The translations under genes were made by a program, and so were the position numbers. A DNA stretch of 64,000 bases. It comes from Bacteroidota bacterium (GTDB taxonomy: Bacteria > Bacteroidota > Bacteroidia > B-17B0 > Aurantibacillaceae). The notes beneath the pieces were generated by a model, which did no database searches, was not told the DNA's origin, and saw nothing but the letters and a program-made list of their open reading frames with translations. Location of the stretch: positions 62,001 through 126,000 of the forward strand of contig JANYGK010000053.1 of the NCBI GenBank assembly GCA_025362395.1. The letters run 5' to 3'. This document shows positions 1-64,000 of the stretch, piece after piece; the stretch's first letter is position 1; every line of letters begins with the position of its first letter.

Positions 1-710
1 GAATCCATTACTACTCCTTCAGCTTCCGAGATATTTATAATATTGTTACCGAAATAAACTCCTGCTGCTTGACCAGTTTGAGCAGAAATATTATCTACAA
101 CCCAAATATTAAAATAGTTTAATTTATTAAAACTACTTCTACTTGCATCATTTGTTAATACTACAAATGGATTAAATTGAGACAAAGGAATTGCTGATAA
201 GTTAACATTAATAGCAGGGTCACTTAAATTAGGAACATCGTAACGCATTACACCGTATTCAACATTACTCGATGGATCTAAAGACCAGGCTAACGTGCTT
301 GGTTGGGTATTTCTCGCCAAACAAAATTGGATTTGAGTGTTCACACTATAAATGCCTTGGTAATTGGCTTGACTTGCAGCATAAGCAACATTTAACGAGT
401 TAATTTGAGATTTTATTTGCGCATAAGATATATTAGTACCTGTCCCGTATGTCATTCCCGGCGTTTTAATAACATGCACTACTACAGGAATTGTATAGAG
501 CGTACCGCTTGGCAAGAGATTGTGAGTTGAATAATTAGCGGCAATATAATTTTTTACCTGTTTGTTAAAGGCTAAGTTTAATTCGTCATATTTAGGATTT
601 TCTTTTCTACCCATAGTTTCAAGTTCGTGATTACCGCAGGGAAGTTTTTGAGAATAAACATTTTTACTGATTGAAATCAGCAAACAAAATAGAATAAATA
701 AATTTTTCAT
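1..710 (-). CDS. Secreted M43-like (pappalysin/cytophagalysin) metallopeptidase, N-terminal part
   Basis: Open frame on the minus strand from an ATG at 710 to the left edge, 236 codons without a stop; the gene is cut by the window. It starts with a signal peptide (MKNLFILFCLLISISKN, then VYSQ) followed by a pro-region and the segment TIPVVVHVIKTPG, which is typical of the start of M43B pappalysin-type metalloproteases. Next comes a stretch resembling their pre-catalytic domain (QIKSQINSLNVAYAAS, IQFCLARNTQP). The zinc motif HEXXHxxGxxH would lie beyond the edge and is not seen, so catalytic competence cannot be judged. In this family the C-terminus usually carries a T9SS sorting domain. The assignment rests on the N-terminal pattern only. 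Confidence 0.75.
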   Translation of the reverse strand, partial: MKNLFILFCLLISISKNVYSQKLPCGNHELETMGRKENPKYDELNLAFNKQVKNYIAANYSTHNLLPSGTLYTIPVVVHVIKTPGMTYGTGTNISYAQIKSQINSLNVAYAASQANYQGIYSVNTQIQFCLARNTQPSTLAWSLDPSSNVEYGVMRYDVPNLSDPAINVNLSAIPLSQFNPFVVLTNDASRSSFNKLNYFNIWVVDNISAQTGQAAGVYFGNNIINISEAEGVVMD

Positions 711-961
711 AGTATTTTAATTAATGGTAAGTAGTAAATGACAATATTTAAAATTATACAATAATTTAACATATTTAACAATAAGTGTAAAAATCACTAT
801 AAATAGGTATATAAACGAAAATATTAAAAACAGACATTTATATATTAACTATTAGTTAATAGGTTAAATACATGTTTCAAACACTTAAATGTGAATACCG
901 GCTTATTTTTTGTTGTTTTAGAAACCTAAATCAGTTATTTTCGTAAAAGTTAAAAAGTGTT
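711..961. other. Divergent AT-rich intergenic region
   Basis: 251 bases between the divergent metallopeptidase and the adhesin. Very AT-rich. Apart from the candidate promoter just upstream of the adhesin start I see no ORF, hairpin or repeat in it. Confidence 0.6.
913..943 (+). promoter_or_regulatory. Candidate Bacteroidota promoter for the adhesin
   Basis: TTG at 913-915, a 20-base spacer, then TATTTTCG at 936-943. This matches the Bacteroidota -33/-7 layout (TTTG, TAnnTTTG) with one mismatch in the -7 box. The predicted transcription start is about 10-15 bases before the ATG at 962. No experimental support. Confidence 0.35.
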
Positions 962-3900
962 ATGTTGAGAAAACTATTATTACTATTTATCCTTTCATTT
1001 TCGTATTTCATTCATTCCCAAACTTTATATTGGATTGGTGGCTCAGGTTATTGGAATGATGTGAACCATTGGTCAACTATTTCCGGTGGAGCTTCTGCCG
1101 GTGTAGTTCCGGGTAATCTTACAGATATTATGTTTGATGATCATTCCGGATCGGTGAATGCTGTTATACATGCTACACAAAATGTTGAAATTGGATCCAT
1201 AAAATCAATTAACCGTAATTTTTCAGTTCAGCTGATTGGCAGCCCTACAGTAAACTTTAAAATCAATTCATATGTTGCGTTAAACGAATATTTTAAATTC
1301 GATTATAATGGAAAAATTTTGTTAACACCTGCGCAACCTACAATTTATCAATTCTCTCAAACCATATTTAAAGGAGAATTAATTGTTAATTCTAATTATG
1401 ATATTGAATTAGGATTTATAAACAGCTTGTCAAAAATTACTATGGCAGGAAATTTTTCTTTAAAAAACACAATTTGTAAAAGCTCAGAGCTTCAATTTTT
1501 AAATTCCAATGTGATTTTAAGTAATGTAACTTTAAACTCCATAGGCATTGTCTCTATTTCAAATTCCACCTTAACCGGGGGAATGGGTATTAACAGATTA
1601 ATTGTACAAAGAAATAATTTAAGCGTTGCTCAACTTACCGCATTAGAAAGCTCTAATATTATTATTAGAAATCCGATTCCTCAATCAAATACTCCCGTAT
1701 TAACAAATTCAACTAATCCTACTTGCCCGGGCGTATGTGATGGTACGGCTACTGTAAACCTGGCGGCTGTAACAAATCAGCCTCTTACGATACAATGGTT
1801 AAATGCAGGAGGGGCAGGACCCTGTCAAACTTTTCCGCCGTTTGATCCCTCTTATACAGGAACAACTTATACAACAAATACAATTTGCGGGTGTGGCTCG
1901 CAGTATACTATATTGTTTGAAAATTCCATCGGAGAACAAGGAGTTGTAACTATTAGTTGTGTTGACCCCCCTTCTACTTTATTGTCTTTCTCTTTCGCGC
2001 AACCATCCTGTAATGGTCTATGCAACGGACAAATAAGGGTTAATTTAATTTCCGGAGCGGCTCCATTATCATTAAACTGGAATCCGCCAAATGTTACTCA
2101 TAATAATATTATATCAAAAGATACACTAAAAAATGCCTGTGCGGGTTCACATACACTTACTGTAACTAATGCTAACGGTTGTATTAATTTATTTACAACT
2201 ACATTGCTTCAGCCGGCAATTCTTTTATCTAACGGCTCAAGCACTAGTGTTACCTGTAATGGTTTTTGTAACGGGACTGCAACTATTGCCGCAACGGGCG
2301 GCACGATGCCATACAGTTATATTTGGAGTCCGTCAGCTCTTACAACTTCAGTTAATCCTAATTTATGCATAGGGGTAGTAACCGCTACGGTAACTGATAT
2401 CAAAGGCTGTACAGCTACTTATTCTACTACCATTACACAGCCGCCGGCGATTACTTTAACGGCCACAAAAACAAATTTAATTTGCGGAGCCATTTGTGAT
2501 GGTTCGGCCTCTATAACTGCTACAGGGGGCAGCGGTGTTGGATTTACCTATTCTTGGACACCAAATGTTTCATCTTCTTCATCGGCTTCCGCGCTATGCG
2601 TAGGAAATTATACAGTTGATGTGAGGGATAATTTAAACTGTTTAAAAACAGTAACTTTTTCCATTATCGCTCCTCCAACATTAACCATGGTTCCCACGCA
2701 AACAAATATTGCCTGTAACGGAGCATGCACGGGCGCAATAAATATGAACCCCGCCGGCGGCACAGGTGGATATACCTATTCATGGAATCCATCTGTGTCA
2801 TCAGGTTCAACAGCCATTAATTTGTGTGCATTACCGTATTCATTTACGGTAACAGACGCGGTTGGCTGTACATCTATAAAAACGGTAACGATTACACAGC
2901 CTTCGGCATTGTCTTTAACAATGACAAAAACTAATTTGGCGTGTTTCGGCGTTTGTAATGGAACTGCTACAGGTAGCGTCACCGGTGGAACCGCACCTTA
3001 CACTTACACATGGACAGCGGGCGCTTTTACAGGTCAGGGTACTAACTCTGTTACAAATTTATGTCAGGGCACTTTTACATTAACCGTAAAAGACGCGAAC
3101 AATTGCACAGTAACAGGTGTAGTAGTTATTGCGCAACCATTACCTATTGCATTTAATATTACTACAATATTACCAACCTGTAATGGGTTATGTAATGGAT
3201 CTATTAACGCATCACCGTCGGGCGGTTCAGGCGTGTATACTTATACTTTACAACCTCCCGTGGGTGCCGCTATCGTTTCGAATCCGCCATTCACAAGCCT
3301 TTGTGCAGGGTTATATTCATTAACCGTTAGTGATAACCTTGGATGTGTAATTAGCCAAACAATTAATCTGACACAGCCGAATCCTATTACACTATCGTTA
3401 AACTCTACGCCGATCAATTGTTTTAATCAATGCAACGCATCTATATCAACCTTAGTAAACGGAGGTACGCCCGCTTATACCTTTACATGGAGCACAGGTA
3501 GTAATGCTTCGGTTATTAATAACCAATGCGTTGGTGTTTATACGGCAACGGTAAGCGATTTTTTCGGCTGCCGGGCTACTGCTTCCGTTAACATTACCTC
3601 GCCTTCTGATATGACGGTTTCTATAACGCCGACGAATCCTAATTGCGATGCCCAGTGTACGGGCGTAGCTACCGGTACAGTTAGCGGAGGAACACCAAAC
3701 TACACATACAATTGGAATAACGGAGATGTTGGAAACCTGAGCCCTAATTTATGCGCCGGAAATTATACACTAACGGTTCATGATTTTTTTGGGTGTGTAA
3801 AAACACAAACAGTCGTTATAGTAACTCCTCCCGCAATAACATTAACTCCCGTAAACGGAACAGTTACCTGTTCAGGTGCCTGTAACGGTACAATATCTGT

Positions 3901-6900
3901 AATACCAAGCGGTGGCACATCAGGATATTTTTACAGCTGGAGCTCTGTTCCAACACAAAATACACAAGTTGCAACAGGCCTGTGTGTAGGCAATTACGCT
4001 GTTTCTGTAACAGACAGTAAAGGGTGTATTGCATTTATATCTGCTAATGTAGCTCAGCCCTCAGTGCTTACAGCCTCTATCAGTAATGTGCAACCAAGCT
4101 GTAATGTATGTATCGGCGCAGCTACAGGTAACGGGGTTGGTGGCACAATGCCTTATACCTATTCATGGTCAGGCGGGCAAGCGGTGCAAACTCCCACTAA
4201 TTTGTGTGTAGGGCCTCAAACAGTAACGGTAACAGATGCCGGCGGCTGTATTGCCACATCAACAGTTAATATTTCTCAAACAGTAATTGTGCTCGTAACA
4301 TCTAATGGTAGTACTTTAACCTGCAACGGTGGCTGTTCGGGTGTTGCTACCGCTAATGCAAGCGGAGGCGCGGGCCCGTATTCTTTTACATGGACTCCCG
4401 CACCACTACAAAACACACAAACTGCCGTAGGCTTATGTGCGGGAACTCACAGTGTAATAGTGGCTGATATAAACGGCTGTTCAAATACAGATCAGGTAAC
4501 TTTTACAGATCCTCCGGCTATGACATTTACCGTAACTAAAACAGATGTTACTTGTAACGGGGCATGCAATGGGACAGGAAGTTCAGGCGCAAGCGGAGGT
4601 ACAGGAACCATTACGTATTTATGGCAACCGGGTAATTTGACGACTCAAAACATTGGAGGTCTGTGTCCGGGAAATTATACTGTAACGGCGTCGGATGCTA
4701 ATAATTGTTCGAAGACACAGGTTATTAGCATTACAGAATCTAATTCACTAACGGCTACTTTTTCGTTTACAAACCCTTCGAGCTGCCCGGTTAATGATGG
4801 GGTTATTTCTTTTGTTGCTTCAGGCGGGGTAAGCCCTTATACATTTACATGGACCCCCGGCGGTTCAGCTAATCCCTTAACAAATTTAAGTGATGGTATA
4901 TATGTTTTAACGCTAAAAGATGTAAACGGATGTTTAAGATCGTTTACAACAACTTTAAGTGACCCTACGGGTCCTACGGTTACCGTTAATTCTACTTCCA
5001 TTGCATGCTTTGGTTTATGCACGGGCGCCGCAACGTTATCAATTACGGGAGCGGCACCTTTTTCAATTAACTGGCCGGCCATACCATCAACAAATCCTAT
5101 TGTTAGCGGCTTATGCACAGGTAACTATGTGGCGCAGGTAATGGATGTAAACATGTGCATCACCAATCAAACAGTTAATATTGTACAGCCGGCACAAATT
5201 AACTCATCGGGCATTGTAACCAACGCGTCTTGTAATGCAATATGCAGCGCATCTATAAACTTAACGGCTACGGGAGGCAATCCGGGATATACTTATTCGT
5301 GGACCCCCGCAGGCGGCGCCGCACAAGACCCTGTAAATTTATGTGCCAATACTTATTCAGTAGCCATAACGGATGCAAATTTATGTTCAGTTACCAATAC
5401 GTTTATTATTACTCAACCAACGCCTTTAACATTAAGTTTTAATAAAAAAGATGTATTGTGTAACGGTAACTGCACAGGTGGTGTAAGGGCCGTTGTAGGA
5501 GGCGCTACTACTCCTTATACATATACTTGGACGCCTTTCGGTTCTTTTGCAGGAGCAAATATTGATACTATTATTAATTTATGTACGGGAGTGTATACCG
5601 TTACCGCAGGAGATGCAAGCGGTTGCACTATTACGGGAACTGTAAATATCGGTCAGCCGCCTGTGCTTACTTCAACAATAACAAGTACTAATAATTTATG
5701 TAACGGCCAGTGTAATGGTTCCGCAACCATAACCCCTGCCGGAGGCACGATCCCTTACAGCTATTCTTATAATACAAGCCCTGTAACGTCTACACCGATC
5801 GTAAACGGATTATGTTTCGGTACTTATAACGGAATTGTAAGAGATGCTAACGGCTGTTCAAGCCTGAAAACATTTAATATAACACAGCCTCTACCTATTG
5901 TTGTAACCACTACAGTAACGAATCCTTTATGTAATGCAGTCTGCAACGGGAGCATTACTACTTCGGTTACGGGTGGTACAGCGGGTTATACCTTCAGCTG
6001 GATAACTGCCGGCGGAACGGCTCAAAATCCTACCGGCTTATGTGCGGGAAGCTATACCGTAACCGTTACGGATATTAATTTATGTACCGGTTTTGGTTTG
6101 GCAACTTTAGTAAATCCCCCGTCTTTAATAGCAAATACATCGTTTACAAACCCTGTATGCGGCGGCGGTTGCTCAGGCATTGTAAAGGCTAATCCTATAG
6201 GCGGAACAGGTCCTTATTCTTATTTATGGGCCGCTCCAACCAATACAAATCAAACAGTTACCGCGTTGTGTGCAGGCAATTATACGGTTGTAGTTACTGA
6301 TGCAAATTTATGCTCGGATATGCAAACCGTTAATTTAGTTGCACCTGTTACTGTATCGGTTAATCCCGGGGTTACACCTGCGTCTTGTGGAGTAAATAAC
6401 GGCTCTATAAACGCATCTGCTTCTGCGGGCAATCCTCCTTTTACTTACAATTGGTTACCTCCGGTTCCTGCAGCACAGTCAACCTTTACGGTGGTTACAG
6501 GATTAGGCGCAGGAATTTATACAGTTGTTGTTACAGATGCCAGTGCTTGTTCAATAACGGTAGCTATTGCTTTAAGCAATTCAAACGGACCTTCGGGTTC
6601 AACACATACTTTTACGGATGTTGTTTGTAACGGGCAATGTAATGGCGTAGCCTCCATATCGAACCCTGTAGGAGGTACAGCGCCTTATACAATAAATTGG
6701 GTAAGTCCTGCCATTTCGGGGACTGTGATAACAAGCTTATGCCCCGGAACATATACAGCTAAAATTACAGATGCCGCCAATTGTATTTTATTTGAAACGG
6801 TAACTATTGCAGAGCCTCAATTAATACAAGACAATGCTACTTTAAACAGTTCGGCCTGTTTCGGGAATTGTAATGGGTTTGTAAATTTAAATCCAACCGG

Positions 6901-9394
6901 CGGAAACGGCGGATACACCTACTTATGGAGTAACGCCGCTGTTACACAAACTATTTCAAATCTTTGCCCGGGCTCGTATGCCGTAACTATTACAGACAGT
7001 AAAAACTGTATGCTGACAAAAACATATAACCTGCCGGGCTTAACCACTATTACAAGCTCCACTTTTGTTACAAATAACACCTGTTTTCAAAACTGCGCCG
7101 GAACAGCCCTGGCAACTAATGTGGCAGGAGGTTTGCCGCCCTATACTTTTAACTGGACCGATCCTTTAGGCCAATCAAACATACAAGCTATAGGGTTATG
7201 CAATGGTACGTATTCCGTTACTATAACAGATGCCAACGGTTGTTTTAATATGATACCGGCAACTATTATTTCACCTTCTAAAGTTACCTTTACTCCAAAC
7301 ATATCGCCGCCAAGCTGTAATATGTGTAATGGTTCTGCGTCTGTAACACCAACCGGGGGTACACCATCTTATACATTAGCATGGAGCGACGGGCAAACCG
7401 GTAATACCGTTTCCAACTTATGTTCAGGTGTATATATGGTGCATATTAAAGATGGCAACGGCTGTATTAATGATACAACTGTAGTAGTTAACAGCAGTTC
7501 AGGAATTACAGGTGAAACCATCACACAAACAAATGTAAGTTGTGTGGGTGTTTGCGATGGAAGCGTAACTATAACTGCTGTTGGAGGCCTTGCCCCCATT
7601 ACTTATAATTGGGTTTATAATGGTTCATCGTCTCAAACACAAATTGGTTTATGTGTAGGAACTTATTTTTGTAATATGACAGACGCGAGCGGTTGTTCGA
7701 GAACCGCAAGTATAGTAATTGGTTCATCAGCTACCTTAAATTTCACCTCACAGGTAACGCAATCATCCTGTATGATGAACACAGGGTCAATTACCGTAAA
7801 TGTAACAGGCGGAACATTACCTTATACGTATGCATGGCTGCCGGCGGGTAACACGGCAACCCTTGCCAATCTTACCCCGGGTAGTTACACATTAACGGTA
7901 ACGGATGCATTAGGGTGCTCTAAAACACAAATATATTCAATGGGTTCTATTAACGGGCCTTCCCTTACATTTACTAAAAAAGATATAGCTTGTGGCGGGG
8001 CATGTACCGGTAACATCGCCTTAACCATTACGGGTGGCGCGCCTGCGTATAGTATTTTATGGTCAAACGGTGCAACAACCCCGTCCCTAAGCGCCCTATG
8101 CCCTGGAGCTTACTCTGTAGTTGTAACAGATGCGGGTGGGTGTAAGGCGGTTCAGAATTTCTCATTAATTACAGGGACACCGATTGTTTTTAATTCACCT
8201 AATTCAAATGATCCTAAATGCCATAATGATTGTAATGGTTCACTTACTGCTCTTCCGCTTGGAGGCGTTTTACCATATGTGTTTAACTGGACACCGATCT
8301 CTTCCACAGGCGCAACCCTAAATAGTTTATGTTCAGGAAATTATTCGATACAGGTTACAGATGCAAGCGGATGTTCAGCTTCGCAGGCCTATTCGTTACT
8401 TAACCCGCCAACATTAGCGTTAACAGGCACTATCACAGGCGCAAGCTGTAATAATGTTGCCGATGGCGCTATTAATATAACTGTTACCGGTGGCGCTCCT
8501 GTTTACACTTATAGTTGGACACCCGGCGGAGCAACCACACAAACTCTTACAAATGTATTACCCGGAACTTATACATTATCACTCATTGATAACGGAGGTA
8601 CAGGTTGTAAAAAAGATACAGTGTTTTTTATTGCTCCTGCCATTACAGTTAATGCCTTAACAGGAAATGATACTACATTTTGTCAAAACGGAGCTCTGCA
8701 ATTAAATGGATCTAATTCGAATGGCGGCACGAGTTACCAATGGTTTAAAATACCTTCAAACAGTGTAATTTCAAATTCATTAATTGTTACCGTAACTCCT
8801 GCAACAGGCACTAATACATACGTGTTGGTGGCTGTCAACGGCGCTTGTATTGACAGCGACACGATCAAAGTAACTTCTAATCCGCTACCGTATGTAGATG
8901 CAGGGCCGTTTACGAGTATCCCGATTTTTTCAACGGCAAATATAGGAGGTAATCCTACAGCCTTACCGGGAAGTACTTTTTCATGGTCGCCTGCTACCAC
9001 ACTCGATAATTCTATCCTATCTAATCCTCTAACAACCACAACTGTAACTACTATATTTACGGTAAGCATTTTAGATGCAAACGGTTGTGCTAATTCTGAT
9101 ACGGTTACGGTTTACGTTTATCCTCAAATTAAAATACCTAACGGTTTTTCCCCTAATGGTGACGGCAAAAATGATGTATGGCAATTAGATATGATTTATT
9201 TATTCCCTAATAATGAAGTAGAGGTTTATAACCGTTGGGGTGAATTATTGTTTTATTCCAAAGGATACCCTGTTCCGTTTAACGGCCAGTATAAAAATCA
9301 GAATTTACCGGTAGGCACTTATTATTATGTCATCAGGCTTAATCATCCATCCTACCCGGATGCATATACAGGGCCATTAACTATATTCAGATAA
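962..9394 (+). CDS. Giant SprB-repeat surface adhesin with gliding-type C-terminal sorting domain
   Basis: A 2810-residue exported protein. Signal peptide MLRKLLLLFILSFSYFIHSQ; then an N-terminal module starting TLYWIGGSGYWNDVNHWS, common in Bacteroidota adhesins; then about 30 SprB-type repeats of roughly 77 residues from about residue 245 to 2560. A further Ig/PKD-like stretch (about 2570-2720) precedes a CHU_C-type gliding-associated C-terminal domain (IPNGFSPNGDGKNDVWQLD, VYNRWGELLF, PVGTYYYVIRLNHP). That end is a type B T9SS sorting signal, so export by T9SS to the cell surface is expected. The PorP/SprF gene starts 4 bases downstream, the usual arrangement for SprB-like adhesins. Likely role is adhesion, possibly gliding; gliding itself cannot be shown from this window. 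Most repeats carry four cysteines; see the finding on paired loss. Confidence 0.93.
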   Translation: MLRKLLLLFILSFSYFIHSQTLYWIGGSGYWNDVNHWSTISGGASAGVVPGNLTDIMFDDHSGSVNAVIHATQNVEIGSIKSINRNFSVQLIGSPTVNFKINSYVALNEYFKFDYNGKILLTPAQPTIYQFSQTIFKGELIVNSNYDIELGFINSLSKITMAGNFSLKNTICKSSELQFLNSNVILSNVTLNSIGIVSISNSTLTGGMGINRLIVQRNNLSVAQLTALESSNIIIRNPIPQSNTPVLTNSTNPTCPGVCDGTATVNLAAVTNQPLTIQWLNAGGAGPCQTFPPFDPSYTGTTYTTNTICGCGSQYTILFENSIGEQGVVTISCVDPPSTLLSFSFAQPSCNGLCNGQIRVNLISGAAPLSLNWNPPNVTHNNIISKDTLKNACAGSHTLTVTNANGCINLFTTTLLQPAILLSNGSSTSVTCNGFCNGTATIAATGGTMPYSYIWSPSALTTSVNPNLCIGVVTATVTDIKGCTATYSTTITQPPAITLTATKTNLICGAICDGSASITATGGSGVGFTYSWTPNVSSSSSASALCVGNYTVDVRDNLNCLKTVTFSIIAPPTLTMVPTQTNIACNGACTGAINMNPAGGTGGYTYSWNPSVSSGSTAINLCALPYSFTVTDAVGCTSIKTVTITQPSALSLTMTKTNLACFGVCNGTATGSVTGGTAPYTYTWTAGAFTGQGTNSVTNLCQGTFTLTVKDANNCTVTGVVVIAQPLPIAFNITTILPTCNGLCNGSINASPSGGSGVYTYTLQPPVGAAIVSNPPFTSLCAGLYSLTVSDNLGCVISQTINLTQPNPITLSLNSTPINCFNQCNASISTLVNGGTPAYTFTWSTGSNASVINNQCVGVYTATVSDFFGCRATASVNITSPSDMTVSITPTNPNCDAQCTGVATGTVSGGTPNYTYNWNNGDVGNLSPNLCAGNYTLTVHDFFGCVKTQTVVIVTPPAITLTPVNGTVTCSGACNGTISVIPSGGTSGYFYSWSSVPTQNTQVATGLCVGNYAVSVTDSKGCIAFISANVAQPSVLTASISNVQPSCNVCIGAATGNGVGGTMPYTYSWSGGQAVQTPTNLCVGPQTVTVTDAGGCIATSTVNISQTVIVLVTSNGSTLTCNGGCSGVATANASGGAGPYSFTWTPAPLQNTQTAVGLCAGTHSVIVADINGCSNTDQVTFTDPPAMTFTVTKTDVTCNGACNGTGSSGASGGTGTITYLWQPGNLTTQNIGGLCPGNYTVTASDANNCSKTQVISITESNSLTATFSFTNPSSCPVNDGVISFVASGGVSPYTFTWTPGGSANPLTNLSDGIYVLTLKDVNGCLRSFTTTLSDPTGPTVTVNSTSIACFGLCTGAATLSITGAAPFSINWPAIPSTNPIVSGLCTGNYVAQVMDVNMCITNQTVNIVQPAQINSSGIVTNASCNAICSASINLTATGGNPGYTYSWTPAGGAAQDPVNLCANTYSVAITDANLCSVTNTFIITQPTPLTLSFNKKDVLCNGNCTGGVRAVVGGATTPYTYTWTPFGSFAGANIDTIINLCTGVYTVTAGDASGCTITGTVNIGQPPVLTSTITSTNNLCNGQCNGSATITPAGGTIPYSYSYNTSPVTSTPIVNGLCFGTYNGIVRDANGCSSLKTFNITQPLPIVVTTTVTNPLCNAVCNGSITTSVTGGTAGYTFSWITAGGTAQNPTGLCAGSYTVTVTDINLCTGFGLATLVNPPSLIANTSFTNPVCGGGCSGIVKANPIGGTGPYSYLWAAPTNTNQTVTALCAGNYTVVVTDANLCSDMQTVNLVAPVTVSVNPGVTPASCGVNNGSINASASAGNPPFTYNWLPPVPAAQSTFTVVTGLGAGIYTVVVTDASACSITVAIALSNSNGPSGSTHTFTDVVCNGQCNGVASISNPVGGTAPYTINWVSPAISGTVITSLCPGTYTAKITDAANCILFETVTIAEPQLIQDNATLNSSACFGNCNGFVNLNPTGGNGGYTYLWSNAAVTQTISNLCPGSYAVTITDSKNCMLTKTYNLPGLTTITSSTFVTNNTCFQNCAGTALATNVAGGLPPYTFNWTDPLGQSNIQAIGLCNGTYSVTITDANGCFNMIPATIISPSKVTFTPNISPPSCNMCNGSASVTPTGGTPSYTLAWSDGQTGNTVSNLCSGVYMVHIKDGNGCINDTTVVVNSSSGITGETITQTNVSCVGVCDGSVTITAVGGLAPITYNWVYNGSSSQTQIGLCVGTYFCNMTDASGCSRTASIVIGSSATLNFTSQVTQSSCMMNTGSITVNVTGGTLPYTYAWLPAGNTATLANLTPGSYTLTVTDALGCSKTQIYSMGSINGPSLTFTKKDIACGGACTGNIALTITGGAPAYSILWSNGATTPSLSALCPGAYSVVVTDAGGCKAVQNFSLITGTPIVFNSPNSNDPKCHNDCNGSLTALPLGGVLPYVFNWTPISSTGATLNSLCSGNYSIQVTDASGCSASQAYSLLNPPTLALTGTITGASCNNVADGAINITVTGGAPVYTYSWTPGGATTQTLTNVLPGTYTLSLIDNGGTGCKKDTVFFIAPAITVNALTGNDTTFCQNGALQLNGSNSNGGTSYQWFKIPSNSVISNSLIVTVTPATGTNTYVLVAVNGACIDSDTIKVTSNPLPYVDAGPFTSIPIFSTANIGGNPTALPGSTFSWSPATTLDNSILSNPLTTTTVTTIFTVSILDANGCANSDTVTVYVYPQIKIPNGFSPNGDGKNDVWQLDMIYLFPNNEVEVYNRWGELLFYSKGYPVPFNGQYKNQNLPVGTYYYVIRLNHPSYPDAYTGPLTIFR
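1693..8640 (+). repeat. About 30 tandem SprB-type repeats (protein level)
   Basis: Each repeat of roughly 77 codons follows the pattern C-N-G-x-C-N-G, then a GG-[TS]-xPYTYxW core, then LC-x-G-x-YTVTVTD and a terminal GC or NC. I counted 30 copies by the first cysteine motif. The copies are clearly related in protein but diverged in DNA, so this is an old expansion and not a recent near-identical satellite. Copies at about 4784, 6388, 7769 and 8443 lack the second and third cysteines. The first copy (about 1725) is the most irregular. Confidence 0.85.
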
Positions 9395-9398
9395 ACAA

Positions 9399-10322
9399 AT
9401 GAAGAAAATTATTTATATACTTTTTATAGTATTTCTTTTTTCAGGCATTCGCGCGCAACAGTTGCCACAGTACACGCAATATATGCTTAATGAAATGGCT
9501 ATTAACCCTGCCGTTGCGGGTAAGGATAATTATACCGATGTGCGCTCTAACAATCGTTACCAATGGGTTGGTATAGCGGACGCGCCAAGAACATATATGC
9601 TTACATTAAGCGCACCTTTTAAAAAGCGTAATATGGGCTTAGGAACTAATATTTACACTGATATTGTTGGGCCGACAAGAAGAGTGGGGATAAGTATGTC
9701 GTACGCGTATCATATCAGGCTTAATAAAAAAACAAGATTATCGTTAGGCTTAAGCGCAGGTATACAACAATGGGGTATTGACGGCCATAAAATTACTTTG
9801 CATGATGAAGGAGATAATAATTTATTGATTCAGTATCAAACCAGGACGGTTCCTGATTTTGGAGCCGGCATTTATGTGCATAATGATACGTGGTATTTAG
9901 GTTTAAGTGCGCCGCAATTATACCAAAGCCCTATACACCTTTATAAAGGAGGCGATAATAAAGGAACATTGGTAACTCATTTTATGTTGAACGGTGCTTA
10001 CAAATTTAAAATGGGAGATGACTTTAAATTAGAGCCCTCATTCCTTGTAAAATACGCTACCCCTGCACCGGTAAAAATTGATGTGGGCTTACGTTGTATT
10101 TACCAAAACCAATTTTGGCTTGGCGCGGGCTTAAGGTATAATGATGCGTTTACGGCTTTAGTGGGCTTTTTGTATAAAAATTATTTAATGTTCGGTTACT
10201 CTTATGACTTTACTACCACAAACTTAAAAAAATACGCATCGGGTACACATGAGTTGATGCTGGGCTTAAGGTTTTCAAGACAACAGGCTAAACACTGGCC
10301 CGAGGAAGATCAAAGCAAATAA
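9399..10322 (+). CDS. PorP/SprF-family type IX secretion outer-membrane protein
   Basis: 307 residues with signal peptide MKKIIYILFIVFLFSGIRAQ, then the PorP/SprF opening QLPQYTQYMLNEMAINPAVAG and alternating beta-strand segments to the end, as expected of an outer-membrane beta-barrel. In known systems SprF is needed for the surface display of SprB, and PorP-like proteins bind type B sorted cargo. The gene begins 4 bases after the adhesin stop, so the two are almost surely co-transcribed and this protein probably serves that adhesin. The end (LMLGLRFSRQQAKHWPEEDQSK) is slightly longer than the barrel needs and hydrophilic. Confidence 0.93.
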   Translation: MKKIIYILFIVFLFSGIRAQQLPQYTQYMLNEMAINPAVAGKDNYTDVRSNNRYQWVGIADAPRTYMLTLSAPFKKRNMGLGTNIYTDIVGPTRRVGISMSYAYHIRLNKKTRLSLGLSAGIQQWGIDGHKITLHDEGDNNLLIQYQTRTVPDFGAGIYVHNDTWYLGLSAPQLYQSPIHLYKGGDNKGTLVTHFMLNGAYKFKMGDDFKLEPSFLVKYATPAPVKIDVGLRCIYQNQFWLGAGLRYNDAFTALVGFLYKNYLMFGYSYDFTTTNLKKYASGTHELMLGLRFSRQQAKHWPEEDQSK

Positions 10323-10344
10323 TTTAGCTTGATCTATTTTATAA

Positions 10345-10377
10345 TTTGGGTTTAAATCCCAATTAATCTTATTTTTG
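10345..10377 (+). promoter_or_regulatory. Candidate promoter for psd
   Basis: TTTG at 10345-10348, a 21-base spacer, then a perfect TAnnTTTG box (TATTTTTG, 10370-10377). The -7 box overlaps the TTG at 10375 that would begin the longest open frame. This argues that translation starts at the ATG at 10399. Confidence 0.5.
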
Positions 10378-10398
10378 TTTTTAAAATTTAACGAATCA

Positions 10399-11058
10399 AT
10401 GAAATTTCATAAAGAAGGTATACCAACATTAATAGTTACTATTATATTTAGCGTTATTATTATTTCTATAGCGCAATTACTATTTTCGCCCTACGCCATT
10501 GCTCATTGGTTCTCGTATTTATTATCAGGTTTTTTATTGATCGTTGTTATTCAATTTTTTCGTCACCCGACCCGTACACACACAATCAGTGATAATGAAA
10601 TTATAGCGCCTGCCGATGGCAAGGTTGTGGTTATTGAAGAGACAGAAGAAACGGAATATTTTAAAAATAAACGCATCCAGGTTTCTATTTTTATGTCACC
10701 TACTAATGTGCATGTAAACCGCTACCCTATTGGCGGCGATGTAGTACATGCAAAATATTTTGAGGGAAAATTTTTAGTGGCTTCTTTACCAAAAGCAAGC
10801 ACAGAAAATGAACGCACAAGCATTGTAGTAAAACACGCTGCAAACGGCAAATCTGTTTTATTCAGGCAAGTTGCAGGCGCTTTGGCGCGACGTATTGTTA
10901 TGTATAGTAAGGTGGGCGATAAAGCAACGCAATGCGGAGAAATGGGATTTATTAAATTCGGTTCGCGCGTTGATCTGTTTTTGCCTTTAGATGTAAAGAT
11001 GAAAGTAAAAATAGGCGATGTGGTAATAGGCTCACAAACCGTTATCGCTGAGTTTTAA
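10399..11058 (+). CDS. psd: Phosphatidylserine decarboxylase, short form
   Basis: 219 residues from the ATG at 10399. Makes phosphatidylethanolamine from phosphatidylserine at the inner membrane. Two hydrophobic segments near the N-terminus (LIVTIIFSVIIISIAQLLF and FSYLLSGFLLIVVIQFF) precede the PSD domain: ADGKVVVIEE, the substrate-loop segment SIFMSPTNVHVNRYPIGG, and the self-cleavage site FGSRVDLFLP, where cleavage before Ser creates the pyruvoyl group. The length fits the short archaeal/Bacteroidota subgroup. A TTG 24 bases upstream extends the frame but lies inside the promoter box, so I reject it. The stop overlaps the stop of the convergent downstream gene by 4 bases. Confidence 0.93.
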   Translation: MKFHKEGIPTLIVTIIFSVIIISIAQLLFSPYAIAHWFSYLLSGFLLIVVIQFFRHPTRTHTISDNEIIAPADGKVVVIEETEETEYFKNKRIQVSIFMSPTNVHVNRYPIGGDVVHAKYFEGKFLVASLPKASTENERTSIVVKHAANGKSVLFRQVAGALARRIVMYSKVGDKATQCGEMGFIKFGSRVDLFLPLDVKMKVKIGDVVIGSQTVIAEF

Positions 11059-11906
11059 TATACGTAAGAAAGTATATTTGAAGGAATACTGTAGTCTTTA
11101 TTTAATTGGTAAAATTCTTCAAAGTGCTCGTTTAATGCACGAACACATCCTCTTAATCCAATAATCGATTTCGCTTTTATTGAATTGTTCATTATCTTTT
11201 TAATTTGTGTATTTAAAGTATCAATATCAATGTTAGCCCCTTGATTCGAAAGTTGAAGAGCGGGTTTAAAGCTTCTTTTAATTTGGAAATAAGGAAATGG
11301 TTTATGAAGCTGAATAAAATATCTATTCTTTATAACTATAGCAACTTCCCTGCTTACATTTCCTCTTTCAATTGCTTTAGCAGCATTTGATTCCAAGACA
11401 AAGCCTAAGGAAGAATTATATACTTGGCCACCTTCAGCAATTAAATAAAATGCAGCGTTACATATAATATTCGGATTAACTGCTAATGTAGCATCCACAA
11501 AAATTCCGGTAAGATTTTTCTTTTTTACGGAATCGGAAGTATTGGAATAAAAAAAATAAACAGGGCAAAATGTAAATTCTTTTAAATAAGCGGCTATAAC
11601 AATTTTATTGGTTATTGCTGTTTCTCTTTCCATCTGTGTGGCCATATCTATATTGCCTGCGACTTTAAATTCGTTTATTAAGTTTGAATTTGTTTTAAGC
11701 CTTACTAATAAAGCGCCTTTTTTTAATAAAATAATCTGTGCTTTTGCTACACCGTCTCTAAGACTGCTGAAATCTGTATAAGAAGTGTCGTTTTTATAAT
11801 CTTTAATTTTTGGAGATTTCACACCTTCTCCTTCCTCTTGAGAAAAGCCTATAGTGCTAAATAAGCATAAGGCACCCAATAATATTTTATTTAATTTCTG
11901 AGCCAT
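11055..11906 (-). CDS. Secreted protein of unknown function
   Basis: 283 residues with a clear signal peptide ([23 protein letters not shown]). I do not recognise the family. The mature part has an N-terminal charged stretch, then [19 protein letters not shown], and a hydrophobic-aromatic middle region ([33 protein letters not shown]), with no lipobox and no T9SS tail. The start lies 20 bases inside the 3' end of metG, in another frame, so it is probably translated from the metG transcript. A soluble periplasmic location is most likely. Confidence 0.7.
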
Positions 11907-13926
11907 TATTAAAGTCAGGTTTTGTAGAATTCATAAAACTTAGTTCTCCCTCTGCATTCGAGGCCATTAAGATCATCCCTTGACTTTCAATCCCTTTTAT
12001 TTTACGGGGTGCCAAGTTAACTAATACACTTACCTTTTGTCCTATAATATCTTCCGGTTTATACCATTCCGCAATACCGCTTACTACTGTGCGTGTATCA
12101 ATACCCACATCTATTTTTAATTTTAAAAGCTTATCTGTTTTAGGAACTCGTTCAGCTTCTAATATAGTGCCTGTACGAATATCCATTTTACTGAAATCAT
12201 CAAAGCTTGTTTCTGCTTTAGCGGGCGGGACTACAATTACTGTATTGTTTTTCTTACTAAGCTCCAGTTTATCTATCTGTATTTTAATCTCTTCATCTTC
12301 GATCTTAGCAAATAATAATTCGTCCTTATTAATTTGGTGTCCGGCAGCCATATTAGATGTCTGTTTAGCAGCGTGCCATTTTAAAACAGGCATATTAAGC
12401 ATGTTCAATAATTTTGCTGAGGTAAACGGCAAGAACGGTTCGCATACAATAGCAAGGTTACAGGTAATTTGTAACGCAATGTTCATAATGGTTTTTACGC
12501 GAACTTCATCTGTTTTAATAAGCTTCCATGGCTCAGTGTCGGCTAAATATTTATTTCCTAACCGGGCTAAGTTCATCATTTCCGCCAAAGCTTCCCTAAA
12601 CCTGAATGCTTCAATAGAAGCCACTATTTTATCCGGAAATGATGCCAGTTGTTCAAGAGTTAAAAGATCTTCTTTTGTAAATGTTTCAGCGGAAGGCACA
12701 CTGCCGTGATAGTATTTATGCGTTAATACCAAGGTACGGTTCACAAAATTACCAAGTATAGCAACAAGCTCACTGTTATTTTTAGTTTGGAAATCAGCCC
12801 AAGTAAAATCATTGTCTTTTGTTTCGGGAGCATTGGCGCAAAGCATATAACGGAGTACGTCCTGCTTGTCTTTAAAATCGATTAAGTACTCGTGCAGCCA
12901 AACTGCCCAGTTTTTGGAAGTGGAGATTTTATTTCCTTCTAAATTTAAAAACTCATTGGCCGGTACATTATCAGCTAATATATAATCGCCGTGTTCCATT
13001 AACATAGCGGGAAAAATAATGCAATGAAATACAATATTATCCTTACCTATAAAATGGATCAAGCGCGTGTCTTTATTCTTCCAATATAATTCCCAATCTG
13101 TCGGTCTTAATTCTTTGGTTGCAGAAATGTACCCGATGGGCGCATCAAACCATACGTACAATACTTTGCCTTCTGCGCCTTTAACCGGTACGGGTACACC
13201 CCAGTCAAGGTCACGGGTCATAGCGCGCGGCTGTAACCCGTCGCCATTGTCGAGCCAGCTTTTGCATTGGCCTGTAACATTTGCTTTCCAGTCTTTATGC
13301 TCATTTAAATAAGCCTGAATTTTTGGTTGCAATTTATCTAAAGGTAAAAACCAGTTTTTGGTGAGTTTTAAAACAGGCTTGCTCCCGCTCAACGTCGATT
13401 TGGGATTAATAAGGTCGGTTGCATTTAAAGTACTTCCGCATTTTTCGCATTGGTCGCCATACGCATTGGGATTTGCGCAATTAGGGCAGGTCCCAATGAT
13501 ATAACGGTCTGATAGAAACTGCTTTGCTTCTTCGTCATAATATTGTTCTGTGGTTTCTTCGGTAAAGGAACCTTTGTCATACAATGTTTTAAAAAAATCG
13601 GAAGCCGTTTGATGGTGAATTTGATTAGAGGTACGTGAATACACATCAAAAGAGATCCCGAACTCTTTGAAAGAATCACCCATCATTTTATGGTATTTAT
13701 CAACGATTTCTTTAGGCGTAGTACCTTCTATTTTTGCCCTTATAGGGATAGCAGCGCCGTGTTCATCGCTTCCGCAAATAAATAAGATGTCTTCGCCTTT
13801 ACTTCTTTTATACCTCACATAAATATCGGAAGGCAGGTAGCAGCCTGCCAAATGGCCTATATGGAGCGGGCCGTTAGCATAAGGTAGTGCGGAAGTAACA
13901 AGTGTACGTTTATAAATAGCCGGCAT
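11887..13926 (-). CDS. metG: Methionyl-tRNA synthetase with C-terminal tRNA-binding domain
   Basis: 679 residues. Charges tRNA-Met. The HIGH signature is PLHIGHLAG near residue 22; the zinc knuckle is [19 protein letters not shown] (four Cys, the MetG1 type); the KMSKS loop is GNKISTSKN. An anticodon-binding helical domain follows, and then an EMAPII/Trbp111-like OB-fold domain ([18 protein letters not shown]) at about 570-679, which aids tRNA binding and dimerisation. Full length for the Bacteroidota form. It is the first gene of a two-gene minus-strand unit with the overlapping secreted protein. Confidence 0.97.
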
Positions 13927-14006
13927 AGTGATGGTTAATAGAAAAAAATAGTGTAAAATTGTGTAAAGATAGCATTAAACTTTTATTCATTAAAACTCAA
14001 AAATGT

Positions 14007-14858
14007 ATGGCAAGCAACGGTAAAGAAATCTGGAAACAAATTCCATCGTTAAAAGGAACTACCAATAGAAATTATGCAGTCTCCAATCATGGAAGGCTGG
14101 CCTCGTTTGATACCGACCTAAATAATAAATTAATGCTAAAACCACATTTGAACGGTGGTTTTCCTTTGATTTCCGTAAACAGTAACGGAAAATCAAAAGC
14201 ATTATTTATTCATAATGCAGTTGCTGAAGTTTTTTTAAAAAAGCGGAATCCCAAATGTATACGTGTCATCCATCTTGACCATAATAAAGCTAATAATGAA
14301 TTTTCTAATTTAAAATGGGTCACACAAACGGAGCAAATCGAGCATAGTAAAAAAAGTCCTTTAGTACGTGAGGCCATTGCACGGAAAGTACATACAGGGG
14401 CAACCGCTAAAAAATTAGACGAGAAAAAAGTAATTCGACTTAAAAAAGAATTATGGGATCCTAAACGTAAGATTACCCTTAAAAAATTAGCGGAAAAATA
14501 CGGCATTGCCGAAATGAATTTGTACCGTATTAAAAGCGGTGAAATGTGGTTCCATGTTCATGTGGAAGGCGAGCCGATGTTTACAAAGTATAAAGAACAA
14601 TTGAAAAACATTGAATTCCATAATAAAAAGGAGGCAAAAGCAACCGCTGAAAAAGTAAAAAAGATAGCAGCTGCGAAAAAAGTAGAAGTAGAACGAAAAA
14701 AGAAAAGCGATACGGCAAAAAAATCCAAAGTATCAAAACCTGCGCCTAAAAAAGAAAAAAAATCAGCAGATAAACCTAAGTCCTTAAAGAAGGGAAAAGA
14801 AAAAGAACCTAAAAAAGGCAAAAAAGACAAGAAGAATAAGAAGAGTAAAAAAAAGTAA
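14007..14858 (+). CDS. NUMOD4/HNH protein with lysine-rich tail
   Basis: About 283 residues from the ATG at 14007; the longer frame from a TTG at 13959 adds 16 unlikely residues. The N-terminus EIWKQIPSLKG...NYAVSNHGRLAS fits NUMOD4. It is followed by an HNH_3-type element with IHLDHNKANNEFSNLKWVT, keeping the His and Asn residues of the H-N-N motif. A helix-turn-helix-like segment (KVIRLKKELW...ITLKKLAEKYGIAEMNLYRIKSG) comes next, then about 100 residues that are mostly Lys, Ala, Glu and Pro, ending in a poly-Lys run. Such layouts are seen in phage or homing nucleases, but the histone H1-like tail is unusual and suggests chromosomal DNA binding. Nuclease activity is an inference. The LD-carboxypeptidase starts one base after the stop, so the two are linked. 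Confidence 0.75.
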   Translation: MASNGKEIWKQIPSLKGTTNRNYAVSNHGRLASFDTDLNNKLMLKPHLNGGFPLISVNSNGKSKALFIHNAVAEVFLKKRNPKCIRVIHLDHNKANNEFSNLKWVTQTEQIEHSKKSPLVREAIARKVHTGATAKKLDEKKVIRLKKELWDPKRKITLKKLAEKYGIAEMNLYRIKSGEMWFHVHVEGEPMFTKYKEQLKNIEFHNKKEAKATAEKVKKIAAAKKVEVERKKKSDTAKKSKVSKPAPKKEKKSADKPKSLKKGKEKEPKKGKKDKKNKKSKKK

Positions 14859-14859
14859 C

Positions 14860-15753
14860 ATGATACAACCTTCTTACTTAAAAAAAGGTGATGCCGTTGC
14901 AATTGTTGCTACTGCAAGAAAAATAAGTAAAGGAGAAATACAGCCGGCCGTAACTTTTTTGGAGAGTTACGGCCTTTCGGTTGAGCTTGGAGAAAACTTA
15001 TTTGCGCTCGATCATCAGTATGCCGGCACGGATAAACAAAGAACGAACGATCTGCAAAAGGCATTAGATGATACGACGATAAAGGCCGTTTTTATAGCCC
15101 GTGGCGGTTATGGCACCGTGAGACTTATTGAGGCACTTAATTTTTCTGAATTCTTAAAACACCCTAAGTGGATAATAGGTTACAGTGATGTAACTGTATT
15201 GCATAACGCCGTTTTTAATTTGGGTGTTATGACCTTGCATGCCACCATGCCTATTAATTTTCATAAGCATGAACAAGCTGCAAAAACTATGATGCAGGCT
15301 TTATTTGGAGAGTTAAAACATATTACTACCCCTGTGGAAAAGGTAAACCGATTTGGAAAATCCAAAGCCAAAGTTGTTGGCGGAAATTTATCGTTGATCT
15401 ATTCTCTTTCCGGAACCCCTTACGATATTAATACGGACGGTACTATTTTATTTTTGGAAGACCTTGATGAATATTTGTACCATATTGACCGTATGATGAT
15501 GCAATTAAAATTAGCGGGCAAATTAAAAAACCTTGCAGGGCTTATAGTTGGGGGCATGACAGACATGAAGGATAATTTAGTGCCATTCGGGAAAACAGCC
15601 GAACACATTATTTTAGATGCCGTGAAAGAATATAATTACCCGGTGTGCTTTAATTTTCCCGCGGGACATATTGATAAGAATCTGGCCTTATATCTTGGTA
15701 AAGAAGCTGAATTGAATGTAACAAACGAAAGTGTAACTTTGATATATCTTTAA
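14860..15753 (+). CDS. LD-carboxypeptidase, peptidase family S66 (LdcA-like)
   Basis: 297 residues. Cleaves the terminal D-Ala from murein tetrapeptides during peptidoglycan recycling. Family marks: KKGDAVAIVATAR at the start, the ARGGYGTVRL loop, the nucleophile Ser in IGYSDVTVLHN, the acidic residue in FLEDLDEYLYHIDRM, and the C-terminal His in FPAGHIDKN, which together make the S66 Ser-Glu-His triad. No signal peptide, so cytoplasmic as in LdcA. One base separates it from the HNH gene and 13 bases from the hydrolase that follows. Confidence 0.92.
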   Translation: MIQPSYLKKGDAVAIVATARKISKGEIQPAVTFLESYGLSVELGENLFALDHQYAGTDKQRTNDLQKALDDTTIKAVFIARGGYGTVRLIEALNFSEFLKHPKWIIGYSDVTVLHNAVFNLGVMTLHATMPINFHKHEQAAKTMMQALFGELKHITTPVEKVNRFGKSKAKVVGGNLSLIYSLSGTPYDINTDGTILFLEDLDEYLYHIDRMMMQLKLAGKLKNLAGLIVGGMTDMKDNLVPFGKTAEHIILDAVKEYNYPVCFNFPAGHIDKNLALYLGKEAELNVTNESVTLIYL

Positions 15754-15766
15754 GAACTATAATACC

Positions 15767-16567
15767 ATGTTTTGTAAAACAAGCGATAATTTAAATATCT
15801 ACTACGAAGTTCATGGAAATGAACAGGCTGCTGAAACAATAGTGTTTTTAAATGGCCTGTCACAGTCCACGATAGCTTGGATGTTAACGCTTCCTTATTT
15901 TAAAAAGGAATACAAAATCGTTTTAATTGATTTCATCTTTCAGGGAAAAAGCGACAAGACAGGCGAGTGGCGTAATTTTGATCAGCACGCTAAAGATCTT
16001 TTATCTGTATTGGATGCACTCAACATTCAAAAGTCGGTAATTGCCGGTTTATCTTACGGAAGCATGGTAGCACAACATTTTACGGTTAATTATCCGACTC
16101 GTGTTTCTAAATTATTACTAATGGCCACCTTCGCCAATAAAACACCTTATTACGAGGCTATTGAGCTGTCGTGGTGGCGGGCGCTTGAGTTTGGCGGGTA
16201 TAATTTAATGTTAGATATTATGTTGCCTACTGTTTTAAGCGAACGTTATTTTTCGAACCCCCTCATGCCGATTGATTTGATGAAGCAAGCAAGGCAGGAA
16301 ACGCAGGATGATAAGCAATCGCTGTTTAAATTAATGCGAGCCACCAAAGAACGCCCGGATTACAGGCCCGAACTTAAAAAAATTACCGTTCCTACATTAG
16401 TGATACAAGGAGAAAAGGACATGCTGCTTCCCGTACATTTAGCGGATGAAGTAACTAAAGCTATTCCTAACGCTCAACTAAAAGTTATTCCCAATGCAGG
16501 CCATACGCTCAACTTGGAAGCAGTGCCGCAAATGTGTGCCCTGATCAGTGATTTTATAAAAAGGTAA
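15767..16567 (+). CDS. Alpha/beta-fold hydrolase
   Basis: 266 residues with a complete alpha/beta hydrolase layout: oxyanion-hole region VFLNGLSQST, nucleophile elbow GLSYGSMVAQ, acid in VIQGEKDMLLPVH and catalytic His in NAGHTLNLEAVP. The cap region (about 130-190) is helical. The organisation resembles 3-oxoadipate enol-lactonase and other small esterases, but no substrate can be read from the sequence. It follows the LD-carboxypeptidase by 13 bases and is probably in the same transcript. No signal peptide. Confidence 0.88.
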   Translation: MFCKTSDNLNIYYEVHGNEQAAETIVFLNGLSQSTIAWMLTLPYFKKEYKIVLIDFIFQGKSDKTGEWRNFDQHAKDLLSVLDALNIQKSVIAGLSYGSMVAQHFTVNYPTRVSKLLLMATFANKTPYYEAIELSWWRALEFGGYNLMLDIMLPTVLSERYFSNPLMPIDLMKQARQETQDDKQSLFKLMRATKERPDYRPELKKITVPTLVIQGEKDMLLPVHLADEVTKAIPNAQLKVIPNAGHTLNLEAVPQMCALISDFIKR

Positions 16568-16580
16568 AATAACTTTTTGT

Positions 16581-16617
16581 ACATCCGCATCCGTGAAATC
16601 TGCGAAATCTGCGGGAC
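16581..16617. repeat. Intergenic tandem GAAATCTGC element
   Basis: A short GC-richer island in the hydrolase-tyrS gap containing two adjacent copies of GAAATCTGC (16595-16603 and 16604-16612) with CATCCGCATCC on the left. From memory, strings of this kind recur between genes in many Bacteroidota genomes. The function is unknown. Confidence 0.45.
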
Positions 16618-16634
16618 TAATCCACAATTATTTC

Positions 16635-16642
16635 TATTTTTG
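16635..16642 (+). promoter_or_regulatory. Candidate -7 box for tyrS
   Basis: Perfect TAnnTTTG (TATTTTTG) ending 17 bases before the tyrS ATG. No good TTTG was seen at the -33 distance, so this is a half-supported promoter. Confidence 0.4.
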
Positions 16643-16659
16643 ATGTTCAGTTTTTTACG

Positions 16660-17946
16660 ATGGAAAATAATTTTATAGAGGAGTTAACCTGGCGCGGCGT
16701 TTTACACGATATCATGCCCGGTACGGAAGAGTTATTAGCTAAAGGAGTTACGACAGGGTATATCGGGTTTGACCCGACTGCAGATAGTTTACACGTTGGG
16801 AGCTTAGCGCAAATTATGACTTTAGTACGCTTTCAAAGAGCAGGACATAAACCGTTAGCTTTAGTGGGTGGCGCTACAGGTATGGTTGGTGACCCAAGCG
16901 GTAAATCGGCCGAACGTAATTTGCTCGATAATGAAACACTTAATAAAAACGTAGAAGGGATTAAAAATCAATTAAGTAAATTCCTTGATTTTAATGATTC
17001 TGCCAACGGAGCGGAACTGGTAAATAATTACGATTGGTTTAAAAATTATTCATTTCTTGATTTTATTCGTGATGCCGGGAAACACATTACGGTAAATTAC
17101 ATGATGGCAAAAGATTCTGTAAAGAACCGCATTACTGGCGATACGGGCATGTCTTTTACCGAATTCAGCTACCAGTTAATTCAAGGGTATGATTTTTACC
17201 ATTTATGGAAAGAAAAAAACTGTACACTCCAAATGGGTGGAAGCGATCAGTGGGGAAATATTACAACAGGTACCGAATTTATCAGGCGCAAGGCAAGCGG
17301 TGAAGCATTTGCTTTAACGACGCAGCTCATTAAAAAAGCAGACGGAACTAAATTCGGAAAATCGGAAAGCGGAAATATTTGGTTGGATCCGGAGAAGACG
17401 TCGCCTTATAAATTTCATCAGTTTTGGTTGAATGTAAGTGATGAAGATGCTAAAGCATACATTCGTATTTTTACATTACTATCTAAAACGGATGTAGAAA
17501 CATTGGAAAGTAAACACGCCGAAGCCCCCCATGAACGCCATTTACAAAAGGCATTAGCCAATGAAATTACCGAGAGGGTGCATCAGGCAGATGCGGTAAA
17601 AGAAGCTGTTGCGACAGCTGAATTTTTATTTAAAGCTAAATCAGAAGATGTTTCTAAACTCAGTGAAACTGAATTTGGAAAATTATTAGGCGGTATTGAT
17701 ACATTTGAGGTAAGTAAGCAAGACGTTATACCCGGTATTTCTTTGGTAGATTTGTTAGTGGATAAAACCACTGTTTTTCCGAGTAAAACAGAAGCCCGTA
17801 AAATGATACAAGGCAATGCCGTAAGTCTTAATAAAATAAAAATAGTGGACACAAACGCTCAAATAACCCTATCACAATTTAATACAGAAAAACATTTATT
17901 GATCAGCAAAGGAAAAAAAGAAAATTATTTAATAAAACTAGTTTAA
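16660..17946 (+). CDS. tyrS: Tyrosyl-tRNA synthetase
   Basis: 428 residues, the usual bacterial TyrRS length. Class I signatures: the HIGH-equivalent HVGSLAQIM in [14 protein letters not shown] near residue 45, tyrosine-pocket residues in [13 protein letters not shown] and [10 protein letters not shown], and the KMSKS-equivalent [13 protein letters not shown]. The C-terminal S4-like RNA-binding domain is present ([20 protein letters not shown]) up to the end. It stands alone: the gaps on both sides hold repeat-like islands. Confidence 0.97.
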
Positions 17947-17973
17947 GCCCACTTTTTTCTCTACGAAAATTCA

Positions 17974-17990
17974 TTGCGCCTTTGCGTTTA
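17974..17990. repeat. Short TTGCG-type intergenic element
   Basis: The gap between tyrS and the next gene holds two TTGCG units (TTGCGCCTTTGCG) followed by an A-rich run. This resembles the 'CTTTGCG' fragments that I recall as scattered in Bacteroidota intergenic DNA. Identity is uncertain. Confidence 0.35.
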
Positions 17991-18004
17991 AAAATAGAAT
18001 TAAC

Positions 18005-18403
18005 ATGATAAAAGATATTATATTTCCGGAAGTAGAAGATGTGGCTGTTGCTATAGTGCAAGAACACGAAGGCTTGGAGGAATACGCCGTGTACTTGATC
18101 AATTTAAAAGCTGTTTCTATACTTAATGTGTTGGTTACTTCCACCGGTTACGGATTAATAAATGATGAGCATAAAAAAACAAGCACCCTTCGTCATTTTT
18201 TTGAAGAAATAAAACAGCACGATTTTATTCAGATAGAGCCTATTACAAATGAAGTGTTTGGTTTAACTAACGAATATTGGGTCAGTTTTACTTTAAATGA
18301 TCAGCTGTTGGATAAAAAATTTATCTTCCTCCCTGAAACCATTGTGCCTGATAATTTTATAACAATCCCGATCATTAATAAAAAAGGAGTATTAATAAAA
18401 TAA
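18005..18403 (+). CDS. Conserved Bacteroidota protein of unknown function
   Basis: 132 residues, soluble, no signal peptide or membrane segment. It begins MIKDIIFPEVEDVAVAIVQE and contains KKTSTLRHFFEEI and NEVFGLTNEYWVSF, ending with IPIINKKGVLIK. From memory it matches a small Bacteroidota family often mislabelled 'phenylalanyl-tRNA synthetase subunit alpha'; it has none of the PheS catalytic motifs and is far too short. It lies 110 bases upstream of the fused E1 gene on the same strand. Function unknown. Confidence 0.7.
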   Translation: MIKDIIFPEVEDVAVAIVQEHEGLEEYAVYLINLKAVSILNVLVTSTGYGLINDEHKKTSTLRHFFEEIKQHDFIQIEPITNEVFGLTNEYWVSFTLNDQLLDKKFIFLPETIVPDNFITIPIINKKGVLIK

Positions 18404-18457
18404 GGCTTATTTTTCTCTAAAAATTTAGACGTACCCACTGTTTTTTCTGACGATTGT

Positions 18458-18490
18458 TTTGGTCATACCAAAGTAAATTTCATATATTTA
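18458..18490 (+). promoter_or_regulatory. Weak candidate promoter for the E1 fusion gene
   Basis: TTTG at 18458-18461, a 21-base spacer, then TATATTTA (18483-18490, one mismatch to TAnnTTTG), ending 23 bases before the ATG at 18514. Confidence 0.3.
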
Positions 18491-18513
18491 GTATTCTTAA
18501 GTATTAAATATAC

Positions 18514-20607
18514 ATGGCTATTACAACGTTAGATCCTGAATCAGTGAAGACAAAAATATCGATCGATACTCTTAAAAAAGCTTATACTTTAATGTGCACT
18601 GCCAAAAGCATGGCAGAATTATATGAAGCTAATAAAGAGATCACGGCAAAATATGTACACGCTACATCCCGCGGACACGAAGCCATTCAGCTTGCCCTGG
18701 GTTTACAGTTGTTGCCACAGGATTTTGTGAGCCCGTATTATCGTGACGACAGTATGCTGTTAGCCATTGGTATGACTCCGTTTGAGTTGATGTTGCAACT
18801 ATTGGCAAAACGGAATGACCCTTTTTCCGGGGGAAGAACGTATTATTCTCACCCGAGTTTACGTCGGGACGATATGCCTAAAATCCCTCATCAGAGCAGT
18901 GCTACAGGCATGCAGGCAATTCCTACAACCGGCATTGCCATGGGCTTACAATATTTAGAGTTAAATAATTTACAAAAAGATTTTGGCGGGCAAAACCCGG
19001 TTTCAGTTTGTTCGTTAGGGGATGCGAGCTGTACAGAGGGTGAAGTAGCAGAAGCTTTCCAGATGGCCGTATTGAAAAAATTGCCGATCCTTTACTTAGT
19101 GCAGGATAATGAATGGGATATTTCGGCGCATGCCGGTGAAATCCGTTCACAGGATATTACAGAATATGCCAAAGGATTTAAAGGACTGGAAACACGGACT
19201 ATTGACGGAACAGACTTTATTTTATCTTACAATACAGTAAATGAGTGTCTTGATACTATCCGTAAAGAACGCCGGCCAATGTTGATACACGCAAAGGTTC
19301 CTTTGTTAAACCATCATACATCAGGTGTGCGTAAAGAATGGTACAGACACGATTTGGAAGAGGCAGCCAAAAAAGATCCGTTACCCCGTTTAAGAAATCA
19401 ACTAATTATTGCAGGTGTTGATGCTATTGAAATAAAAAGAATAGAAGACGAAGCCGTTATATTTGTTGAAGCTGAATACCAAAAAGCTTTATTGGAAGAA
19501 GATCCCCGCCCCGAAGATTTATTTTTACATGACTTTGCACCTACTCCTATCACGGAAGAAAAAGGTAACAGGGAACCGAGCGGAAAGGAGCGAACCGTTA
19601 TGGTGGACAGCGCTTTATTTGCCATTCGTGAATTAATGGAAAAACACCCTGAATGTTTATTATACGGACAGGATGTTGGGAAACGTTTAGGCGGAGTGTT
19701 CAGAGAAGCAGCTACTTTAGCGCAAAAATTTGGCGATGAGCGTGTGTTTAATACGCCCATACAGGAAGCATTTATAATTGGCAGTACTGTTGGGATGAGT
19801 GCGGTTGGCTTAAAACCAATTGTTGAAGTTCAGTTTGCAGACTATATATGGCCGGGCTTAAATCAATTGTTTACAGAAGTAAGCCGTTCCTGTTATTTAA
19901 GTAACGGTAAATGGCCTGTAAGCTGCATTATCCGCGTGCCTATCGGTGCATACGGCAGTGGCGGACCTTATCATTCAAGCTCTGTAGAAAGCGTATTGGC
20001 AAATATTAAAGGTATTAAAATAGCATACCCGAGCACGGGAGCTGATTTAAAAGGATTAATGAAAGCAGCTTATTACGATCCAAACCCCGTGGTAATGCTG
20101 GAACATAAGGGGTTGTACTGGAGTAAAATAAAAGGAACAGAAGATGCTAAAACGATTGAACCTGACGAAGACTATGTAATCCCTTTCGGTAAAGCAAGAA
20201 TTGTACAAGAAGCATCGGAAGAAAATATTAAAAAAGGCAAGTCTTTAACCGTTATAACTTACGGCATGGGAGTTTATTGGGCGAAGAGTGCGGCTAAAAA
20301 ATTTGAAGGACAAATAGAGATTATTGATCTGAGAACTATTTCACCGGTTGACGAACACGCTATTTTTGAAAGCACTAATAAGCACGGAAAATGCATGGTA
20401 TTAACGGAAGAGCCTGTTTTTAACGGGTTTGCGCAAAGTATTGCTTCCCGTATTTCGCAGGCATGCTTTAAAAAGCTGGATGCACCGGTAAGAGTGATCG
20501 GTTCTGAAAATTTACCGGCAATTCCTTTAAATTCAACTTTAGAAAAAACCATGTTGCCTAATGCAGATAAGGTGGAAGCAGCAATCCGGGAGTTATTGAA
20601 TTATTAA
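18514..20607 (+). CDS. Fused alpha-beta E1 of a 2-oxoacid dehydrogenase complex
   Basis: 697 residues joining E1-alpha (about 1-335) and E1-beta (about 360-697) in one chain, the common Bacteroidota form of the branched-chain 2-oxoacid or pyruvate dehydrogenase E1. It decarboxylates the 2-oxoacid on thiamine diphosphate and passes the acyl group to the E2 lipoyl arm. The ThDP/Mg motif is GDASCTEGEVAEAF with NEWDIS; the beta half has the catalytic Glu region FNTPIQEAFIIG, then VEVQFADYIWPG and GAYGSGGPYHSS. A proline/charge-rich linker (about 335-360) joins the halves. E2 and E3 are not in the window. Substrate choice (branched-chain or pyruvate) cannot be decided here. Confidence 0.93.
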   Translation: MAITTLDPESVKTKISIDTLKKAYTLMCTAKSMAELYEANKEITAKYVHATSRGHEAIQLALGLQLLPQDFVSPYYRDDSMLLAIGMTPFELMLQLLAKRNDPFSGGRTYYSHPSLRRDDMPKIPHQSSATGMQAIPTTGIAMGLQYLELNNLQKDFGGQNPVSVCSLGDASCTEGEVAEAFQMAVLKKLPILYLVQDNEWDISAHAGEIRSQDITEYAKGFKGLETRTIDGTDFILSYNTVNECLDTIRKERRPMLIHAKVPLLNHHTSGVRKEWYRHDLEEAAKKDPLPRLRNQLIIAGVDAIEIKRIEDEAVIFVEAEYQKALLEEDPRPEDLFLHDFAPTPITEEKGNREPSGKERTVMVDSALFAIRELMEKHPECLLYGQDVGKRLGGVFREAATLAQKFGDERVFNTPIQEAFIIGSTVGMSAVGLKPIVEVQFADYIWPGLNQLFTEVSRSCYLSNGKWPVSCIIRVPIGAYGSGGPYHSSSVESVLANIKGIKIAYPSTGADLKGLMKAAYYDPNPVVMLEHKGLYWSKIKGTEDAKTIEPDEDYVIPFGKARIVQEASEENIKKGKSLTVITYGMGVYWAKSAAKKFEGQIEIIDLRTISPVDEHAIFESTNKHGKCMVLTEEPVFNGFAQSIASRISQACFKKLDAPVRVIGSENLPAIPLNSTLEKTMLPNADKVEAAIRELLNY

Positions 20608-20610
20608 CTC

Positions 20611-20638
20611 AAAAAGAGCACTAAAATAACTCTTTTTT
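20611..20638. terminator. Bidirectional terminator between convergent genes
   Basis: Inverted repeat AAAAAGAG (20611-20618) and CTCTTTTT (20630-20637) with an 11-base loop, lying between the E1 stop and the convergent DUF2147 stop. A- and T-runs flank both sides, so it can serve either strand. Confidence 0.6.
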
Positions 20639-21051
20639 TATTTTACTTTGATCCAAAGGGTTGTTCTGCCAAGTAGCGACACACCTATAAAGCCTCTTAC
20701 ATTTAAGTTTCCTTTTTCGTCGCGGTTAATTTTGCAGCTGTAAGTTTTGCCGTTTTTAGGATCGTAAATGGTTCCGTTTTCCCAAGTTCCGTCATCAAAC
20801 GTAAACTCCTTTAAAATTTCTTTCCCGGCCAACTTTTCCGTTTGCCGTTTTTTATCAGGGTTGTTAGCGTCAAGCTTACCGGGCGTTACAGTCCAAACAA
20901 GCTTGCCGTAATACTTTGCCTCTCTTTTGGTAACTTCAACCATGCCTTCATTTTTATCGGTCATGTAAGTACCGATAATATCATCCGCTTTTGTTTGAGA
21001 AAAAGCAAAAGAAGAAATAAAAACGTATAGGATACATAAAGTGTGTTTCAT
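20638..21051 (-). CDS. DUF2147 secreted protein
   Basis: 137 residues with signal peptide MKHTLCILYVFISSFAFSQ and the DUF2147 pattern: DDIIGTYMTDKNEGMVEV near the start, YGKLVWT, KEFTFDDGTWENGTIYDPKNGKTYSC in the middle, and LNVRGFIGVSLLGRTTLWIK at the end. The family is a small calycin-like beta-barrel of unknown role, exported to the periplasm. Normal length. A single gene: its 3' end meets the terminator shared with the E1 gene. Confidence 0.88.
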   Translation of the reverse strand: MKHTLCILYVFISSFAFSQTKADDIIGTYMTDKNEGMVEVTKREAKYYGKLVWTVTPGKLDANNPDKKRQTEKLAGKEILKEFTFDDGTWENGTIYDPKNGKTYSCKINRDEKGNLNVRGFIGVSLLGRTTLWIKVK

Positions 21052-21116
21052 GGTTTTTTATTATAAAGTTAAAATTATTCTTCAAATAAACAAATGGTGA
21101 AACAATTTAAGTATAG

Positions 21117-22766
21117 CTAGTGTGTTACTACAATTAATTTAGTAACAGAATTAAGCTTATAATCACTGATCTTTAAATTATAAATTCCCTCAGTAATATT
21201 TTTTACATTTAATTCTATCAACGCGTTTTGTGAAGAAGCAGACGTAATTTCTTTCCCCATCATATCAAACAGCTTCACGTCAATTTTGATATTGGTGTGG
21301 TTTGAAATGTTAATGACTTCATTTGCGGGATTAGGATAAATTATGAATTGAACACCGTTTAATTCACTAATACCTACACACCCGTTCGAAGAAACCGTAT
21401 TTGTTTTTGCAGCGCTTGACCCGCCCGCATTTGAAGCAATTAACGTAATGTTTTTTGAACCGGAAGTTGTATATGTAACCACAGGGTTTTGCAGGGTTGA
21501 CGTGGAAGGATTACCGCCCGGTAAATTCCACAACCATGAGTTAGGGGAATTTGTTGAAAGGTCTGTTAGGGTAAACGTTTGAATACAATTTGCGTCAGTG
21601 CCCGAAGCAGTAAAATCAGCTGCCGGCTGGTATTGTGTTACCGCGTCGTTACGGGTATACCAAATAGGAGATGTATAGATTACGTTACCATCCGACTGCG
21701 TTATTTTAAGATAATAATAATACGTTGTAGCGTTTGCTAACGCATGCATATAGGTTAACGAGTTGGAGCTTGAATTAGAGGTTAATACTGTTGCAGCAAT
21801 GCCGCTTCCGGGTACACCATAATATAAACTCATAGCGGATACATTCTCTCCGTCAGGATCAGTAACGGTTACAGATAAGGTAGCAGTTCCCGAATGCGTT
21901 ATTACACTTCCCATCACTTGTCCGTTCAACGTAAAATTTACTTTGGCATTCCAATCATCCGATCCGTAAAAGTGCATGCTTTTCATGGCATCAAACAAAT
22001 CTATCTCCGTCAATGCAGGAGCCATAATCACTAACCTTCCCGCAGTTTGTCTGCCAAACACGGAGTTATGCGTATCATGGTCTAAACCAATGCCAACATG
22101 GTAGCCTCTTTTAAGCGCATCCGTATAACGTGTCATGTAATTACTTGTTGCAGGATCAGAATACGTTGTATTTGTTGAAAAAGCCGGCCCGCTTTTATAA
22201 GGAATGCCTACAATAGCGCTATCAAAAGATGCGTTATAGGGTTTGTAAAAAAGGCTGTCGTAGTCTGTATTTGCGGGATGTGCAAGGCATGCAAAGGCGC
22301 TTGGTTTTTTATTGATCGTTTTCCATAAGGTCGTATAATTATATTCTGAATTAAATACATCGTAATCATTATTATCCCAGCCCAGTAATAAAGAATCATA
22401 ACCATAAACAATTACGTGGCCCCCGTTCGAAATTACACCGTATTCCATTCCATATAATGCAATAAAAGTTCCCGGTACAGTAGCGGCCTTCGCATCCCTT
22501 GCGCCTTGGTGATAATGAGTGGGAGAAGTTAAACCCGCGTTTAAATGGTTATGCTCTGAAATGCCATAAAAATCAATGTGTTGAGAATTCTTAGCGTAAT
22601 TAAAGTTCTGTATGGGTTTCGTTAAAAGAGATGTTGCGCTGTCTTTATTTCCATCGGAATAAGAAGAATGCGAGTGCAGGTTACCGAAATAGTAATTAAG
22701 GGTTTGCGCATTTACAAGGTTAATAATTAACAGAAATAGGCCGGCGATGAATGCTTGTTTTTTCAT
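21117..22766 (-). CDS. Secreted PHP-domain metallohydrolase with PKD and T9SS tail
   Basis: 549 residues. Signal peptide MKKQAFIAGLFLLIINLVNAQ. The PHP-type metal site (CehA/McbA-like) is seen as NLHSHSSYSDGN, GISEHNH, CLAHPANTDYD and GLDHDTHN. A beta-rich domain follows (about 290-385), then a PKD-like domain (TDLSTNSPNSWLWNLPGG) and a type A T9SS sorting domain (FIIYPNPANEVINISNHT ... TEGIYNLKISD). The PHP fold hydrolyses phosphoesters, so this is probably a secreted phosphoesterase or nuclease-like enzyme; substrate unknown. All the metal ligands expected of the first motif are present. A small truncated gene lies just upstream on the same strand. Confidence 0.88.
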   Translation of the reverse strand: MKKQAFIAGLFLLIINLVNAQTLNYYFGNLHSHSSYSDGNKDSATSLLTKPIQNFNYAKNSQHIDFYGISEHNHLNAGLTSPTHYHQGARDAKAATVPGTFIALYGMEYGVISNGGHVIVYGYDSLLLGWDNNDYDVFNSEYNYTTLWKTINKKPSAFACLAHPANTDYDSLFYKPYNASFDSAIVGIPYKSGPAFSTNTTYSDPATSNYMTRYTDALKRGYHVGIGLDHDTHNSVFGRQTAGRLVIMAPALTEIDLFDAMKSMHFYGSDDWNAKVNFTLNGQVMGSVITHSGTATLSVTVTDPDGENVSAMSLYYGVPGSGIAATVLTSNSSSNSLTYMHALANATTYYYYLKITQSDGNVIYTSPIWYTRNDAVTQYQPAADFTASGTDANCIQTFTLTDLSTNSPNSWLWNLPGGNPSTSTLQNPVVTYTTSGSKNITLIASNAGGSSAAKTNTVSSNGCVGISELNGVQFIIYPNPANEVINISNHTNIKIDVKLFDMMGKEITSASSQNALIELNVKNITEGIYNLKISDYKLNSVTKLIVVTH

Positions 22767-22798
22767 TTTAAATTAGGTTCGTTTAGGCATAGTATAAA

Positions 22799-22969
22799 TT
22801 ACTTTTTAATTTTACTTTGTATAAATAAGTCTGCATTCTGATAATTTATGGTGCCGGTATAATTCCCGTTCACAAATTCTTTATTTGCTTTTTCAAACAG
22901 GCTGCTTGAGCTTTGTGCAAATAATACGTTAAAACGAAATACTAAAATTATGAAGAATAGCTTGTACAT
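22799..22969 (-). CDS. Small secreted protein, probably a truncated TPR (BatE-like) protein
   Basis: A 56-residue frame from ATG at 22969 to TAA at 22799. It starts with a signal peptide (MYKLFFIILVFRFNVLFAQ) and continues SSSLFEKANKEFVNGNYTGT, which matches the first helices of a tetratricopeptide repeat as found at the start of BatE-type proteins. It then ends after INYQNADLFIQSKIKK, with no further TPR units. This is either a gene shortened by an early stop or deletion, or a genuine small secreted peptide. It lies 32 bases upstream of the PHP hydrolase on the same strand. Confidence 0.5.
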   Translation of the reverse strand: MYKLFFIILVFRFNVLFAQSSSSLFEKANKEFVNGNYTGTINYQNADLFIQSKIKK

Positions 22970-23063
22970 TAATCTTACAAAAATAATGGATATTTAGATG
23001 CCAATTCCGGATTTTGTATGTAATTGTGTTTTATAATTTACTTATTTTTAGAAAAATTTTTAT

Positions 23064-24941
23064 ATGCTGCGCTATTTAACGTTTTACTTCGTTTTTATTC
23101 AACTTTCATTCTTTTCGCAAACCATTAATGAGCAATGGGTAAAGGAACATTATACTAAAAAAGAGTACGCGATTACGATGCGTGACGGTGTTAAACTATT
23201 TACGGCAGTTTATGCACCCAAGGATACAAAAGAAAAGCATCCTTTCTTAATGGTACGTACACCATACTCATGCGCGCCTTACGGAGAAGATAAAATACAG
23301 GGACGCTTGTATGATTTCCATTGGAAAGAATACTTAAAGGAAGGGTATATTTTTGTTTTTCAGGATGTGCGCGGCCGTTGGATGAGCGAGGGAACGTTTA
23401 TGGATGTAAGGCCATTTAACCCGAACAAAAAAAAGAAAATAGATATTGATGAAGCAAGCGATACTTATGACGCGGTTGATTGGTTAGTAAAAAACATCCC
23501 GGGCAATAACGGTAATGTAGGTGTATTCGGCACGTCTTACCCCGGTTTTTATTCAACTATGGCCGCATTGAGCGGACACCCTGCCATTAAAGCGGTTAGC
23601 CCGCAGGCGCCTGTAACTGAATGGTTCCTGGGGGATGACTTTCATCATAACGGCGCTTTTATGTTAGGCGATGCCTTTAATTTTTATTCAGGCTTTGGTC
23701 AGCCGCGCCCTAAGCCCACCACTATTGGCCCGAAAGAATTTAACTATTATACAACGGATGCTTACAAATTTTATTTGGAAACAGGGGCTGTAAAGAATTT
23801 TACAAAATTAATGGGAGACAGTATTTTATTTTGGAAAGACTTAATGAACCACCCTAATTATGATGCCTGGTGGAAAGAACGGGATGCGCGCACCGGTTGC
23901 GTAAACGTAAAGCCCGCTATACTAACGGTTGGCGGTTTGTTTGATGCGGAAGATTGTTACGGCGCCTGGCATTTATATGAAGCTATTGAAAAACAAAGTC
24001 CCGCCACCAATAATAAAATAGTAATGGGGCCTTGGTTTCATGGCGGTTGGTCAAAAAGCGATGGCAGCTATTTAGGAAATGTCCGTTTTGGAAGCAAAAC
24101 AGCTAAGTATTTTCAGGATAATATTGAAATTCCTTTTTTTAATTATTACTTAAAAGGGAAAGGAAGTATTGATAAATTAGCGGAAGCATCTATTTTCTTT
24201 ACAGGAGAAAATACTTGGAGAAGCTTATCTATTTGGCCTCCGAAAGAAGTTATTTCCACGCCCGTTTATTTTAATGATCATGCAACACTGTCATTTACTA
24301 AAACGAACTCAACAAACGCGTTTACAGAATATATAAGCGACCCTTCAAAACCGGTTCCTTACACAGAAGATGTATTAGATCACAGAACGAGAGAATATAT
24401 GACCGATGATCAGCGTTTCGCGAGCAGGAGAACGGATGTAATTACGTTTAAAACAACAGCGCTGGAAAATGATATAACCCTGGCAGGTGCTATTACAGCA
24501 GATCTTAAGGTTGCCCTCTCTACAACTGATGCTGATTTTGTTGTAAAAATTATTGATGTGTTTCCGGATGATTATAAGTATGATACCTTAGCTTTTGGAA
24601 AGGGCAACGGTAAAGAGTATTTAATGAACGGGTATGAAATGTTGGTACGCGGAGAAATAATGCGCGGACGATTCAGAAATAGTTTTGAAAAACCCGAAGC
24701 ATTTGAGCCGAACAAAATAACAAACGTTAAGTTTGAATTACCCGATGTGGCGCATACCTTTAAAAAAGGACATCGTTTAATGATACAGGTTCAAAGCTCC
24801 TGGTTTCCTTTAGCAGACAGGAATCCGCAACAGTTTATTGATATTTACCGATGCGACGATAAAGATTTTATAAAGTCAGATATTAAATTATATCATGATG
24901 AGCAGCATGCATCAAGCGTGGTGTTGCCGGTTTTGAAATAA
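23064..24941 (+). CDS. CocE/NonD-family (X-Pro dipeptidyl-peptidase S15-like) hydrolase
   Basis: 625 residues with signal peptide MLRYLTFYFVFIQLSFFSQ. Alpha/beta-hydrolase domain: MRDGVKLFTAVYAPKD at the start, nucleophile in VGVFGTSYPGFYS, acid in VGGLFDAEDCYG and His in GPWFHGGWS. The C-terminal jelly-roll domain (about 400-610) contains DVFPDDYKY and RLMIQVQSSWFPLADRNPQ. This matches the CocE/glutaryl-7-ACA acylase family, whose members cleave ester or amide bonds or act as X-Pro peptidases. Periplasmic by its signal peptide; no sorting tail. The natural substrate is unknown. Confidence 0.92.
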   Translation: MLRYLTFYFVFIQLSFFSQTINEQWVKEHYTKKEYAITMRDGVKLFTAVYAPKDTKEKHPFLMVRTPYSCAPYGEDKIQGRLYDFHWKEYLKEGYIFVFQDVRGRWMSEGTFMDVRPFNPNKKKKIDIDEASDTYDAVDWLVKNIPGNNGNVGVFGTSYPGFYSTMAALSGHPAIKAVSPQAPVTEWFLGDDFHHNGAFMLGDAFNFYSGFGQPRPKPTTIGPKEFNYYTTDAYKFYLETGAVKNFTKLMGDSILFWKDLMNHPNYDAWWKERDARTGCVNVKPAILTVGGLFDAEDCYGAWHLYEAIEKQSPATNNKIVMGPWFHGGWSKSDGSYLGNVRFGSKTAKYFQDNIEIPFFNYYLKGKGSIDKLAEASIFFTGENTWRSLSIWPPKEVISTPVYFNDHATLSFTKTNSTNAFTEYISDPSKPVPYTEDVLDHRTREYMTDDQRFASRRTDVITFKTTALENDITLAGAITADLKVALSTTDADFVVKIIDVFPDDYKYDTLAFGKGNGKEYLMNGYEMLVRGEIMRGRFRNSFEKPEAFEPNKITNVKFELPDVAHTFKKGHRLMIQVQSSWFPLADRNPQQFIDIYRCDDKDFIKSDIKLYHDEQHASSVVLPVLK

Positions 24942-24988
24942 GAACTTAATTGTTTTACAATAAAGTACAAGGCTCTAATTAAAGTTTG

Positions 24989-25052
24989 GTCATGCTGAAG
25001 TTGTTCAGCATCCCTAAAATAGGCGAAGCCCTGAATCAAGTTAAGGGTGACG
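24989..25052. repeat. REP-like imperfect palindrome between convergent genes
   Basis: Left arm GTCATGCTGAAGTTGTTCAG, right arm CTGAATCAAGTTAAGGGTGA, forming a long imperfect hairpin with a spacer of about 20 bases. From memory this GTCATGCTGAA...CTGAA...AGGGTGACG pattern is a widespread intergenic palindrome in Bacteroidota. It lies between the stops of two convergent genes, where it could also end transcription. Confidence 0.55.
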
Positions 25053-25071
25053 TTTTTATAAAGTGGAGATA

Positions 25072-26349
25072 CTATAAACTCTGAAACGCTGCTTCAAAAG
25101 CTTTAATTGTTTTATCAATATCTTCCCGTGTATGCGCTTCGCTCATAAAGCCAACCTCATAGCCCGAAGGGCCTGAGTAAATGCCGTTTTCCAACAATGA
25201 GTGGTATACTATTTTAAAATGTTTCATACTGTCAGCGTCAATATCTTCCGCGCAGGTAATCGTTTTTTTATCGGTAAATGCTAACCAAAAAATAGAACCA
25301 ATGCTGAATATTTTAAAATTATGTTTTGTGTTTTTTGATAAGCCCGCAATTAAAGTCTGTGTTTTAGTTTCCAGATCTTTATAAAAATTTGGTTTCAGGC
25401 ACTCCGTTAATTGCGCAATACCCGCCGTCATAGCTACAGGGTTCCCGCTTAAAGTTCCGGCTTGGTATACATTGCCTTCAGGCGATATGCTCGACATAAT
25501 TTCTTTGCTTGCGCCATAAGCCCCAACAGGAAAACCGCCGCCAATGATTTTTCCGTACATAATAATATCAGGTTTAACATCATAATAACCGGCCGCTCCG
25601 CAAAAGCCTACTCTGAATCCGCTGATCACTTCATCAAATAATAACAAGGTTTTGTTTACTGTGCAGATCTCTCTTAAAAATTGTAAGTATTCTTTTGTCT
25701 GTAATAGTAGCCCATTATTAGCAGGGATTGGCTCAATGATTACACAGGCAATTTCATCTTTAAATTGGGCAAAGGCTTGCGCTACGGCTTCTTTATTGTT
25801 TAGTGATACAACAATAGTTTCTTTCACAAAACTTTCAGGAACGCCTGCTGAAGAAGTGTTTCCGAAGGTTACCAATCCGGAACCGGCTTTTACCAATAAC
25901 GAATCAGAATGCCCGTGGTAGCAACCTTCAAATTTTAATATTTTATCTCTGCCCGTAAAGCCTCTCGCTAAGCGTATCGCGCTCATCACAGCTTCTGTTC
26001 CGCTGCTAACAAAGCGTATTTTTTCAATGTAATGATTGTTTGACAGGATCAATTCTGCCAACTCATTTTCCAAACGTGTAGGAGCGCCGAAAGAAGTGCC
26101 GTTACGCATGGTTTTTTCTACAGCGTTCAATACAGTATCATTAGCATGCCCTAAAATCAATGGGCCCCAGCTTGCGCAGTAATCAATGTATTCGTTTCCG
26201 TCGGCATCCCAAATATGCGAGCCTTTCCCTTTTTCAATAAACACAGGTGTTCCGCCTACACTTTTAAAAGCGCGCACGGGAGAGTTGACGCCACCGGGAA
26301 AAAAAGCTTTTGCTTTTTCGAATAATTGTGCTGATACCTTATTTTTCAT
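25072..26349 (-). CDS. hemL: Glutamate-1-semialdehyde 2,1-aminomutase
   Basis: 425 residues. Converts glutamate-1-semialdehyde to 5-aminolevulinate, the C5 route into heme and other tetrapyrroles. Marks: FFPGGVNSPVRAFKSVGGTP at the N-terminus, PLILGHAN, the PLP-phosphate loop in VSSGTEAVMSAIRLARG, the cofactor-binding Asp in LLFDEVISGFRVG, and the Schiff-base Lys in IMYGKIIGGGFPVGA. Complete and of standard length. A perfect -7 box lies 16 bases before the ATG. Confidence 0.97.
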   Translation of the reverse strand: MKNKVSAQLFEKAKAFFPGGVNSPVRAFKSVGGTPVFIEKGKGSHIWDADGNEYIDYCASWGPLILGHANDTVLNAVEKTMRNGTSFGAPTRLENELAELILSNNHYIEKIRFVSSGTEAVMSAIRLARGFTGRDKILKFEGCYHGHSDSLLVKAGSGLVTFGNTSSAGVPESFVKETIVVSLNNKEAVAQAFAQFKDEIACVIIEPIPANNGLLLQTKEYLQFLREICTVNKTLLLFDEVISGFRVGFCGAAGYYDVKPDIIMYGKIIGGGFPVGAYGASKEIMSSISPEGNVYQAGTLSGNPVAMTAGIAQLTECLKPNFYKDLETKTQTLIAGLSKNTKHNFKIFSIGSIFWLAFTDKKTITCAEDIDADSMKHFKIVYHSLLENGIYSGPSGYEVGFMSEAHTREDIDKTIKAFEAAFQSL

Positions 26350-26365
26350 GATTAGAAATTTGTGG

Positions 26366-26373
26366 CAAAGATA
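26366..26373 (-). promoter_or_regulatory. Candidate -7 box for hemL
   Basis: On the minus strand TATCTTTG, a perfect TAnnTTTG, 16 bases before the hemL ATG. No clear TTTG at the -33 distance. Confidence 0.45.
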
Positions 26374-26411
26374 GCCGTTTGTCGTTTATATTTTTAATCT
26401 TATTCCCATAA

Positions 26412-26438
26412 AAAAAGCTATCCGTTAGAATAGCTTTT
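26412..26438 (-). terminator. Rho-independent terminator of the Bax-inhibitor-like gene
   Basis: A perfect 9-bp stem, AAAAGCTAT (26413-26421) and ATAGCTTTT (26430-26438), with an 8-base loop. On the minus strand the stem is followed by a run of seven Ts. It lies 22 bases beyond the stop of the minus-strand gene at 26460. Confidence 0.75.
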
Positions 26439-26459
26439 AAAGAGAGGAATTATTTATTT

Positions 26460-27194
26460 TTAGTTTCTTTTTCCGAAAATTCTTAATAAGGACATAAATA
26501 AATTAATGAAATCAAGGTATAATGTCAATGCTCCCATAACGCCTAATTTCTTAAAATCACTTGTACCGGTGTTTTGCAATGATAACGCTTTAATTTTTTG
26601 TACATCATAAGCCGTTAAACCCGTAAAAATAACAACGCTGATAATACTGATAATGTAGCCCATAGCCTCACTTCTCATAAACATATTAATGAGAGATGCA
26701 ATGATAATTCCGATTAGTCCAATAATTAACAGCGAGCCCATTTTTGTAAGATCAGCTTTGGTGGTATATCCTGCAACAGCCATAACGCCAAATAATGCGC
26801 AGGTACTTGCAAATACAGTCCCGATAGAATCCAGCCTGTAAATATAAAATATGGAGCTGAAACTGATTCCGAACAACGCGGAAAAAGTAAAAAATATTGC
26901 CATCAATGAAACGAATGATAATTTGTTATAAGCAAAGTTCATCAGTAATACCAGGCCTAGTGGAGCAAGCATGGCCACCCACCCGATAACAGAGGTATGC
27001 ATTCTTCCCATTGCATCTTCAGAATAAAGCATTTGACCTAAAGAAGGGTTATAAGCAAATAAAAGTGAGAATAATGTTGTAATACCAAGTGCAACAAACA
27101 TCCAGGTAAATACAGAAGCAAATAAAGAGCGCGTATTATCAATAGTTGCGCCTTGTATGTTATTTAGATTAGTATTTTTAAAGTTGGTTTCCAT
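26460..27194 (-). CDS. Bax inhibitor-1/YccA-family membrane protein
   Basis: 244 residues with about seven membrane segments (for example LLFAYNPSLG..., VIGWVAMLAPLGLVLLM, VSLMAIFFTFSALFGISF, LLIIGLIGIIIASLINMFM, IISIISVVIFTGLTAYDVQ). The C-terminal signature TGLTAYDVQKIKAL is typical of the family. Related proteins are inner-membrane pH-sensitive calcium-leak channels or regulators of FtsH. The first 25 residues are soluble (KNTNLNNIQGATIDNTRS). Monocistronic: a strong terminator follows, and an AT-rich hairpin separates it from the upstream receptor gene. Confidence 0.92.
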   Translation of the reverse strand: METNFKNTNLNNIQGATIDNTRSLFASVFTWMFVALGITTLFSLLFAYNPSLGQMLYSEDAMGRMHTSVIGWVAMLAPLGLVLLMNFAYNKLSFVSLMAIFFTFSALFGISFSSIFYIYRLDSIGTVFASTCALFGVMAVAGYTTKADLTKMGSLLIIGLIGIIIASLINMFMRSEAMGYIISIISVVIFTGLTAYDVQKIKALSLQNTGTSDFKKLGVMGALTLYLDFINLFMSLLRIFGKRN

Positions 27195-27232
27195 TTTGTT
27201 TTTTTGAGTGTAAAGATACTATTATTTTGAAG

Positions 27233-27253
27233 GCATTTTTAGATAAAAAATGC
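27233..27253 (-). terminator. AT-rich hairpin after the TonB receptor gene
   Basis: GCATTTTT (27233-27240) and AAAAATGC (27246-27253) with a 5-base loop, 11 bases beyond the stop of the minus-strand receptor gene. The stem itself supplies the T-run; it is a weak terminator at best. Confidence 0.35.
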
Positions 27254-27263
27254 TAAACGCTTG

Positions 27264-29627
27264 CTAAACCTTAAACGCCAATTGCATAATAAACATTCTT
27301 GGCGGCCTTATGTCGCCGGGGCGCGCGGAGTATTCTGTATTAAATAAATTATTAACCAGGAAAGATGTTTTAACTATTTTGGTAACCCGGTAAGAGATCC
27401 TCAGATCATGTATCCATATCCCCGTATGGTATTTTTCACGGTATTCTTTTAAGCCCGGTAAAATGTATGTTGAAGGCACATCATCAAAATTGGTTGACGG
27501 TGTGCTGTATTCATGTAATATACTTGTTACAAAGCGCCTGTCAATATTTTCCATAAAACTATAGTAGCGTGTGCTAAACCCGATAGAAAACTTTTTATAA
27601 TCCAGCTGAATATCATTTTTAAATAAATGCCTGTTCCTGTATTTTAAAATCTTTACTCCGGATAAGCCTAATGTATCTGTTTTAGAATTATAATTTGGAT
27701 CAATCGGGTTTGTGTAGGTGTAACCGGTTAACAAGCTTACATTAATAGGTCCGATTTTTCCTGCACCGGTTACTGTTACATCAATACCATTAATTCTTGC
27801 CCTACCCGTATTTTGAGATTTAAAGCCGGCGTATTTTACGTCATTGGCAAAAAAACCGGTTTTAGGCCCATAAATATCAAATATAAATTCCACCATGTTT
27901 TGGTATTCTGTCCAAAAGCCGGCTACATCCAAAAAGCCTTTAAAGCCGCCTATCGTAAACCCTTGTTTAATACCTATTTCAGCGCTCCAGCCGCGTTCGG
28001 GCTGTAAATTATAATTAGGATATACTTTTAAGGCGCTTACACTTGTGCTGATATATTTTTCGGCGATGCTCGGGAAACGGTATCCCTGCCCGAAAGAAGC
28101 CCTTAAAAAAGTAAAATTAAATAAATGATAATTTAAGCCCGCCCTAAGTACCGGTTGGAAGGGAAGTTTATTGATTTTAGGGCTTATATAACCTCTTGTA
28201 TAGGCTGTATCCACCTTATAGTATTCGCCCCTGAGGCCTAACGATGTGGTAAGTTTGCCGAATTTTTTATCGAGCTGCAAATAGCCCGCGTAGTTTATCC
28301 CGGTATGTTTTCCGTATAAAGAATCGCCCAGTACCTGTTGCTCCATAACAACGGCTCCGGCTGTAAAGTTTAAATTATTATTGAAACGTTTTTGATATTG
28401 TAGTTCTGAATAATAAAGCTCGGCGCGTGCTCCCTGGCCTTTGTTGTTTTTATTATCCGTTAAAAAATAGCGTGTCCTTAAGCTTATCTTACCGCCTTTG
28501 CGAAACAAGTAATTAATGTAAGGATCAATATTAAAACGCTTGTTATCATATTTTTGAATGTCATGGCCTTGAGGAATATAAGCAGAATCAGCATTTTGCC
28601 ATAGGAAGAAAAGGCCGCCCTCAGTTTCCATCATATTGGTATTAACACCAAGCGCCAAACCACGCAGTTTGCCTTTAAAATTATAACGGATGTTCGCATT
28701 TATCCTCTGTCGTTTTTCTGTTTCAAGATACCGGTAGCCATCATCATCATACATGTGCCCGCCAATTACGAGGTCCCAGTTATTTATTTTTTCGGCATGC
28801 GAAAAGTTTACTCCCTTTTGTGTTTGAGAAGTGCCCCTCCACCATTTTAAAGAGTTTCTTTGCGGAGCATCATAGCTTCCGTAAAACACAGTTACTTTTG
28901 TAACGGGCTTGTCTTTTGCATAAGCCGTACGCAGGTTTATAGCGCCGTTCAGTGCTGATGAACCAAATAAAGCAGAGGCCGCGCCTTTAATAACCTCTAC
29001 CTGTTCCAAGTTTTCAAGCGGTAAATAATTCCATTTAATGTCATTGGCATCCGCACTTAACATCGGCATTTCATCTACCAATAATAATACCCTGCTGCCT
29101 GCGCCGTAGCTGAAACCGCTTCCTCCCCTAATGCTGGCTTGCCCGTCGGCAACGGTTACACCCGGTACCTGGTTCATAATTATATCAAGCGAGGTTGTAT
29201 TTTTATTTTCTATAAGTTCCGGTTTAATCACTTCCATACTTACCGTAATATCCGAAAGCTTTTGTTCAAATTTTCCGGCAGACACTACTACCTCATCCAA
29301 CAGTTGATTTCCGGATACGTCGGCATTTATCAAAATGGTTACAATAACGGTATCATTTGCTTTTATGGTTATGAGTTGCGAAAACTTTGTGTAACCCATC
29401 ATATCACATACTAATGTGTATGTTCCTTCCGCTGTTTTCAATGTAAATTCTCCGTTTACATCCGTGCTTGTTCCGGTAATTTTATCGAGTATTAATGTGG
29501 CTCCGGGTAAGTTTTCATTCGTTAATTTATCTTTCACAATACCTTTTACCACGCCCGTGTTTTGCCCGTGTAGCAGGCAGGAATAGAAAAAGAGGACTGT
29601 TAAAATATATTTAATGGTTTTTATCAT
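27264..29627 (-). CDS. TonB-dependent outer-membrane receptor with carboxypeptidase-like domain
   Basis: 787 residues from the ATG at 29627, which begins the signal peptide MIKTIKYILTVLFFYSCLLHGQ. An upstream ATG at 29684 would overlap the divergent dprA start and put 19 residues in front of the signal, so I reject it. Order: CarboxypepD_reg-like domain (GVVKGIVKDKLTNENLPGAT ... TSTDVNGEFTLK), plug domain (EVVVSAGKFEQKLSDI, VTVADGQASIRGGSGFSYG, GAASALFGSSALNGAINL), then a 22-strand-type barrel ending in the aromatic C-terminus MFIMQLAFKV. Imports a ligand with energy from TonB. There is no SusD partner next to it, so it is not a SusC-type pair; a siderophore, cobalamin or metal is more likely, but unproven. 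Confidence 0.9.
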   Translation of the reverse strand: MIKTIKYILTVLFFYSCLLHGQNTGVVKGIVKDKLTNENLPGATLILDKITGTSTDVNGEFTLKTAEGTYTLVCDMMGYTKFSQLITIKANDTVIVTILINADVSGNQLLDEVVVSAGKFEQKLSDITVSMEVIKPELIENKNTTSLDIIMNQVPGVTVADGQASIRGGSGFSYGAGSRVLLLVDEMPMLSADANDIKWNYLPLENLEQVEVIKGAASALFGSSALNGAINLRTAYAKDKPVTKVTVFYGSYDAPQRNSLKWWRGTSQTQKGVNFSHAEKINNWDLVIGGHMYDDDGYRYLETEKRQRINANIRYNFKGKLRGLALGVNTNMMETEGGLFFLWQNADSAYIPQGHDIQKYDNKRFNIDPYINYLFRKGGKISLRTRYFLTDNKNNKGQGARAELYYSELQYQKRFNNNLNFTAGAVVMEQQVLGDSLYGKHTGINYAGYLQLDKKFGKLTTSLGLRGEYYKVDTAYTRGYISPKINKLPFQPVLRAGLNYHLFNFTFLRASFGQGYRFPSIAEKYISTSVSALKVYPNYNLQPERGWSAEIGIKQGFTIGGFKGFLDVAGFWTEYQNMVEFIFDIYGPKTGFFANDVKYAGFKSQNTGRARINGIDVTVTGAGKIGPINVSLLTGYTYTNPIDPNYNSKTDTLGLSGVKILKYRNRHLFKNDIQLDYKKFSIGFSTRYYSFMENIDRRFVTSILHEYSTPSTNFDDVPSTYILPGLKEYREKYHTGIWIHDLRISYRVTKIVKTSFLVNNLFNTEYSARPGDIRPPRMFIMQLAFKV

Positions 29628-29678
29628 TATCCGGTTAATTTTGTGAACACAATGTAATAATTTACAATTAATCTGCAA

Positions 29679-30788
29679 ATGCACACCGGCGAATTAACAT
29701 ATCAAATAGCCTTAACTTTATTGGATAATATAGGCGATGTATTGGCTAAAAATTTAATAGCCTATTGTGGAAGTGCAGAGCAGGTTTTTAAAACTAAAAG
29801 TTCGCAATTCGAAAAAATTCCGGGTATAGGTTCCATTAAAGCCAAATCAATTGTATACAGCAAACAACTTATTGAAAGAGCAGAACAGGAAGTGCAGTTT
29901 ATTAAAGATAACCATATTGAGCCCCTGTTTTTTACGGATAAAAAATATCCTCAGCGATTAAAAAATTGCTATGATAGCCCTATTATGCTTTATTATAAAG
30001 GCAACTCGGATTTAAATACGGCAAAAATTGTTTCGGTTGTGGGAACCAGAACACCCTCTTTATATGGGAAAGATATTGCCGAAAAATTAATAGAAGACCT
30101 GAAAGGCTCCGGCTGTTTAATTGTAAGCGGCCTGGCTTACGGTATTGATATTACCGCACATAAATCTTCACTGGAAGCAGGATTAAATACAGTAGGCGTA
30201 TTAGCGCATGGTTTAGACAGGGTATATCCTTCAGCGCACACGCAATATGCAGAGCGAATGATCAAACAAGGAGGATTGCTTACAGAATGCATAAGCGGAA
30301 CGAACCCTGATCGTGAAAATTTTCCTAAACGTAACCGCATTGTGGCGGGCTTATGTGATGCTTTAGTGGTGATTGAATCAAAAAGAGGTGGTGGCAGCCT
30401 TATTACCGCAACCATTGCAAACGCTTATAATAAAGATGTGTTTGCGTTTCCGGGTAAGGTAGGAGACGCGTTAAGCGAGGGTTGTAACGGATTAATTAAA
30501 ACCAATAAGGCAAGTTTAATAGAAAGTGTGGCCGACCTGTTTTATATTATGAATTGGAATGAAGAGGCAAAACCTAAAAAAGCTTCAAAGCAAATTCCTT
30601 TACTAATAAACCTGACACCCGAAGAACAAAAAATAGTAGAGGCATTGACAAAGAAAGATCAGCTGCATATTGATGAGATTTGTTATGCAACAAATTTCCC
30701 CATCAGTAAAACATCCTCTTGCTTACTGCAAATGGAGTTTTCAAATATTATTACATCTCTTCCCGGTAAAATTTATACTTTAAAGTAG
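29679..30788 (+). CDS. dprA: DNA-processing protein DprA
   Basis: 369 residues. Loads RecA onto incoming single-stranded DNA during natural transformation. N-terminal helix-hairpin-helix region (KIPGIGSIKAKSIV), then the Rossmann-like DprA/Smf domain: VSVVGTRTPSLYGKDIAEKL, LIVSGLAYGIDITAHKSSL, TVGVLAHGLDRVYPS, FPKRNRIVAGLCDALVVIES, GSLITATIANAYNKDVFAFPG. The C-terminal winged-helix DML1-like domain (about 305-369; EEQKIVEALTKKDQLHIDEI) is present. Full length. Starts 51 bases from the divergent receptor start. Confidence 0.95.
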   Translation: MHTGELTYQIALTLLDNIGDVLAKNLIAYCGSAEQVFKTKSSQFEKIPGIGSIKAKSIVYSKQLIERAEQEVQFIKDNHIEPLFFTDKKYPQRLKNCYDSPIMLYYKGNSDLNTAKIVSVVGTRTPSLYGKDIAEKLIEDLKGSGCLIVSGLAYGIDITAHKSSLEAGLNTVGVLAHGLDRVYPSAHTQYAERMIKQGGLLTECISGTNPDRENFPKRNRIVAGLCDALVVIESKRGGGSLITATIANAYNKDVFAFPGKVGDALSEGCNGLIKTNKASLIESVADLFYIMNWNEEAKPKKASKQIPLLINLTPEEQKIVEALTKKDQLHIDEICYATNFPISKTSSCLLQMEFSNIITSLPGKIYTLK

Positions 30789-30837
30789 TAAACAATGTTA
30801 TGGTTGAACTGTTTATATGCTAAATACCTTAAAATTA

Positions 30838-30867
30838 TTGTAAGCTGAAAAAAACGCTGTAAATTTA
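30838..30867 (+). promoter_or_regulatory. Candidate promoter for the flavoprotein gene
   Basis: TTG at 30838-30840, a 19-base spacer, then TAAATTTA (30860-30867, one mismatch to TAnnTTTG). The predicted transcript start lies very close to the first ATG (30878), which slightly favours the second in-frame ATG at 30890. Confidence 0.35.
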
Positions 30868-30877
30868 CTAATTCTAA

Positions 30878-32146
30878 ATGTTATTGAATATGCAAACCAA
30901 AAATGTTGATGTTCTTGTAATAGGAGCAGGCCCCGCAGGAACAGTTGCTGCAAGTATCATTCATAAATCAGGCTTAAAAGTACATGTGGTGGAGAAAGAA
31001 CAATTTCCGCGTTTTGTTATAGGCGAAAGTCTTTTACCGCGTTGTATGGAAGCTTTAGAAGAGGCCGATTTATTAGAGGCTGTTAAAGCAAAAGGGTTCC
31101 AACAAAAATTTGGTGCTAAGTTCGTAAGAGGAAATGAATGTTGTGATTTTAATTTTGAAGAACAATTTACAGACGGCTACAAATGGACTTGGCAAGTACC
31201 TAGAGGAGATTTTGATAATACATTAGCGGAGGAAGTTCAGAGAAAAGGCGTTGTAATTGATTTTGAAACGACGGTTACCGATATAAAATTTGACGGTACA
31301 AATTCAACTACTACGGTTGTAGATAAAACAGGAAATACCTCTTATATAAAAGCACGTTTTATTGTAGACAGCAGCGGCTACGGAAGAGTCATACCTCGTT
31401 TGTTTAACCTTGATAAGCCAAGTAACCTGCCGCCGCGTAAGTCAATGTTTGCACACATTAACGATCCTAACCGTTTAAAATACGAAGAGCCCAACCGTAT
31501 TATGGTAGTGGTTCATCAGCCTAAAACATGGATTTGGGTCATTCCTTTTTCTACAGGTATATCATCCGTTGGGTTTGTAGGAAGTCCTGAATTTTTTGCA
31601 GAGCATGCCGGTAAGACGCACGAAGAACACTTACGGTTTTTAATTAATTCGGAGCCTCATTTAAAAGAGCGTTTCGGGAATGAAAAATTTATGTTCGAGC
31701 CTAAAATTTTGGAAGGGTGGAGCGTAACAACAGAACAATTTTTTGGGGATGGTTTTGTGCTGACGGGTAATGTAACCGAATTTTTGGACCCCATGTTTTC
31801 AAGCGGCGTTACCTTGGCAACAGCATCAAGCCAAAGGGCCGCTAACTTAGTTATTAAACAATTGAACGGTGAAACAGTAGATTGGAAAAAGGAATTTGTA
31901 GAACCAACCATGAAAGGCGTTGACGTATTTAGAACTTATGTAATGGGTTGGTATGACGGTACATTGCACGACATATTTTTTGCTAAAGAGATTAACCAAG
32001 ATTTTAAAAAACAAATATGTTCTGTATTGGCAGGGTATGTTTGGGATCTCGACAATCCTTTCGTCAAAAAACATGACCGTGCTATTAAATCATTAGCTGA
32101 GGTAATTCGAATTAACCGGCAACAAAAACATTTAAAGCTTTTATAA
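30878..32146 (+). CDS. FAD-dependent oxidoreductase with halogenase-type WxWxIP motif
   Basis: 422 residues. Dinucleotide-binding motif GAGPAGTVAAS at the N-terminus, GESLLPRCMEALEEADLL (typical of the geranylgeranyl-reductase/halogenase superfamily), and WIWVIP at about residues 218-223, a WxWxIP motif as in flavin-dependent halogenases. The second FAD motif is GFVLTGNVTEFLDPMFSSGV. No signal peptide. In Bacteroidota related flavoproteins occur in aryl-polyene/flexirubin-type pigment loci, but no such genes are next to it here, so the substrate is open; reductase, epoxidase or halogenase are all possible. The start may be 30890 (MQTKNVDVLVIGAG), 12 bases later. Confidence 0.82.
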   Translation: MLLNMQTKNVDVLVIGAGPAGTVAASIIHKSGLKVHVVEKEQFPRFVIGESLLPRCMEALEEADLLEAVKAKGFQQKFGAKFVRGNECCDFNFEEQFTDGYKWTWQVPRGDFDNTLAEEVQRKGVVIDFETTVTDIKFDGTNSTTTVVDKTGNTSYIKARFIVDSSGYGRVIPRLFNLDKPSNLPPRKSMFAHINDPNRLKYEEPNRIMVVVHQPKTWIWVIPFSTGISSVGFVGSPEFFAEHAGKTHEEHLRFLINSEPHLKERFGNEKFMFEPKILEGWSVTTEQFFGDGFVLTGNVTEFLDPMFSSGVTLATASSQRAANLVIKQLNGETVDWKKEFVEPTMKGVDVFRTYVMGWYDGTLHDIFFAKEINQDFKKQICSVLAGYVWDLDNPFVKKHDRAIKSLAEVIRINRQQKHLKLL

Positions 32147-32148
32147 TC

Positions 32149-32550
32149 CTATAATGCGGGCTCTTCAAGTTCATGTGTAGCACTATCAAAACGATACCAC
32201 TTTCCGGTTAAATCCTGCCATTTGTTATCAGGAACTTCCGTCCAGTTTTTACCGTCGCTATTGTACATCAGTTTGCCTTCATAAATACAGAACCATCTTC
32301 CTTGTTGATCTTGCCATACAGCATCAGAAGCTTTTCTCCATCTTGTTCCATTAACTGAAAATTTAACAGCGTTATTTTTCTTGTCAATCTTATACCGGGT
32401 ATTATAATTGCCGAGCCATATTCCTTTTTCTGATTTAACCCAACTATTTTTTATGGGAGCAGGTTTTTCAGGCCCATTAAACGCTGTATGTGCTGAAATA
32501 AAACTTATATGAACGCTTAAGATAAGAGCGAAAGTTAAAAATGTTTTCAT
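32149..32550 (-). CDS. Small secreted tryptophan-rich protein
   Basis: 133 residues with signal peptide MKTFLTFALILSVHISFISAH. I do not recognise a family. The mature part contains two related units of about 30 residues, WRKASDAVWQDQQGRWFCIY and WTEVPDNKWQDLTGKWYRFD, each with the pattern W..(S/P)D..WQD..G.W(F/Y), and a weaker version before them (WVKSEKGIWLGNY). This looks like a small repeat-based beta structure, perhaps binding carbohydrate or cell wall. The stop is 3 bases from the stop of the convergent flavoprotein gene. Confidence 0.65.
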   Translation of the reverse strand: MKTFLTFALILSVHISFISAHTAFNGPEKPAPIKNSWVKSEKGIWLGNYNTRYKIDKKNNAVKFSVNGTRWRKASDAVWQDQQGRWFCIYEGKLMYNSDGKNWTEVPDNKWQDLTGKWYRFDSATHELEEPAL

Positions 32551-32993
32551 GATGTAAAATTTTGATGTTAAACATCTATCCTATTACTAAAAGCATGCCC
32601 GCACCAAAACCCTTGTTAATAAAGACTTCACATTTTTTTACATTGTGGGATTAGCGATAATTTTCCCTGATGCGAGTAGACCATTCCCCAAAGGTAATGC
32701 GGCAGAACCATTTTTATTTTATAATTTTTGAACAGAAGTCAATAAAAAAGCCTCAACATGCGTTAAGGTTTTTAGGGACTTTTACTGACAAAATATCCAC
32801 GAACTAATTTAAGAATATTGAAACAGAATCGAACTTAAGTGATACATTTCAAACCATTAGATGCCTTTAGTTGTTTTGCAAATAAAATGCATGGGGTGTA
32901 ATTTTATTGATAATGGTTGTCGTTCTTCAATAACCTCATTCCTTCTAATTAAAAATAAGAATTCTTCACTTTTTTTAAAGTTTGGGTAAGCGA
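32551..32993. other. Intergenic region without a convincing gene
   Basis: 443 bases between two minus-strand genes. A 42-residue plus-strand frame (32861-32989) has no start context, signal or recognisable pattern. The only structure is the weak hairpin at 32744-32773. Confidence 0.55.
32744..32773 (-). terminator. Possible terminator hairpin
   Basis: AAAAGCCT and AGGTTTTT form an 8-bp stem (one G-T pair) with a 12-base loop. On the minus strand it would lie about 220 bases beyond the SnoaL-like gene and is followed by a T-run. Weak. Confidence 0.3.
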
Positions 32994-33362
32994 TTAATAG
33001 AAGAATTGTTCTGAAATTATTTTACCGTCCTTAACTCCAAACACACACATTTCATCCCAAACTACTCTTCCCATTCCTTTAAGAGTCGCATCTAATTTGC
33101 ATACAAAACTAAAATAATTACCGGCAATAATTGGGTCTTCAAACGAGCCGCTGTGGCGTTCTTCAATTAAGGATGCAAAGTGTTTTCCTTTTGCCAATAC
33201 AGCTTCTTTACCAATAGCAACAGGTGTAGGAGAATGTATTGGCTCATGGCTTGTTACGTCATCGGCAAAAAGTTCCTGCTGTGATTCTAACACTTGTCCT
33301 TTGCGACAAAGTTCAACTAATCTGTTTGCTACCTCTTGGGTTGTCATTGTTTTTGTAGACAT
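32994..33362 (-). CDS. SnoaL-like/NTF2-fold protein
   Basis: 122 residues, cytoplasmic. Pattern of the SnoaL-like group: MTTQEVANRLVELCRKGQ, FADDVTSHEPIHSPTPV, GKEAVLAKGKHFASLIEE and a C-terminal WDEMCVFGVKDGKIISEQFFY, which fit the cone-shaped alpha+beta barrel. Members include polyketide cyclases and small hydrolases, but many have no known role. It diverges from the NmrA-like gene, with palindromic candidate operators between them. Confidence 0.78.
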   Translation of the reverse strand: MSTKTMTTQEVANRLVELCRKGQVLESQQELFADDVTSHEPIHSPTPVAIGKEAVLAKGKHFASLIEERHSGSFEDPIIAGNYFSFVCKLDATLKGMGRVVWDEMCVFGVKDGKIISEQFFY

Positions 33363-33489
33363 CTTTTCTTTTTTTTGATTGTTTTTAAATAATTGAACTA
33401 TACCCTAATAACGATTGTATTTTCAGAATTGGACAAAGTAGTAAAATATTTTTACGATTTTATATCATAACAAGCTCCATGCAAACATA

Positions 33490-33537
33490 TTGTATACAAA
33501 ATGTGTTTCCCAAAGTAAGTTATAAGTTATTACTTAC
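33490..33537. promoter_or_regulatory. Two palindromes in the SnoaL/NmrA divergent promoter region
   Basis: TTGTATACAA (33490-33499) is a perfect 10-bp palindrome. GTAAGTTATAA, G, TTATTACTTAC (33515-33537) is a near-perfect 23-bp palindrome with one mismatch. Both lie between divergent genes and look like regulator-binding sites. The regulator is unknown; the TetR gene downstream is one candidate. Confidence 0.4.
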
Positions 33538-33605
33538 AATTTTATCAGAACACCGGATTTAATTTAAGATCTTTGAACTAATAAATGAAATTAAAACATA
33601 ACTAA

Positions 33606-34469
33606 GTGGAAAAAATTCTAATAACCGGGGCTACGGGTAATGTAGGAGCAGAAATAATTAAATACCTAGCTATTTTAAATCCAACTTTTGACATACTTGC
33701 AGGTGTAAAAAATCCAAATGAAAAAAAGCCGATTTCTTCCATTGTTAAATTTGTAGAATTCGACTTTATGAATGTTAACACTTTTAAGCCGGCATTGATA
33801 CATATTGATATATTATTTTTACTGCGACCGCCTCAAATTTCGGATGTACACAAGTATTTTGAGCCATTAATTAATGCTGCAAAAGCTAATGGAATTAAAC
33901 ACCTTGTTTTTTTATCTGTTCAGGGTGTTGAAAAAAGTAAAATAATCCCTCATCATAAGATTGAAAAATTGATCATTGACAGCAAAATTCCTTACACCTT
34001 TTTACGGCCTGCTTATTTTATGCAAAATTTTATCGGGTCATTAAATAATGATCTGATAAACAAACACCGGATTTATCTTCCCGCAGGAAATGCAAAATTT
34101 ACACTAGTGGATGTAGCTGATGTAGGCGCTGTTGCAGCTACGGTTTTATTAAATACGGAAGCGCATTTAAACAAAGCTTACGAGTTAACAAATAATGAAA
34201 AACTTAGTTTCAGCGAAATGGCATTAAAACTAAGTGCCGGTCTTGGTAAAAATATCACTTATAAATCACCCAATCTTTTACGTTTCTTTTTTGTTAAGAG
34301 AAAAGAAAAGATTCCTGCAATGCTCATTTTAGTAATGATCATGCTTCACTACCTCCCAAGGTTTCAACAGGAGCCCATTATTACCAATTGGATTAAAAAG
34401 ATCACCGGTAAGGCGCCTGTTTCATTTAATGAATTTATTGCCAAAAATAAATTATTACTTGGCGCTTGA
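33606..34469 (+). CDS. NmrA-like NAD(P)-binding protein
   Basis: 287 residues from a GTG at 33606. The GTG is supported because the Rossmann motif follows at once (MEKILITGATGNVGAEII). NmrA/HSCARG-like atypical SDR: dinucleotide loop GATGNVG, VKFVEFDFMN, HLVFLSVQGVEKSKIIPHHKIEKL, FLRPAYFMQNF, and a C-terminal helical part. These proteins sense or use NAD(P)H, often as quinone oxidoreductases or redox-responsive regulators. The 3' end overlaps the convergent TetR gene by 15 bases. Confidence 0.87.
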   Translation: MEKILITGATGNVGAEIIKYLAILNPTFDILAGVKNPNEKKPISSIVKFVEFDFMNVNTFKPALIHIDILFLLRPPQISDVHKYFEPLINAAKANGIKHLVFLSVQGVEKSKIIPHHKIEKLIIDSKIPYTFLRPAYFMQNFIGSLNNDLINKHRIYLPAGNAKFTLVDVADVGAVAATVLLNTEAHLNKAYELTNNEKLSFSEMALKLSAGLGKNITYKSPNLLRFFFVKRKEKIPAMLILVMIMLHYLPRFQQEPIITNWIKKITGKAPVSFNEFIAKNKLLLGA

Positions 34470-35132
34470 GCTAAATAATAAAGACTCCAAAAACAAAATA
34501 ATTTTTTTATCATCTTCCTCTTTAGGGAAATCCGTTAAAGCGGGTAAGTTCTGTTTAAAAAATTTCTGAGAATGCGCCATCTCTAAAATAGTACTTGCCA
34601 GGGAATGCGGAAATTTGTATTTCGGATTGTATTCTTTTATGATGGATGAAAAACGTTCGCACAAATCTTTATAAGGTTTAAATAAACGGTCTTTATTATC
34701 TTTACTAACATTTCGGGTAAGGTAGGACTTAGATCCTTCCCAAATAACCAATTTGTAGCTTTCAAACTCAGAAATAAAATCCGTTTTAACAGATTCATTC
34801 ATAGGTTCTTCAGTAATTATTTTAATAATGGTTTTTAGCTTGGTTTCAGAATTTGTCATATTGTTAATGCTGAATACCACCTTATATTCCAAAAAGCTCC
34901 AATACCAAGTTATTAGGTAGACAAGCAACTTATGTTTATTTTCAAAATAACGGTAGATGCTTGCCTCGGTAGTGTTAACTTCAGTAGCCAATTTTTTAAA
35001 AGTAAAATCTTCAAAGCCCAGCTTGTTAATTAAAGCCAGTCCATGTTTAACAATCCTTTTTCCTAAAGCTGATTCTTCGGGATTCCTTAAAAACAACTTA
35101 TCATTCATTTTAATACGTACTTCCGGCAGCAT
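34455..35132 (-). CDS. TetR/AcrR-family transcriptional regulator
   Basis: 225 residues. The N-terminal helix-turn-helix reads GKRIVKHGLALINKLGFEDFTFKKLATEVN, then TTEASIYRYFENKHKLLVYL, a standard TetR pattern; the rest is an all-helical ligand-binding part. It is divergent from the TMD-HlyD/TolC export genes, and a 31-bp perfect palindrome lies between them, so autoregulation and repression of the exporter are likely. An in-frame ATG at 35108 is an alternative start; 35132 sits 17-24 bases after a perfect -7 box. Confidence 0.92.
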   Translation of the reverse strand: MLPEVRIKMNDKLFLRNPEESALGKRIVKHGLALINKLGFEDFTFKKLATEVNTTEASIYRYFENKHKLLVYLITWYWSFLEYKVVFSINNMTNSETKLKTIIKIITEEPMNESVKTDFISEFESYKLVIWEGSKSYLTRNVSKDNKDRLFKPYKDLCERFSSIIKEYNPKYKFPHSLASTILEMAHSQKFFKQNLPALTDFPKEEDDKKIILFLESLLFSSSAK

Positions 35133-35155
35133 AGGTTGTTTTTTTAATAATAGTA

Positions 35156-35229
35156 CAAATATAATAAATATTAAATTTATGTAATAAATAATAGTATTAC
35201 TATTATTTATTAAAATATTACTACATTTG
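35156..35229. promoter_or_regulatory. Divergent promoters around a 31-bp palindromic TetR operator
   Basis: The palindrome spans 35182-35212: 15-base arms TAATAAATAATAGTA and TACTATTATTTATTA around a central T at 35197, with no mismatch. On its right is TACATTTG (35222-35229), a perfect -7 box for the plus-strand exporter gene. On its left, read on the minus strand, is TATATTTG (35156-35163), a perfect -7 box for tetR. The palindrome sits over both -33 positions, so a bound TetR protein could block both promoters. Confidence 0.65.
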
Positions 35230-35242
35230 TGAAAATATTATT

Positions 35243-37486
35243 ATGAATAAGCCTCAATTACTTTTTAAGTGGTTATTGAAAGAAAAATCTATAGTTGCTA
35301 AAATTTATGTTTTAGCCATTTTGGAAGGTCTGATGTACCTTGCCATACCTTTGGGTATTCAAGGTATAGTTACTTACATTATGGCGGGAAGCTTCTCCGC
35401 TTCTCTTATTTTGCTAAGCAGCATCACAATTTGTGTAACGGCATTTATTGGCTTTTTTCAGCTATGGCAAATGCGAATTAATGAAACATTGCACCAAAAG
35501 ATTTTCGGTGACTTGGCGATGAAAATTAATTTTTTTTTGGAAAGAAACGAATCGTCAACTGCATCCTTCACGAAACTTAATAAGTTTTTTGAAGTGGTAA
35601 CGTTGCAAAAAGGTATCAGTAAAATTTTATTAGATTTTTCTTTCTCTGTTATAAGTATTGTTTTTGGTTTGCTGCTATTACCAATATACAGTTCCTGGTT
35701 TCTCATTTTTACCATTTTGTTAGGCGCGGCTTTTTATTTTATTATCCGATATTATGGTAAAAAAGGAATTGAAACAAATATTCTGGCATCCAATGAAAAA
35801 TATAATTTGATTGAATGGTTCCAAGAGAATGCCCTTGAAAAACAAAACATCGGTTTAAATGCCGGAACAGAACTAACCTTGCAAAATTATTTTATTCAAA
35901 GAACAAAACATTATAGCATCTTAGAGAAACAATTTAAGGGCATTATACTGTTTAAAGTAAGTTTTATAGGGTTGCTTTTGTTTTTTGGCGCCTATTTAGT
36001 GCAAAGCGGCGCTTTAAATGTAGGGCAATTTATCGCTTCAGAAATCATTATTTTTTTAGTGATCAATGCTGTTGAAAAGCTTGTAGGCAGCCTTAATACA
36101 TGTTACGATATTATTACCGCTCTTTACAAGATAGAAAACGTTTTTGGTGAGGATAAAGAATTTTCTTCTTTAGATTTTGAGAATACCGGTCTGAAAAGTT
36201 TAGCGATTATTTATGTAAAACCCTATTCTAAAGCTATAAAATATTCTTTAGCAGCGCTTTTTATCACGGGGTTTATAGCGCTTTTAATGCCCTGGACACA
36301 AAGCATTTCATCAAACGGTAAAGTAAGCACTTTAAACCCTGAAAACAGACCACAAACCATTACTTCCAGAATTCCGGGAAGGATTGAAAAATGGTACATT
36401 CGGGAAGGTGATCCGGTAAAAAAAAATGATACGATCGCTTTTATATCAGAAATTAAAGATGAGTATGTAGATCCTCAATTAATCGATCGTTCGGAGTCTA
36501 TCATTAAAGCCAAAGAAACAACCATAAAATCTTATGAAGCTAAAATCAGTGCTGTTGATTCTCAAATTGACGCTTTAAATAAATCCCTGCTTTTAAAGAT
36601 GGAACAGGGTCGTAATAAAATCATTCAGGCTAAATTAAAAATAGCAACAGATAGTATGGAAGCCATCACATCAACCAATAATTTTAAGGTGGCTGAAGAG
36701 CAATTGAAGCGTTACGAAGAATTATTAAGTAAAGGGGTGATTTCTAAAACAGAGCTTGAAAACAGAAGGGTTAAATTGCAGGATGCATTGGCAAAAAAAA
36801 CATCAGCAGACAACAAATTTATTTCCACTAAAAATGAATTACTAAATTCGGAAATAGAACTAAACTCCATTCAGCAGGATTACCAAGAGAAGTTAATGAA
36901 AACGGAATCTGATAAATTCTCTGCCCTTTCTCTTTTATATGAAGGCGAGGGATCATTAACAAAACTTCAGAACCAACTGGCAAACTATACTATGCGTCAA
37001 GGTTTTTATTATGTATTGGCGCCGCAGGACGGATACATTACCAAAACAACTGTTCAGGGCATTGGCGAAATTATTAAGGAAGGCGCGGCTTTATGCAATA
37101 TTGTGCCAAACCAAGATGAGCAAGCGGTTGAATTATATATTAACCCTATTGATTTGCCACTTATTAAAAAAGGACAAAAAGTACAATTACAGTTTGACGG
37201 TTGGCCTGCATTTGTTTTTTCGGGTTGGCCCGGAATAAGCTATGGCACCTACACGGCGGAAATTGTTGCTTACGATAAAGTGCTCTCTGAAAATGGAAAA
37301 TTTAGAATACTGGCAAAAAACACCGGTGATAAGTGGCCGGACGCTATACAAATTGGCGGGGGTGTTAAGGGATTTGCACTGCTGAAAAATGTACCGTTAT
37401 TTTATGAATTATGGCGCACAATAAATGGATTTCCGCCGGAGTTTTATGTTACAGATGTTTCTAAAAAGAATGAAAATAAAAAATAG
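35243..37486 (+). CDS. ABC-exporter permease domain fused to an HlyD-type adaptor, without ATPase
   Basis: 747 residues. Residues 1-300 match the six-helix transmembrane domain of a type I ABC exporter (IYVLAILEGLMYLAIPLGIQ, NEKYNLIEWFQENALEKQ, IASEIIIFLVINAVEKLVGS). Residues about 315-747 are an HlyD-type adaptor: membrane segment near 333-352 (FIALLMPWTQSI), lipoyl half (NRPQTITSRIPGRIEKWYI, REGDPVKKNDTIAFISEIKD), long coiled coil (about 390-570) and beta-barrel end (PLIKKGQKVQLQFDGWPAFV). No Walker A, ABC signature or Walker B is present. From memory, in other Bacteroidota these are two adjacent genes and the first has an ATPase domain; here that domain is missing and the remains are joined in frame near residue 305-315. 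TolC follows by one base. Confidence 0.85.
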   Translation: MNKPQLLFKWLLKEKSIVAKIYVLAILEGLMYLAIPLGIQGIVTYIMAGSFSASLILLSSITICVTAFIGFFQLWQMRINETLHQKIFGDLAMKINFFLERNESSTASFTKLNKFFEVVTLQKGISKILLDFSFSVISIVFGLLLLPIYSSWFLIFTILLGAAFYFIIRYYGKKGIETNILASNEKYNLIEWFQENALEKQNIGLNAGTELTLQNYFIQRTKHYSILEKQFKGIILFKVSFIGLLLFFGAYLVQSGALNVGQFIASEIIIFLVINAVEKLVGSLNTCYDIITALYKIENVFGEDKEFSSLDFENTGLKSLAIIYVKPYSKAIKYSLAALFITGFIALLMPWTQSISSNGKVSTLNPENRPQTITSRIPGRIEKWYIREGDPVKKNDTIAFISEIKDEYVDPQLIDRSESIIKAKETTIKSYEAKISAVDSQIDALNKSLLLKMEQGRNKIIQAKLKIATDSMEAITSTNNFKVAEEQLKRYEELLSKGVISKTELENRRVKLQDALAKKTSADNKFISTKNELLNSEIELNSIQQDYQEKLMKTESDKFSALSLLYEGEGSLTKLQNQLANYTMRQGFYYVLAPQDGYITKTTVQGIGEIIKEGAALCNIVPNQDEQAVELYINPIDLPLIKKGQKVQLQFDGWPAFVFSGWPGISYGTYTAEIVAYDKVLSENGKFRILAKNTGDKWPDAIQIGGGVKGFALLKNVPLFYELWRTINGFPPEFYVTDVSKKNENKK

Positions 37487-37487
37487 T

Positions 37488-38885
37488 ATGAAAAAGCTAT
37501 TGTTATCTACTATATTTTTAAGCTCAATAATATGTTTTGGGCAAACTGCTTTGTTGCCTTCATACAATGATTTTATAGACGGAATATTAAAGAATAACCC
37601 TTTAGTTAAACGCGCGGCTAACGAAAAAAAATATGCGGAGCTACAGTTAAGGGCTTCGAGAGGTAATTACGATCCTCTAATAAGTGGTACCTACAATCAA
37701 AAACAATTTAACGGCGCAAATTATTTTACAACTTTAAACACCGAAATAAAACAACCCATATTTACGAATCAATATCTGAAGTTTGGATATGACTATGGCG
37801 TAGGATCCAATGTAAATCCCGAACTCTATACTCCATCACAGGGCTTGCCATATTTAGGCGTGGAAATAGGTGTTTTACAAGGATTGTTGATCGATAAACG
37901 AAGGGCTGAGGTTTTAAAATCTAAGGCATACATCCATTACTATACTGCCGAACAAAAAATACAACTCAATACTTTTTTATTTGAATCGTCGCAACGTTAT
38001 TTTGAATGGTTATTCAGTGCGAACCAAATAGCACTTAATAATTATTTTATGGGTGCGGCAAGGAAAAGATTGGAAGGTATTGAAGCCTTGGCAAATAATG
38101 GAGAGAGAGCAACCATTGATACGGTTGAAGCGGCTATATTTTATCAAACACGTTTATTAGATTTACAAAACGCTTTGATGGACAATCAAAAAAATACGAA
38201 TGATCTTTCGGGGCTTATTTGGCAGAACAACGCCCCATCAGCATTAGTAAATAATTACCGGGCAATTGATAGTCTGGAGATATACTATAACAAAGCTAAA
38301 ACCGTGCTAACCGAAAATTTGAATTTAGCAAATTCCCAAAATCCCATTCTTTCTAAATACAGTGCTTACCAAAAAGTTTTGGACACAGAAGTTAGATTTA
38401 AAAAAGAAATGATTAAACCCATTCTTAACGTAAAATATAATTTTATTTCTAACAGTGGTTCGGCTATTAATCCTGTTCTTTCCAATAATAATTATAAATG
38501 GGGCTTAAACATGTCATTTCCGTTGTTATTGAGAAATCCAATTAACGAGTATAAAATGGCAAAGGTTATTTCTGAAAATAATAGTTTAGAACTATTAAAT
38601 AAAACCAATGAATTAAATTTTAAGATAAATGCCTTACAAAAAACAGTTTCTATTTTAGCGCAACAGCTCTTAAACGCAGAACGATCTGTAAGTTATAGCA
38701 AGTTATTACTGGAAGCAGAAAAATTAAAATTTGAAAATGGAGAAAGTTCTGTATTCATGATTAATACCCGCGAAAATAAATTACTGGAAACCGAATTAAA
38801 GTTGGCAGAATACAAACTTAAATTTATAAAAATGGTTCTTAATATTATTTATTTAAACGGCAGTTTAAATTATAAAATAGGATAG
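37488..38885 (+). CDS. TolC-family outer-membrane efflux protein
   Basis: 465 residues from the ATG at 37488, one base after the preceding stop and directly before the signal peptide (MKKLLLSTIFLSSIICFGQ). The longer frame from 37425 is rejected because it would bury the signal. TolC traits: two related helical halves, NPLVKRAANEKKYAELQLRA, LDLQNALMDNQKN, KLKFENGESSVFMINTRENK and long coiled-coil helices. It should form the outer-membrane channel for the upstream HlyD-like adaptor, so the two make an envelope-spanning export unit under TetR control. Confidence 0.9.
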   Translation: MKKLLLSTIFLSSIICFGQTALLPSYNDFIDGILKNNPLVKRAANEKKYAELQLRASRGNYDPLISGTYNQKQFNGANYFTTLNTEIKQPIFTNQYLKFGYDYGVGSNVNPELYTPSQGLPYLGVEIGVLQGLLIDKRRAEVLKSKAYIHYYTAEQKIQLNTFLFESSQRYFEWLFSANQIALNNYFMGAARKRLEGIEALANNGERATIDTVEAAIFYQTRLLDLQNALMDNQKNTNDLSGLIWQNNAPSALVNNYRAIDSLEIYYNKAKTVLTENLNLANSQNPILSKYSAYQKVLDTEVRFKKEMIKPILNVKYNFISNSGSAINPVLSNNNYKWGLNMSFPLLLRNPINEYKMAKVISENNSLELLNKTNELNFKINALQKTVSILAQQLLNAERSVSYSKLLLEAEKLKFENGESSVFMINTRENKLLETELKLAEYKLKFIKMVLNIIYLNGSLNYKIG

Positions 38886-39038
38886 CATTAACTATTATTT
38901 AGAAGTTGAATAAAAAGCCATAGTCTTTGTTGAGTTTGCAATTCGGCAATAAACTTTGACTCATGATTATTTGTCAATGATAAATTTTTTGCCACTGATC
39001 AAACTACGAATTGATTATAATAGTTATAGATTTGCATC

Positions 39039-39983
39039 ATGAAGACAGTAACAATCTTATTTTTAATTTTCATTTTTTCAATAATTGGATGTAAAAAATC
39101 TGAGATCACTGAACCTCTGCCTGAAAAAATAAATAAAAATCTTAAATATTTTGGCTTTACATTGGTTGATGTTGGCTGGGACGAACCCGGCGACCACTCT
39201 TCTAAAACCAATTATACTGATGAAGTACACTCGTTTTCTAACGTTGCCGACATTCTTGTTATTAAGCCTTCTGACAATATAGTTGATAGAATAGAATACA
39301 TGAATAGCTTTTCTGTAAAGCCCATCTTACATTTAAGTCAGGTATTTTTTGAGCAAAAAGAAAAAGGTGGGAATAAAAGTGGTGTAATTTATGGGTTGAA
39401 AACAGATTATAAACAAAGATGGGATGAATTTGCAGCTGAAAATAATCTAACCGTAAACTATTTTAAAATACACTCTTTTTATATTGGTGAAGAACCTGCA
39501 TGGAATGGAATAACAGAGGTTGAATTTAAAATGGCTTGCGATTATGTCAAATCCACTATTCCCCAAGTGCCCATTATGCTAATAGAGGCATATTCGGCTA
39601 TGAATGATTTTTACGCCCCCACATCGGTAGACTATGTAGGGTTTGATCATTATTTTTTAAAAAAATCTACTCAATCGACAGAATATGCCTCGGAATTTCA
39701 AACCATGAAATCAAAAATGCTGAGCCATCAAAAAATTTTCCTGGTGATGGATGCTCACTGGATAAAAAAACTTCATGGTAGCTCAGGTATCGGGAAAACC
39801 GATTTAGATTATATAGCCCGAAATTATTATAAATTTGCTAATTCGGATACTTCTATTGTCGGGATTATAGGTTATTTTTGGCCCGATGGATTTGATATGA
39901 GGGGTTCAGTCGGTGCCAGAAATCTTCCCAAACATGTTAAACGCGAGTATGAAAAAATAGGGAAGGCCATAACGGGAAAATGA
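39039..39983 (+). CDS. Lipoprotein with a possible TIM-barrel glycosidase-like domain
   Basis: 314 residues. Lipoprotein signal MKTVTILFLIFIFSIIGCKK with Cys at the lipobox. The rest looks like a TIM barrel: KYFGFTLVDVGWDEPG, VKPILHLSQVFF, SFYIGEEPAWNGITEVE, VPIMLIEAYSAMND, YVGFDHYFLKK, KIFLVMDAHW, IIGYFWPDGFD. The GEEP segment could hold the acid/base Glu of a glycoside hydrolase and DAHW another active-site part, but I cannot name a family. A TAGATTTG box (39027-39034) ends 5 bases before the start, which would make the transcript almost leaderless. Its stop overlaps the next start (ATGA). Confidence 0.7.
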   Translation: MKTVTILFLIFIFSIIGCKKSEITEPLPEKINKNLKYFGFTLVDVGWDEPGDHSSKTNYTDEVHSFSNVADILVIKPSDNIVDRIEYMNSFSVKPILHLSQVFFEQKEKGGNKSGVIYGLKTDYKQRWDEFAAENNLTVNYFKIHSFYIGEEPAWNGITEVEFKMACDYVKSTIPQVPIMLIEAYSAMNDFYAPTSVDYVGFDHYFLKKSTQSTEYASEFQTMKSKMLSHQKIFLVMDAHWIKKLHGSSGIGKTDLDYIARNYYKFANSDTSIVGIIGYFWPDGFDMRGSVGARNLPKHVKREYEKIGKAITGK

Positions 39984-40474
39984 TGAATACTATTACTAAA
40001 ATATTTTTTGTGATTTTCGCCCTGTTTTTTTATAAAAGTAATTTAGTAGCGCAGCTGAATACTTCATCAGATAAAGGAAACATTAATATGCATTTTGGCA
40101 CCATTGCCGTATATAATACTTTTTCCATTGGGTATGAATTACCTGATATATTAAAAAAGTCGCAAAAACATACTATCAGGGCATTAATAAGGTTAGGTAT
40201 TTGGAATTCTAATCTTGTACATTATAACAACGGTACTCAGGGCGCTGTTGGCTTCTCATATATATTCGGAAGTAAAAAACATCATTTTGAACATAGTTCT
40301 GAATTTGTAATGCATTTTGATAAAGGGCTCAAAGGACAAACAATAGTTTATATCGGTAGTTTATACCGCCCATTCATTGGTTACAGATTCGAAGCTGAAA
40401 ACTCTCCGCTTATTTTTAGAATAGGAATAGGGTGGAAGGAAGCTTTACAAATTGGATTTGGATATAAATTTTAA
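39980..40474 (+). CDS. Small secreted/outer-membrane beta protein
   Basis: 164 residues, overlapping the lipoprotein stop by 4 bases (ATGA), so translation is coupled. Signal peptide MMNTITKIFFVIFALFFYKS, then NLVAQ. The mature part has short alternating strands (NMHFGTIAVYNTFSIGYELP, TIRALIRLGIWNS, AVGFSYIFGSKKHHFEHSSE, FRIGIGWKEALQIGFGYKF) with an aromatic last residue, as in small outer-membrane barrels. I do not recognise the family. A strong terminator closes the two-gene unit. Confidence 0.68.
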   Translation: MMNTITKIFFVIFALFFYKSNLVAQLNTSSDKGNINMHFGTIAVYNTFSIGYELPDILKKSQKHTIRALIRLGIWNSNLVHYNNGTQGAVGFSYIFGSKKHHFEHSSEFVMHFDKGLKGQTIVYIGSLYRPFIGYRFEAENSPLIFRIGIGWKEALQIGFGYKF

Positions 40475-40509
40475 ATATATCTATGGCTATAGTGAGTACA
40501 TAAGAATAT

Positions 40510-40551
40510 AATTTTAAGCAGGCCGGTTAAAAACGGCCTGCTTAAAATTTT
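40510..40551 (+). terminator. Strong rho-independent terminator
   Basis: A perfect 16-bp stem, AATTTTAAGCAGGCCG (40510-40525) and CGGCCTGCTTAAAATT (40534-40549), with an 8-base loop, then a T-rich tail. It closes the lipoprotein/outer-membrane pair. Confidence 0.88.
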
Positions 40552-40616
40552 CTTCTGTTTTTTACTAAGTCTTTTAAATTGAAAAGTAAAATAAAAAAAA
40601 TTGTATAACTTAGCGT

Positions 40617-41903
40617 ATGAAGTTTTATCTTGCATTTATATTAGCCATATTTTGCTACCTCGCAACATCTCAATCCCAATACACAAGCTATTACATCGGA
40701 GATACTAATAACGTAAGCACCCCTACGGACTATCGGATATGTTTAATGGGTGGTGCCACCGAAGATGATAACGCAATGAAATGGTTTTTAAATGGAAGCG
40801 GCGGCGGCGACATTGTAGTAATAAGGGTTTCCGGCACGAGTGGTTATAATGCGTATATATATACTACGTTAGGAATTACTGTTAATTCGGTTGAAACAAT
40901 TGTAATACCAAGTATTAGCGCGGCCAATCATCCCTATGTTCGACGGAGGTTAAGAGAGGCAGAAGCTGTTTTTATTGCCGGCGGTAATCAGTTTGACTAT
41001 CTCAGCTATTGGAAGAATACAGCTGTTGATAGCGCGCTCAATTATTTAATTAATATAAAAAAAGTTCCTATCGGCGGAACCAGCGCCGGTATGGCTGTTC
41101 AGGGCCAATGCTATTACAGTGCAGCTGTTGGTTCAATAACATCGGCCGTTGCTATGGCCAATCCTTACAATACACAAGTTACAATCGGAAGCAATGATTT
41201 TTTGCACCATAAATTTTTAAACCGTGTTATTACCGATACGCATTATGATAATCCTGATAGAAGGGGTCGGCATAGTAGTTTTTTAGCACGGTTACTTCAG
41301 GACAGCGCAAAAGCATTTTTTGGTATTGCGTGTGACGAATATACCGCCGTTTGTATAGATAACAATGGCATAGCAAAAGTTTTTGGCGGTTTTCCTACAC
41401 AGGATGATAACGCGTATTTTATTCAACCGAATTGCGTACTACCTAATACGCCCGAAAACTGTTTATCCAATCAATCATTAACATGGAACAGGTCGTCGCA
41501 GGCTCTAAAAGTATACGCTGTAAAAGGCACTTCAGCAGGCAACGGAAGCTTTGATCTTAATAACTGGCAAAATGCGAATGTAAGCGGAGGTGCTTGGGAG
41601 AACTGGTTTGTTATTAACGGAACTTTTTCGGTAACACCAACTGCAAGCAGCATATCATGCATATCTACCGGATTAGAGGACCATACGATAAAGGAAATAA
41701 ATATGTACCCCAATCCGGTTAAGGATATTTTAAACTTTGAAAGTTTAATGGATGAAGTAACGGTTATGGGGATGTACGGTAAAGTAGAAGAAAGTAGAAC
41801 TAATTGCGACAAAATAAACATTAGTCAATTAATCCCCGGAATGTATCTTATTAAGTTACGATTTGAAAATTCGATTATTGTAAAGCATTTTATTAAAGAA
41901 TAA
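40617..41903 (+). CDS. Secreted cyanophycinase-like S51 peptidase with T9SS tail
   Basis: 428 residues. Signal peptide MKFYLAFILAIFCYLATSQ. The S51 domain (about 25-300) shows CLMGGATEDDNAMKWFL, VFIAGGNQFDYLSYW, the nucleophile Ser in IGGTSAGMAVQG, ITDTHYDNPDRRGRHSSFLA and ACDEYTAVCID, as in cyanophycinase. Cyanophycinases hydrolyse the Asp-Arg storage polymer of cyanobacteria to beta-Asp-Arg dipeptides. The C-terminus is a type A T9SS sorting domain (INMYPNPVKDILNFESL ... LIPGMYLIKLRFENS), so the enzyme acts outside the cell. Activity on cyanophycin is inferred. Confidence 0.87.
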   Translation: MKFYLAFILAIFCYLATSQSQYTSYYIGDTNNVSTPTDYRICLMGGATEDDNAMKWFLNGSGGGDIVVIRVSGTSGYNAYIYTTLGITVNSVETIVIPSISAANHPYVRRRLREAEAVFIAGGNQFDYLSYWKNTAVDSALNYLINIKKVPIGGTSAGMAVQGQCYYSAAVGSITSAVAMANPYNTQVTIGSNDFLHHKFLNRVITDTHYDNPDRRGRHSSFLARLLQDSAKAFFGIACDEYTAVCIDNNGIAKVFGGFPTQDDNAYFIQPNCVLPNTPENCLSNQSLTWNRSSQALKVYAVKGTSAGNGSFDLNNWQNANVSGGAWENWFVINGTFSVTPTASSISCISTGLEDHTIKEINMYPNPVKDILNFESLMDEVTVMGMYGKVEESRTNCDKINISQLIPGMYLIKLRFENSIIVKHFIKE

Positions 41904-41983
41904 TTCAAGAACGGCAAAATTTTAGTTAGGGTTTACAGGTTTTCTGCTGCAATAATTACTGACAATGGTACTATGTTTATTAG

Positions 41984-42003
41984 ACATTTGCAAAAACAAA
42001 TGT
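41984..42003. terminator. Small hairpin between convergent genes
   Basis: ACATTTG (41984-41990) and CAAATGT (41997-42003), 7-bp perfect stem with a 6-base loop, between the stops of the cyanophycinase-like gene and the convergent lysR gene. No long T-run, so its role as terminator is doubtful. Confidence 0.3.
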
Positions 42004-42053
42004 GTGTGAAATCCACTTACATTAATAAAAACAGTAATCAATTACTAAAATAT

Positions 42054-42977
42054 TTAATATTTGTCAAACCACTCAAACGTATCTTTAATAATTTTTTCTT
42101 TATCAGCTTTAATATATTTTAAATACGCTTCGGCTACCGGCGAAAATTTTTTGTGTTTAGGCCATATTAAATGCCAGGTCGACTTAATCGGAAAATCTTT
42201 TACATTAACAATCTGAAGATCTTTATTTAAGAGTTCATTTTTGAGCCCGATTAATGGCATTATGGAATAGCCCAGGCCGGCTATTACTGCCTGCTTTACC
42301 GCTTCGTTTGACGTAAGTTCCATTTTTTTATGAATGGGTAATTTATTTTTTGCTATAAATTTTTCCATTACCACGCGTGTGCCTGAGCCCGGCTCCCTAA
42401 AAATAAACGGAAGCTCCTCAAATATTTTTTTATCATAAATACCTTTTTTAAATATTTTATCCATATTGCCGACCACGTAAAGTTTATTAGGCATCAAATC
42501 TACTTTTTCTACGGGCAGCTTTTCCGGCAATACCGATACCAAAGCAAAATCTACCTCATTATTTTCAAGGCTATTCATAACTTTACTTTTATTGGTAACA
42601 TCTAATAGTAACTCAACATTGGAATGCTTGTTTAAAAAGTTAGCGAGAAAGTAAGGCATTATATATTTGCCTGTAGATACAATTGAAATTTTAAGTCGCC
42701 CTGATAAATGTCCTTTATAAGCATGGGTCTTATAGTTAATAGCATATACTTCGTTAATAATCCGTTCAGCCATTCCAAAAATCTCTAACCCAAAGTCTGT
42801 TACATAAAGCTGCCTGCCTACAATTTCCGTTAAAGGAATATCAAATTGATCCTGCAGGTTTTTCAACTGAATAGAAACGGCGGGTTGTGTCATGTGAAGC
42901 TCTTCCGCTGCCTTTGTAATACTTTTTTTATGAACGACTTTAGCGAAAACCTGTAATTGATGTAATGTATAATGCAT
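42054..42977 (-). CDS. LysR-family regulator (CbbR/CmpR-like)
   Basis: 307 residues. The N-terminal winged helix reads MHYTLHQLQVFAKVVHKKSI, TKAAEELHMTQPAVSIQLKN; the effector domain follows (RLKISIVSTGKYIMPYFLANF, FIFREPGSGTRVVMEKFI, SNEAVKQAVIAGLGYSIMP). This organisation resembles the CbbR/CmpR group that controls CO2-fixation or bicarbonate-uptake genes. It is divergent from the cluster that contains an isocitrate dehydrogenase and an SbtA-like bicarbonate transporter, so it is the likely regulator. The effector is unknown; in cyanobacteria relatives sense 2-oxoglutarate or 2-phosphoglycolate. Confidence 0.92.
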   Translation of the reverse strand: MHYTLHQLQVFAKVVHKKSITKAAEELHMTQPAVSIQLKNLQDQFDIPLTEIVGRQLYVTDFGLEIFGMAERIINEVYAINYKTHAYKGHLSGRLKISIVSTGKYIMPYFLANFLNKHSNVELLLDVTNKSKVMNSLENNEVDFALVSVLPEKLPVEKVDLMPNKLYVVGNMDKIFKKGIYDKKIFEELPFIFREPGSGTRVVMEKFIAKNKLPIHKKMELTSNEAVKQAVIAGLGYSIMPLIGLKNELLNKDLQIVNVKDFPIKSTWHLIWPKHKKFSPVAEAYLKYIKADKEKIIKDTFEWFDKY

Positions 42978-43001
42978 AAATAATATTTATATATAATATA
43001 A

Positions 43002-43009
43002 CAAATATA
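43002..43009 (-). promoter_or_regulatory. Candidate -7 box for lysR
   Basis: On the minus strand TATATTTG, a perfect TAnnTTTG, about 25 bases before the lysR start. The 43-base gap between lysR and the plus-strand gene is nearly all A and T, so the two promoters must overlap closely. Confidence 0.4.
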
Positions 43010-43020
43010 AATAAAAATAA

Positions 43021-43338
43021 ATGGATTTTGATAATGAAATTTGTGGCATGAAAAATAAAACAACCCTCACAACAGCCGAAAAATTAATGCCTCTTATCAT
43101 TGGATGTTTACTAGCAGCTATTCTCTTCTTGGTTAACCATTTTAAATTACTTAACCTAACCCTTGAAGTGGTTCTGTCACCAATTGTTGTAATCAGTTTA
43201 CTGGCTTATGGTGAATCTCTGCTTATTTATCTTTTTTACCTTGTTTTTGCGCCTGTAAGTATTTGCGTTAAAATAATAAAAGCAATAAATCAACTGCCAA
43301 AAACAGTAAAACAAAAATTAACCTTTAAACAAGCCTAA
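43021..43338 (+). CDS. Small membrane protein of unknown function
   Basis: 105 residues from 43021; an ATG at 43048 (MKNKTTLTTAEKLMP) is an alternative start. Two or three hydrophobic segments: LIIGCLLAAILFLVNHF, LTLEVVLSPIVVISLLAYG and LLIYLFYLVFAPVSICVKII. No family recognised. The C-terminus is basic (LPKTVKQKLTFKQA). It is the first plus-strand gene after lysR and one base from the next gene, so it heads the run. Confidence 0.6.
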   Translation: MDFDNEICGMKNKTTLTTAEKLMPLIIGCLLAAILFLVNHFKLLNLTLEVVLSPIVVISLLAYGESLLIYLFYLVFAPVSICVKIIKAINQLPKTVKQKLTFKQA

Positions 43339-43339
43339 T

Positions 43340-43591
43340 ATGAAAAAAGAAGAAACGGATTACAGACCCTTAGCAGTAATAGGTTTACTTATTCTGGCAG
43401 GAACATTTTATCCCTCTAATGGTGTAGATGACAGAGTTTATAAAACGCCTACGGAAATTTTAACGACCATGTTAATAGGCATATTAGCCGGTATTGCTGG
43501 CTACTATGTGTGGACCTTAAGTCCAAAATATAAAAACTCCGGCGAAATAGCAAGAGCTAATAAAACTAATTCTTTAAACCCAAATATTTAA
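43340..43591 (+). CDS. Small two-helix membrane protein of unknown function
   Basis: 83 residues. Two hydrophobic segments (PLAVIGLLILAGTFYP and TTMLIGILAGIAGYYVWTL) joined by a polar loop (SNGVDDRVYKTPTEIL), with a polar tail. No family recognised. One base after the preceding gene and 6 before the isocitrate dehydrogenase, so translated within the same transcript. Confidence 0.6.
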   Translation: MKKEETDYRPLAVIGLLILAGTFYPSNGVDDRVYKTPTEILTTMLIGILAGIAGYYVWTLSPKYKNSGEIARANKTNSLNPNI

Positions 43592-43597
43592 TAAACT

Positions 43598-45034
43598 ATG
43601 ACACGAATAACTATAGCAAAAGGAGATGGCATTGGACCTGAAATAATGGATGCCACCTTAAAAATACTTTTAGCGGCCGGCGCAAAAATTGAAATTGATG
43701 AAATTGAAGTTGGCGAGAAAGTTTATCTTGCCGGCAATACTTCGGGAATAGCAAAAGAATCCTGGGATATTATCCGGAAAAACAAAGTATTTCTTAAGGC
43801 ACCAATTACAACCCCGCAGGGCGGAGGGTATAAAAGCCTGAATGTTACAACCAGAAAATTTCTCGGACTCTATTCCAATGTTAGACCGTGTATGAGCTTA
43901 CATCCATTTGTGAAAACAAAACACCCCGAAATGGATATGGTTATTATCAGGGAAAACGAGGAAGACCTTTATGCCGGTATCGAACATCAGCAAACAGATG
44001 AGGTTGTGCAATGCTTAAAAATAATAAGCAGGCCGGGTTGCGAAAAAATTGTGCGTTATGCTTTTGAATACGCTAAACAGTATGGCAGGAAAAAAGTAAC
44101 GTGTTTTACAAAGGATAATATTATGAAACAAACCGATGGTCTTTTTCATCGGGTGTTTGATGAGATCGCAAAAGAATATCCTGAAATAGAAAATGAACAC
44201 TGGATTATTGACATTGGCGCTGCGAAGATGGCAGATACGCCGGAAGTATTTGATGTTATTGTTACCTTAAATTTATACGGCGATGTATTATCAGATGTGG
44301 CAGCGCAAATTGCAGGTTCAGTAGGGCTTGCAGGCTCAGCTAACATTGGTGAAGAATGCGCGATGTTTGAAGCCATACATGGTTCGGCACCTCGCAGAGC
44401 AGGACAAAATTTAGCAAATCCATCAGGCTTATTACAAGGCGCTATTATGATGCTAAATCATATAGGCGAAACAGTAGCCGCGGAAAAAATACAAAATGCC
44501 TGGCTAAAAACAATTGAAGACGGCACTCATACCTACGATATTTTTAAAGAAAATAGTAGTAAACAAAAAGTTGGAACAATTGAGTTCGCGGATGCGGTGA
44601 TTGCTAACCTTGGCAAACAGCCTTCTACTTTAAAGAAAGTATCTTATGTAAATAGCTCCGCGCTTCACTTGCCAAAATATAGACGCAAAGAACCGGCACT
44701 TAAAGAATTACAGGGGGTGGATATATTTGTACATTGGCCGGGCTTAAACCCCGATGAATTGGCAAAGACCATTAAGAAACTGGAGAATGAGGAGATCAAA
44801 CTAACAATGATTACCAACCGGGGTATCAAAGTTTGGCCCGAGGGTTTTAAAGAAACATTTTGCACAGATCATTGGAGATGCCGTTTCAAGCCCGGTAGCG
44901 ATTCTAACATCACAAAAAACACTATTGTTAACCTTATGAGTTTAGCGGTAACAAATAATATAGATGTTATCAAAACTGAAAATTTATATGCCTTCAACGG
45001 AATGGCTGCCTACTCTCTCGGCCAGGGTCAATAG
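43598..45034 (+). CDS. icd: Isocitrate dehydrogenase (NADP type, alphaproteobacterial/Thermus-like form)
   Basis: 478 residues. Oxidises isocitrate to 2-oxoglutarate and CO2. Marks: AKGDGIGPEIMD, TTRKFLGLYSNVRPCMSL (substrate Arg residues), IRENEEDLYAGIEH, the metal Asp residues in NLYGDVLSDVAAQIAGSVG and the cofactor loop HGSAPRRAGQNLANPSG. Two Arg stand where E. coli NADP-IDH has Lys344-Tyr345, consistent with NADP. The extra C-terminal domain (about 375-478; VDIFVHWPGLNPDELAKTI) is the one found in Thermus and alphaproteobacterial enzymes. It is embedded in the LysR-SbtA cluster, not in a citrate-cycle operon. Confidence 0.92.
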   Translation: MTRITIAKGDGIGPEIMDATLKILLAAGAKIEIDEIEVGEKVYLAGNTSGIAKESWDIIRKNKVFLKAPITTPQGGGYKSLNVTTRKFLGLYSNVRPCMSLHPFVKTKHPEMDMVIIRENEEDLYAGIEHQQTDEVVQCLKIISRPGCEKIVRYAFEYAKQYGRKKVTCFTKDNIMKQTDGLFHRVFDEIAKEYPEIENEHWIIDIGAAKMADTPEVFDVIVTLNLYGDVLSDVAAQIAGSVGLAGSANIGEECAMFEAIHGSAPRRAGQNLANPSGLLQGAIMMLNHIGETVAAEKIQNAWLKTIEDGTHTYDIFKENSSKQKVGTIEFADAVIANLGKQPSTLKKVSYVNSSALHLPKYRRKEPALKELQGVDIFVHWPGLNPDELAKTIKKLENEEIKLTMITNRGIKVWPEGFKETFCTDHWRCRFKPGSDSNITKNTIVNLMSLAVTNNIDVIKTENLYAFNGMAAYSLGQGQ

Positions 45035-45068
45035 TAACACAATAAAAATCACTTAAACTATAACACTT

Positions 45069-45311
45069 ATGAAAATACATTTAATACAAGGCCATTTTAC
45101 CGGCAAAGATGCCATCTCCATTATCACTAAAATGATTGAAGTGAAAATCAAATTTCAGGAAGAAAAAATTAAAAGTGCCGATAATGAGGAAGATATTAAA
45201 ATGCGGGAAAACCGTATTAAATCTCTACAGAAAGAACTTTACGATTCCCGTAAAACCATTGAAGCACTGGGAGATAATATATCGGTTCAAAGTGAAATAA
45301 ACGTCGGATAG
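45069..45311 (+). CDS. Small orphan protein, paralogue of the next gene
   Basis: 80 residues, soluble, no signal. MKIHLIQGHFTGKDAISIIT, then KMIEVKIKFQEEKIKSAD, and a charged helix with MRENRIKSLQKELYDSRKT. It aligns with the next protein over its length: IQGHFTGKDAISII with IDGEFNPSEAGNIL, VKIKFQ with SKINFH, ENRIKSLQ with ENRIKELA. Family unknown to me. The stop shares one base with the GTG start of the next gene (TAGTG). Confidence 0.65.
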   Translation: MKIHLIQGHFTGKDAISIITKMIEVKIKFQEEKIKSADNEEDIKMRENRIKSLQKELYDSRKTIEALGDNISVQSEINVG

Positions 45312-45604
45312 TGAAGATAGGCCGGGAACATACCTTTCAATTGATTGACGGTGAGTTTAACCCGTCAGAGGCCGGAAATATTTTGTTCACGTTAGTTAAT
45401 AGCAAGATTAACTTTCATTCTACGGAATCTTTTGGTATCACCATAAGAACAAGTGGGGACACTTCATTTCATGAAAACAGAATTAAAGAATTGGCGCAAA
45501 CCAATACGGACATTAAACAAGTGATTAATTATGCCGCCGAGAAGAATATGCGTCTTAAAATTAACGGAACTATTGAGATTAAACTAATTAATGAGCAAGG
45601 ATAA
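45311..45604 (+). CDS. Small orphan protein, second paralogue
   Basis: 97 residues from a GTG that shares one base with the preceding stop, so the two are translationally coupled. Soluble; the start is KIGREHTFQLIDGEFNPSEA and the end, MRLKINGTIEIKLINEQG, looks like a strand. Shares its pattern with the preceding protein (see there), including ENRIKEL. Together they look like an ancient tandem duplication or a two-subunit protein. The gene overlaps the DUF6671 start by 14 bases. Function unknown. Confidence 0.65.
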   Translation: MKIGREHTFQLIDGEFNPSEAGNILFTLVNSKINFHSTESFGITIRTSGDTSFHENRIKELAQTNTDIKQVINYAAEKNMRLKINGTIEIKLINEQG

Positions 45605-46451
45605 ATTAAAAGAACTGTTTGCGGGCAGAAAATTATTTGTAGCTACTAAGCATAAGAAGGAAGAAGTAATTGCGCCAATTTTCAGTGAAGCTTTAGGCGT
45701 AGAATGTATTATTGATCTAACAATTGACACAGATAGTTTAGGCACTTTTACGGGTGAGGTCGAGCGGTTAGATGATGTGTTAGAGACAGCCCGTAAGAAA
45801 TGCCTGATGGGAATGAAACTCAGTAATTGCGATATGGCGGTGGCGAGCGAAGGTTCTTTTGGGCCTCATCCAACATTAGGATTTATTAATGCGGATGATG
45901 AAATACTGATGTTTATGGATGCCAAAAATAATTTAGAAATTGTGGTAAGGGAACTCAGCATAAAGACAAACTTTAATGGCAAGGAAATTAAATCAGAAGA
46001 GGAACTAAAGACATTTGCTGAACAGGCTAAGTTTCCAAGCCACGGATTAATTCTACGGAAAGCATACGGCGATAATTCCGAAATTGTAAAAGGGATTACA
46101 AACCCAATTATTTTAAAAAATATTTTCCAAGTCTTTAAAAGCAACTATGGATCGGCATACGTTGAAACCGATATGCGCGCGATGTATAATCCCGGCAGGA
46201 TGAGAGTCATAAAATTAGCGGCGCAGAAATTAGCGGATAAAATTGCTTCTTTTTGTCCGCAATGTTTTACCCCCGGATTTGGCGTTATTAATGCTAAGCC
46301 GGGATTACCCTGCAGTAGTTGCGGCTTCCCAACGAGGTCGACTTTATTACACGAATACCAATGCGTTAAATGCAACTATACGGAAGACAAAAAATATCCT
46401 CACGGCAAAAGACATGAGGAACCAACCTTTTGTGATAATTGTAATCCGTAA
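45591..46451 (+). CDS. DUF6671-like protein with C-terminal zinc ribbons
   Basis: 286 residues, soluble. N-terminal part LFAGRKLFVATKHKKEEVIA, then VECIIDLTIDTDSLGTF and NCDMAVASEGSFGPHPTLGF; the last 70 residues carry three Cys pairs and a single Cys in ribbon-like order (CPQC, CSSC, CVKC, CDNC), enough for two zinc sites. This matches the uncharacterised DUF6671 family as I remember it. It overlaps the preceding small gene by 14 bases and lies 7 bases before dihydroorotase. The role is unknown; zinc-dependent binding of nucleic acid or protein is only a guess. Confidence 0.75.
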   Translation: MSKDKLKELFAGRKLFVATKHKKEEVIAPIFSEALGVECIIDLTIDTDSLGTFTGEVERLDDVLETARKKCLMGMKLSNCDMAVASEGSFGPHPTLGFINADDEILMFMDAKNNLEIVVRELSIKTNFNGKEIKSEEELKTFAEQAKFPSHGLILRKAYGDNSEIVKGITNPIILKNIFQVFKSNYGSAYVETDMRAMYNPGRMRVIKLAAQKLADKIASFCPQCFTPGFGVINAKPGLPCSSCGFPTRSTLLHEYQCVKCNYTEDKKYPHGKRHEEPTFCDNCNP

Positions 46452-46458
46452 TAATAGT

Positions 46459-47811
46459 ATGACAAAAACTCTGATCAAAAGTGCGATGCTCGTTAATGAA
46501 GGTTTTGTTTTTCAATCGGATGTTTTGATCGTTAATCACCGCGTTGAAAAAATCGCAAAATCCATTAATATACAGATGGAAAATAAGAACGTTGTTAATG
46601 CGGAAGGTCTCTATCTCCTACCCGGAATGATTGATGACCAGGTGCATTTTAGAGAGCCCGGCTTAACACACAAAGCTACTTTAAACTTTGAATCAAAGGC
46701 AGCTGTTGCAGGAGGCATTACCTCCTTTATGGACATGCCGAATACGATTCCTAATACCTTAACCCTTGATCTGCTCGAAGACAAATACCAATTAGCCAAT
46801 AAGAATTCCTTAGCTAACTATTCTTTCTTCATGGGAATAAACAAATATAATTTGGAAGAAGCGCTTAAGATTGATAATGAAACGGTTTGTGGATTGAGTG
46901 ATGATGGCTTATACTTTGACAATGACGAAGGTATATTGGCTAACTATCCTGAATTTCTTGAAAAATTATTTAGTAAAACGAATTCACTTGTTGCACTGCA
47001 TTGTGAAGATGATTCTATTATAAAATCCGCCTTTGATTTTTATGAGCATTTATATGGCGGTGATATTCCTGTAAGATGCCACCCCTTAATACGAAGCGAA
47101 AAGGCATGTGTTATCGCTACGGAAAGAGTAATAAAAATTGCCCGGCAGTTTAATACTCGAGTACATATTCTGCATGTATCGACACACGCGGAAACCAAGT
47201 TTTTTAGAAATGATTTGCCAATTCGCGAGAAAAGAATTACCGGTGAAGCGTGTATTCATCATTTATGGTTTTCAGATGAAGACTACCTGATTTTGGGGAA
47301 TAACATAAAATGGAACCCTTCTATTAAAACCAAACAAGACAAGATTGGGCTTTTAGAAGCATTGAAAGAAAATAAACTTGATAATATTGCCACAGATCAT
47401 GCGCCGCATATATTATCTGAAAAATCAGGAAATTATCATACAGCCAAATCGGGAGGGCCATTGGTTCAGCACGCCCTTCCCCTTTTATTTGAGCTATACA
47501 AGCAGGGTAAAATATCCTTGGAAGATATCGTACAAAAAACGAGTCATAATGTAGCTGAAATATACCGTATAAAAGAACGCGGCTATATAAGAGAAGGTTA
47601 TTATGCTGATTTGGTGTTGGTGGATTTAGATAACCCATGGACATCAACCGCCCAAAATTTATTGTATAAGTGTGGATGGTCGCCATTTGAAAACTGCGCA
47701 TTTAAAAGTAAGATCATTAAAACTTTCGTTAACGGACATTTAGTTTACGATCATGGAAAGTTTAATGAAAGTGAAAAAGGAATGCGCCTGACCTTTGAAA
47801 AAGAAAGATAA
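46459..47811 (+). CDS. pyrC: Dihydroorotase
   Basis: 450 residues from the ATG at 46459, 7 bases after the DUF6671 stop; a longer frame from 46243 lies inside that gene and is rejected. Cyclises carbamoyl aspartate to dihydroorotate in pyrimidine synthesis. Metal ligands and signatures: IDDQVHFREPGLTHKATL, SFMDMPNTIPNT, ALHCEDDSII, LHVSTHAE, ATDHAPHILSEK and GGPLVQHALPLLFELY. Length fits the PyrC/multifunctional-type enzyme. Its place between DUF6671 and an SbtA-like bicarbonate transporter is unusual; pyrimidine synthesis does consume bicarbonate. Confidence 0.94.
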   Translation: MTKTLIKSAMLVNEGFVFQSDVLIVNHRVEKIAKSINIQMENKNVVNAEGLYLLPGMIDDQVHFREPGLTHKATLNFESKAAVAGGITSFMDMPNTIPNTLTLDLLEDKYQLANKNSLANYSFFMGINKYNLEEALKIDNETVCGLSDDGLYFDNDEGILANYPEFLEKLFSKTNSLVALHCEDDSIIKSAFDFYEHLYGGDIPVRCHPLIRSEKACVIATERVIKIARQFNTRVHILHVSTHAETKFFRNDLPIREKRITGEACIHHLWFSDEDYLILGNNIKWNPSIKTKQDKIGLLEALKENKLDNIATDHAPHILSEKSGNYHTAKSGGPLVQHALPLLFELYKQGKISLEDIVQKTSHNVAEIYRIKERGYIREGYYADLVLVDLDNPWTSTAQNLLYKCGWSPFENCAFKSKIIKTFVNGHLVYDHGKFNESEKGMRLTFEKER

Positions 47812-47836
47812 ACTGTAACCAATTAAAAAAATAAAT

Positions 47837-48796
47837 ATGAATTTAGATCTACTCCTATCAAACATTACCAATCCCGCATTTTTATTCTTTATTTTAGGAA
47901 TTATCGCTGTTAAGTTAAAAAGCGATTTAGAAATTCCCGCAAACTCATCAAAATTCATTTCCTTGTATTTACTTTTTTCTATTGGGTTTAAAGGCGGACA
48001 GGAATTATCCCATGAGTCATTTTCAGCGGAAATCATTTGGTCGATGCTTTTCGGAATTGTGATCTCATTATTGATTCCGGTGTATACATTTTTTATTCTA
48101 AAAAGAAAAATGAATGTGTATGATGCAGGCGCAGTAGCCGCCGCTTATGGTTCGGTAAGCGCGGTAACGTTTGTTACGGCGGTTTCCTACCTTGAATTTC
48201 AAAAAATGGAATTTCACGGACACATGGTTGCTATTATGGCGTTAATGGAGTCACCTGCCATAATTGCCGGTTTAATACTTATGTCTGTTTTTAATAAAGA
48301 AGAAAAAACACAGGTTGATAAAATGTCTGTCATAAAACATTCATTTACAAACGGAAGCGTTTTACTTATTCTTGGTAGCTTAATTATTGGATTGTTAGCA
48401 AATGCAAAGCAAGCTGAAGGTATAAAGCCCTTTACCAATGATATTTTTAAAGGCTTCCTGGCTATATTTTTATTAGATATGGGAATAACGAGTGGGCGTA
48501 AACTGAGTTCATTTTTTTCGAATGGTTGGTTTCCGGCATTATTCGCCATTATTGTTCCTTTGGTTAATGGCTGCGCAGTGGCATTCTTAAGCGTATTGGT
48601 TACTCATGATGCAAGCAGTCGTTTTATATTTGCAGTGCTTGCCGCCAGTGCTTCTTATATTGCCGTACCTGCCGCTATGAAATTGGCTGCTCCAAAAGCA
48701 AATGAAGGGCTTTATGTTCCCATGGCCCTTGCCATAACATTTCCTTTAAACATCACTTTTGGAATGCCGCTATATTTATCAATTGTAAACGGCTAA
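47837..48796 (+). CDS. sbtA: SbtA-like sodium-dependent bicarbonate transporter
   Basis: 319 residues, about ten membrane segments in two related halves. Signatures: SLYLLFSIGFKGGQELSHE, AAYGSVSAVTFVTAVSYLE, HMVAIMALMESPAIIAGLIL, FLAIFLLDMGITSGRKLSSF and AASASYIAVPAAMKLAAPKA. These fit the SbtA (formerly DUF897) family, whose cyanobacterial member imports bicarbonate with sodium. The cyanobacterial regulator SbtB (a PII-like protein) is not nearby. The gene starts 25 bases after dihydroorotase. Likely role: bicarbonate uptake for carboxylation reactions, here in a heterotroph. Confidence 0.88.
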   Translation: MNLDLLLSNITNPAFLFFILGIIAVKLKSDLEIPANSSKFISLYLLFSIGFKGGQELSHESFSAEIIWSMLFGIVISLLIPVYTFFILKRKMNVYDAGAVAAAYGSVSAVTFVTAVSYLEFQKMEFHGHMVAIMALMESPAIIAGLILMSVFNKEEKTQVDKMSVIKHSFTNGSVLLILGSLIIGLLANAKQAEGIKPFTNDIFKGFLAIFLLDMGITSGRKLSSFFSNGWFPALFAIIVPLVNGCAVAFLSVLVTHDASSRFIFAVLAASASYIAVPAAMKLAAPKANEGLYVPMALAITFPLNITFGMPLYLSIVNG

Positions 48797-48872
48797 ATTT
48801 TATAGATAAAAGTTATGTACTAAGCAACCATATTACGATATTTAAAAACCAAAACAATTTAATAAAAATATC

Positions 48873-49466
48873 GTGAAATTAACCATCATTTTATTAGTTA
48901 ATATTTTATTTATAATCTACACGGCCATGTTTTTAGCTGACCATCAATTGTGGCCGGAAACAACAGCTGCAAAAATTAAAAATATAGTATTATTGTTGGT
49001 TGCTTCTTTTGTGATATATAATGTTGTTAATATTTACATTTTAAAAAAAGCAAAACCCGAAAGTGGAATGATTTATAAGGTTGCGTCTAAAACACACTAT
49101 GGCCTTTCAAAAGCGCACGCCTATATTAAACCTTTTCAAAAAGAATTGATTACTTCATGTATTATTGCCGCTGTGTTAATTAGTGTTTCATTTATTTTGG
49201 TAGGATTACCGGGTGCTTTGTTACTACAAATTCCTGTTAAACTGGGAATTTTTAAACCAATTACCGGAGACAATGCATGGCCCGCCGCTTTATTTCTCTG
49301 TTTTTTTAGCTCCCTATTAATACCTTTGTGTGTTGTTATTAAGCATAGCCTAATCCGTTATGGCTACATAACTTATTCCGGTATAAGTTGGATGATAGGC
49401 ATTGGAATTTTAGGAATTGTTGTTTTAATTATTTTCACATTCCTTTTGTTCAGTAAAATGAAATAA
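48873..49466 (+). CDS. Membrane protein of unknown function
   Basis: 197 residues from a GTG (48873). Five hydrophobic segments: LTIILLVNILFIIYTAMFL, NIVLLLVASFVIYNVV, ITSCIIAAVLISVSFILV, AALFLCFFSSLLIPLCVV, IGIGILGIVVLIIFTFLLF. No known family seen. It lies 76 bases after sbtA on the same strand and is the last gene of the run before a 357-base gap, so it is probably part of the cluster. Confidence 0.6.
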   Translation: MKLTIILLVNILFIIYTAMFLADHQLWPETTAAKIKNIVLLLVASFVIYNVVNIYILKKAKPESGMIYKVASKTHYGLSKAHAYIKPFQKELITSCIIAAVLISVSFILVGLPGALLLQIPVKLGIFKPITGDNAWPAALFLCFFSSLLIPLCVVIKHSLIRYGYITYSGISWMIGIGILGIVVLIIFTFLLFSKMK

Positions 49467-49540
49467 ATTAATGTACCACTAAATCATTTATCGCACCATT
49501 TAATTGCTTTTGTTTTTATTGCATTTTACTGAACCTGTAT

Positions 49541-49654
49541 ATGATGCGTACTAACATTGCCGAACTTATTTCTGATTCAAGAAATATTATTCGTATCCTT
49601 TAAAATGAGGATATCACACTCGAGGACAAGATCGAATTAGTATCAAACTATTGA
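49541..49654 (+). pseudogene. Broken small ORF fragment
   Basis: Reading from the ATG at 49541: MMRTNIAELISDSRNIIRIL, one in-frame TAA (49601-49603), then NEDITLEDKIELVSNY and a stop at 49654. The two halves read as one coherent amphipathic helix pair, as if a codon (for example for Glu) had mutated to TAA. It may be a remnant of a small gene; no family recognised. Confidence 0.25.
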
Positions 49655-49686
49655 TCCTTAAATACTTAAAAATCAAGCATTTTAAA

Positions 49687-49751
49687 TTTGTTTAACAAAA
49701 TAGATAAATCATTAAACAAAAATATGTAACTTTAACGAATTATGTTACATA
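49687..49751. promoter_or_regulatory. Two inverted repeats and -7 box upstream of the light operon
   Basis: First repeat: TTTGTTTAA (49687-49695) and TTAAACAAA (49712-49720), perfect 9-base arms, 16-base spacer. Second: TATGTAAC (49723-49730) and GTTACATA (49744-49751), perfect 8-base arms, 13-base spacer. A one-mismatch -7 box TAACTTTA (49728-49735) overlaps the second repeat. This layout suggests control of the photolyase operon by one or two dimeric regulators, neither of them identified. Confidence 0.5.
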
Positions 49752-49834
49752 CATTAAAAATAGCTCAATTTTTAAAAAGTGATCTTAACACCGTTTTAGC
49801 AAACCTGAAGAATTATTTAAACCATGGAAAATGA
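49742..49834 (+). CDS. Upstream ORF (30 residues) overlapping the DUF2805 start
   Basis: ATG at 49742 to TGA at 49832-49834. The product, beginning MLHTLKIAQFLKSDLN and ending NYLNHGK, would be a short amphipathic helix. The ATG is right where the transcript from the -7 box at 49728-49735 would begin, so it could be leaderless. Its stop lies 11 bases inside the next gene, so translation of the two may be coupled. Coding is not proven. Confidence 0.35.
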   Translation: MLHTLKIAQFLKSDLNTVLANLKNYLNHGK

Positions 49835-50183
49835 AGATTTAAACTTCTGTTATTACAGTGGCTTGCCATCACCAATGGCCTATATGGAAGTTATTGAAAA
49901 GTTTCCTGCTGTTTTAACTGCTGAAGAGGTTGATCGCATTATAGAAATGGCTTGGGAGGACAGAACGACCTTTGATGCTATTAAGGTACAATTTGGTTTG
50001 AACGAAGCGGGTGTAAAAGCGCTTATGAAAACAAATTTGAGATTTAGCAGTTATAAATTATGGAGAAAGCGTGTAGAGAATTGTAATACAAAGCACGCTT
50101 CTAAAAGAATAAATAGCATAAACAGGTTTAAATGTAATTTACAAAGAGTTATTTCAAACAATAAAATATCCAAAAGAAAATGA
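49824..50183 (+). CDS. DUF2805 (TIGR03643-type) protein
   Basis: 119 residues. The core LTAEEVDRIIEMAWEDRTTF, DAIKVQFGLNEAGVKALMKT, FSSYKLWRKRVENCNTKHAS is the DUF2805/TIGR03643 signature, a small helical, HTH-like protein found with photolyase genes in Bacteroidota and marine bacteria (from memory). The N-terminal 25 residues and the basic C-terminal 30 residues (RINRFK-like, VISNNKISKRK) exceed the usual core. DNA-binding is plausible but unproven. Its stop overlaps the SDR start (ATGA), placing it first in the operon. Confidence 0.85.
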   Translation: MENEDLNFCYYSGLPSPMAYMEVIEKFPAVLTAEEVDRIIEMAWEDRTTFDAIKVQFGLNEAGVKALMKTNLRFSSYKLWRKRVENCNTKHASKRINSINRFKCNLQRVISNNKISKRK

Positions 50184-50869
50184 GCAGAACATTTTTATTA
50201 GCCGGAGCCTCCGGTGCCATAGCGAAAGAAACCACAAAGCTTTTAAAGCACAAAGGGCATAGGGTAATTGGCATCAGCACAAAAGAGATTAGCGCGCCTT
50301 ATGATGAATTTTACCGGGTTGAAAAATATGATTTTTCGACATTTCCGGAAATTAATGAATCATTGGACGGGCTGGTTTATTTTCCGGGTACTATCAATCT
50401 AAAACCATTTGCACGATTGACACAGGCTGAGTTTATAAATGATTTACAAATAAATAGTTTAGGGGCCGTTGCCTTTGTGCAGACGTATTTAACCAATATA
50501 AAAAAGTCACCAAAAGGCTCTATTGTATTTTTAAGTTCAGTAGCGGCAACTATCGGTTTGCCATTTCATACGTCTATAGCAATGGCAAAAGGAGCTCTGG
50601 AAGGTTTCTCAAAAGCTTTAGCTGCTGAACTGGCACCGGCCATTAGGGTAAATTGTATAGCACCCTCCTTGGTAAATACACCGTTGGGAGATAAATTTAT
50701 TAATACACCTGAAAAAATGGAACAAATGCAAAAGCGAAATCCATTGCACCGGGTTGGCAATCCGCTTGATGTTGCGAATGCCATTGCATTTTTATTATTA
50801 GAAGAATCTGCCTGGATAACCGGACAGGTTTTAGCGGTTGATGGCGGAATGAGCACAATTAAAAACTGA
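50180..50869 (+). CDS. Short-chain dehydrogenase-like protein lacking the catalytic Tyr
   Basis: 229 residues. Rossmann motif FLLAGASGAIAKET, then LVYFPGTINLKPF, catalytic-site Ser in IVFLSSVAATIGLP, and RVNCIAPSLVNTPLGD and ITGQVLAVDGGMS. The YxxxK motif reads SIAMAKGALEGF: the Lys is kept but the Tyr position is Ile. I believe this is shared by the SDR of other photolyase operons, so it is a family trait and not a decayed gene. It may bind NAD(P)H or flavin without classical reductase chemistry. Overlaps the DUF2805 stop by 4 bases; flavin reductase follows after 7. Confidence 0.87.
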   Translation: MSRTFLLAGASGAIAKETTKLLKHKGHRVIGISTKEISAPYDEFYRVEKYDFSTFPEINESLDGLVYFPGTINLKPFARLTQAEFINDLQINSLGAVAFVQTYLTNIKKSPKGSIVFLSSVAATIGLPFHTSIAMAKGALEGFSKALAAELAPAIRVNCIAPSLVNTPLGDKFINTPEKMEQMQKRNPLHRVGNPLDVANAIAFLLLEESAWITGQVLAVDGGMSTIKN

Positions 50870-50876
50870 AAATAGT

Positions 50877-51530
50877 ATGGAAACGCATATCTCCTTGGAT
50901 GATTTAATGGCAATGGAAAAACGTAACCGAACCAATTTGGTTAATTCTACCGGAGGGTTTAAAAGCGTTTGTTTGATCGGTACAAAAGATAAACGGGATA
51001 AAACTAACTTAGCTGTGTTTAGTTCCATTATTCACATTGGCGCTTCCCCTCCGTTGATAGCGTTTATTGTAAGGCCCGATTCCGGTGACAGGCATACCTT
51101 GTCTAATATTCTCGAAACAGGCTATTACACGATGAATCACCTGAATGAAACTATTTACAAAAAAGGGCATCAAACATCAGCAAGATATCCCAAAGAAATC
51201 TCTGAATTTTCCGCTGTTGGATTAACCGAAGAGTATAAAAATGGTTTTTTAGCGCCCTATGTTAAAGAAAGTAAGGTTCAATTGGGTATACAATTCAAAG
51301 AGCGAATAGACCTTGTTATTAACGGCACCATTTTAATCATCGGACAGATTCATCATCTTTATTTTCCAAAAGACTGTTTATGCGAAGACGCTTTTCTTGA
51401 TCTTGAAAAAGCGAACACCATTACTTGTTCGGGTTTAGACAGTTATCATAAAACGCAACGATTAGAAAGATTAAGCTACGCAAAACCCGATAAAGAGTTA
51501 GTTGAAGTTAATATAAACCATAGTGAATAA
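50877..51530 (+). CDS. Flavin reductase-like protein
   Basis: 217 residues with the flavin-reductase (split-barrel) pattern: [97 protein letters not shown]. It probably binds FMN or FAD and supplies reduced flavin; within this operon that fits the photolyases, whose active form is FADH-. Its end overlaps the GTG start of the next photolyase by 8 bases. Found in similar operons of other Bacteroidota, from memory. Confidence 0.87.
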
Positions 51531-52995
51531 AACAGCGGTTAATATTGTTTGGTTTAAGCGTGATTTGCGATTTACAGATCATGAACCGCTTTATTATGCG
51601 CAACAGCAAAAGCTACCTCTTATTTTAGTTTATTTTTTTGAACCTTCTGTCATGTCTTATCCAGACAGTGATACAAGGCACCGGCGATTCATTTACGAAT
51701 CGTTGCAGGAAATGCAAACAAAACTCTCTAATTTAAATGCTAAGATTTATATTTTTCACAACGAAGTACGTTTTGTTTTTGAAGAGCTGCTGAAACATTT
51801 TTCTATTACTACAATTTTTTCACATCAAGAAATTGGCAACAAAATAACTTACGACAGAGATCTGGACATACAATTATTTTGTAAAACAAACGCAATTCAA
51901 TGGCGGGAGTTTCAGTTGCATGGTATTATAAGAAAGCTTAAGTCTCATTATTTATGGGAAGATCGCTGGCAAAAGAAAATGACAGAAAAGCCTAAATTTG
52001 TGAATGAAAACGATTGGAATATTTTAAACCTGGAAGACGCTATTTATGATTCTTTAAAAGGTGAAGAATTGCCCAATGAAATTACAACCCGTAACAAAAA
52101 TTTTCAGGAAGGTGGAGAATATTGGGCATGGCGCTACATGGATAGTTTTATTAAAGAGCGCTACGTCAATTATAGCAAACATATTTCAAAACCGGCATTA
52201 AGCCGCAAAGGCTGTAGCCGTTTATCACCCTATTTAGCTTATGGCAACATCAGTATGCGTATGGTTTTTAAATACACTAAACAACATTACGCAAAAGCTG
52301 AAAATAAAAGAGCACTTGCTAATTTTATTTCGAGGCTGCACTGGCATTGTCATTTTATGCAAAAATTTGAAGACGAATGCCGCATGGAATTTGAAAATGT
52401 AAACCGGGCTTACAATAGATTAATAAAACCAAGAAATGAGTTTTTTATAAACGCCTGGCAAGAAGGAAAAACAGGTGTGCCAATAATAGACGCTTGTATG
52501 CGCTGCCTGGTTAAAACGGGTTATCTTAATTTTAGAATGCGGGCCATGGTAGTTTCTTTTTTTGTTTTTAATTTATGGCAGGATTGGCGTGAATTGCATT
52601 TTTTAGCAAGGCAGTTTTTAGATTATGAACCCGGTATTCACTATCCCCAACTGCAAATGCAGAGTGGTGTTACAGGCCTTAATACAATTCGTATTTATAA
52701 TCCAGTAAAAAATTCAGAAGAACATGATCCTGAGGGTACATTTATTAAACAATGGCTGCCCGAACTAAAAAACATTCCGGCAAACTTAATTCATGAGCCC
52801 TGGAAATTAAGTTTAATTGAGCAACACTTATACAAATGTGAGATAGGTAAAGAGTATCCTTCACCAATTGTAGATATTGAAAGTACTCGTAAATATGCGA
52901 GTGAAATGGTTTGGAGCTTTAGAAAAAAAGATACCGTAAAGGAAGAAGGGAATCGTATTCTAAAAAAAGATATAGTTAACCACGCTCCCAATTAA
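51523..52995 (+). CDS. Photolyase/cryptochrome family protein
   Basis: 490 residues from a GTG overlapping the preceding stop by 8 bases. N-terminal antenna domain [20 protein letters not shown], then the FAD domain: [94 protein letters not shown] and [15 protein letters not shown]. It is a class I-like member but lacks the standard WxxAGTGxDAxPYFRIFNP wording, so it is a separate subgroup from the DASH protein downstream. Repair or light-signalling cannot be decided from sequence. Confidence 0.9.
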
Positions 52996-53027
52996 TTAAT
53001 AAATCAAAGCCTTAAAGCAAAAGCCAA

Positions 53028-53495
53028 ATGAACAAAACAATTAAACTTATCCTTTGTATAGCGCTTACCTTATTTGTTGGCGCAATTGGCGGCATAGCTA
53101 CTGCCTCCGGTGTTAACGGATGGTATTTAACGCTTCATAAACCCGTATTTAATCCGCCAAATTATTTATTTGGCCCGGTATGGACAGTACTTTATATCCT
53201 GATGGGGATTTCGTTTTATGTAATACTTCAATCACGTAATCCTATTTTAAAAACAAGAGCTATTGTAATCTTTTGCATTCAGTTGTTTTTAAACTTTTGC
53301 TGGAGTTTTTTATTTTTTAAATTCCATTTAGTAGGCTTCGCATTTATTGAAATTATCTTTATTTGGGTATCAATCCTTACTATGATCATTACATTTTATC
53401 GAATCAATAAAACGGCTTCTTACATCCAAATTCCTTATTTATTATGGGTAAGCTTTGCCGGCATTTTAAATGGAAGTATTTGGGCTTTGAATTAA
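53028..53495 (+). CDS. tspO: TspO/MBR-family membrane protein
   Basis: 155 residues, five membrane helices. Family marks: GGIATASGVNGWYLTLHKP, FNPPNYLFGPVWTVLYILMG and the helix-5 end PYLLWVSFAGILNGSIWALN. TspO binds porphyrins and other tetrapyrroles and responds to light and oxygen stress in bacteria. In photolyase operons it may limit free photosensitising porphyrin. Lies 32 bases after the photolyase and 30 before the small DUF2256 gene. Confidence 0.95.
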   Translation: MNKTIKLILCIALTLFVGAIGGIATASGVNGWYLTLHKPVFNPPNYLFGPVWTVLYILMGISFYVILQSRNPILKTRAIVIFCIQLFLNFCWSFLFFKFHLVGFAFIEIIFIWVSILTMIITFYRINKTASYIQIPYLLWVSFAGILNGSIWALN

Positions 53496-53525
53496 TTGAC
53501 ATTGTAAAATTTAAGCTGTTATATA

Positions 53526-53669
53526 ATGAAAGGTGTTAAAAAGCAAAACCTGCCATCTAAAATTTGTTTAGCATGTAACAGGCCGTTTTCGTGGCGAAAA
53601 AAATGGGAAAAGAATTGGGACGATGTAAAATACTGTAGCGATAAATGCAGGAGTAAAAAATCGGTATAG
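53526..53669 (+). CDS. DUF2256 protein (47 residues)
   Basis: 47 residues, ATG at 53526, TAG at 53667. NLPSKICLACNRPFSWRKKW followed by EKNWDDVKYCSDKCRSKKSV is the DUF2256 pattern, with four Cys (CxxC ... CxxxC) for one zinc ion. From memory this tiny zinc protein often neighbours photolyase or cryptochrome genes; function unknown. 12 bases upstream of the FeS photolyase, so in the same operon. Easily missed because of its size. Confidence 0.88.
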   Translation: MKGVKKQNLPSKICLACNRPFSWRKKWEKNWDDVKYCSDKCRSKKSV

Positions 53670-53681
53670 ACTAAATAATAA

Positions 53682-55235
53682 ATGACAAAGAAAACCAAGC
53701 ATACAAAAATTTTACGTTTAATACTGGGGGATCAGTTAAACATACATCATTCATGGTTTAAAAATGTAGACGATACTGTAACTTATGCATTCATGGAGGT
53801 AAGATCTGAAACAGACTATGTATGGCATCACATTCAAAAAATAACCGCCTTTTTTGCGGCAATGCAGCAGTTTTGTGATTTAATAAAAAGTAAAGGCCAT
53901 AAGGCTATTTATATAAAATTGAATGATCCGGCTAATAAACAATCGTTTCCTGAAAATTGCAATTATTTAATTCAAAAACATGCTTATACCCATTTTCAAT
54001 ACCAATTACCGGATGAATACAGAGTTGATGAATTACTTAAAGCATACGCGAATTCACTTAACGTAACATATACCGTTTTTGATACAGAACATTTTTTAAC
54101 CTCGCGCAATGAATTGAGTGATTTTTTTGAAGGAAAAAAGATGTATCTCATGGAAAGTTTTTACCGATATATGCGTAAGAAACATCATATTTTAATGTCA
54201 GGTTCTGAGCCGTTAACCGGCAAATGGAATTACGATGATGATAACCGAAAGAAGTTACCGGTTAAACATAATGCGACGCCGCCATTAGTATTTAATAATA
54301 ATGTACATGACATTATTATGGAATTAAATAAAACCAATATTAAAACCATTGGTAACATAAAGCCCGAAAACTTTATCTGGCCAATAAACCGGGAACAATC
54401 CTTGGAGTTATTGGATTTTTTCTTACAACAATGCCTGCCTCTTTTTGGCACTTATCAGGATGCCATGACGCCTCAGGATTGGTCTTTATACCATTCGCGT
54501 TTATCTTTTTCTTTAAACTGTAAATTAATCTCACCATTTGAAGTTGTAACTAAAGCCATCGAAGAATGGAATAAGCGCCCGGATGAAATTGAGTATAATC
54601 AATTAGAAGGATTTGTACGTCAAATTATTGGATGGCGGGAATACATGAGGGGGATTTATTGGATGAAAATGCCGGAATATGCCTCACTAAATTATTTTGA
54701 CAACCAAAATAAATTACCTGGTTGGTACTGGACAGGTAACACAAAAATGAATTGTTTAAAGCATTCTATTGATCAGTCGCTGAATTATGCTTATGCGCAT
54801 CATATTCAAAGATTAATGATCACCGGAAATTTTGCATTATTAGCAGGCGTTCATCCGGATGAAGTGGATAAATGGTATTTAGGAATTTATATTGATGCAT
54901 TAGATTGGGTGGAGATTACCAATACCAGAGGCATGAGCCAGTTTGCAGATGGCGGAATTGTAGGCACAAAACCTTATGTAAGCTCAGCTGCGTATATTGA
55001 CAAGATGAGTCATTACTGTAGTACGTGTTATTATAGTAAGGCAAAAAAAACCGGAGAAAAAGCCTGCCCGTTTAATAGTTTATACTGGAACTTTTATGAC
55101 CGGCATGAAAACAAATTATCCACTAACCCGCGTATTGGTATGATGTATCATGTTTGGCGGAAAATGAAACCGGAGGTAAAAGCGGAATTATTGGAACAAG
55201 CAGATTATTACTTAAAACATATAAACGATTTATAA
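53682..55235 (+). CDS. FeS-containing bacterial cryptochrome/photolyase (PhrB-like)
   Basis: 517 residues. N-terminal DUF523-like (PHR) domain with LRLILGDQLNIHHSWF; middle FESFYRYMRKKHHIL-like segment; FAD domain with LSFSLNCKLISPFEVV, GFVRQIIGWREYMRGIYW, HHIQRLMITGNFALLAGVHP and DALDWVEITNTRGMSQFADG. Four cysteines fit the [4Fe-4S] site of this class: one in MNCLKHSID, CSTC (two) and one in EKACPFNSLYW. PhrB-type proteins repair 6-4 photoproducts. The next gene's start overlaps its stop by one base (TAATG). Confidence 0.92.
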   Translation: MTKKTKHTKILRLILGDQLNIHHSWFKNVDDTVTYAFMEVRSETDYVWHHIQKITAFFAAMQQFCDLIKSKGHKAIYIKLNDPANKQSFPENCNYLIQKHAYTHFQYQLPDEYRVDELLKAYANSLNVTYTVFDTEHFLTSRNELSDFFEGKKMYLMESFYRYMRKKHHILMSGSEPLTGKWNYDDDNRKKLPVKHNATPPLVFNNNVHDIIMELNKTNIKTIGNIKPENFIWPINREQSLELLDFFLQQCLPLFGTYQDAMTPQDWSLYHSRLSFSLNCKLISPFEVVTKAIEEWNKRPDEIEYNQLEGFVRQIIGWREYMRGIYWMKMPEYASLNYFDNQNKLPGWYWTGNTKMNCLKHSIDQSLNYAYAHHIQRLMITGNFALLAGVHPDEVDKWYLGIYIDALDWVEITNTRGMSQFADGGIVGTKPYVSSAAYIDKMSHYCSTCYYSKAKKTGEKACPFNSLYWNFYDRHENKLSTNPRIGMMYHVWRKMKPEVKAELLEQADYYLKHINDL

Positions 55236-56524
55236 TGAAACGCTCCATTGTTTGGTTTAAAACAGATTTACGCTTGCATGATAACGAAACGCTTGTTCAT
55301 GCAATAGAACAAAGTGATGAGATTATTCCTGTTTATTGTTTGGATGAGGATCATTTTAAAACAACAGAATTCGGCTTTCAAAAAACAGGTAATTTCAGGG
55401 CGCAATTTTTACTCGAATCCTTAAAAGATTTGGATTCAAATTTAAGAAAGCTTGGGTCAGGATTGATCCTTGTAATGGGAAAACCGGAAAAGGAGCTTTG
55501 CAAAATAGTGAAACAATTTGAGGTAAATAAGATTTTTTCAAAGCGTGAAGTAGCGTATGAAGAAAAGCAAACCGAAGATCGTGTAGAAAAAGAAGTATGG
55601 AAGTTGCATTGTACTTTCGAGAGTTTTAGTACAAGTACACTTTATCATGCACAGGACCTGCCTTTTTCTATAAAAGACATACCGGATGTATTTACCAATT
55701 TTAAACGACAGGTTGAACATGAATCGTCTATCCGGCCAATATTTCAAAAGCCGCTGAACATCAAATCACCTGCTATTCCTCCCATTCAATTACCACATTT
55801 AAAAGAATTAGGTTTAGAGTTGCCCGTTCAGGATGGTCGTGCTGTATTATTATTTAAAGGAGGCGAAAGTGAAGGATGCGAAAGAGTAAGTGCGTATTTT
55901 TTTGAAACCGGGCTTATCTCAAACTATAAGAATACAAGAAATGAAATGATAGGCAGTGATTATTCAACCAAATTTTCTCCATGGTTGGCCTTAGGTTGTT
56001 TATCACCAAGAGAGATTTATTATGAATTAAAAAAATACGAAGCAAAGTTTTCCGCCAATGACTCTACCTATTGGTTGATATTTGAATTGTTATGGCGGGA
56101 TTATTTCCGATTTATGATGAAAAAATACCGCAGCAATTATTTTTTAAAAACAGGAATTAAAAATGCTGGAACTACGCCTGATAAATTTGATGAAGACCTC
56201 TTACAAAAATGGATAACCGGAAAAACAGGTAACGGTTTTATAGATGCCAATATGCTTGAATTAAAACTGACAGGTTTTATGAGTAATCGCGGCAGACAAA
56301 ATGCAGCAAGTTATTTGTGTAATGATTTAAGCATAGATTGGCGCTATGGAGCAGCTTATTTTGAGCAACAGCTCATTGACTATGATGTGTGCAGTAATTG
56401 GGGTAATTGGGCCTATTTAGCAGGTGTTGGAAATGACCCCAGAGGCAAGCGCTATTTTAATATTGAAAAACAGGCACGGGAATACGACCCTAAAAAACTA
56501 CATCAACTTCTTTGGCTAACTTAA
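55235..56524 (+). CDS. DASH-type cryptochrome/photolyase
   Basis: 429 residues from the ATG at 55235, which shares one base with the preceding stop; a longer frame from 55154 runs inside that gene and is rejected. Antenna domain KRSIVWFKTDLRLHDNETLV, then the DASH FAD domain: YSTKFSPWLALGCLSPREIY, FELLWRDYFRFMMKKY, GNGFIDANMLELKLTGFMSN, RGRQNAASYLCNDLSIDWRY, GAAYFEQQLIDYDVCSNWGN and WAYLAGVGNDPRGKRYFN. DASH proteins repair CPD lesions in single-stranded DNA. It is the last gene of the operon. Confidence 0.95.
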   Translation: MKRSIVWFKTDLRLHDNETLVHAIEQSDEIIPVYCLDEDHFKTTEFGFQKTGNFRAQFLLESLKDLDSNLRKLGSGLILVMGKPEKELCKIVKQFEVNKIFSKREVAYEEKQTEDRVEKEVWKLHCTFESFSTSTLYHAQDLPFSIKDIPDVFTNFKRQVEHESSIRPIFQKPLNIKSPAIPPIQLPHLKELGLELPVQDGRAVLLFKGGESEGCERVSAYFFETGLISNYKNTRNEMIGSDYSTKFSPWLALGCLSPREIYYELKKYEAKFSANDSTYWLIFELLWRDYFRFMMKKYRSNYFLKTGIKNAGTTPDKFDEDLLQKWITGKTGNGFIDANMLELKLTGFMSNRGRQNAASYLCNDLSIDWRYGAAYFEQQLIDYDVCSNWGNWAYLAGVGNDPRGKRYFNIEKQAREYDPKKLHQLLWLT

Positions 56525-56602
56525 GTTTACATTTTTAAAGCTATGAATGCTATCACGCGACATTGTTCAATTTAATAATTTTACAATTCGGCATAAAACA
56601 GT

Positions 56603-56625
56603 TTAAAAAACGATCCGGTTTTTAA
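56603..56625. terminator. Possible bidirectional terminator
   Basis: TTAAAAAACG (56603-56612) and CGGTTTTTAA (56616-56625) pair with one mismatch around a 3-base loop, between the convergent DASH gene and histidine-kinase gene. Weak. Confidence 0.35.
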
Positions 56626-56631
56626 GAATTC

Positions 56632-57750
56632 TCAATAATTAAATGGAAGAGTTATTTTAAAAGCGGAACCTACACCTAATTTACTTTCAGCAGTAATGGT
56701 TCCTCTATGTCCCTCAACGATCTTTTTTACTAAAGCAAGACCTATACCTGTGCCTTCATAATCTTTATTACTTTGTAAACGCTTGAAAGGGGTAAATATA
56801 TCTTCTTTATATTTTTCATCGAATCCAATACCATTATCCTTAAATATAATTTCAATCTTTTTGTCAGTTAAAACTGTATCGTCAATAAACCGGGACGATA
56901 TTTCAATACGAGGCTCATTGGTAGAGTACTTGATTGAGTTTCCGATTAAATTATAAAACGCTTGCGTAATTTGGTATTCAATGCCGTTTATTTTAGGCAA
57001 TAAAGCGGAAATTATAACAGCGCACTTTTTATTTATAGGTAATTCCAAATCAGCTTTCACATTTTCCAAAACTAAATTTAAATCAATGATTTTATAAATT
57101 TCATTTTTGTTATTTACTTTTGAATAATCCAGTACATCCTGTATGAGTTTTTTCATTCGTTTAGCACTGCTGTCTATTTTTTCGAGGTACGTTTTACTTT
57201 CTGCTAATTCATTCTTTTCAATAACCAGGTTTGAAAAAGTCTGGATCTTACGCAAAGGCTCCTGCAAATCGTGACTCAGCAAATAAGCAAACTGCTCAAG
57301 CTCATCATTTGCTTGCTGAAGTTTAATATTTTTTTCATTCAACTCCTTTTCTTTAATGATTGATTCAGTAACGTCGCGTGAGATAACTAATACCGCATAT
57401 TGTTTTTCATCTTCGTACAATGGAATAAATGACGTTTCGTAATAGTTTTTATTTGGACTTTGGTAAATCTCATTCATTAACTTTTTTCCTTTTATGGCGG
57501 ATTTTAGGTGAATGTGATATTCGTTATTTATAGCTGTTGGGAATAATTCATCAAAATGTTTTCCTATAAGCTCACTTTTAGCCTTTCCAAGAAAAGTTTG
57601 GGTTTTTCTATTTATGGAAATTAAATTTAAATTTAGATCAAATACATTAATATGATCTACGGTTGAATCAAGTATTTTCTCAGTAAACTCGTTCTGTTTC
57701 TTTAGCTTACTGTTTGTTGCTTCCAACTCTTTTTCCAACGCGGTGGCCAT
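56632..57750 (-). CDS. PAS-domain histidine kinase
   Basis: 372 residues, soluble. An N-terminal coiled coil, a PAS domain (about 25-140; STVDHINVFDLNLNLISINR), a second short coil, HisKA with the phospho-His in YLLSHDLQEPLRKIQTF (about 155), and a HATPase_c domain (QAFYNLIGNSIKYS, DNGIGFDEKYK, GTGIGLALVKKIVEGHRG). Signal unknown; no membrane segment. It lies 127 bases from the response-regulator gene upstream on the same strand and faces the light operon, with which it may be linked only by position. Confidence 0.9.
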   Translation of the reverse strand: MATALEKELEATNSKLKKQNEFTEKILDSTVDHINVFDLNLNLISINRKTQTFLGKAKSELIGKHFDELFPTAINNEYHIHLKSAIKGKKLMNEIYQSPNKNYYETSFIPLYEDEKQYAVLVISRDVTESIIKEKELNEKNIKLQQANDELEQFAYLLSHDLQEPLRKIQTFSNLVIEKNELAESKTYLEKIDSSAKRMKKLIQDVLDYSKVNNKNEIYKIIDLNLVLENVKADLELPINKKCAVIISALLPKINGIEYQITQAFYNLIGNSIKYSTNEPRIEISSRFIDDTVLTDKKIEIIFKDNGIGFDEKYKEDIFTPFKRLQSNKDYEGTGIGLALVKKIVEGHRGTITAESKLGVGSAFKITLPFNY

Positions 57751-57877
57751 ATTATTTAATAACTAGGATCTTGATGAAGATTAAATATAAAACATTTATG
57801 AATATCATAAGTTTAAAATAATAAAAAAATTAGTATAGAAGTGAGGATAATTTTACACACGATAAACACATCATTGA

Positions 57878-58339
57878 TCATAATCCTTTAAAATGGCAGT
57901 TATATTCTTTATTAAATTGTTTAATCCCCTCATGAAGGTTTCCGGAAATATGAGAGCTGACAACTTCAAGTAATTGAGTAATTTTTTTAAAGTTTTCGGG
58001 TTTAACACAAAAACATAAGGCTCCTAATTCAATGGCAATTTCCATATCTCTTTTGTGCGATGAAGTAGAATACATGATAACGGGGATATTTTTATATAAA
58101 GGTTCAGTCTTTAAGGATTTCAAACATTCCCAGCCACTCATAACAGGCATGTTAATATCTAAAAAAATAACATTTGGGAGGTTATGTGTTTTTTCCGCTA
58201 ATAGGTTTAAAGCTTGCTGACCATCTTCTGCCATAAAGCAAATAAATTTTGAGTCAATGCTTTGAAGCGCTTCATAAAACAGATTTCGGTCTTCATCATC
58301 ATCATCTACAAGTAAAAATATTTTTTGGCCTTGACTCAT
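57878..58339 (-). CDS. Single-domain response regulator
   Basis: 153 residues with only a receiver domain: acidic pocket LVDDDDEDRNLFYEAL, phospho-Asp in VIFLDINMPVMSGWECL, the Ser/Thr in VIMYSTSSHKRD and the Lys in CFCVKPENFKK. No output domain, so it works as a phosphate shuttle or acts by protein contact (CheY-like). Its start overlaps the end of the large kinase gene by 4 bases (ATGA), so the kinase is its natural partner. Confidence 0.93.
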   Translation of the reverse strand: MSQGQKIFLLVDDDDEDRNLFYEALQSIDSKFICFMAEDGQQALNLLAEKTHNLPNVIFLDINMPVMSGWECLKSLKTEPLYKNIPVIMYSTSSHKRDMEIAIELGALCFCVKPENFKKITQLLEVVSSHISGNLHEGIKQFNKEYNCHFKGL

Positions 58340-61300
58340 AGGTTAACTGATGTTTTATTTTGAATTAGCGGTAAACTAATTATAAAAGTAGCGCCTTGGC
58401 CTTCTACAGAAACGGCTTCAATTTTGCCATGATGCCGCATAATAATTTTTTTACATAACGAAAGGCCAAGGCCTGTGCCTTCATATCTATCTTTAGAATT
58501 TAATCGTACAAAGGTTTCAAATATTTTTTCAGCAAATTGGGGGTCGAAACCTATCCCATTATCACTAATACTAATTTTGGTAAAAGTATTTTTTTTCTGT
58601 ACGATAGTTTCCTCTACAATATTAATTAATGAAACTTGATCCGGTTTAGAAAATTTTAACGCATTTTTAATCAAATTATAAAACAATTGATAAAGTTGAA
58701 TTTCTACACCTTCTATAGTAGGCAAAGGGCTGACATTAATTTTAGCATCTTTTTCTTTTATATTAATTTCGAGATCTGATAAGACGTTTTTGATAACTTC
58801 ATTTAGATTTATCGATTGAAAATCTTCCCGGGAAGCGGTAATAGATGAATACGTAAGTACTCCGTCTATCATCATTTGCATACGGGTTGTAGCGTGGGTT
58901 ATCTTTTCCATGTGCTCTTTCGCTAACTCCGGTAATAAACTAGTATAATCTTCGTGAATGCGGCTTGTATATAATTTTATTTTCCTGAGCGGCTCTTTCA
59001 AATCATGGCTGGCAACGTGAGCAAATTGTTGCAGATCGGCATTGCTTCGTGCTAATTCAGCATTTGTGTCTTTTAAATTTTCCGTTAAATTAATAAACGA
59101 AGTTACGTCACGCTGTAATGTAATAACGCCTTCTATCTCTTCTCCCTTTTTAAAAGGTAATAAAAAGGTCTCTAAAGTAATATCCTTTTTGGCAAAAGCG
59201 GTTTTTTGTTGTACATGAATATTTTCTCCTTTCAGCGACCTTAGAAGGCGGTCATATTGTTTTGTTTTTTCAATACCGGGGCTAACATCAATTACATTTT
59301 TACCAATAATTTCTTCACGGTTTTTCCCAAGAAATTCTTCTACTTTTTTGTTTATAAATGTATAGTTTAAGTCTTTGTCAAAAGAAGCCACTAACTCTAC
59401 GGATGAGTTAAGTACTGTTTCTAAAAAATGCTCTGCATTTATTAACTCAGCATTTTTTATTTCGAGTTCACTATTAAGATTTTTTAAATCCCTCGTGCGG
59501 TCAAACACCTGTGATTTTAAATTTTCACTATGTTCTTTCTGATCTTGAATATCGGTAGCGGTACCTACCCATAAAACAATTTCTCCATCTTCGTTTTTAA
59601 TGGGTAAAGCCCTGTTTAAGTGCCACCTATAGCTACCGTCATGTTTTTTATACCGGTTTTCTACAATAAATAAATTGCCTTTTAAGGCCTTGGCACAGGC
59701 TTTCAGAGTAGTAATAAGATCTTCGGGATGAACCACGGACTGCCAGCCCCATTCCTTGGTTTGTTCAAACGTTAAGCCTGTATAGTTATACCATACCTGA
59801 TTATAGAAATTTACTTCGCCGTTTGGAAAGTTTGTCCAGGTCATTTGAGGCAAAGTTTCTAATAAATTTTTAAATTTATTTGTACTTTCCTCTAACGATT
59901 GTATTTGTTTTTTCTCTTGGTGTATATTTATGGACGTGCCAATAAACCCGGTGAAAATAGTATTTGCAAACCGTGGTACACCTTTTATAAGCATCCATTC
60001 AAACTCCTCCGTCTTAGCATTTTTAAAGCGACATTCCATTGTATATGGCTGCTGCTTTTCAAATGCGGTTTCAAACATTTTGTAGGTATCTTTTACATCA
60101 TCCGGGTGCATGTATTTTTCCCATGCTTGCTCTGTAAATTGATCAGGATCACCGAGCCCGATAAAATTTAAAAATTCTTTATTGGCATACGTTACATACG
60201 CGTTTTTATTAGCAATCCAAACCCACATAGGTGCGTTATCAGCTAAATTTCTGAATTCTTCCTCTGCCTTTTTTTGCTCGTCAATGTCTGTATTTGTTCC
60301 TATCCAACGCGTAACTATTCCATCATCATTTACAATTGGTACCCCGCGGGTTAAAAACCATCTATATATTCCATCTTTTCCCTTTAAAGGAAAAGTTAAC
60401 TCAAAAGGCACGTTGGTTTGCCAAGCTGCGGTTACATATTCTACAACACGGTTTACATGATCCGGATGATGAACTTTTTCCCAACCCCATCCTTTCATTT
60501 CTTCAAGATTAGTCCCGGTATAATCATACCAACGTTGGTTATACCAAAAAATATAGCCGCTACCATCAGCCATCCATGCGAGATTTTGAATACTATCAGC
60601 TAACGTTCTGAACTTTTCTTCACTTTCCTGCATTTGGCTCGCAAACATTCTATTTTCATGTATGTCATTAAAAGCACCAATCCATTTTATAATTTTATTT
60701 TCACTATTTCGGATAGGCTCTCCTTGCACAGAGTGCCATCTGAATTCGCCTTTCCTGTTTTTTAAGCGTGCTTCTGCGCTGTATGCCGCTCCTGTTTCAA
60801 GACTTTTTGTCCGGGCAAAAATTAAATTAACAAGGTCATCAGGATGTACCATGCGTTCAAAAGTATTTTCGTCTTTTGGATCAAGTCCTGTATATTCAGC
60901 CCATCGCTTCGATGCATATTCCTGCTTTCCTTCAGCATCCGTAATCCACACTAATTGGGGGAGTGTTTCCGCAAGCGTGCGAAATTTTTCTTCACTCTTT
61001 TTTTCTTTTTCATAAAGTAGTGCGCTGTTAATTTCCAGTGACAGCTGTTCTGCAATGGATTGCGCAAAATCCCGGTAAGATTGGTTAAATTCTCTATAAG
61101 GATTTAAGGCAGAAGATAAAATGGCATGTGGATAATCGTTTCCGGGGTATGTTATTGGAATATGGATAAAATGAGTGGCTTCTTTTTGCCAAGCACCTTT
61201 TGGCAGGTTTTTTCTTCTGCCATTATTCTCAGAAATTACAAGGGTATTTGTTTCAAAAGCTTTGCAAAAATTATATGTTCCTTGCACCGGCTTAATGAGG

Positions 61301-62007
61301 TCAATATCTTTTGGGAATACGTTTTGATTTTTTTCAATTCCCGCGTATGATATGGGTTGTGCTAATTTATTTTCATCATTTATCTTATAAATAATAGCAA
61401 ATGGAAAATCTTTGTTATTTTTTTCCAAGGCAATAGCGGCTTCTTTAAAAACATCTTCTGTTGTATTATTTACTTTTTTAAGATTGCTTAAATGTTGCAG
61501 AGTTGTGTTCTGCCTTTCTTTAATAAGGATTTGAGTAGTTTCTGTTACTGCACAAAAAACACCCCCTATATCACCACTTTCAACATAAATAGGGCTATAT
61601 GAAAAAGTAAAATAACATTCTTCTAAATAGCCGCTTCTATCTAAAAAGAATAATTGATTTTCAGACCATGTCGGCTCACCGCTCTCATAAACACCTTTAA
61701 GCATTGGCTCAATGGTATCCCATATTTCCGGCAAAACATTTCCGGCAGATTGGCCTAGTGCTGATGGGTGCTTTTGTCCTATTAAGGGGAAGTAAGCATC
61801 GTTATACAACATAGTATAATGATTGCCCCAAAAAATTAGAATCGGGAATTTTGAATTTAAGCAGGTGCTGATTATAGTTCTTAAACTTTGAGGCCACGTT
61901 TCAGGTGAACCAAGCGGGTTATCAGTCCAGTCTTTTGAACGGATCATTTCCCCGGTTATACCACCGCCGGTTAAATATCTTAAATTTATAGTCTCTTTGT
62001 TCATCAA
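58336..62007 (-). CDS. Multi-PAS/GAF histidine kinase
   Basis: 1223 residues, soluble. N-terminal PAS-like sensor (about 1-165; DWTDNPLGSPETWPQSLRTI, PILIFWG), a GAF-like stretch (about 175-335), four PAS/PAC units of about 125 residues (340-845; for example WVWIANKNAYVTYANKEFL), a fifth PAS (about 860-985; SFDKDLNYTFINKKVEEFLG), then HisKA (ASHDLKEPLRKIKLY) and HATPase_c (YNLIKNALKFS, DNGIGFDPQFA, GTGLGLSLCKK). Several PAS copies are closely similar, suggesting recent duplication. No membrane helices, so it senses a cytoplasmic signal; light, oxygen or redox are possible. The next gene, a single-domain response regulator, overlaps it by 4 bases. Confidence 0.9.
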   Translation of the reverse strand: MMNKETINLRYLTGGGITGEMIRSKDWTDNPLGSPETWPQSLRTIISTCLNSKFPILIFWGNHYTMLYNDAYFPLIGQKHPSALGQSAGNVLPEIWDTIEPMLKGVYESGEPTWSENQLFFLDRSGYLEECYFTFSYSPIYVESGDIGGVFCAVTETTQILIKERQNTTLQHLSNLKKVNNTTEDVFKEAAIALEKNNKDFPFAIIYKINDENKLAQPISYAGIEKNQNVFPKDIDLIKPVQGTYNFCKAFETNTLVISENNGRRKNLPKGAWQKEATHFIHIPITYPGNDYPHAILSSALNPYREFNQSYRDFAQSIAEQLSLEINSALLYEKEKKSEEKFRTLAETLPQLVWITDAEGKQEYASKRWAEYTGLDPKDENTFERMVHPDDLVNLIFARTKSLETGAAYSAEARLKNRKGEFRWHSVQGEPIRNSENKIIKWIGAFNDIHENRMFASQMQESEEKFRTLADSIQNLAWMADGSGYIFWYNQRWYDYTGTNLEEMKGWGWEKVHHPDHVNRVVEYVTAAWQTNVPFELTFPLKGKDGIYRWFLTRGVPIVNDDGIVTRWIGTNTDIDEQKKAEEEFRNLADNAPMWVWIANKNAYVTYANKEFLNFIGLGDPDQFTEQAWEKYMHPDDVKDTYKMFETAFEKQQPYTMECRFKNAKTEEFEWMLIKGVPRFANTIFTGFIGTSINIHQEKKQIQSLEESTNKFKNLLETLPQMTWTNFPNGEVNFYNQVWYNYTGLTFEQTKEWGWQSVVHPEDLITTLKACAKALKGNLFIVENRYKKHDGSYRWHLNRALPIKNEDGEIVLWVGTATDIQDQKEHSENLKSQVFDRTRDLKNLNSELEIKNAELINAEHFLETVLNSSVELVASFDKDLNYTFINKKVEEFLGKNREEIIGKNVIDVSPGIEKTKQYDRLLRSLKGENIHVQQKTAFAKKDITLETFLLPFKKGEEIEGVITLQRDVTSFINLTENLKDTNAELARSNADLQQFAHVASHDLKEPLRKIKLYTSRIHEDYTSLLPELAKEHMEKITHATTRMQMMIDGVLTYSSITASREDFQSINLNEVIKNVLSDLEINIKEKDAKINVSPLPTIEGVEIQLYQLFYNLIKNALKFSKPDQVSLINIVEETIVQKKNTFTKISISDNGIGFDPQFAEKIFETFVRLNSKDRYEGTGLGLSLCKKIIMRHHGKIEAVSVEGQGATFIISLPLIQNKTSVNL

Positions 62008-62381
62008 AACTGTGTGGGTAGGCAGTTTGGGGACAGTAAAAATTAGATATTAAAAATACAAATAATTTATTGAAATCACCATTTTAAAGTGCAATCTATA
62101 TAATTTGGCACACGTACTATAAAAACTTATAAAGTAATTTACGCTCACACAATTTTTTTATTTGATGTATGATCACACTATTTTTAATTATTTCCCAATG
62201 TGTTTTTTTATCAAAATGTTCCATGATTTTTGAATTCTAATTTATTAGACAATGACGGGATTTAGTATCTGACAAAAGCAAAAAAATATAATATGAAAAA
62301 AGAGGTGTTCGATCTTAGGAAGAGTAAACAGAAAAAGCCTTGATACACAGGGCTTTTAAAGGTTGGATAAATGACGTATTG
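62008..62381. other. Intergenic region between divergent-terminating genes
   Basis: 374 bases between the kinase and the beta-helix gene, both on the minus strand. AT-rich. It holds a terminator hairpin (62332-62356); a 16-codon frame (62293-62343) is too short to support. Nothing else was seen. Confidence 0.6.
62332..62356 (-). terminator. Terminator of the beta-helix protein gene
   Basis: AAAAGCC (62332-62338) and GGCTTTT (62350-62356) form a 7-bp stem. On the minus strand it follows the stop at 62382 by 25 bases and ends in a T-run. Confidence 0.6.
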
Positions 62382-64000
62382 TTAGTTTCCGATAATTAGT
62401 TTCCCATTCATAAAATTAGAGTTATCATCAACAATTTTAAAAAAATAAATTCCTTCTAATAAATTGCTTCTGTTTAGTATTGTTTGTCGGCCATAAATAT
62501 TTTGAATTATTTTTATTTTTTGCCCCTCCATATTATAAATTTCCAATGTTGCATTTTTTAATTCTGTGTTAAAAGAAACGGTGGTAACAGATGAGAAGGG
62601 ATTAGGGTAAACAACAAACGGTGTTTTATCACGGTCGGTATTATTTATTCCCAAGGCATTATTAAATTCATACGCTCCAATATCTAACAGGTTCCCTATT
62701 ATCCTCATGTTCCCTTCATAATCCGTTTCCCCATTACTAATGAGCGTGGTTGGATTTCCTTTATTAATACAAGGACTATTAGATAAAAGATGTAAATCAG
62801 GAGCAGGGAATGTAGGATTAACGAACATAGGTTTATTATATATTGAGTTGCTTTCCTGCGCTGTTCCTGTTCTGTAAGAAGAAAATGAAGTATATGTCAA
62901 TGTTTTCCAATTGACTGTAATGTTATTCGAATCAGCCAAAGAAGTATACCAGCAGTTGTAATTTAATGTATTATTGGTTTGAGGCGAAATGTTATCTACA
63001 TTCATCAACACATTCTGATTGTTTGTGTAAAAAACATTGTTTTCAAATTTACAGTTTGATGCCTTGGATATTGCTAATTCACCTGTACCGTCATTTATAG
63101 AATTATTTTGAAATAAAGTGTTATTTCTCAAAACACTATTAAGTACCTGCCCGGTTGTGAGTGTTGTGTAACCCCCAACATAGAGCCCGGTTACCTGATT
63201 ATTAAAAATTAAATTGTTTTTTACCGTAATACTGTCAGTAGTACCATTTTCTTCGCAGCCAATCTCTATTCCGGTTCCATTTTCATAAGACATATTTTTT
63301 TCAACTAGTGTACTTTTTCCACCATCCACATATATCCCCGCAGAGGTAGCATATAAAGAAACATTTCTATAACAGATATTATTGTTTACCAGCCCATTTC
63401 TTGCATGATCCGTTACCGGGTTAGAGCTTACGTTATAGTTGCCTGCTATTAAAATACCAATGTTTGTGTTATCATGTACTTGACAGTTTTTAATTTTAAA
63501 ACCATTTACATTACCATCCAATGAAACAGCTTCACTAAAACCTAAGATGCAATTAAATATTTGGCAACTGTCAATGGTAATATTAGTAATACCACCATCT
63601 CTGCCAAAAGCAATCAAGCCTTGGGCGTTATCACCGGAAGTTGGTATAGTTGCTGAATTATTTATCCAATTGATATTTTTAATGGTGATGTTTTTGAATA
63701 ACAAGGTAGTGGAAGTATTCGCACCTGTTGTTTCAATAAGAATTCCCTGTGCATTGTTCACTGTAAGGTTTTGAATTGTGAGATTTTGAAAGTTCAGATA
63801 ATTTTTATTAGTTAATTTAAGCATGGTTGTACCTAAAGTGCCGGTTCCATCAATCAGTACCACATCATTTACGTAGTTTCGGAATGTAATGGGGTTGCCC
63901 GCAGTACCGTTAACATTTACAATTATATTTTCGTTATAAGTTCCGGCTTTGATTTGTACGTTGCTATTGGGGGTAGCGGCATTACAAGCTTTTTGAATGG
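62382..64000 (-). CDS. Secreted parallel beta-helix protein with T9SS tail (N-terminus beyond the window)
   Basis: The minus-strand frame is open to the right edge (539 codons seen), although the first GTG codon lies at 63863. The visible N-terminal part, IQKACNAATPNSNVQIKAGT, then YNENIIVNVNGTAGNPITFR, is the usual start of right-handed parallel beta-helix (pectate-lyase-like) domains, with many NN/N-ladder turns after it (GFKIKNCQVHDNTNIGILI, NNICYRNVSLYATSAGIYVD). The C-terminus is a type A T9SS sorting domain (FVVYPNPFSSVTTVSFNTEL ... LLEGIYFFKIVDDNS). Likely a polysaccharide lyase, hydrolase or binding protein outside the cell; no catalytic residues can be named. Confidence 0.85.
   Translation of the reverse strand, partial: IQKACNAATPNSNVQIKAGTYNENIIVNVNGTAGNPITFRNYVNDVVLIDGTGTLGTTMLKLTNKNYLNFQNLTIQNLTVNNAQGILIETTGANTSTTLLFKNITIKNINWINNSATIPTSGDNAQGLIAFGRDGGITNITIDSCQIFNCILGFSEAVSLDGNVNGFKIKNCQVHDNTNIGILIAGNYNVSSNPVTDHARNGLVNNNICYRNVSLYATSAGIYVDGGKSTLVEKNMSYENGTGIEIGCEENGTTDSITVKNNLIFNNQVTGLYVGGYTTLTTGQVLNSVLRNNTLFQNNSINDGTGELAISKASNCKFENNVFYTNNQNVLMNVDNISPQTNNTLNYNCWYTSLADSNNITVNWKTLTYTSFSSYRTGTAQESNSIYNKPMFVNPTFPAPDLHLLSNSPCINKGNPTTLISNGETDYEGNMRIIGNLLDIGAYEFNNALGINNTDRDKTPFVVYPNPFSSVTTVSFNTELKNATLEIYNMEGQKIKIIQNIYGRQTILNRSNLLEGIYFFKIVDDNSNFMNGKLIIGN

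Follow-up and report, generated by a model that had tools for sequence, protein, structure and literature searches.

ABC transporters are the textbook primary pumps, and the coupling helices of type IV exporters, which contact the ATPase domains (NBDs), lie in the loops joining transmembrane helices TM2 and TM3 and helices TM4 and TM5. EmrAB-TolC is an established proton-driven tripartite exporter. As inner-membrane partners a review names ABC, RND, and MFS proteins (PMC8277102), and the Aat system, a composite type I secretion system (T1SS), consists of a LolC/E-like permease with a separate ATPase (PMC7943197). The reported instance of a secondary transporter derived from an ABC-fold membrane domain is the SbmA group: SbmA has lost the NBD and coupling helices, carries a glutamate ladder, is proton-driven, and originated from an NBD-bearing ABC relative (PMC13316013). 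YddA and BclA are NBD-bearing ABC relatives of SbmA, and an NBD-less secondary transporter is reported to derive from a YddA-like protein (PMC13316013); intermediates are sparse. A partial literature search returned no report of an NBD-less permease-adaptor fusion or of a degenerate T1SS in Bacteroidetes.

The window analysed here, a stretch of 64,000 nucleotides from the draft genome of a Bacteroidota bacterium (118 contigs, 4.08 Mb), contains a gene in which an ABC-exporter membrane domain (TMD) is joined to an HlyD-type adaptor. The gene and its parts are given below with the basis for each assignment.

35243-37486, + strand: fusion gene encoding 747 residues, in which an ABC-exporter membrane domain without NBD precedes an HlyD-type adaptor (open reading frame and full-length homologues)
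35243-36142, + strand: six-helix type IV ABC-exporter membrane domain, residues 1-300 (AF2 model, VIA alignment)
36143-36229, + strand: cytoplasmic join at the expected place of the NBD, residues 301-329 (similarity to unfused TMDs stops near 300; HlyD similarity from about 319)
36230-36286, + strand: seventh membrane helix, the HlyD anchor, residues 330-348 (helix in the whole-protein model)
36287-37483, + strand: periplasmic adaptor with a long hairpin (helices 411-496 and 502-583), residues 349-747 (Pfam, Foldseek, model)

The AF2 model of the membrane domain, built from 112 related membrane domains, has a pLDDT of 88.3 and a pTM of 0.79. It aligns with TmrB and HlyB in VIA over 301–303 residues at 2.6–2.9 Å (TmrB, Z 26.4, 301 residues, 2.6 Å; HlyB, Z 25.5), and the closest solved relatives by sequence profile are PCAT1 and ComA. 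In the whole-protein model six long helices extend up to residue 300, followed by helix 330–348 and then the adaptor, a topology that fits because TM6 finishes in the cytoplasm, where the N terminus of HlyD would begin. The adaptor half has the anchor helix, barrel-sandwich/lipoyl domain, and long hairpin of HlyD-type proteins. Its Pfam matches are HlyD_3 at 591–653 (PF13437, E 1.3e-10), HlyD_D23, and a lipoyl-like segment at 371–401, with PF13437 and PF16576 above the cut-off, and Foldseek matches it to EmrA (4tko, E 8.8e-16), to HlyD (5c21, E 4e-9), and to MacA. The score of PF00664 (ABC_membrane) on residues 21–184 is 21.7 bits, under the Pfam cut-off of 28, so that annotation overlooks the membrane domain. 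Neither Walker A, signature, nor Walker B is found in the 747 residues, and the Pfam search gives no PF00005 match. In relatives the sixth helix leads into an NBD of some 225–230 residues; this domain is absent here, and the model leaves no space for it between the end of TM6 at residue 300 and the anchor helix at 330–348. The initial annotation, which had described a six-helix ABC-exporter domain in residues 1–300, an HlyD adaptor from about residue 315, a missing ATPase domain, and an in-frame join at nt 36155–36190, is thus borne out on each point: the adaptor similarity, of HlyD/EmrA/MacA type, begins near residue 319, the join lies inside approximately 36143–36229, and the structure prediction that it proposed returned both the membrane fold and the adaptor.

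The fusion gene lies in a regulated operon with the following further elements.

34455-35132, - strand: TetR-family regulator, transcribed divergently from the fusion (PF00440, E 1.4e-8)
35187-35207, no strand: palindromic operator AATAATAGTATTACTATTATT (aligned upstream regions of fused genes)
35191-35203, no strand: operator core ATAGTAnTACTAT, common to many fused and unfused loci
37488-38885, + strand: TolC-family outer-membrane channel with likely start at 37488 (PF02321, E 3e-25)

The operator and the TolC gene are both intact, as had been proposed, and the likely start of TolC is one base past the fusion stop codon. In almost every fused gene examined the core of the palindrome aligns in the upstream region, and the extended operator AATAGTANTACTATTA has a single location in the 4.08-Mb genome (control, 0). 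A TetR of the same family is present in 20 of 24 fused loci, and TolC is immediately downstream in 12 of 24 and usual in operons of both kinds. Relatives in which permease and adaptor are separate genes (unfused) likewise have a similar TetR upstream of the operon, and many of their loci contain the operator core, often upstream of TetR (for example L074 and L079). The common operator and TetR indicate that fused and unfused genes most likely constitute one regulated system. A gene for a CutA1-like protein (approximately 100–105 residues; PF03091, E 2e-7 to 0.03) is in or near the operon in about half of the fused loci and several unfused loci (L099:9990-10307, L101:9778-10089, L104:7655-7984, L079:5511-5825, L088:6392-6715), and downstream of TolC or the fusion in L090, L092, L052, and L059; none is beside the fusion gene of the window. 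At 33606–34469 the window encodes an NmrA-like NAD-binding protein; its gene converges on that of TetR, and the ends of the two genes overlap.

The search for further fusions suggested in the initial annotation found the same join at full length in dozens of genomes. Of 87 genomes from the same family, 36 have a match at E<=1e-150, in two cases cut by a contig end; the full-length fusion also extends to five other families of the class and is found in 15 GTDB contigs. A single clade unites the 39 non-redundant fusions (SH-aLRT 100 for the HlyD part and 99 for the TMD part), which is most simply explained by one fusion event. For three pairs with unsaturated dS, dN/dS is 0.044–0.062 in the membrane half and 0.024–0.073 in the adaptor half, values which indicate that the fusion gene is under strong purifying selection. 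Because the window derives from a draft of many contigs, an assembly collapse, a sequencing error, or a young pseudogene might be suspected as the source of the fusion. Recurrence of the same join in many genomes, however, argues against both chance and misassembly: it is found at 50–87% identity to the window protein (alignment of 37) and in one case on a contig of 5,648,308 bases. Together with dN/dS near 0.05 and the conserved operator, these homologues rule out a collapsed assembly or pseudogene, which deserves practically no credence. The same observations, a single conserved clade at low dN/dS with an operator conserved across genomes, uphold the proposal that the export unit is in use.

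At the more permissive threshold of E<=1e-60, 193 of the 395 genomes sampled from the class Bacteroidia have matches, nearly all in a two-gene layout in which a membrane domain with NBD, mostly of 545–745 residues, is followed by an HlyD of about 450. Seventy-four unfused NBDs were aligned with canonical exporters of the window genome. An LSGGQ-type signature is present in none of the 74. The GxxGxGK[S/T] Walker A is kept in 54 and its Lys in 64, Asp-Glu at Walker B in three (most read LLLLED or LLLLEN), the Q-loop Gln in five, and the His at the switch position in five; an intact Walker A combined with both Q-loop Gln and switch His is found in 0/74. In canonical exporters from the same genomes or from related ones, S-x-G-Q, Asp-Glu, and the switch His are retained almost throughout, the signature of C39 control exporters reading ISTGQ or LSAGQ by eye. 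About a dozen unfused NBDs are without a recognizable Walker A, five of them from the window's own family (L078, L079, L086, L087, L088), and in L165 most of Walker A is deleted and no ABC_tran match remains. The alignment thus indicates that motor loss is not peculiar to the window genome, the absent ATPase of the fusion being the extreme of a family-wide decay, and the degenerate NBDs of the separate-gene relatives suggest that ATP hydrolysis was probably already dispensable. Nevertheless, retention of the Walker A Lys in most unfused NBDs suggests a continuing role for nucleotide binding in that branch, and the 54 complete Walker A motifs count against transport without ATP hydrolysis. The order of NBD-motif decay relative to fusion has a low support of 48, with long branches, in a TMD tree rooted with canonical exporters. 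Several unfused proteins (L078, L079, L081, L085-L088, L163) have about 150 additional N-terminal residues, possibly a degenerate C39-like domain. Among the HlyD matches, two contain two internal TGA codons (G181:C9:70840-72117 and G322:C6:77489-78766; maybe intergenic read-through or pseudogenes) and two contain one internal TAA (G314:C124:8001-9368 and G057:C3:317384-318721), where the match probably extends into the preceding gene.

The regions in which an exporter would contact its NBDs were compared between the fused and unfused groups.

35510-35593, + strand: former coupling loop 1 (TM2-TM3), residues 90-117 (pairwise identity 0.32 fused versus 0.57 unfused)
35810-35887, + strand: former coupling loop 2 (TM4-TM5), residues 190-215 (pairwise identity 0.23 fused versus 0.40 unfused)

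The best-conserved loop positions of the unfused relatives are, in window numbering, R98, P100, P109, E110, N113, and R114 in loop 1 and W192, E195, A197, and R198 in loop 2, which reads 'WLEEIAR' in these proteins; the same positions vary almost freely in the fused clade. The modelled loops of the fusion have 4 residues between TM2 and TM3 and 6 between TM4 and TM5. At a core identity of 0.55, loop identity is 0.195 for 182 fused pairs versus 0.520 for 1034 unfused pairs, the pairs being non-independent and the gap large. On average 2.2 of ten key loop residues are kept in fused proteins, 9.5 in unfused proteins with Walker A, and 8.6 in NBD-bearing proteins without Walker A. Since this last group retains its loops, loop decay tracks the physical loss of the NBD and not the loss of catalysis. 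The 511-residue relative with the deleted Walker A (L165:3790-5325) also has decayed docking loops, with 4/10 key residues, and is possibly a second, independent motor loss in progress.

The rest of the membrane domain is conserved. Fifteen core residues are kept at an average of 14.8/15 in fused and 15.0/15 in unfused proteins, and core pairwise identity within the fused clade is 0.65–0.67. The following charged residues are part of this conservation.

35483-35485, + strand: E81, at the cytoplasmic end of TM2 (39/39 fused, 74/74 unfused; canonical exporters have M/L/I or A/V)
36041-36043, + strand: E267, within the TM6 hydrophobic stretch by hydropathy (38/38 fused, 74/74 unfused)
36074-36079, + strand: E278-K279 pair in the TM6 hydrophobic stretch (E in 38/38 fused and 72/74 unfused, K in 38/38 and 74/74)

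The position of E267 is S/Q/N/T in C39 exporters and I/F/L/V in other exporters. In a profile comparison with the PDB it is Asn in ComA and PCAT1, and ComA has Glu at the position of E278. K123 and K186 are invariant in fused and unfused proteins and absent from canonical exporters, where the alternatives include N/S/W and S/L, respectively; the position of E228 is acidic in 97% of fused versus 1% of unfused proteins. Being invariant or nearly so and family-specific, E81, E267, and E278 are candidate counterparts of the SbmA glutamate ladder. Proton-coupled transport would require family-specific charged residues in the membrane, and these may fill that role here, although the placement of E81 near the cytoplasmic edge and not mid-membrane counts against its protonation having this function.

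The initial annotation raised the possibility that the fusion is powered by another ATPase. An ABC ATPase encoded elsewhere could dock in trans, like the separate NBD subunits of importers, and the genome has 46 ABC_tran matches, several of them in open reading frames of about 220–330 residues without a fused membrane domain. The docking loops, however, have lost conservation in the NBD-less clade only, which is a strong argument against docking in trans. No ABC ATPase forms a conserved neighbour cluster in the 24 fused loci compared, and no ABC ATPase gene recurs beside the unfused operons in 16 unfused loci. The proposed search for an orphan ATPase found nothing close to the sister NBD beyond canonical exporters: the nearest NBD in the genome is only 32% identical to it and belongs to a canonical exporter of 551 residues. 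The NBDs of the sister group are, moreover, themselves degenerate, and an ATPase in trans is accordingly improbable. An ordinary ATP-driven exporter with a degenerate site, in which a paralogous half-transporter supplies the NBD as in the heterodimer TmrAB, would agree with the finding that one half of a heterodimeric exporter often has a degenerate NBD (PMC7756269, PMC8277102). Yet no second half-transporter with an intact signature is in the same operon in the 16 unfused loci, no half-transporter recurs beside the fused genes, and such a partner is very improbable.

The chief rival is that the membrane half does not transport and is instead a passive pore or a dimerization or anchoring scaffold, the substrate entering from the periplasm or via another pump. 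Many adaptors are membrane-anchored, proton drive of the fusion is a proposal, and motor loss is a plausible first step of decay towards a scaffold. Such a scaffold would not be expected to keep a core as constrained as that of the unfused proteins, with nearly all fifteen invariant residues retained and core identity maintained across the fused clade, and has no need for invariant E267, E278-K279, and K123 in or near the membrane. This explanation is therefore considered unlikely, and among the options named in the initial annotation (another ATPase, or a passive or proton-driven scaffold) proton drive appears the most likely.

The likeness to SbmA/BacA (SLiPT) consists in a type IV ABC-fold membrane domain without NBD, lost coupling loops, and conserved acidic membrane residues. 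SbmA, however, is an importer with extra TM0 helices, lacks an adaptor or TolC, and belongs to a separate sequence family. The model of the fusion shows no TM0 helices flanking the membrane domain, only an elbow helix (residues 3–13) preceding TM1. Membership in the SbmA group was rejected, as the SbmA_BacA Pfam family gives no match up to E 0.1; SbmA is absent among the best 50 matches listed for the membrane domain by Foldseek and VIA, which carries no weight for or against kinship. The YddA-like origin of an NBD-less transporter parallels the unfused sisters, but BclA requires ATP hydrolysis (PMC12003926), whereas the sisters have degenerate NBDs. With HlyB/HlyD/TolC the locus shares the membrane fold, adaptor, channel, and the order permease-adaptor-TolC; it differs in lacking the NBD, in combining permease and adaptor in one chain, in TetR control, and in having no recognized secreted-protein gene adjacent. 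The ABC ATPase that energizes a T1SS is neither in the fusion nor recurrent beside it, and the conserved NBD-coupling loops of ABC exporters are lacking in the fused clade. In PCAT1 and ComA (C39) both the peptidase and a functional NBD are retained. EmrA is the closest structural match to the adaptor half, but EmrB is an MFS protein of another fold. The Aat system was rejected as a match owing to its LolC/E-like permease and separate ATPase. The genes place inner-membrane part, adaptor, and TolC in one operon, as in a tripartite exporter. The fusion would thus resemble SbmA in its working and a tripartite exporter in its build, and appears to lack the defining features of SbmA, of an ABC exporter, and of a T1SS alike.

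It is considered moderately probable that the fusion is a dedicated tripartite exporter with permease and adaptor in one chain, in which transport proceeds without ATP hydrolysis by protonation-driven alternating access; we infer this mode of transport, and likewise the energy source and substrate. One in-frame deletion would have joined two neighbouring genes once, removing the NBD and about the first 18 HlyD residues, and the permease:adaptor ratio would consequently be fixed at 1:1. Two copies of the N-terminal half would come together, on the analogy of ABC exporters, around a cavity of the ABC-exporter type. From a cytoplasmic C terminus of the membrane domain the chain would recross the membrane once, and the HlyD hairpin would reach the TolC of the adjacent gene. 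Two or more copies would most likely assemble as in HlyB/HlyD, whose complex (8dck) has six HlyB chains, and the substrate would pass through the adaptor to TolC. As reported for SbmA, alternating access could result from protonation at E81, E267, E278, and perhaps E228 (fused proteins only), although SbmA imports whereas the fusion would export, which counts against an SbmA-like reading. TetR with a single site, the association of TetR-TolC operons with efflux, and the lack of a recognized cargo gene nearby suggest a toxic small molecule or peptide, and not a large protein, as the probable substrate.

Should proton drive prove true, the fusion may represent a new pump class. It is plausible, and proposed here tentatively, that a further tripartite class exists beside ABC, RND, and MFS, in which an ATPase-less permease has turned into a proton-driven secondary exporter joined to its adaptor, with the unfused relatives as stages on a route independent of SbmA. 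Because the permease half falls under the Pfam cut-off, a conserved exporter of this kind is easily labelled as HlyD only. One regulated operon family, present in about half of the sampled Bacteroidia, ranges from degenerate motors through those without Walker A to the motorless fusion, and it opens to testing both the path from an ATP-driven to an ATP-independent pump and whether an ABC membrane fold can export via TolC on a proton gradient.
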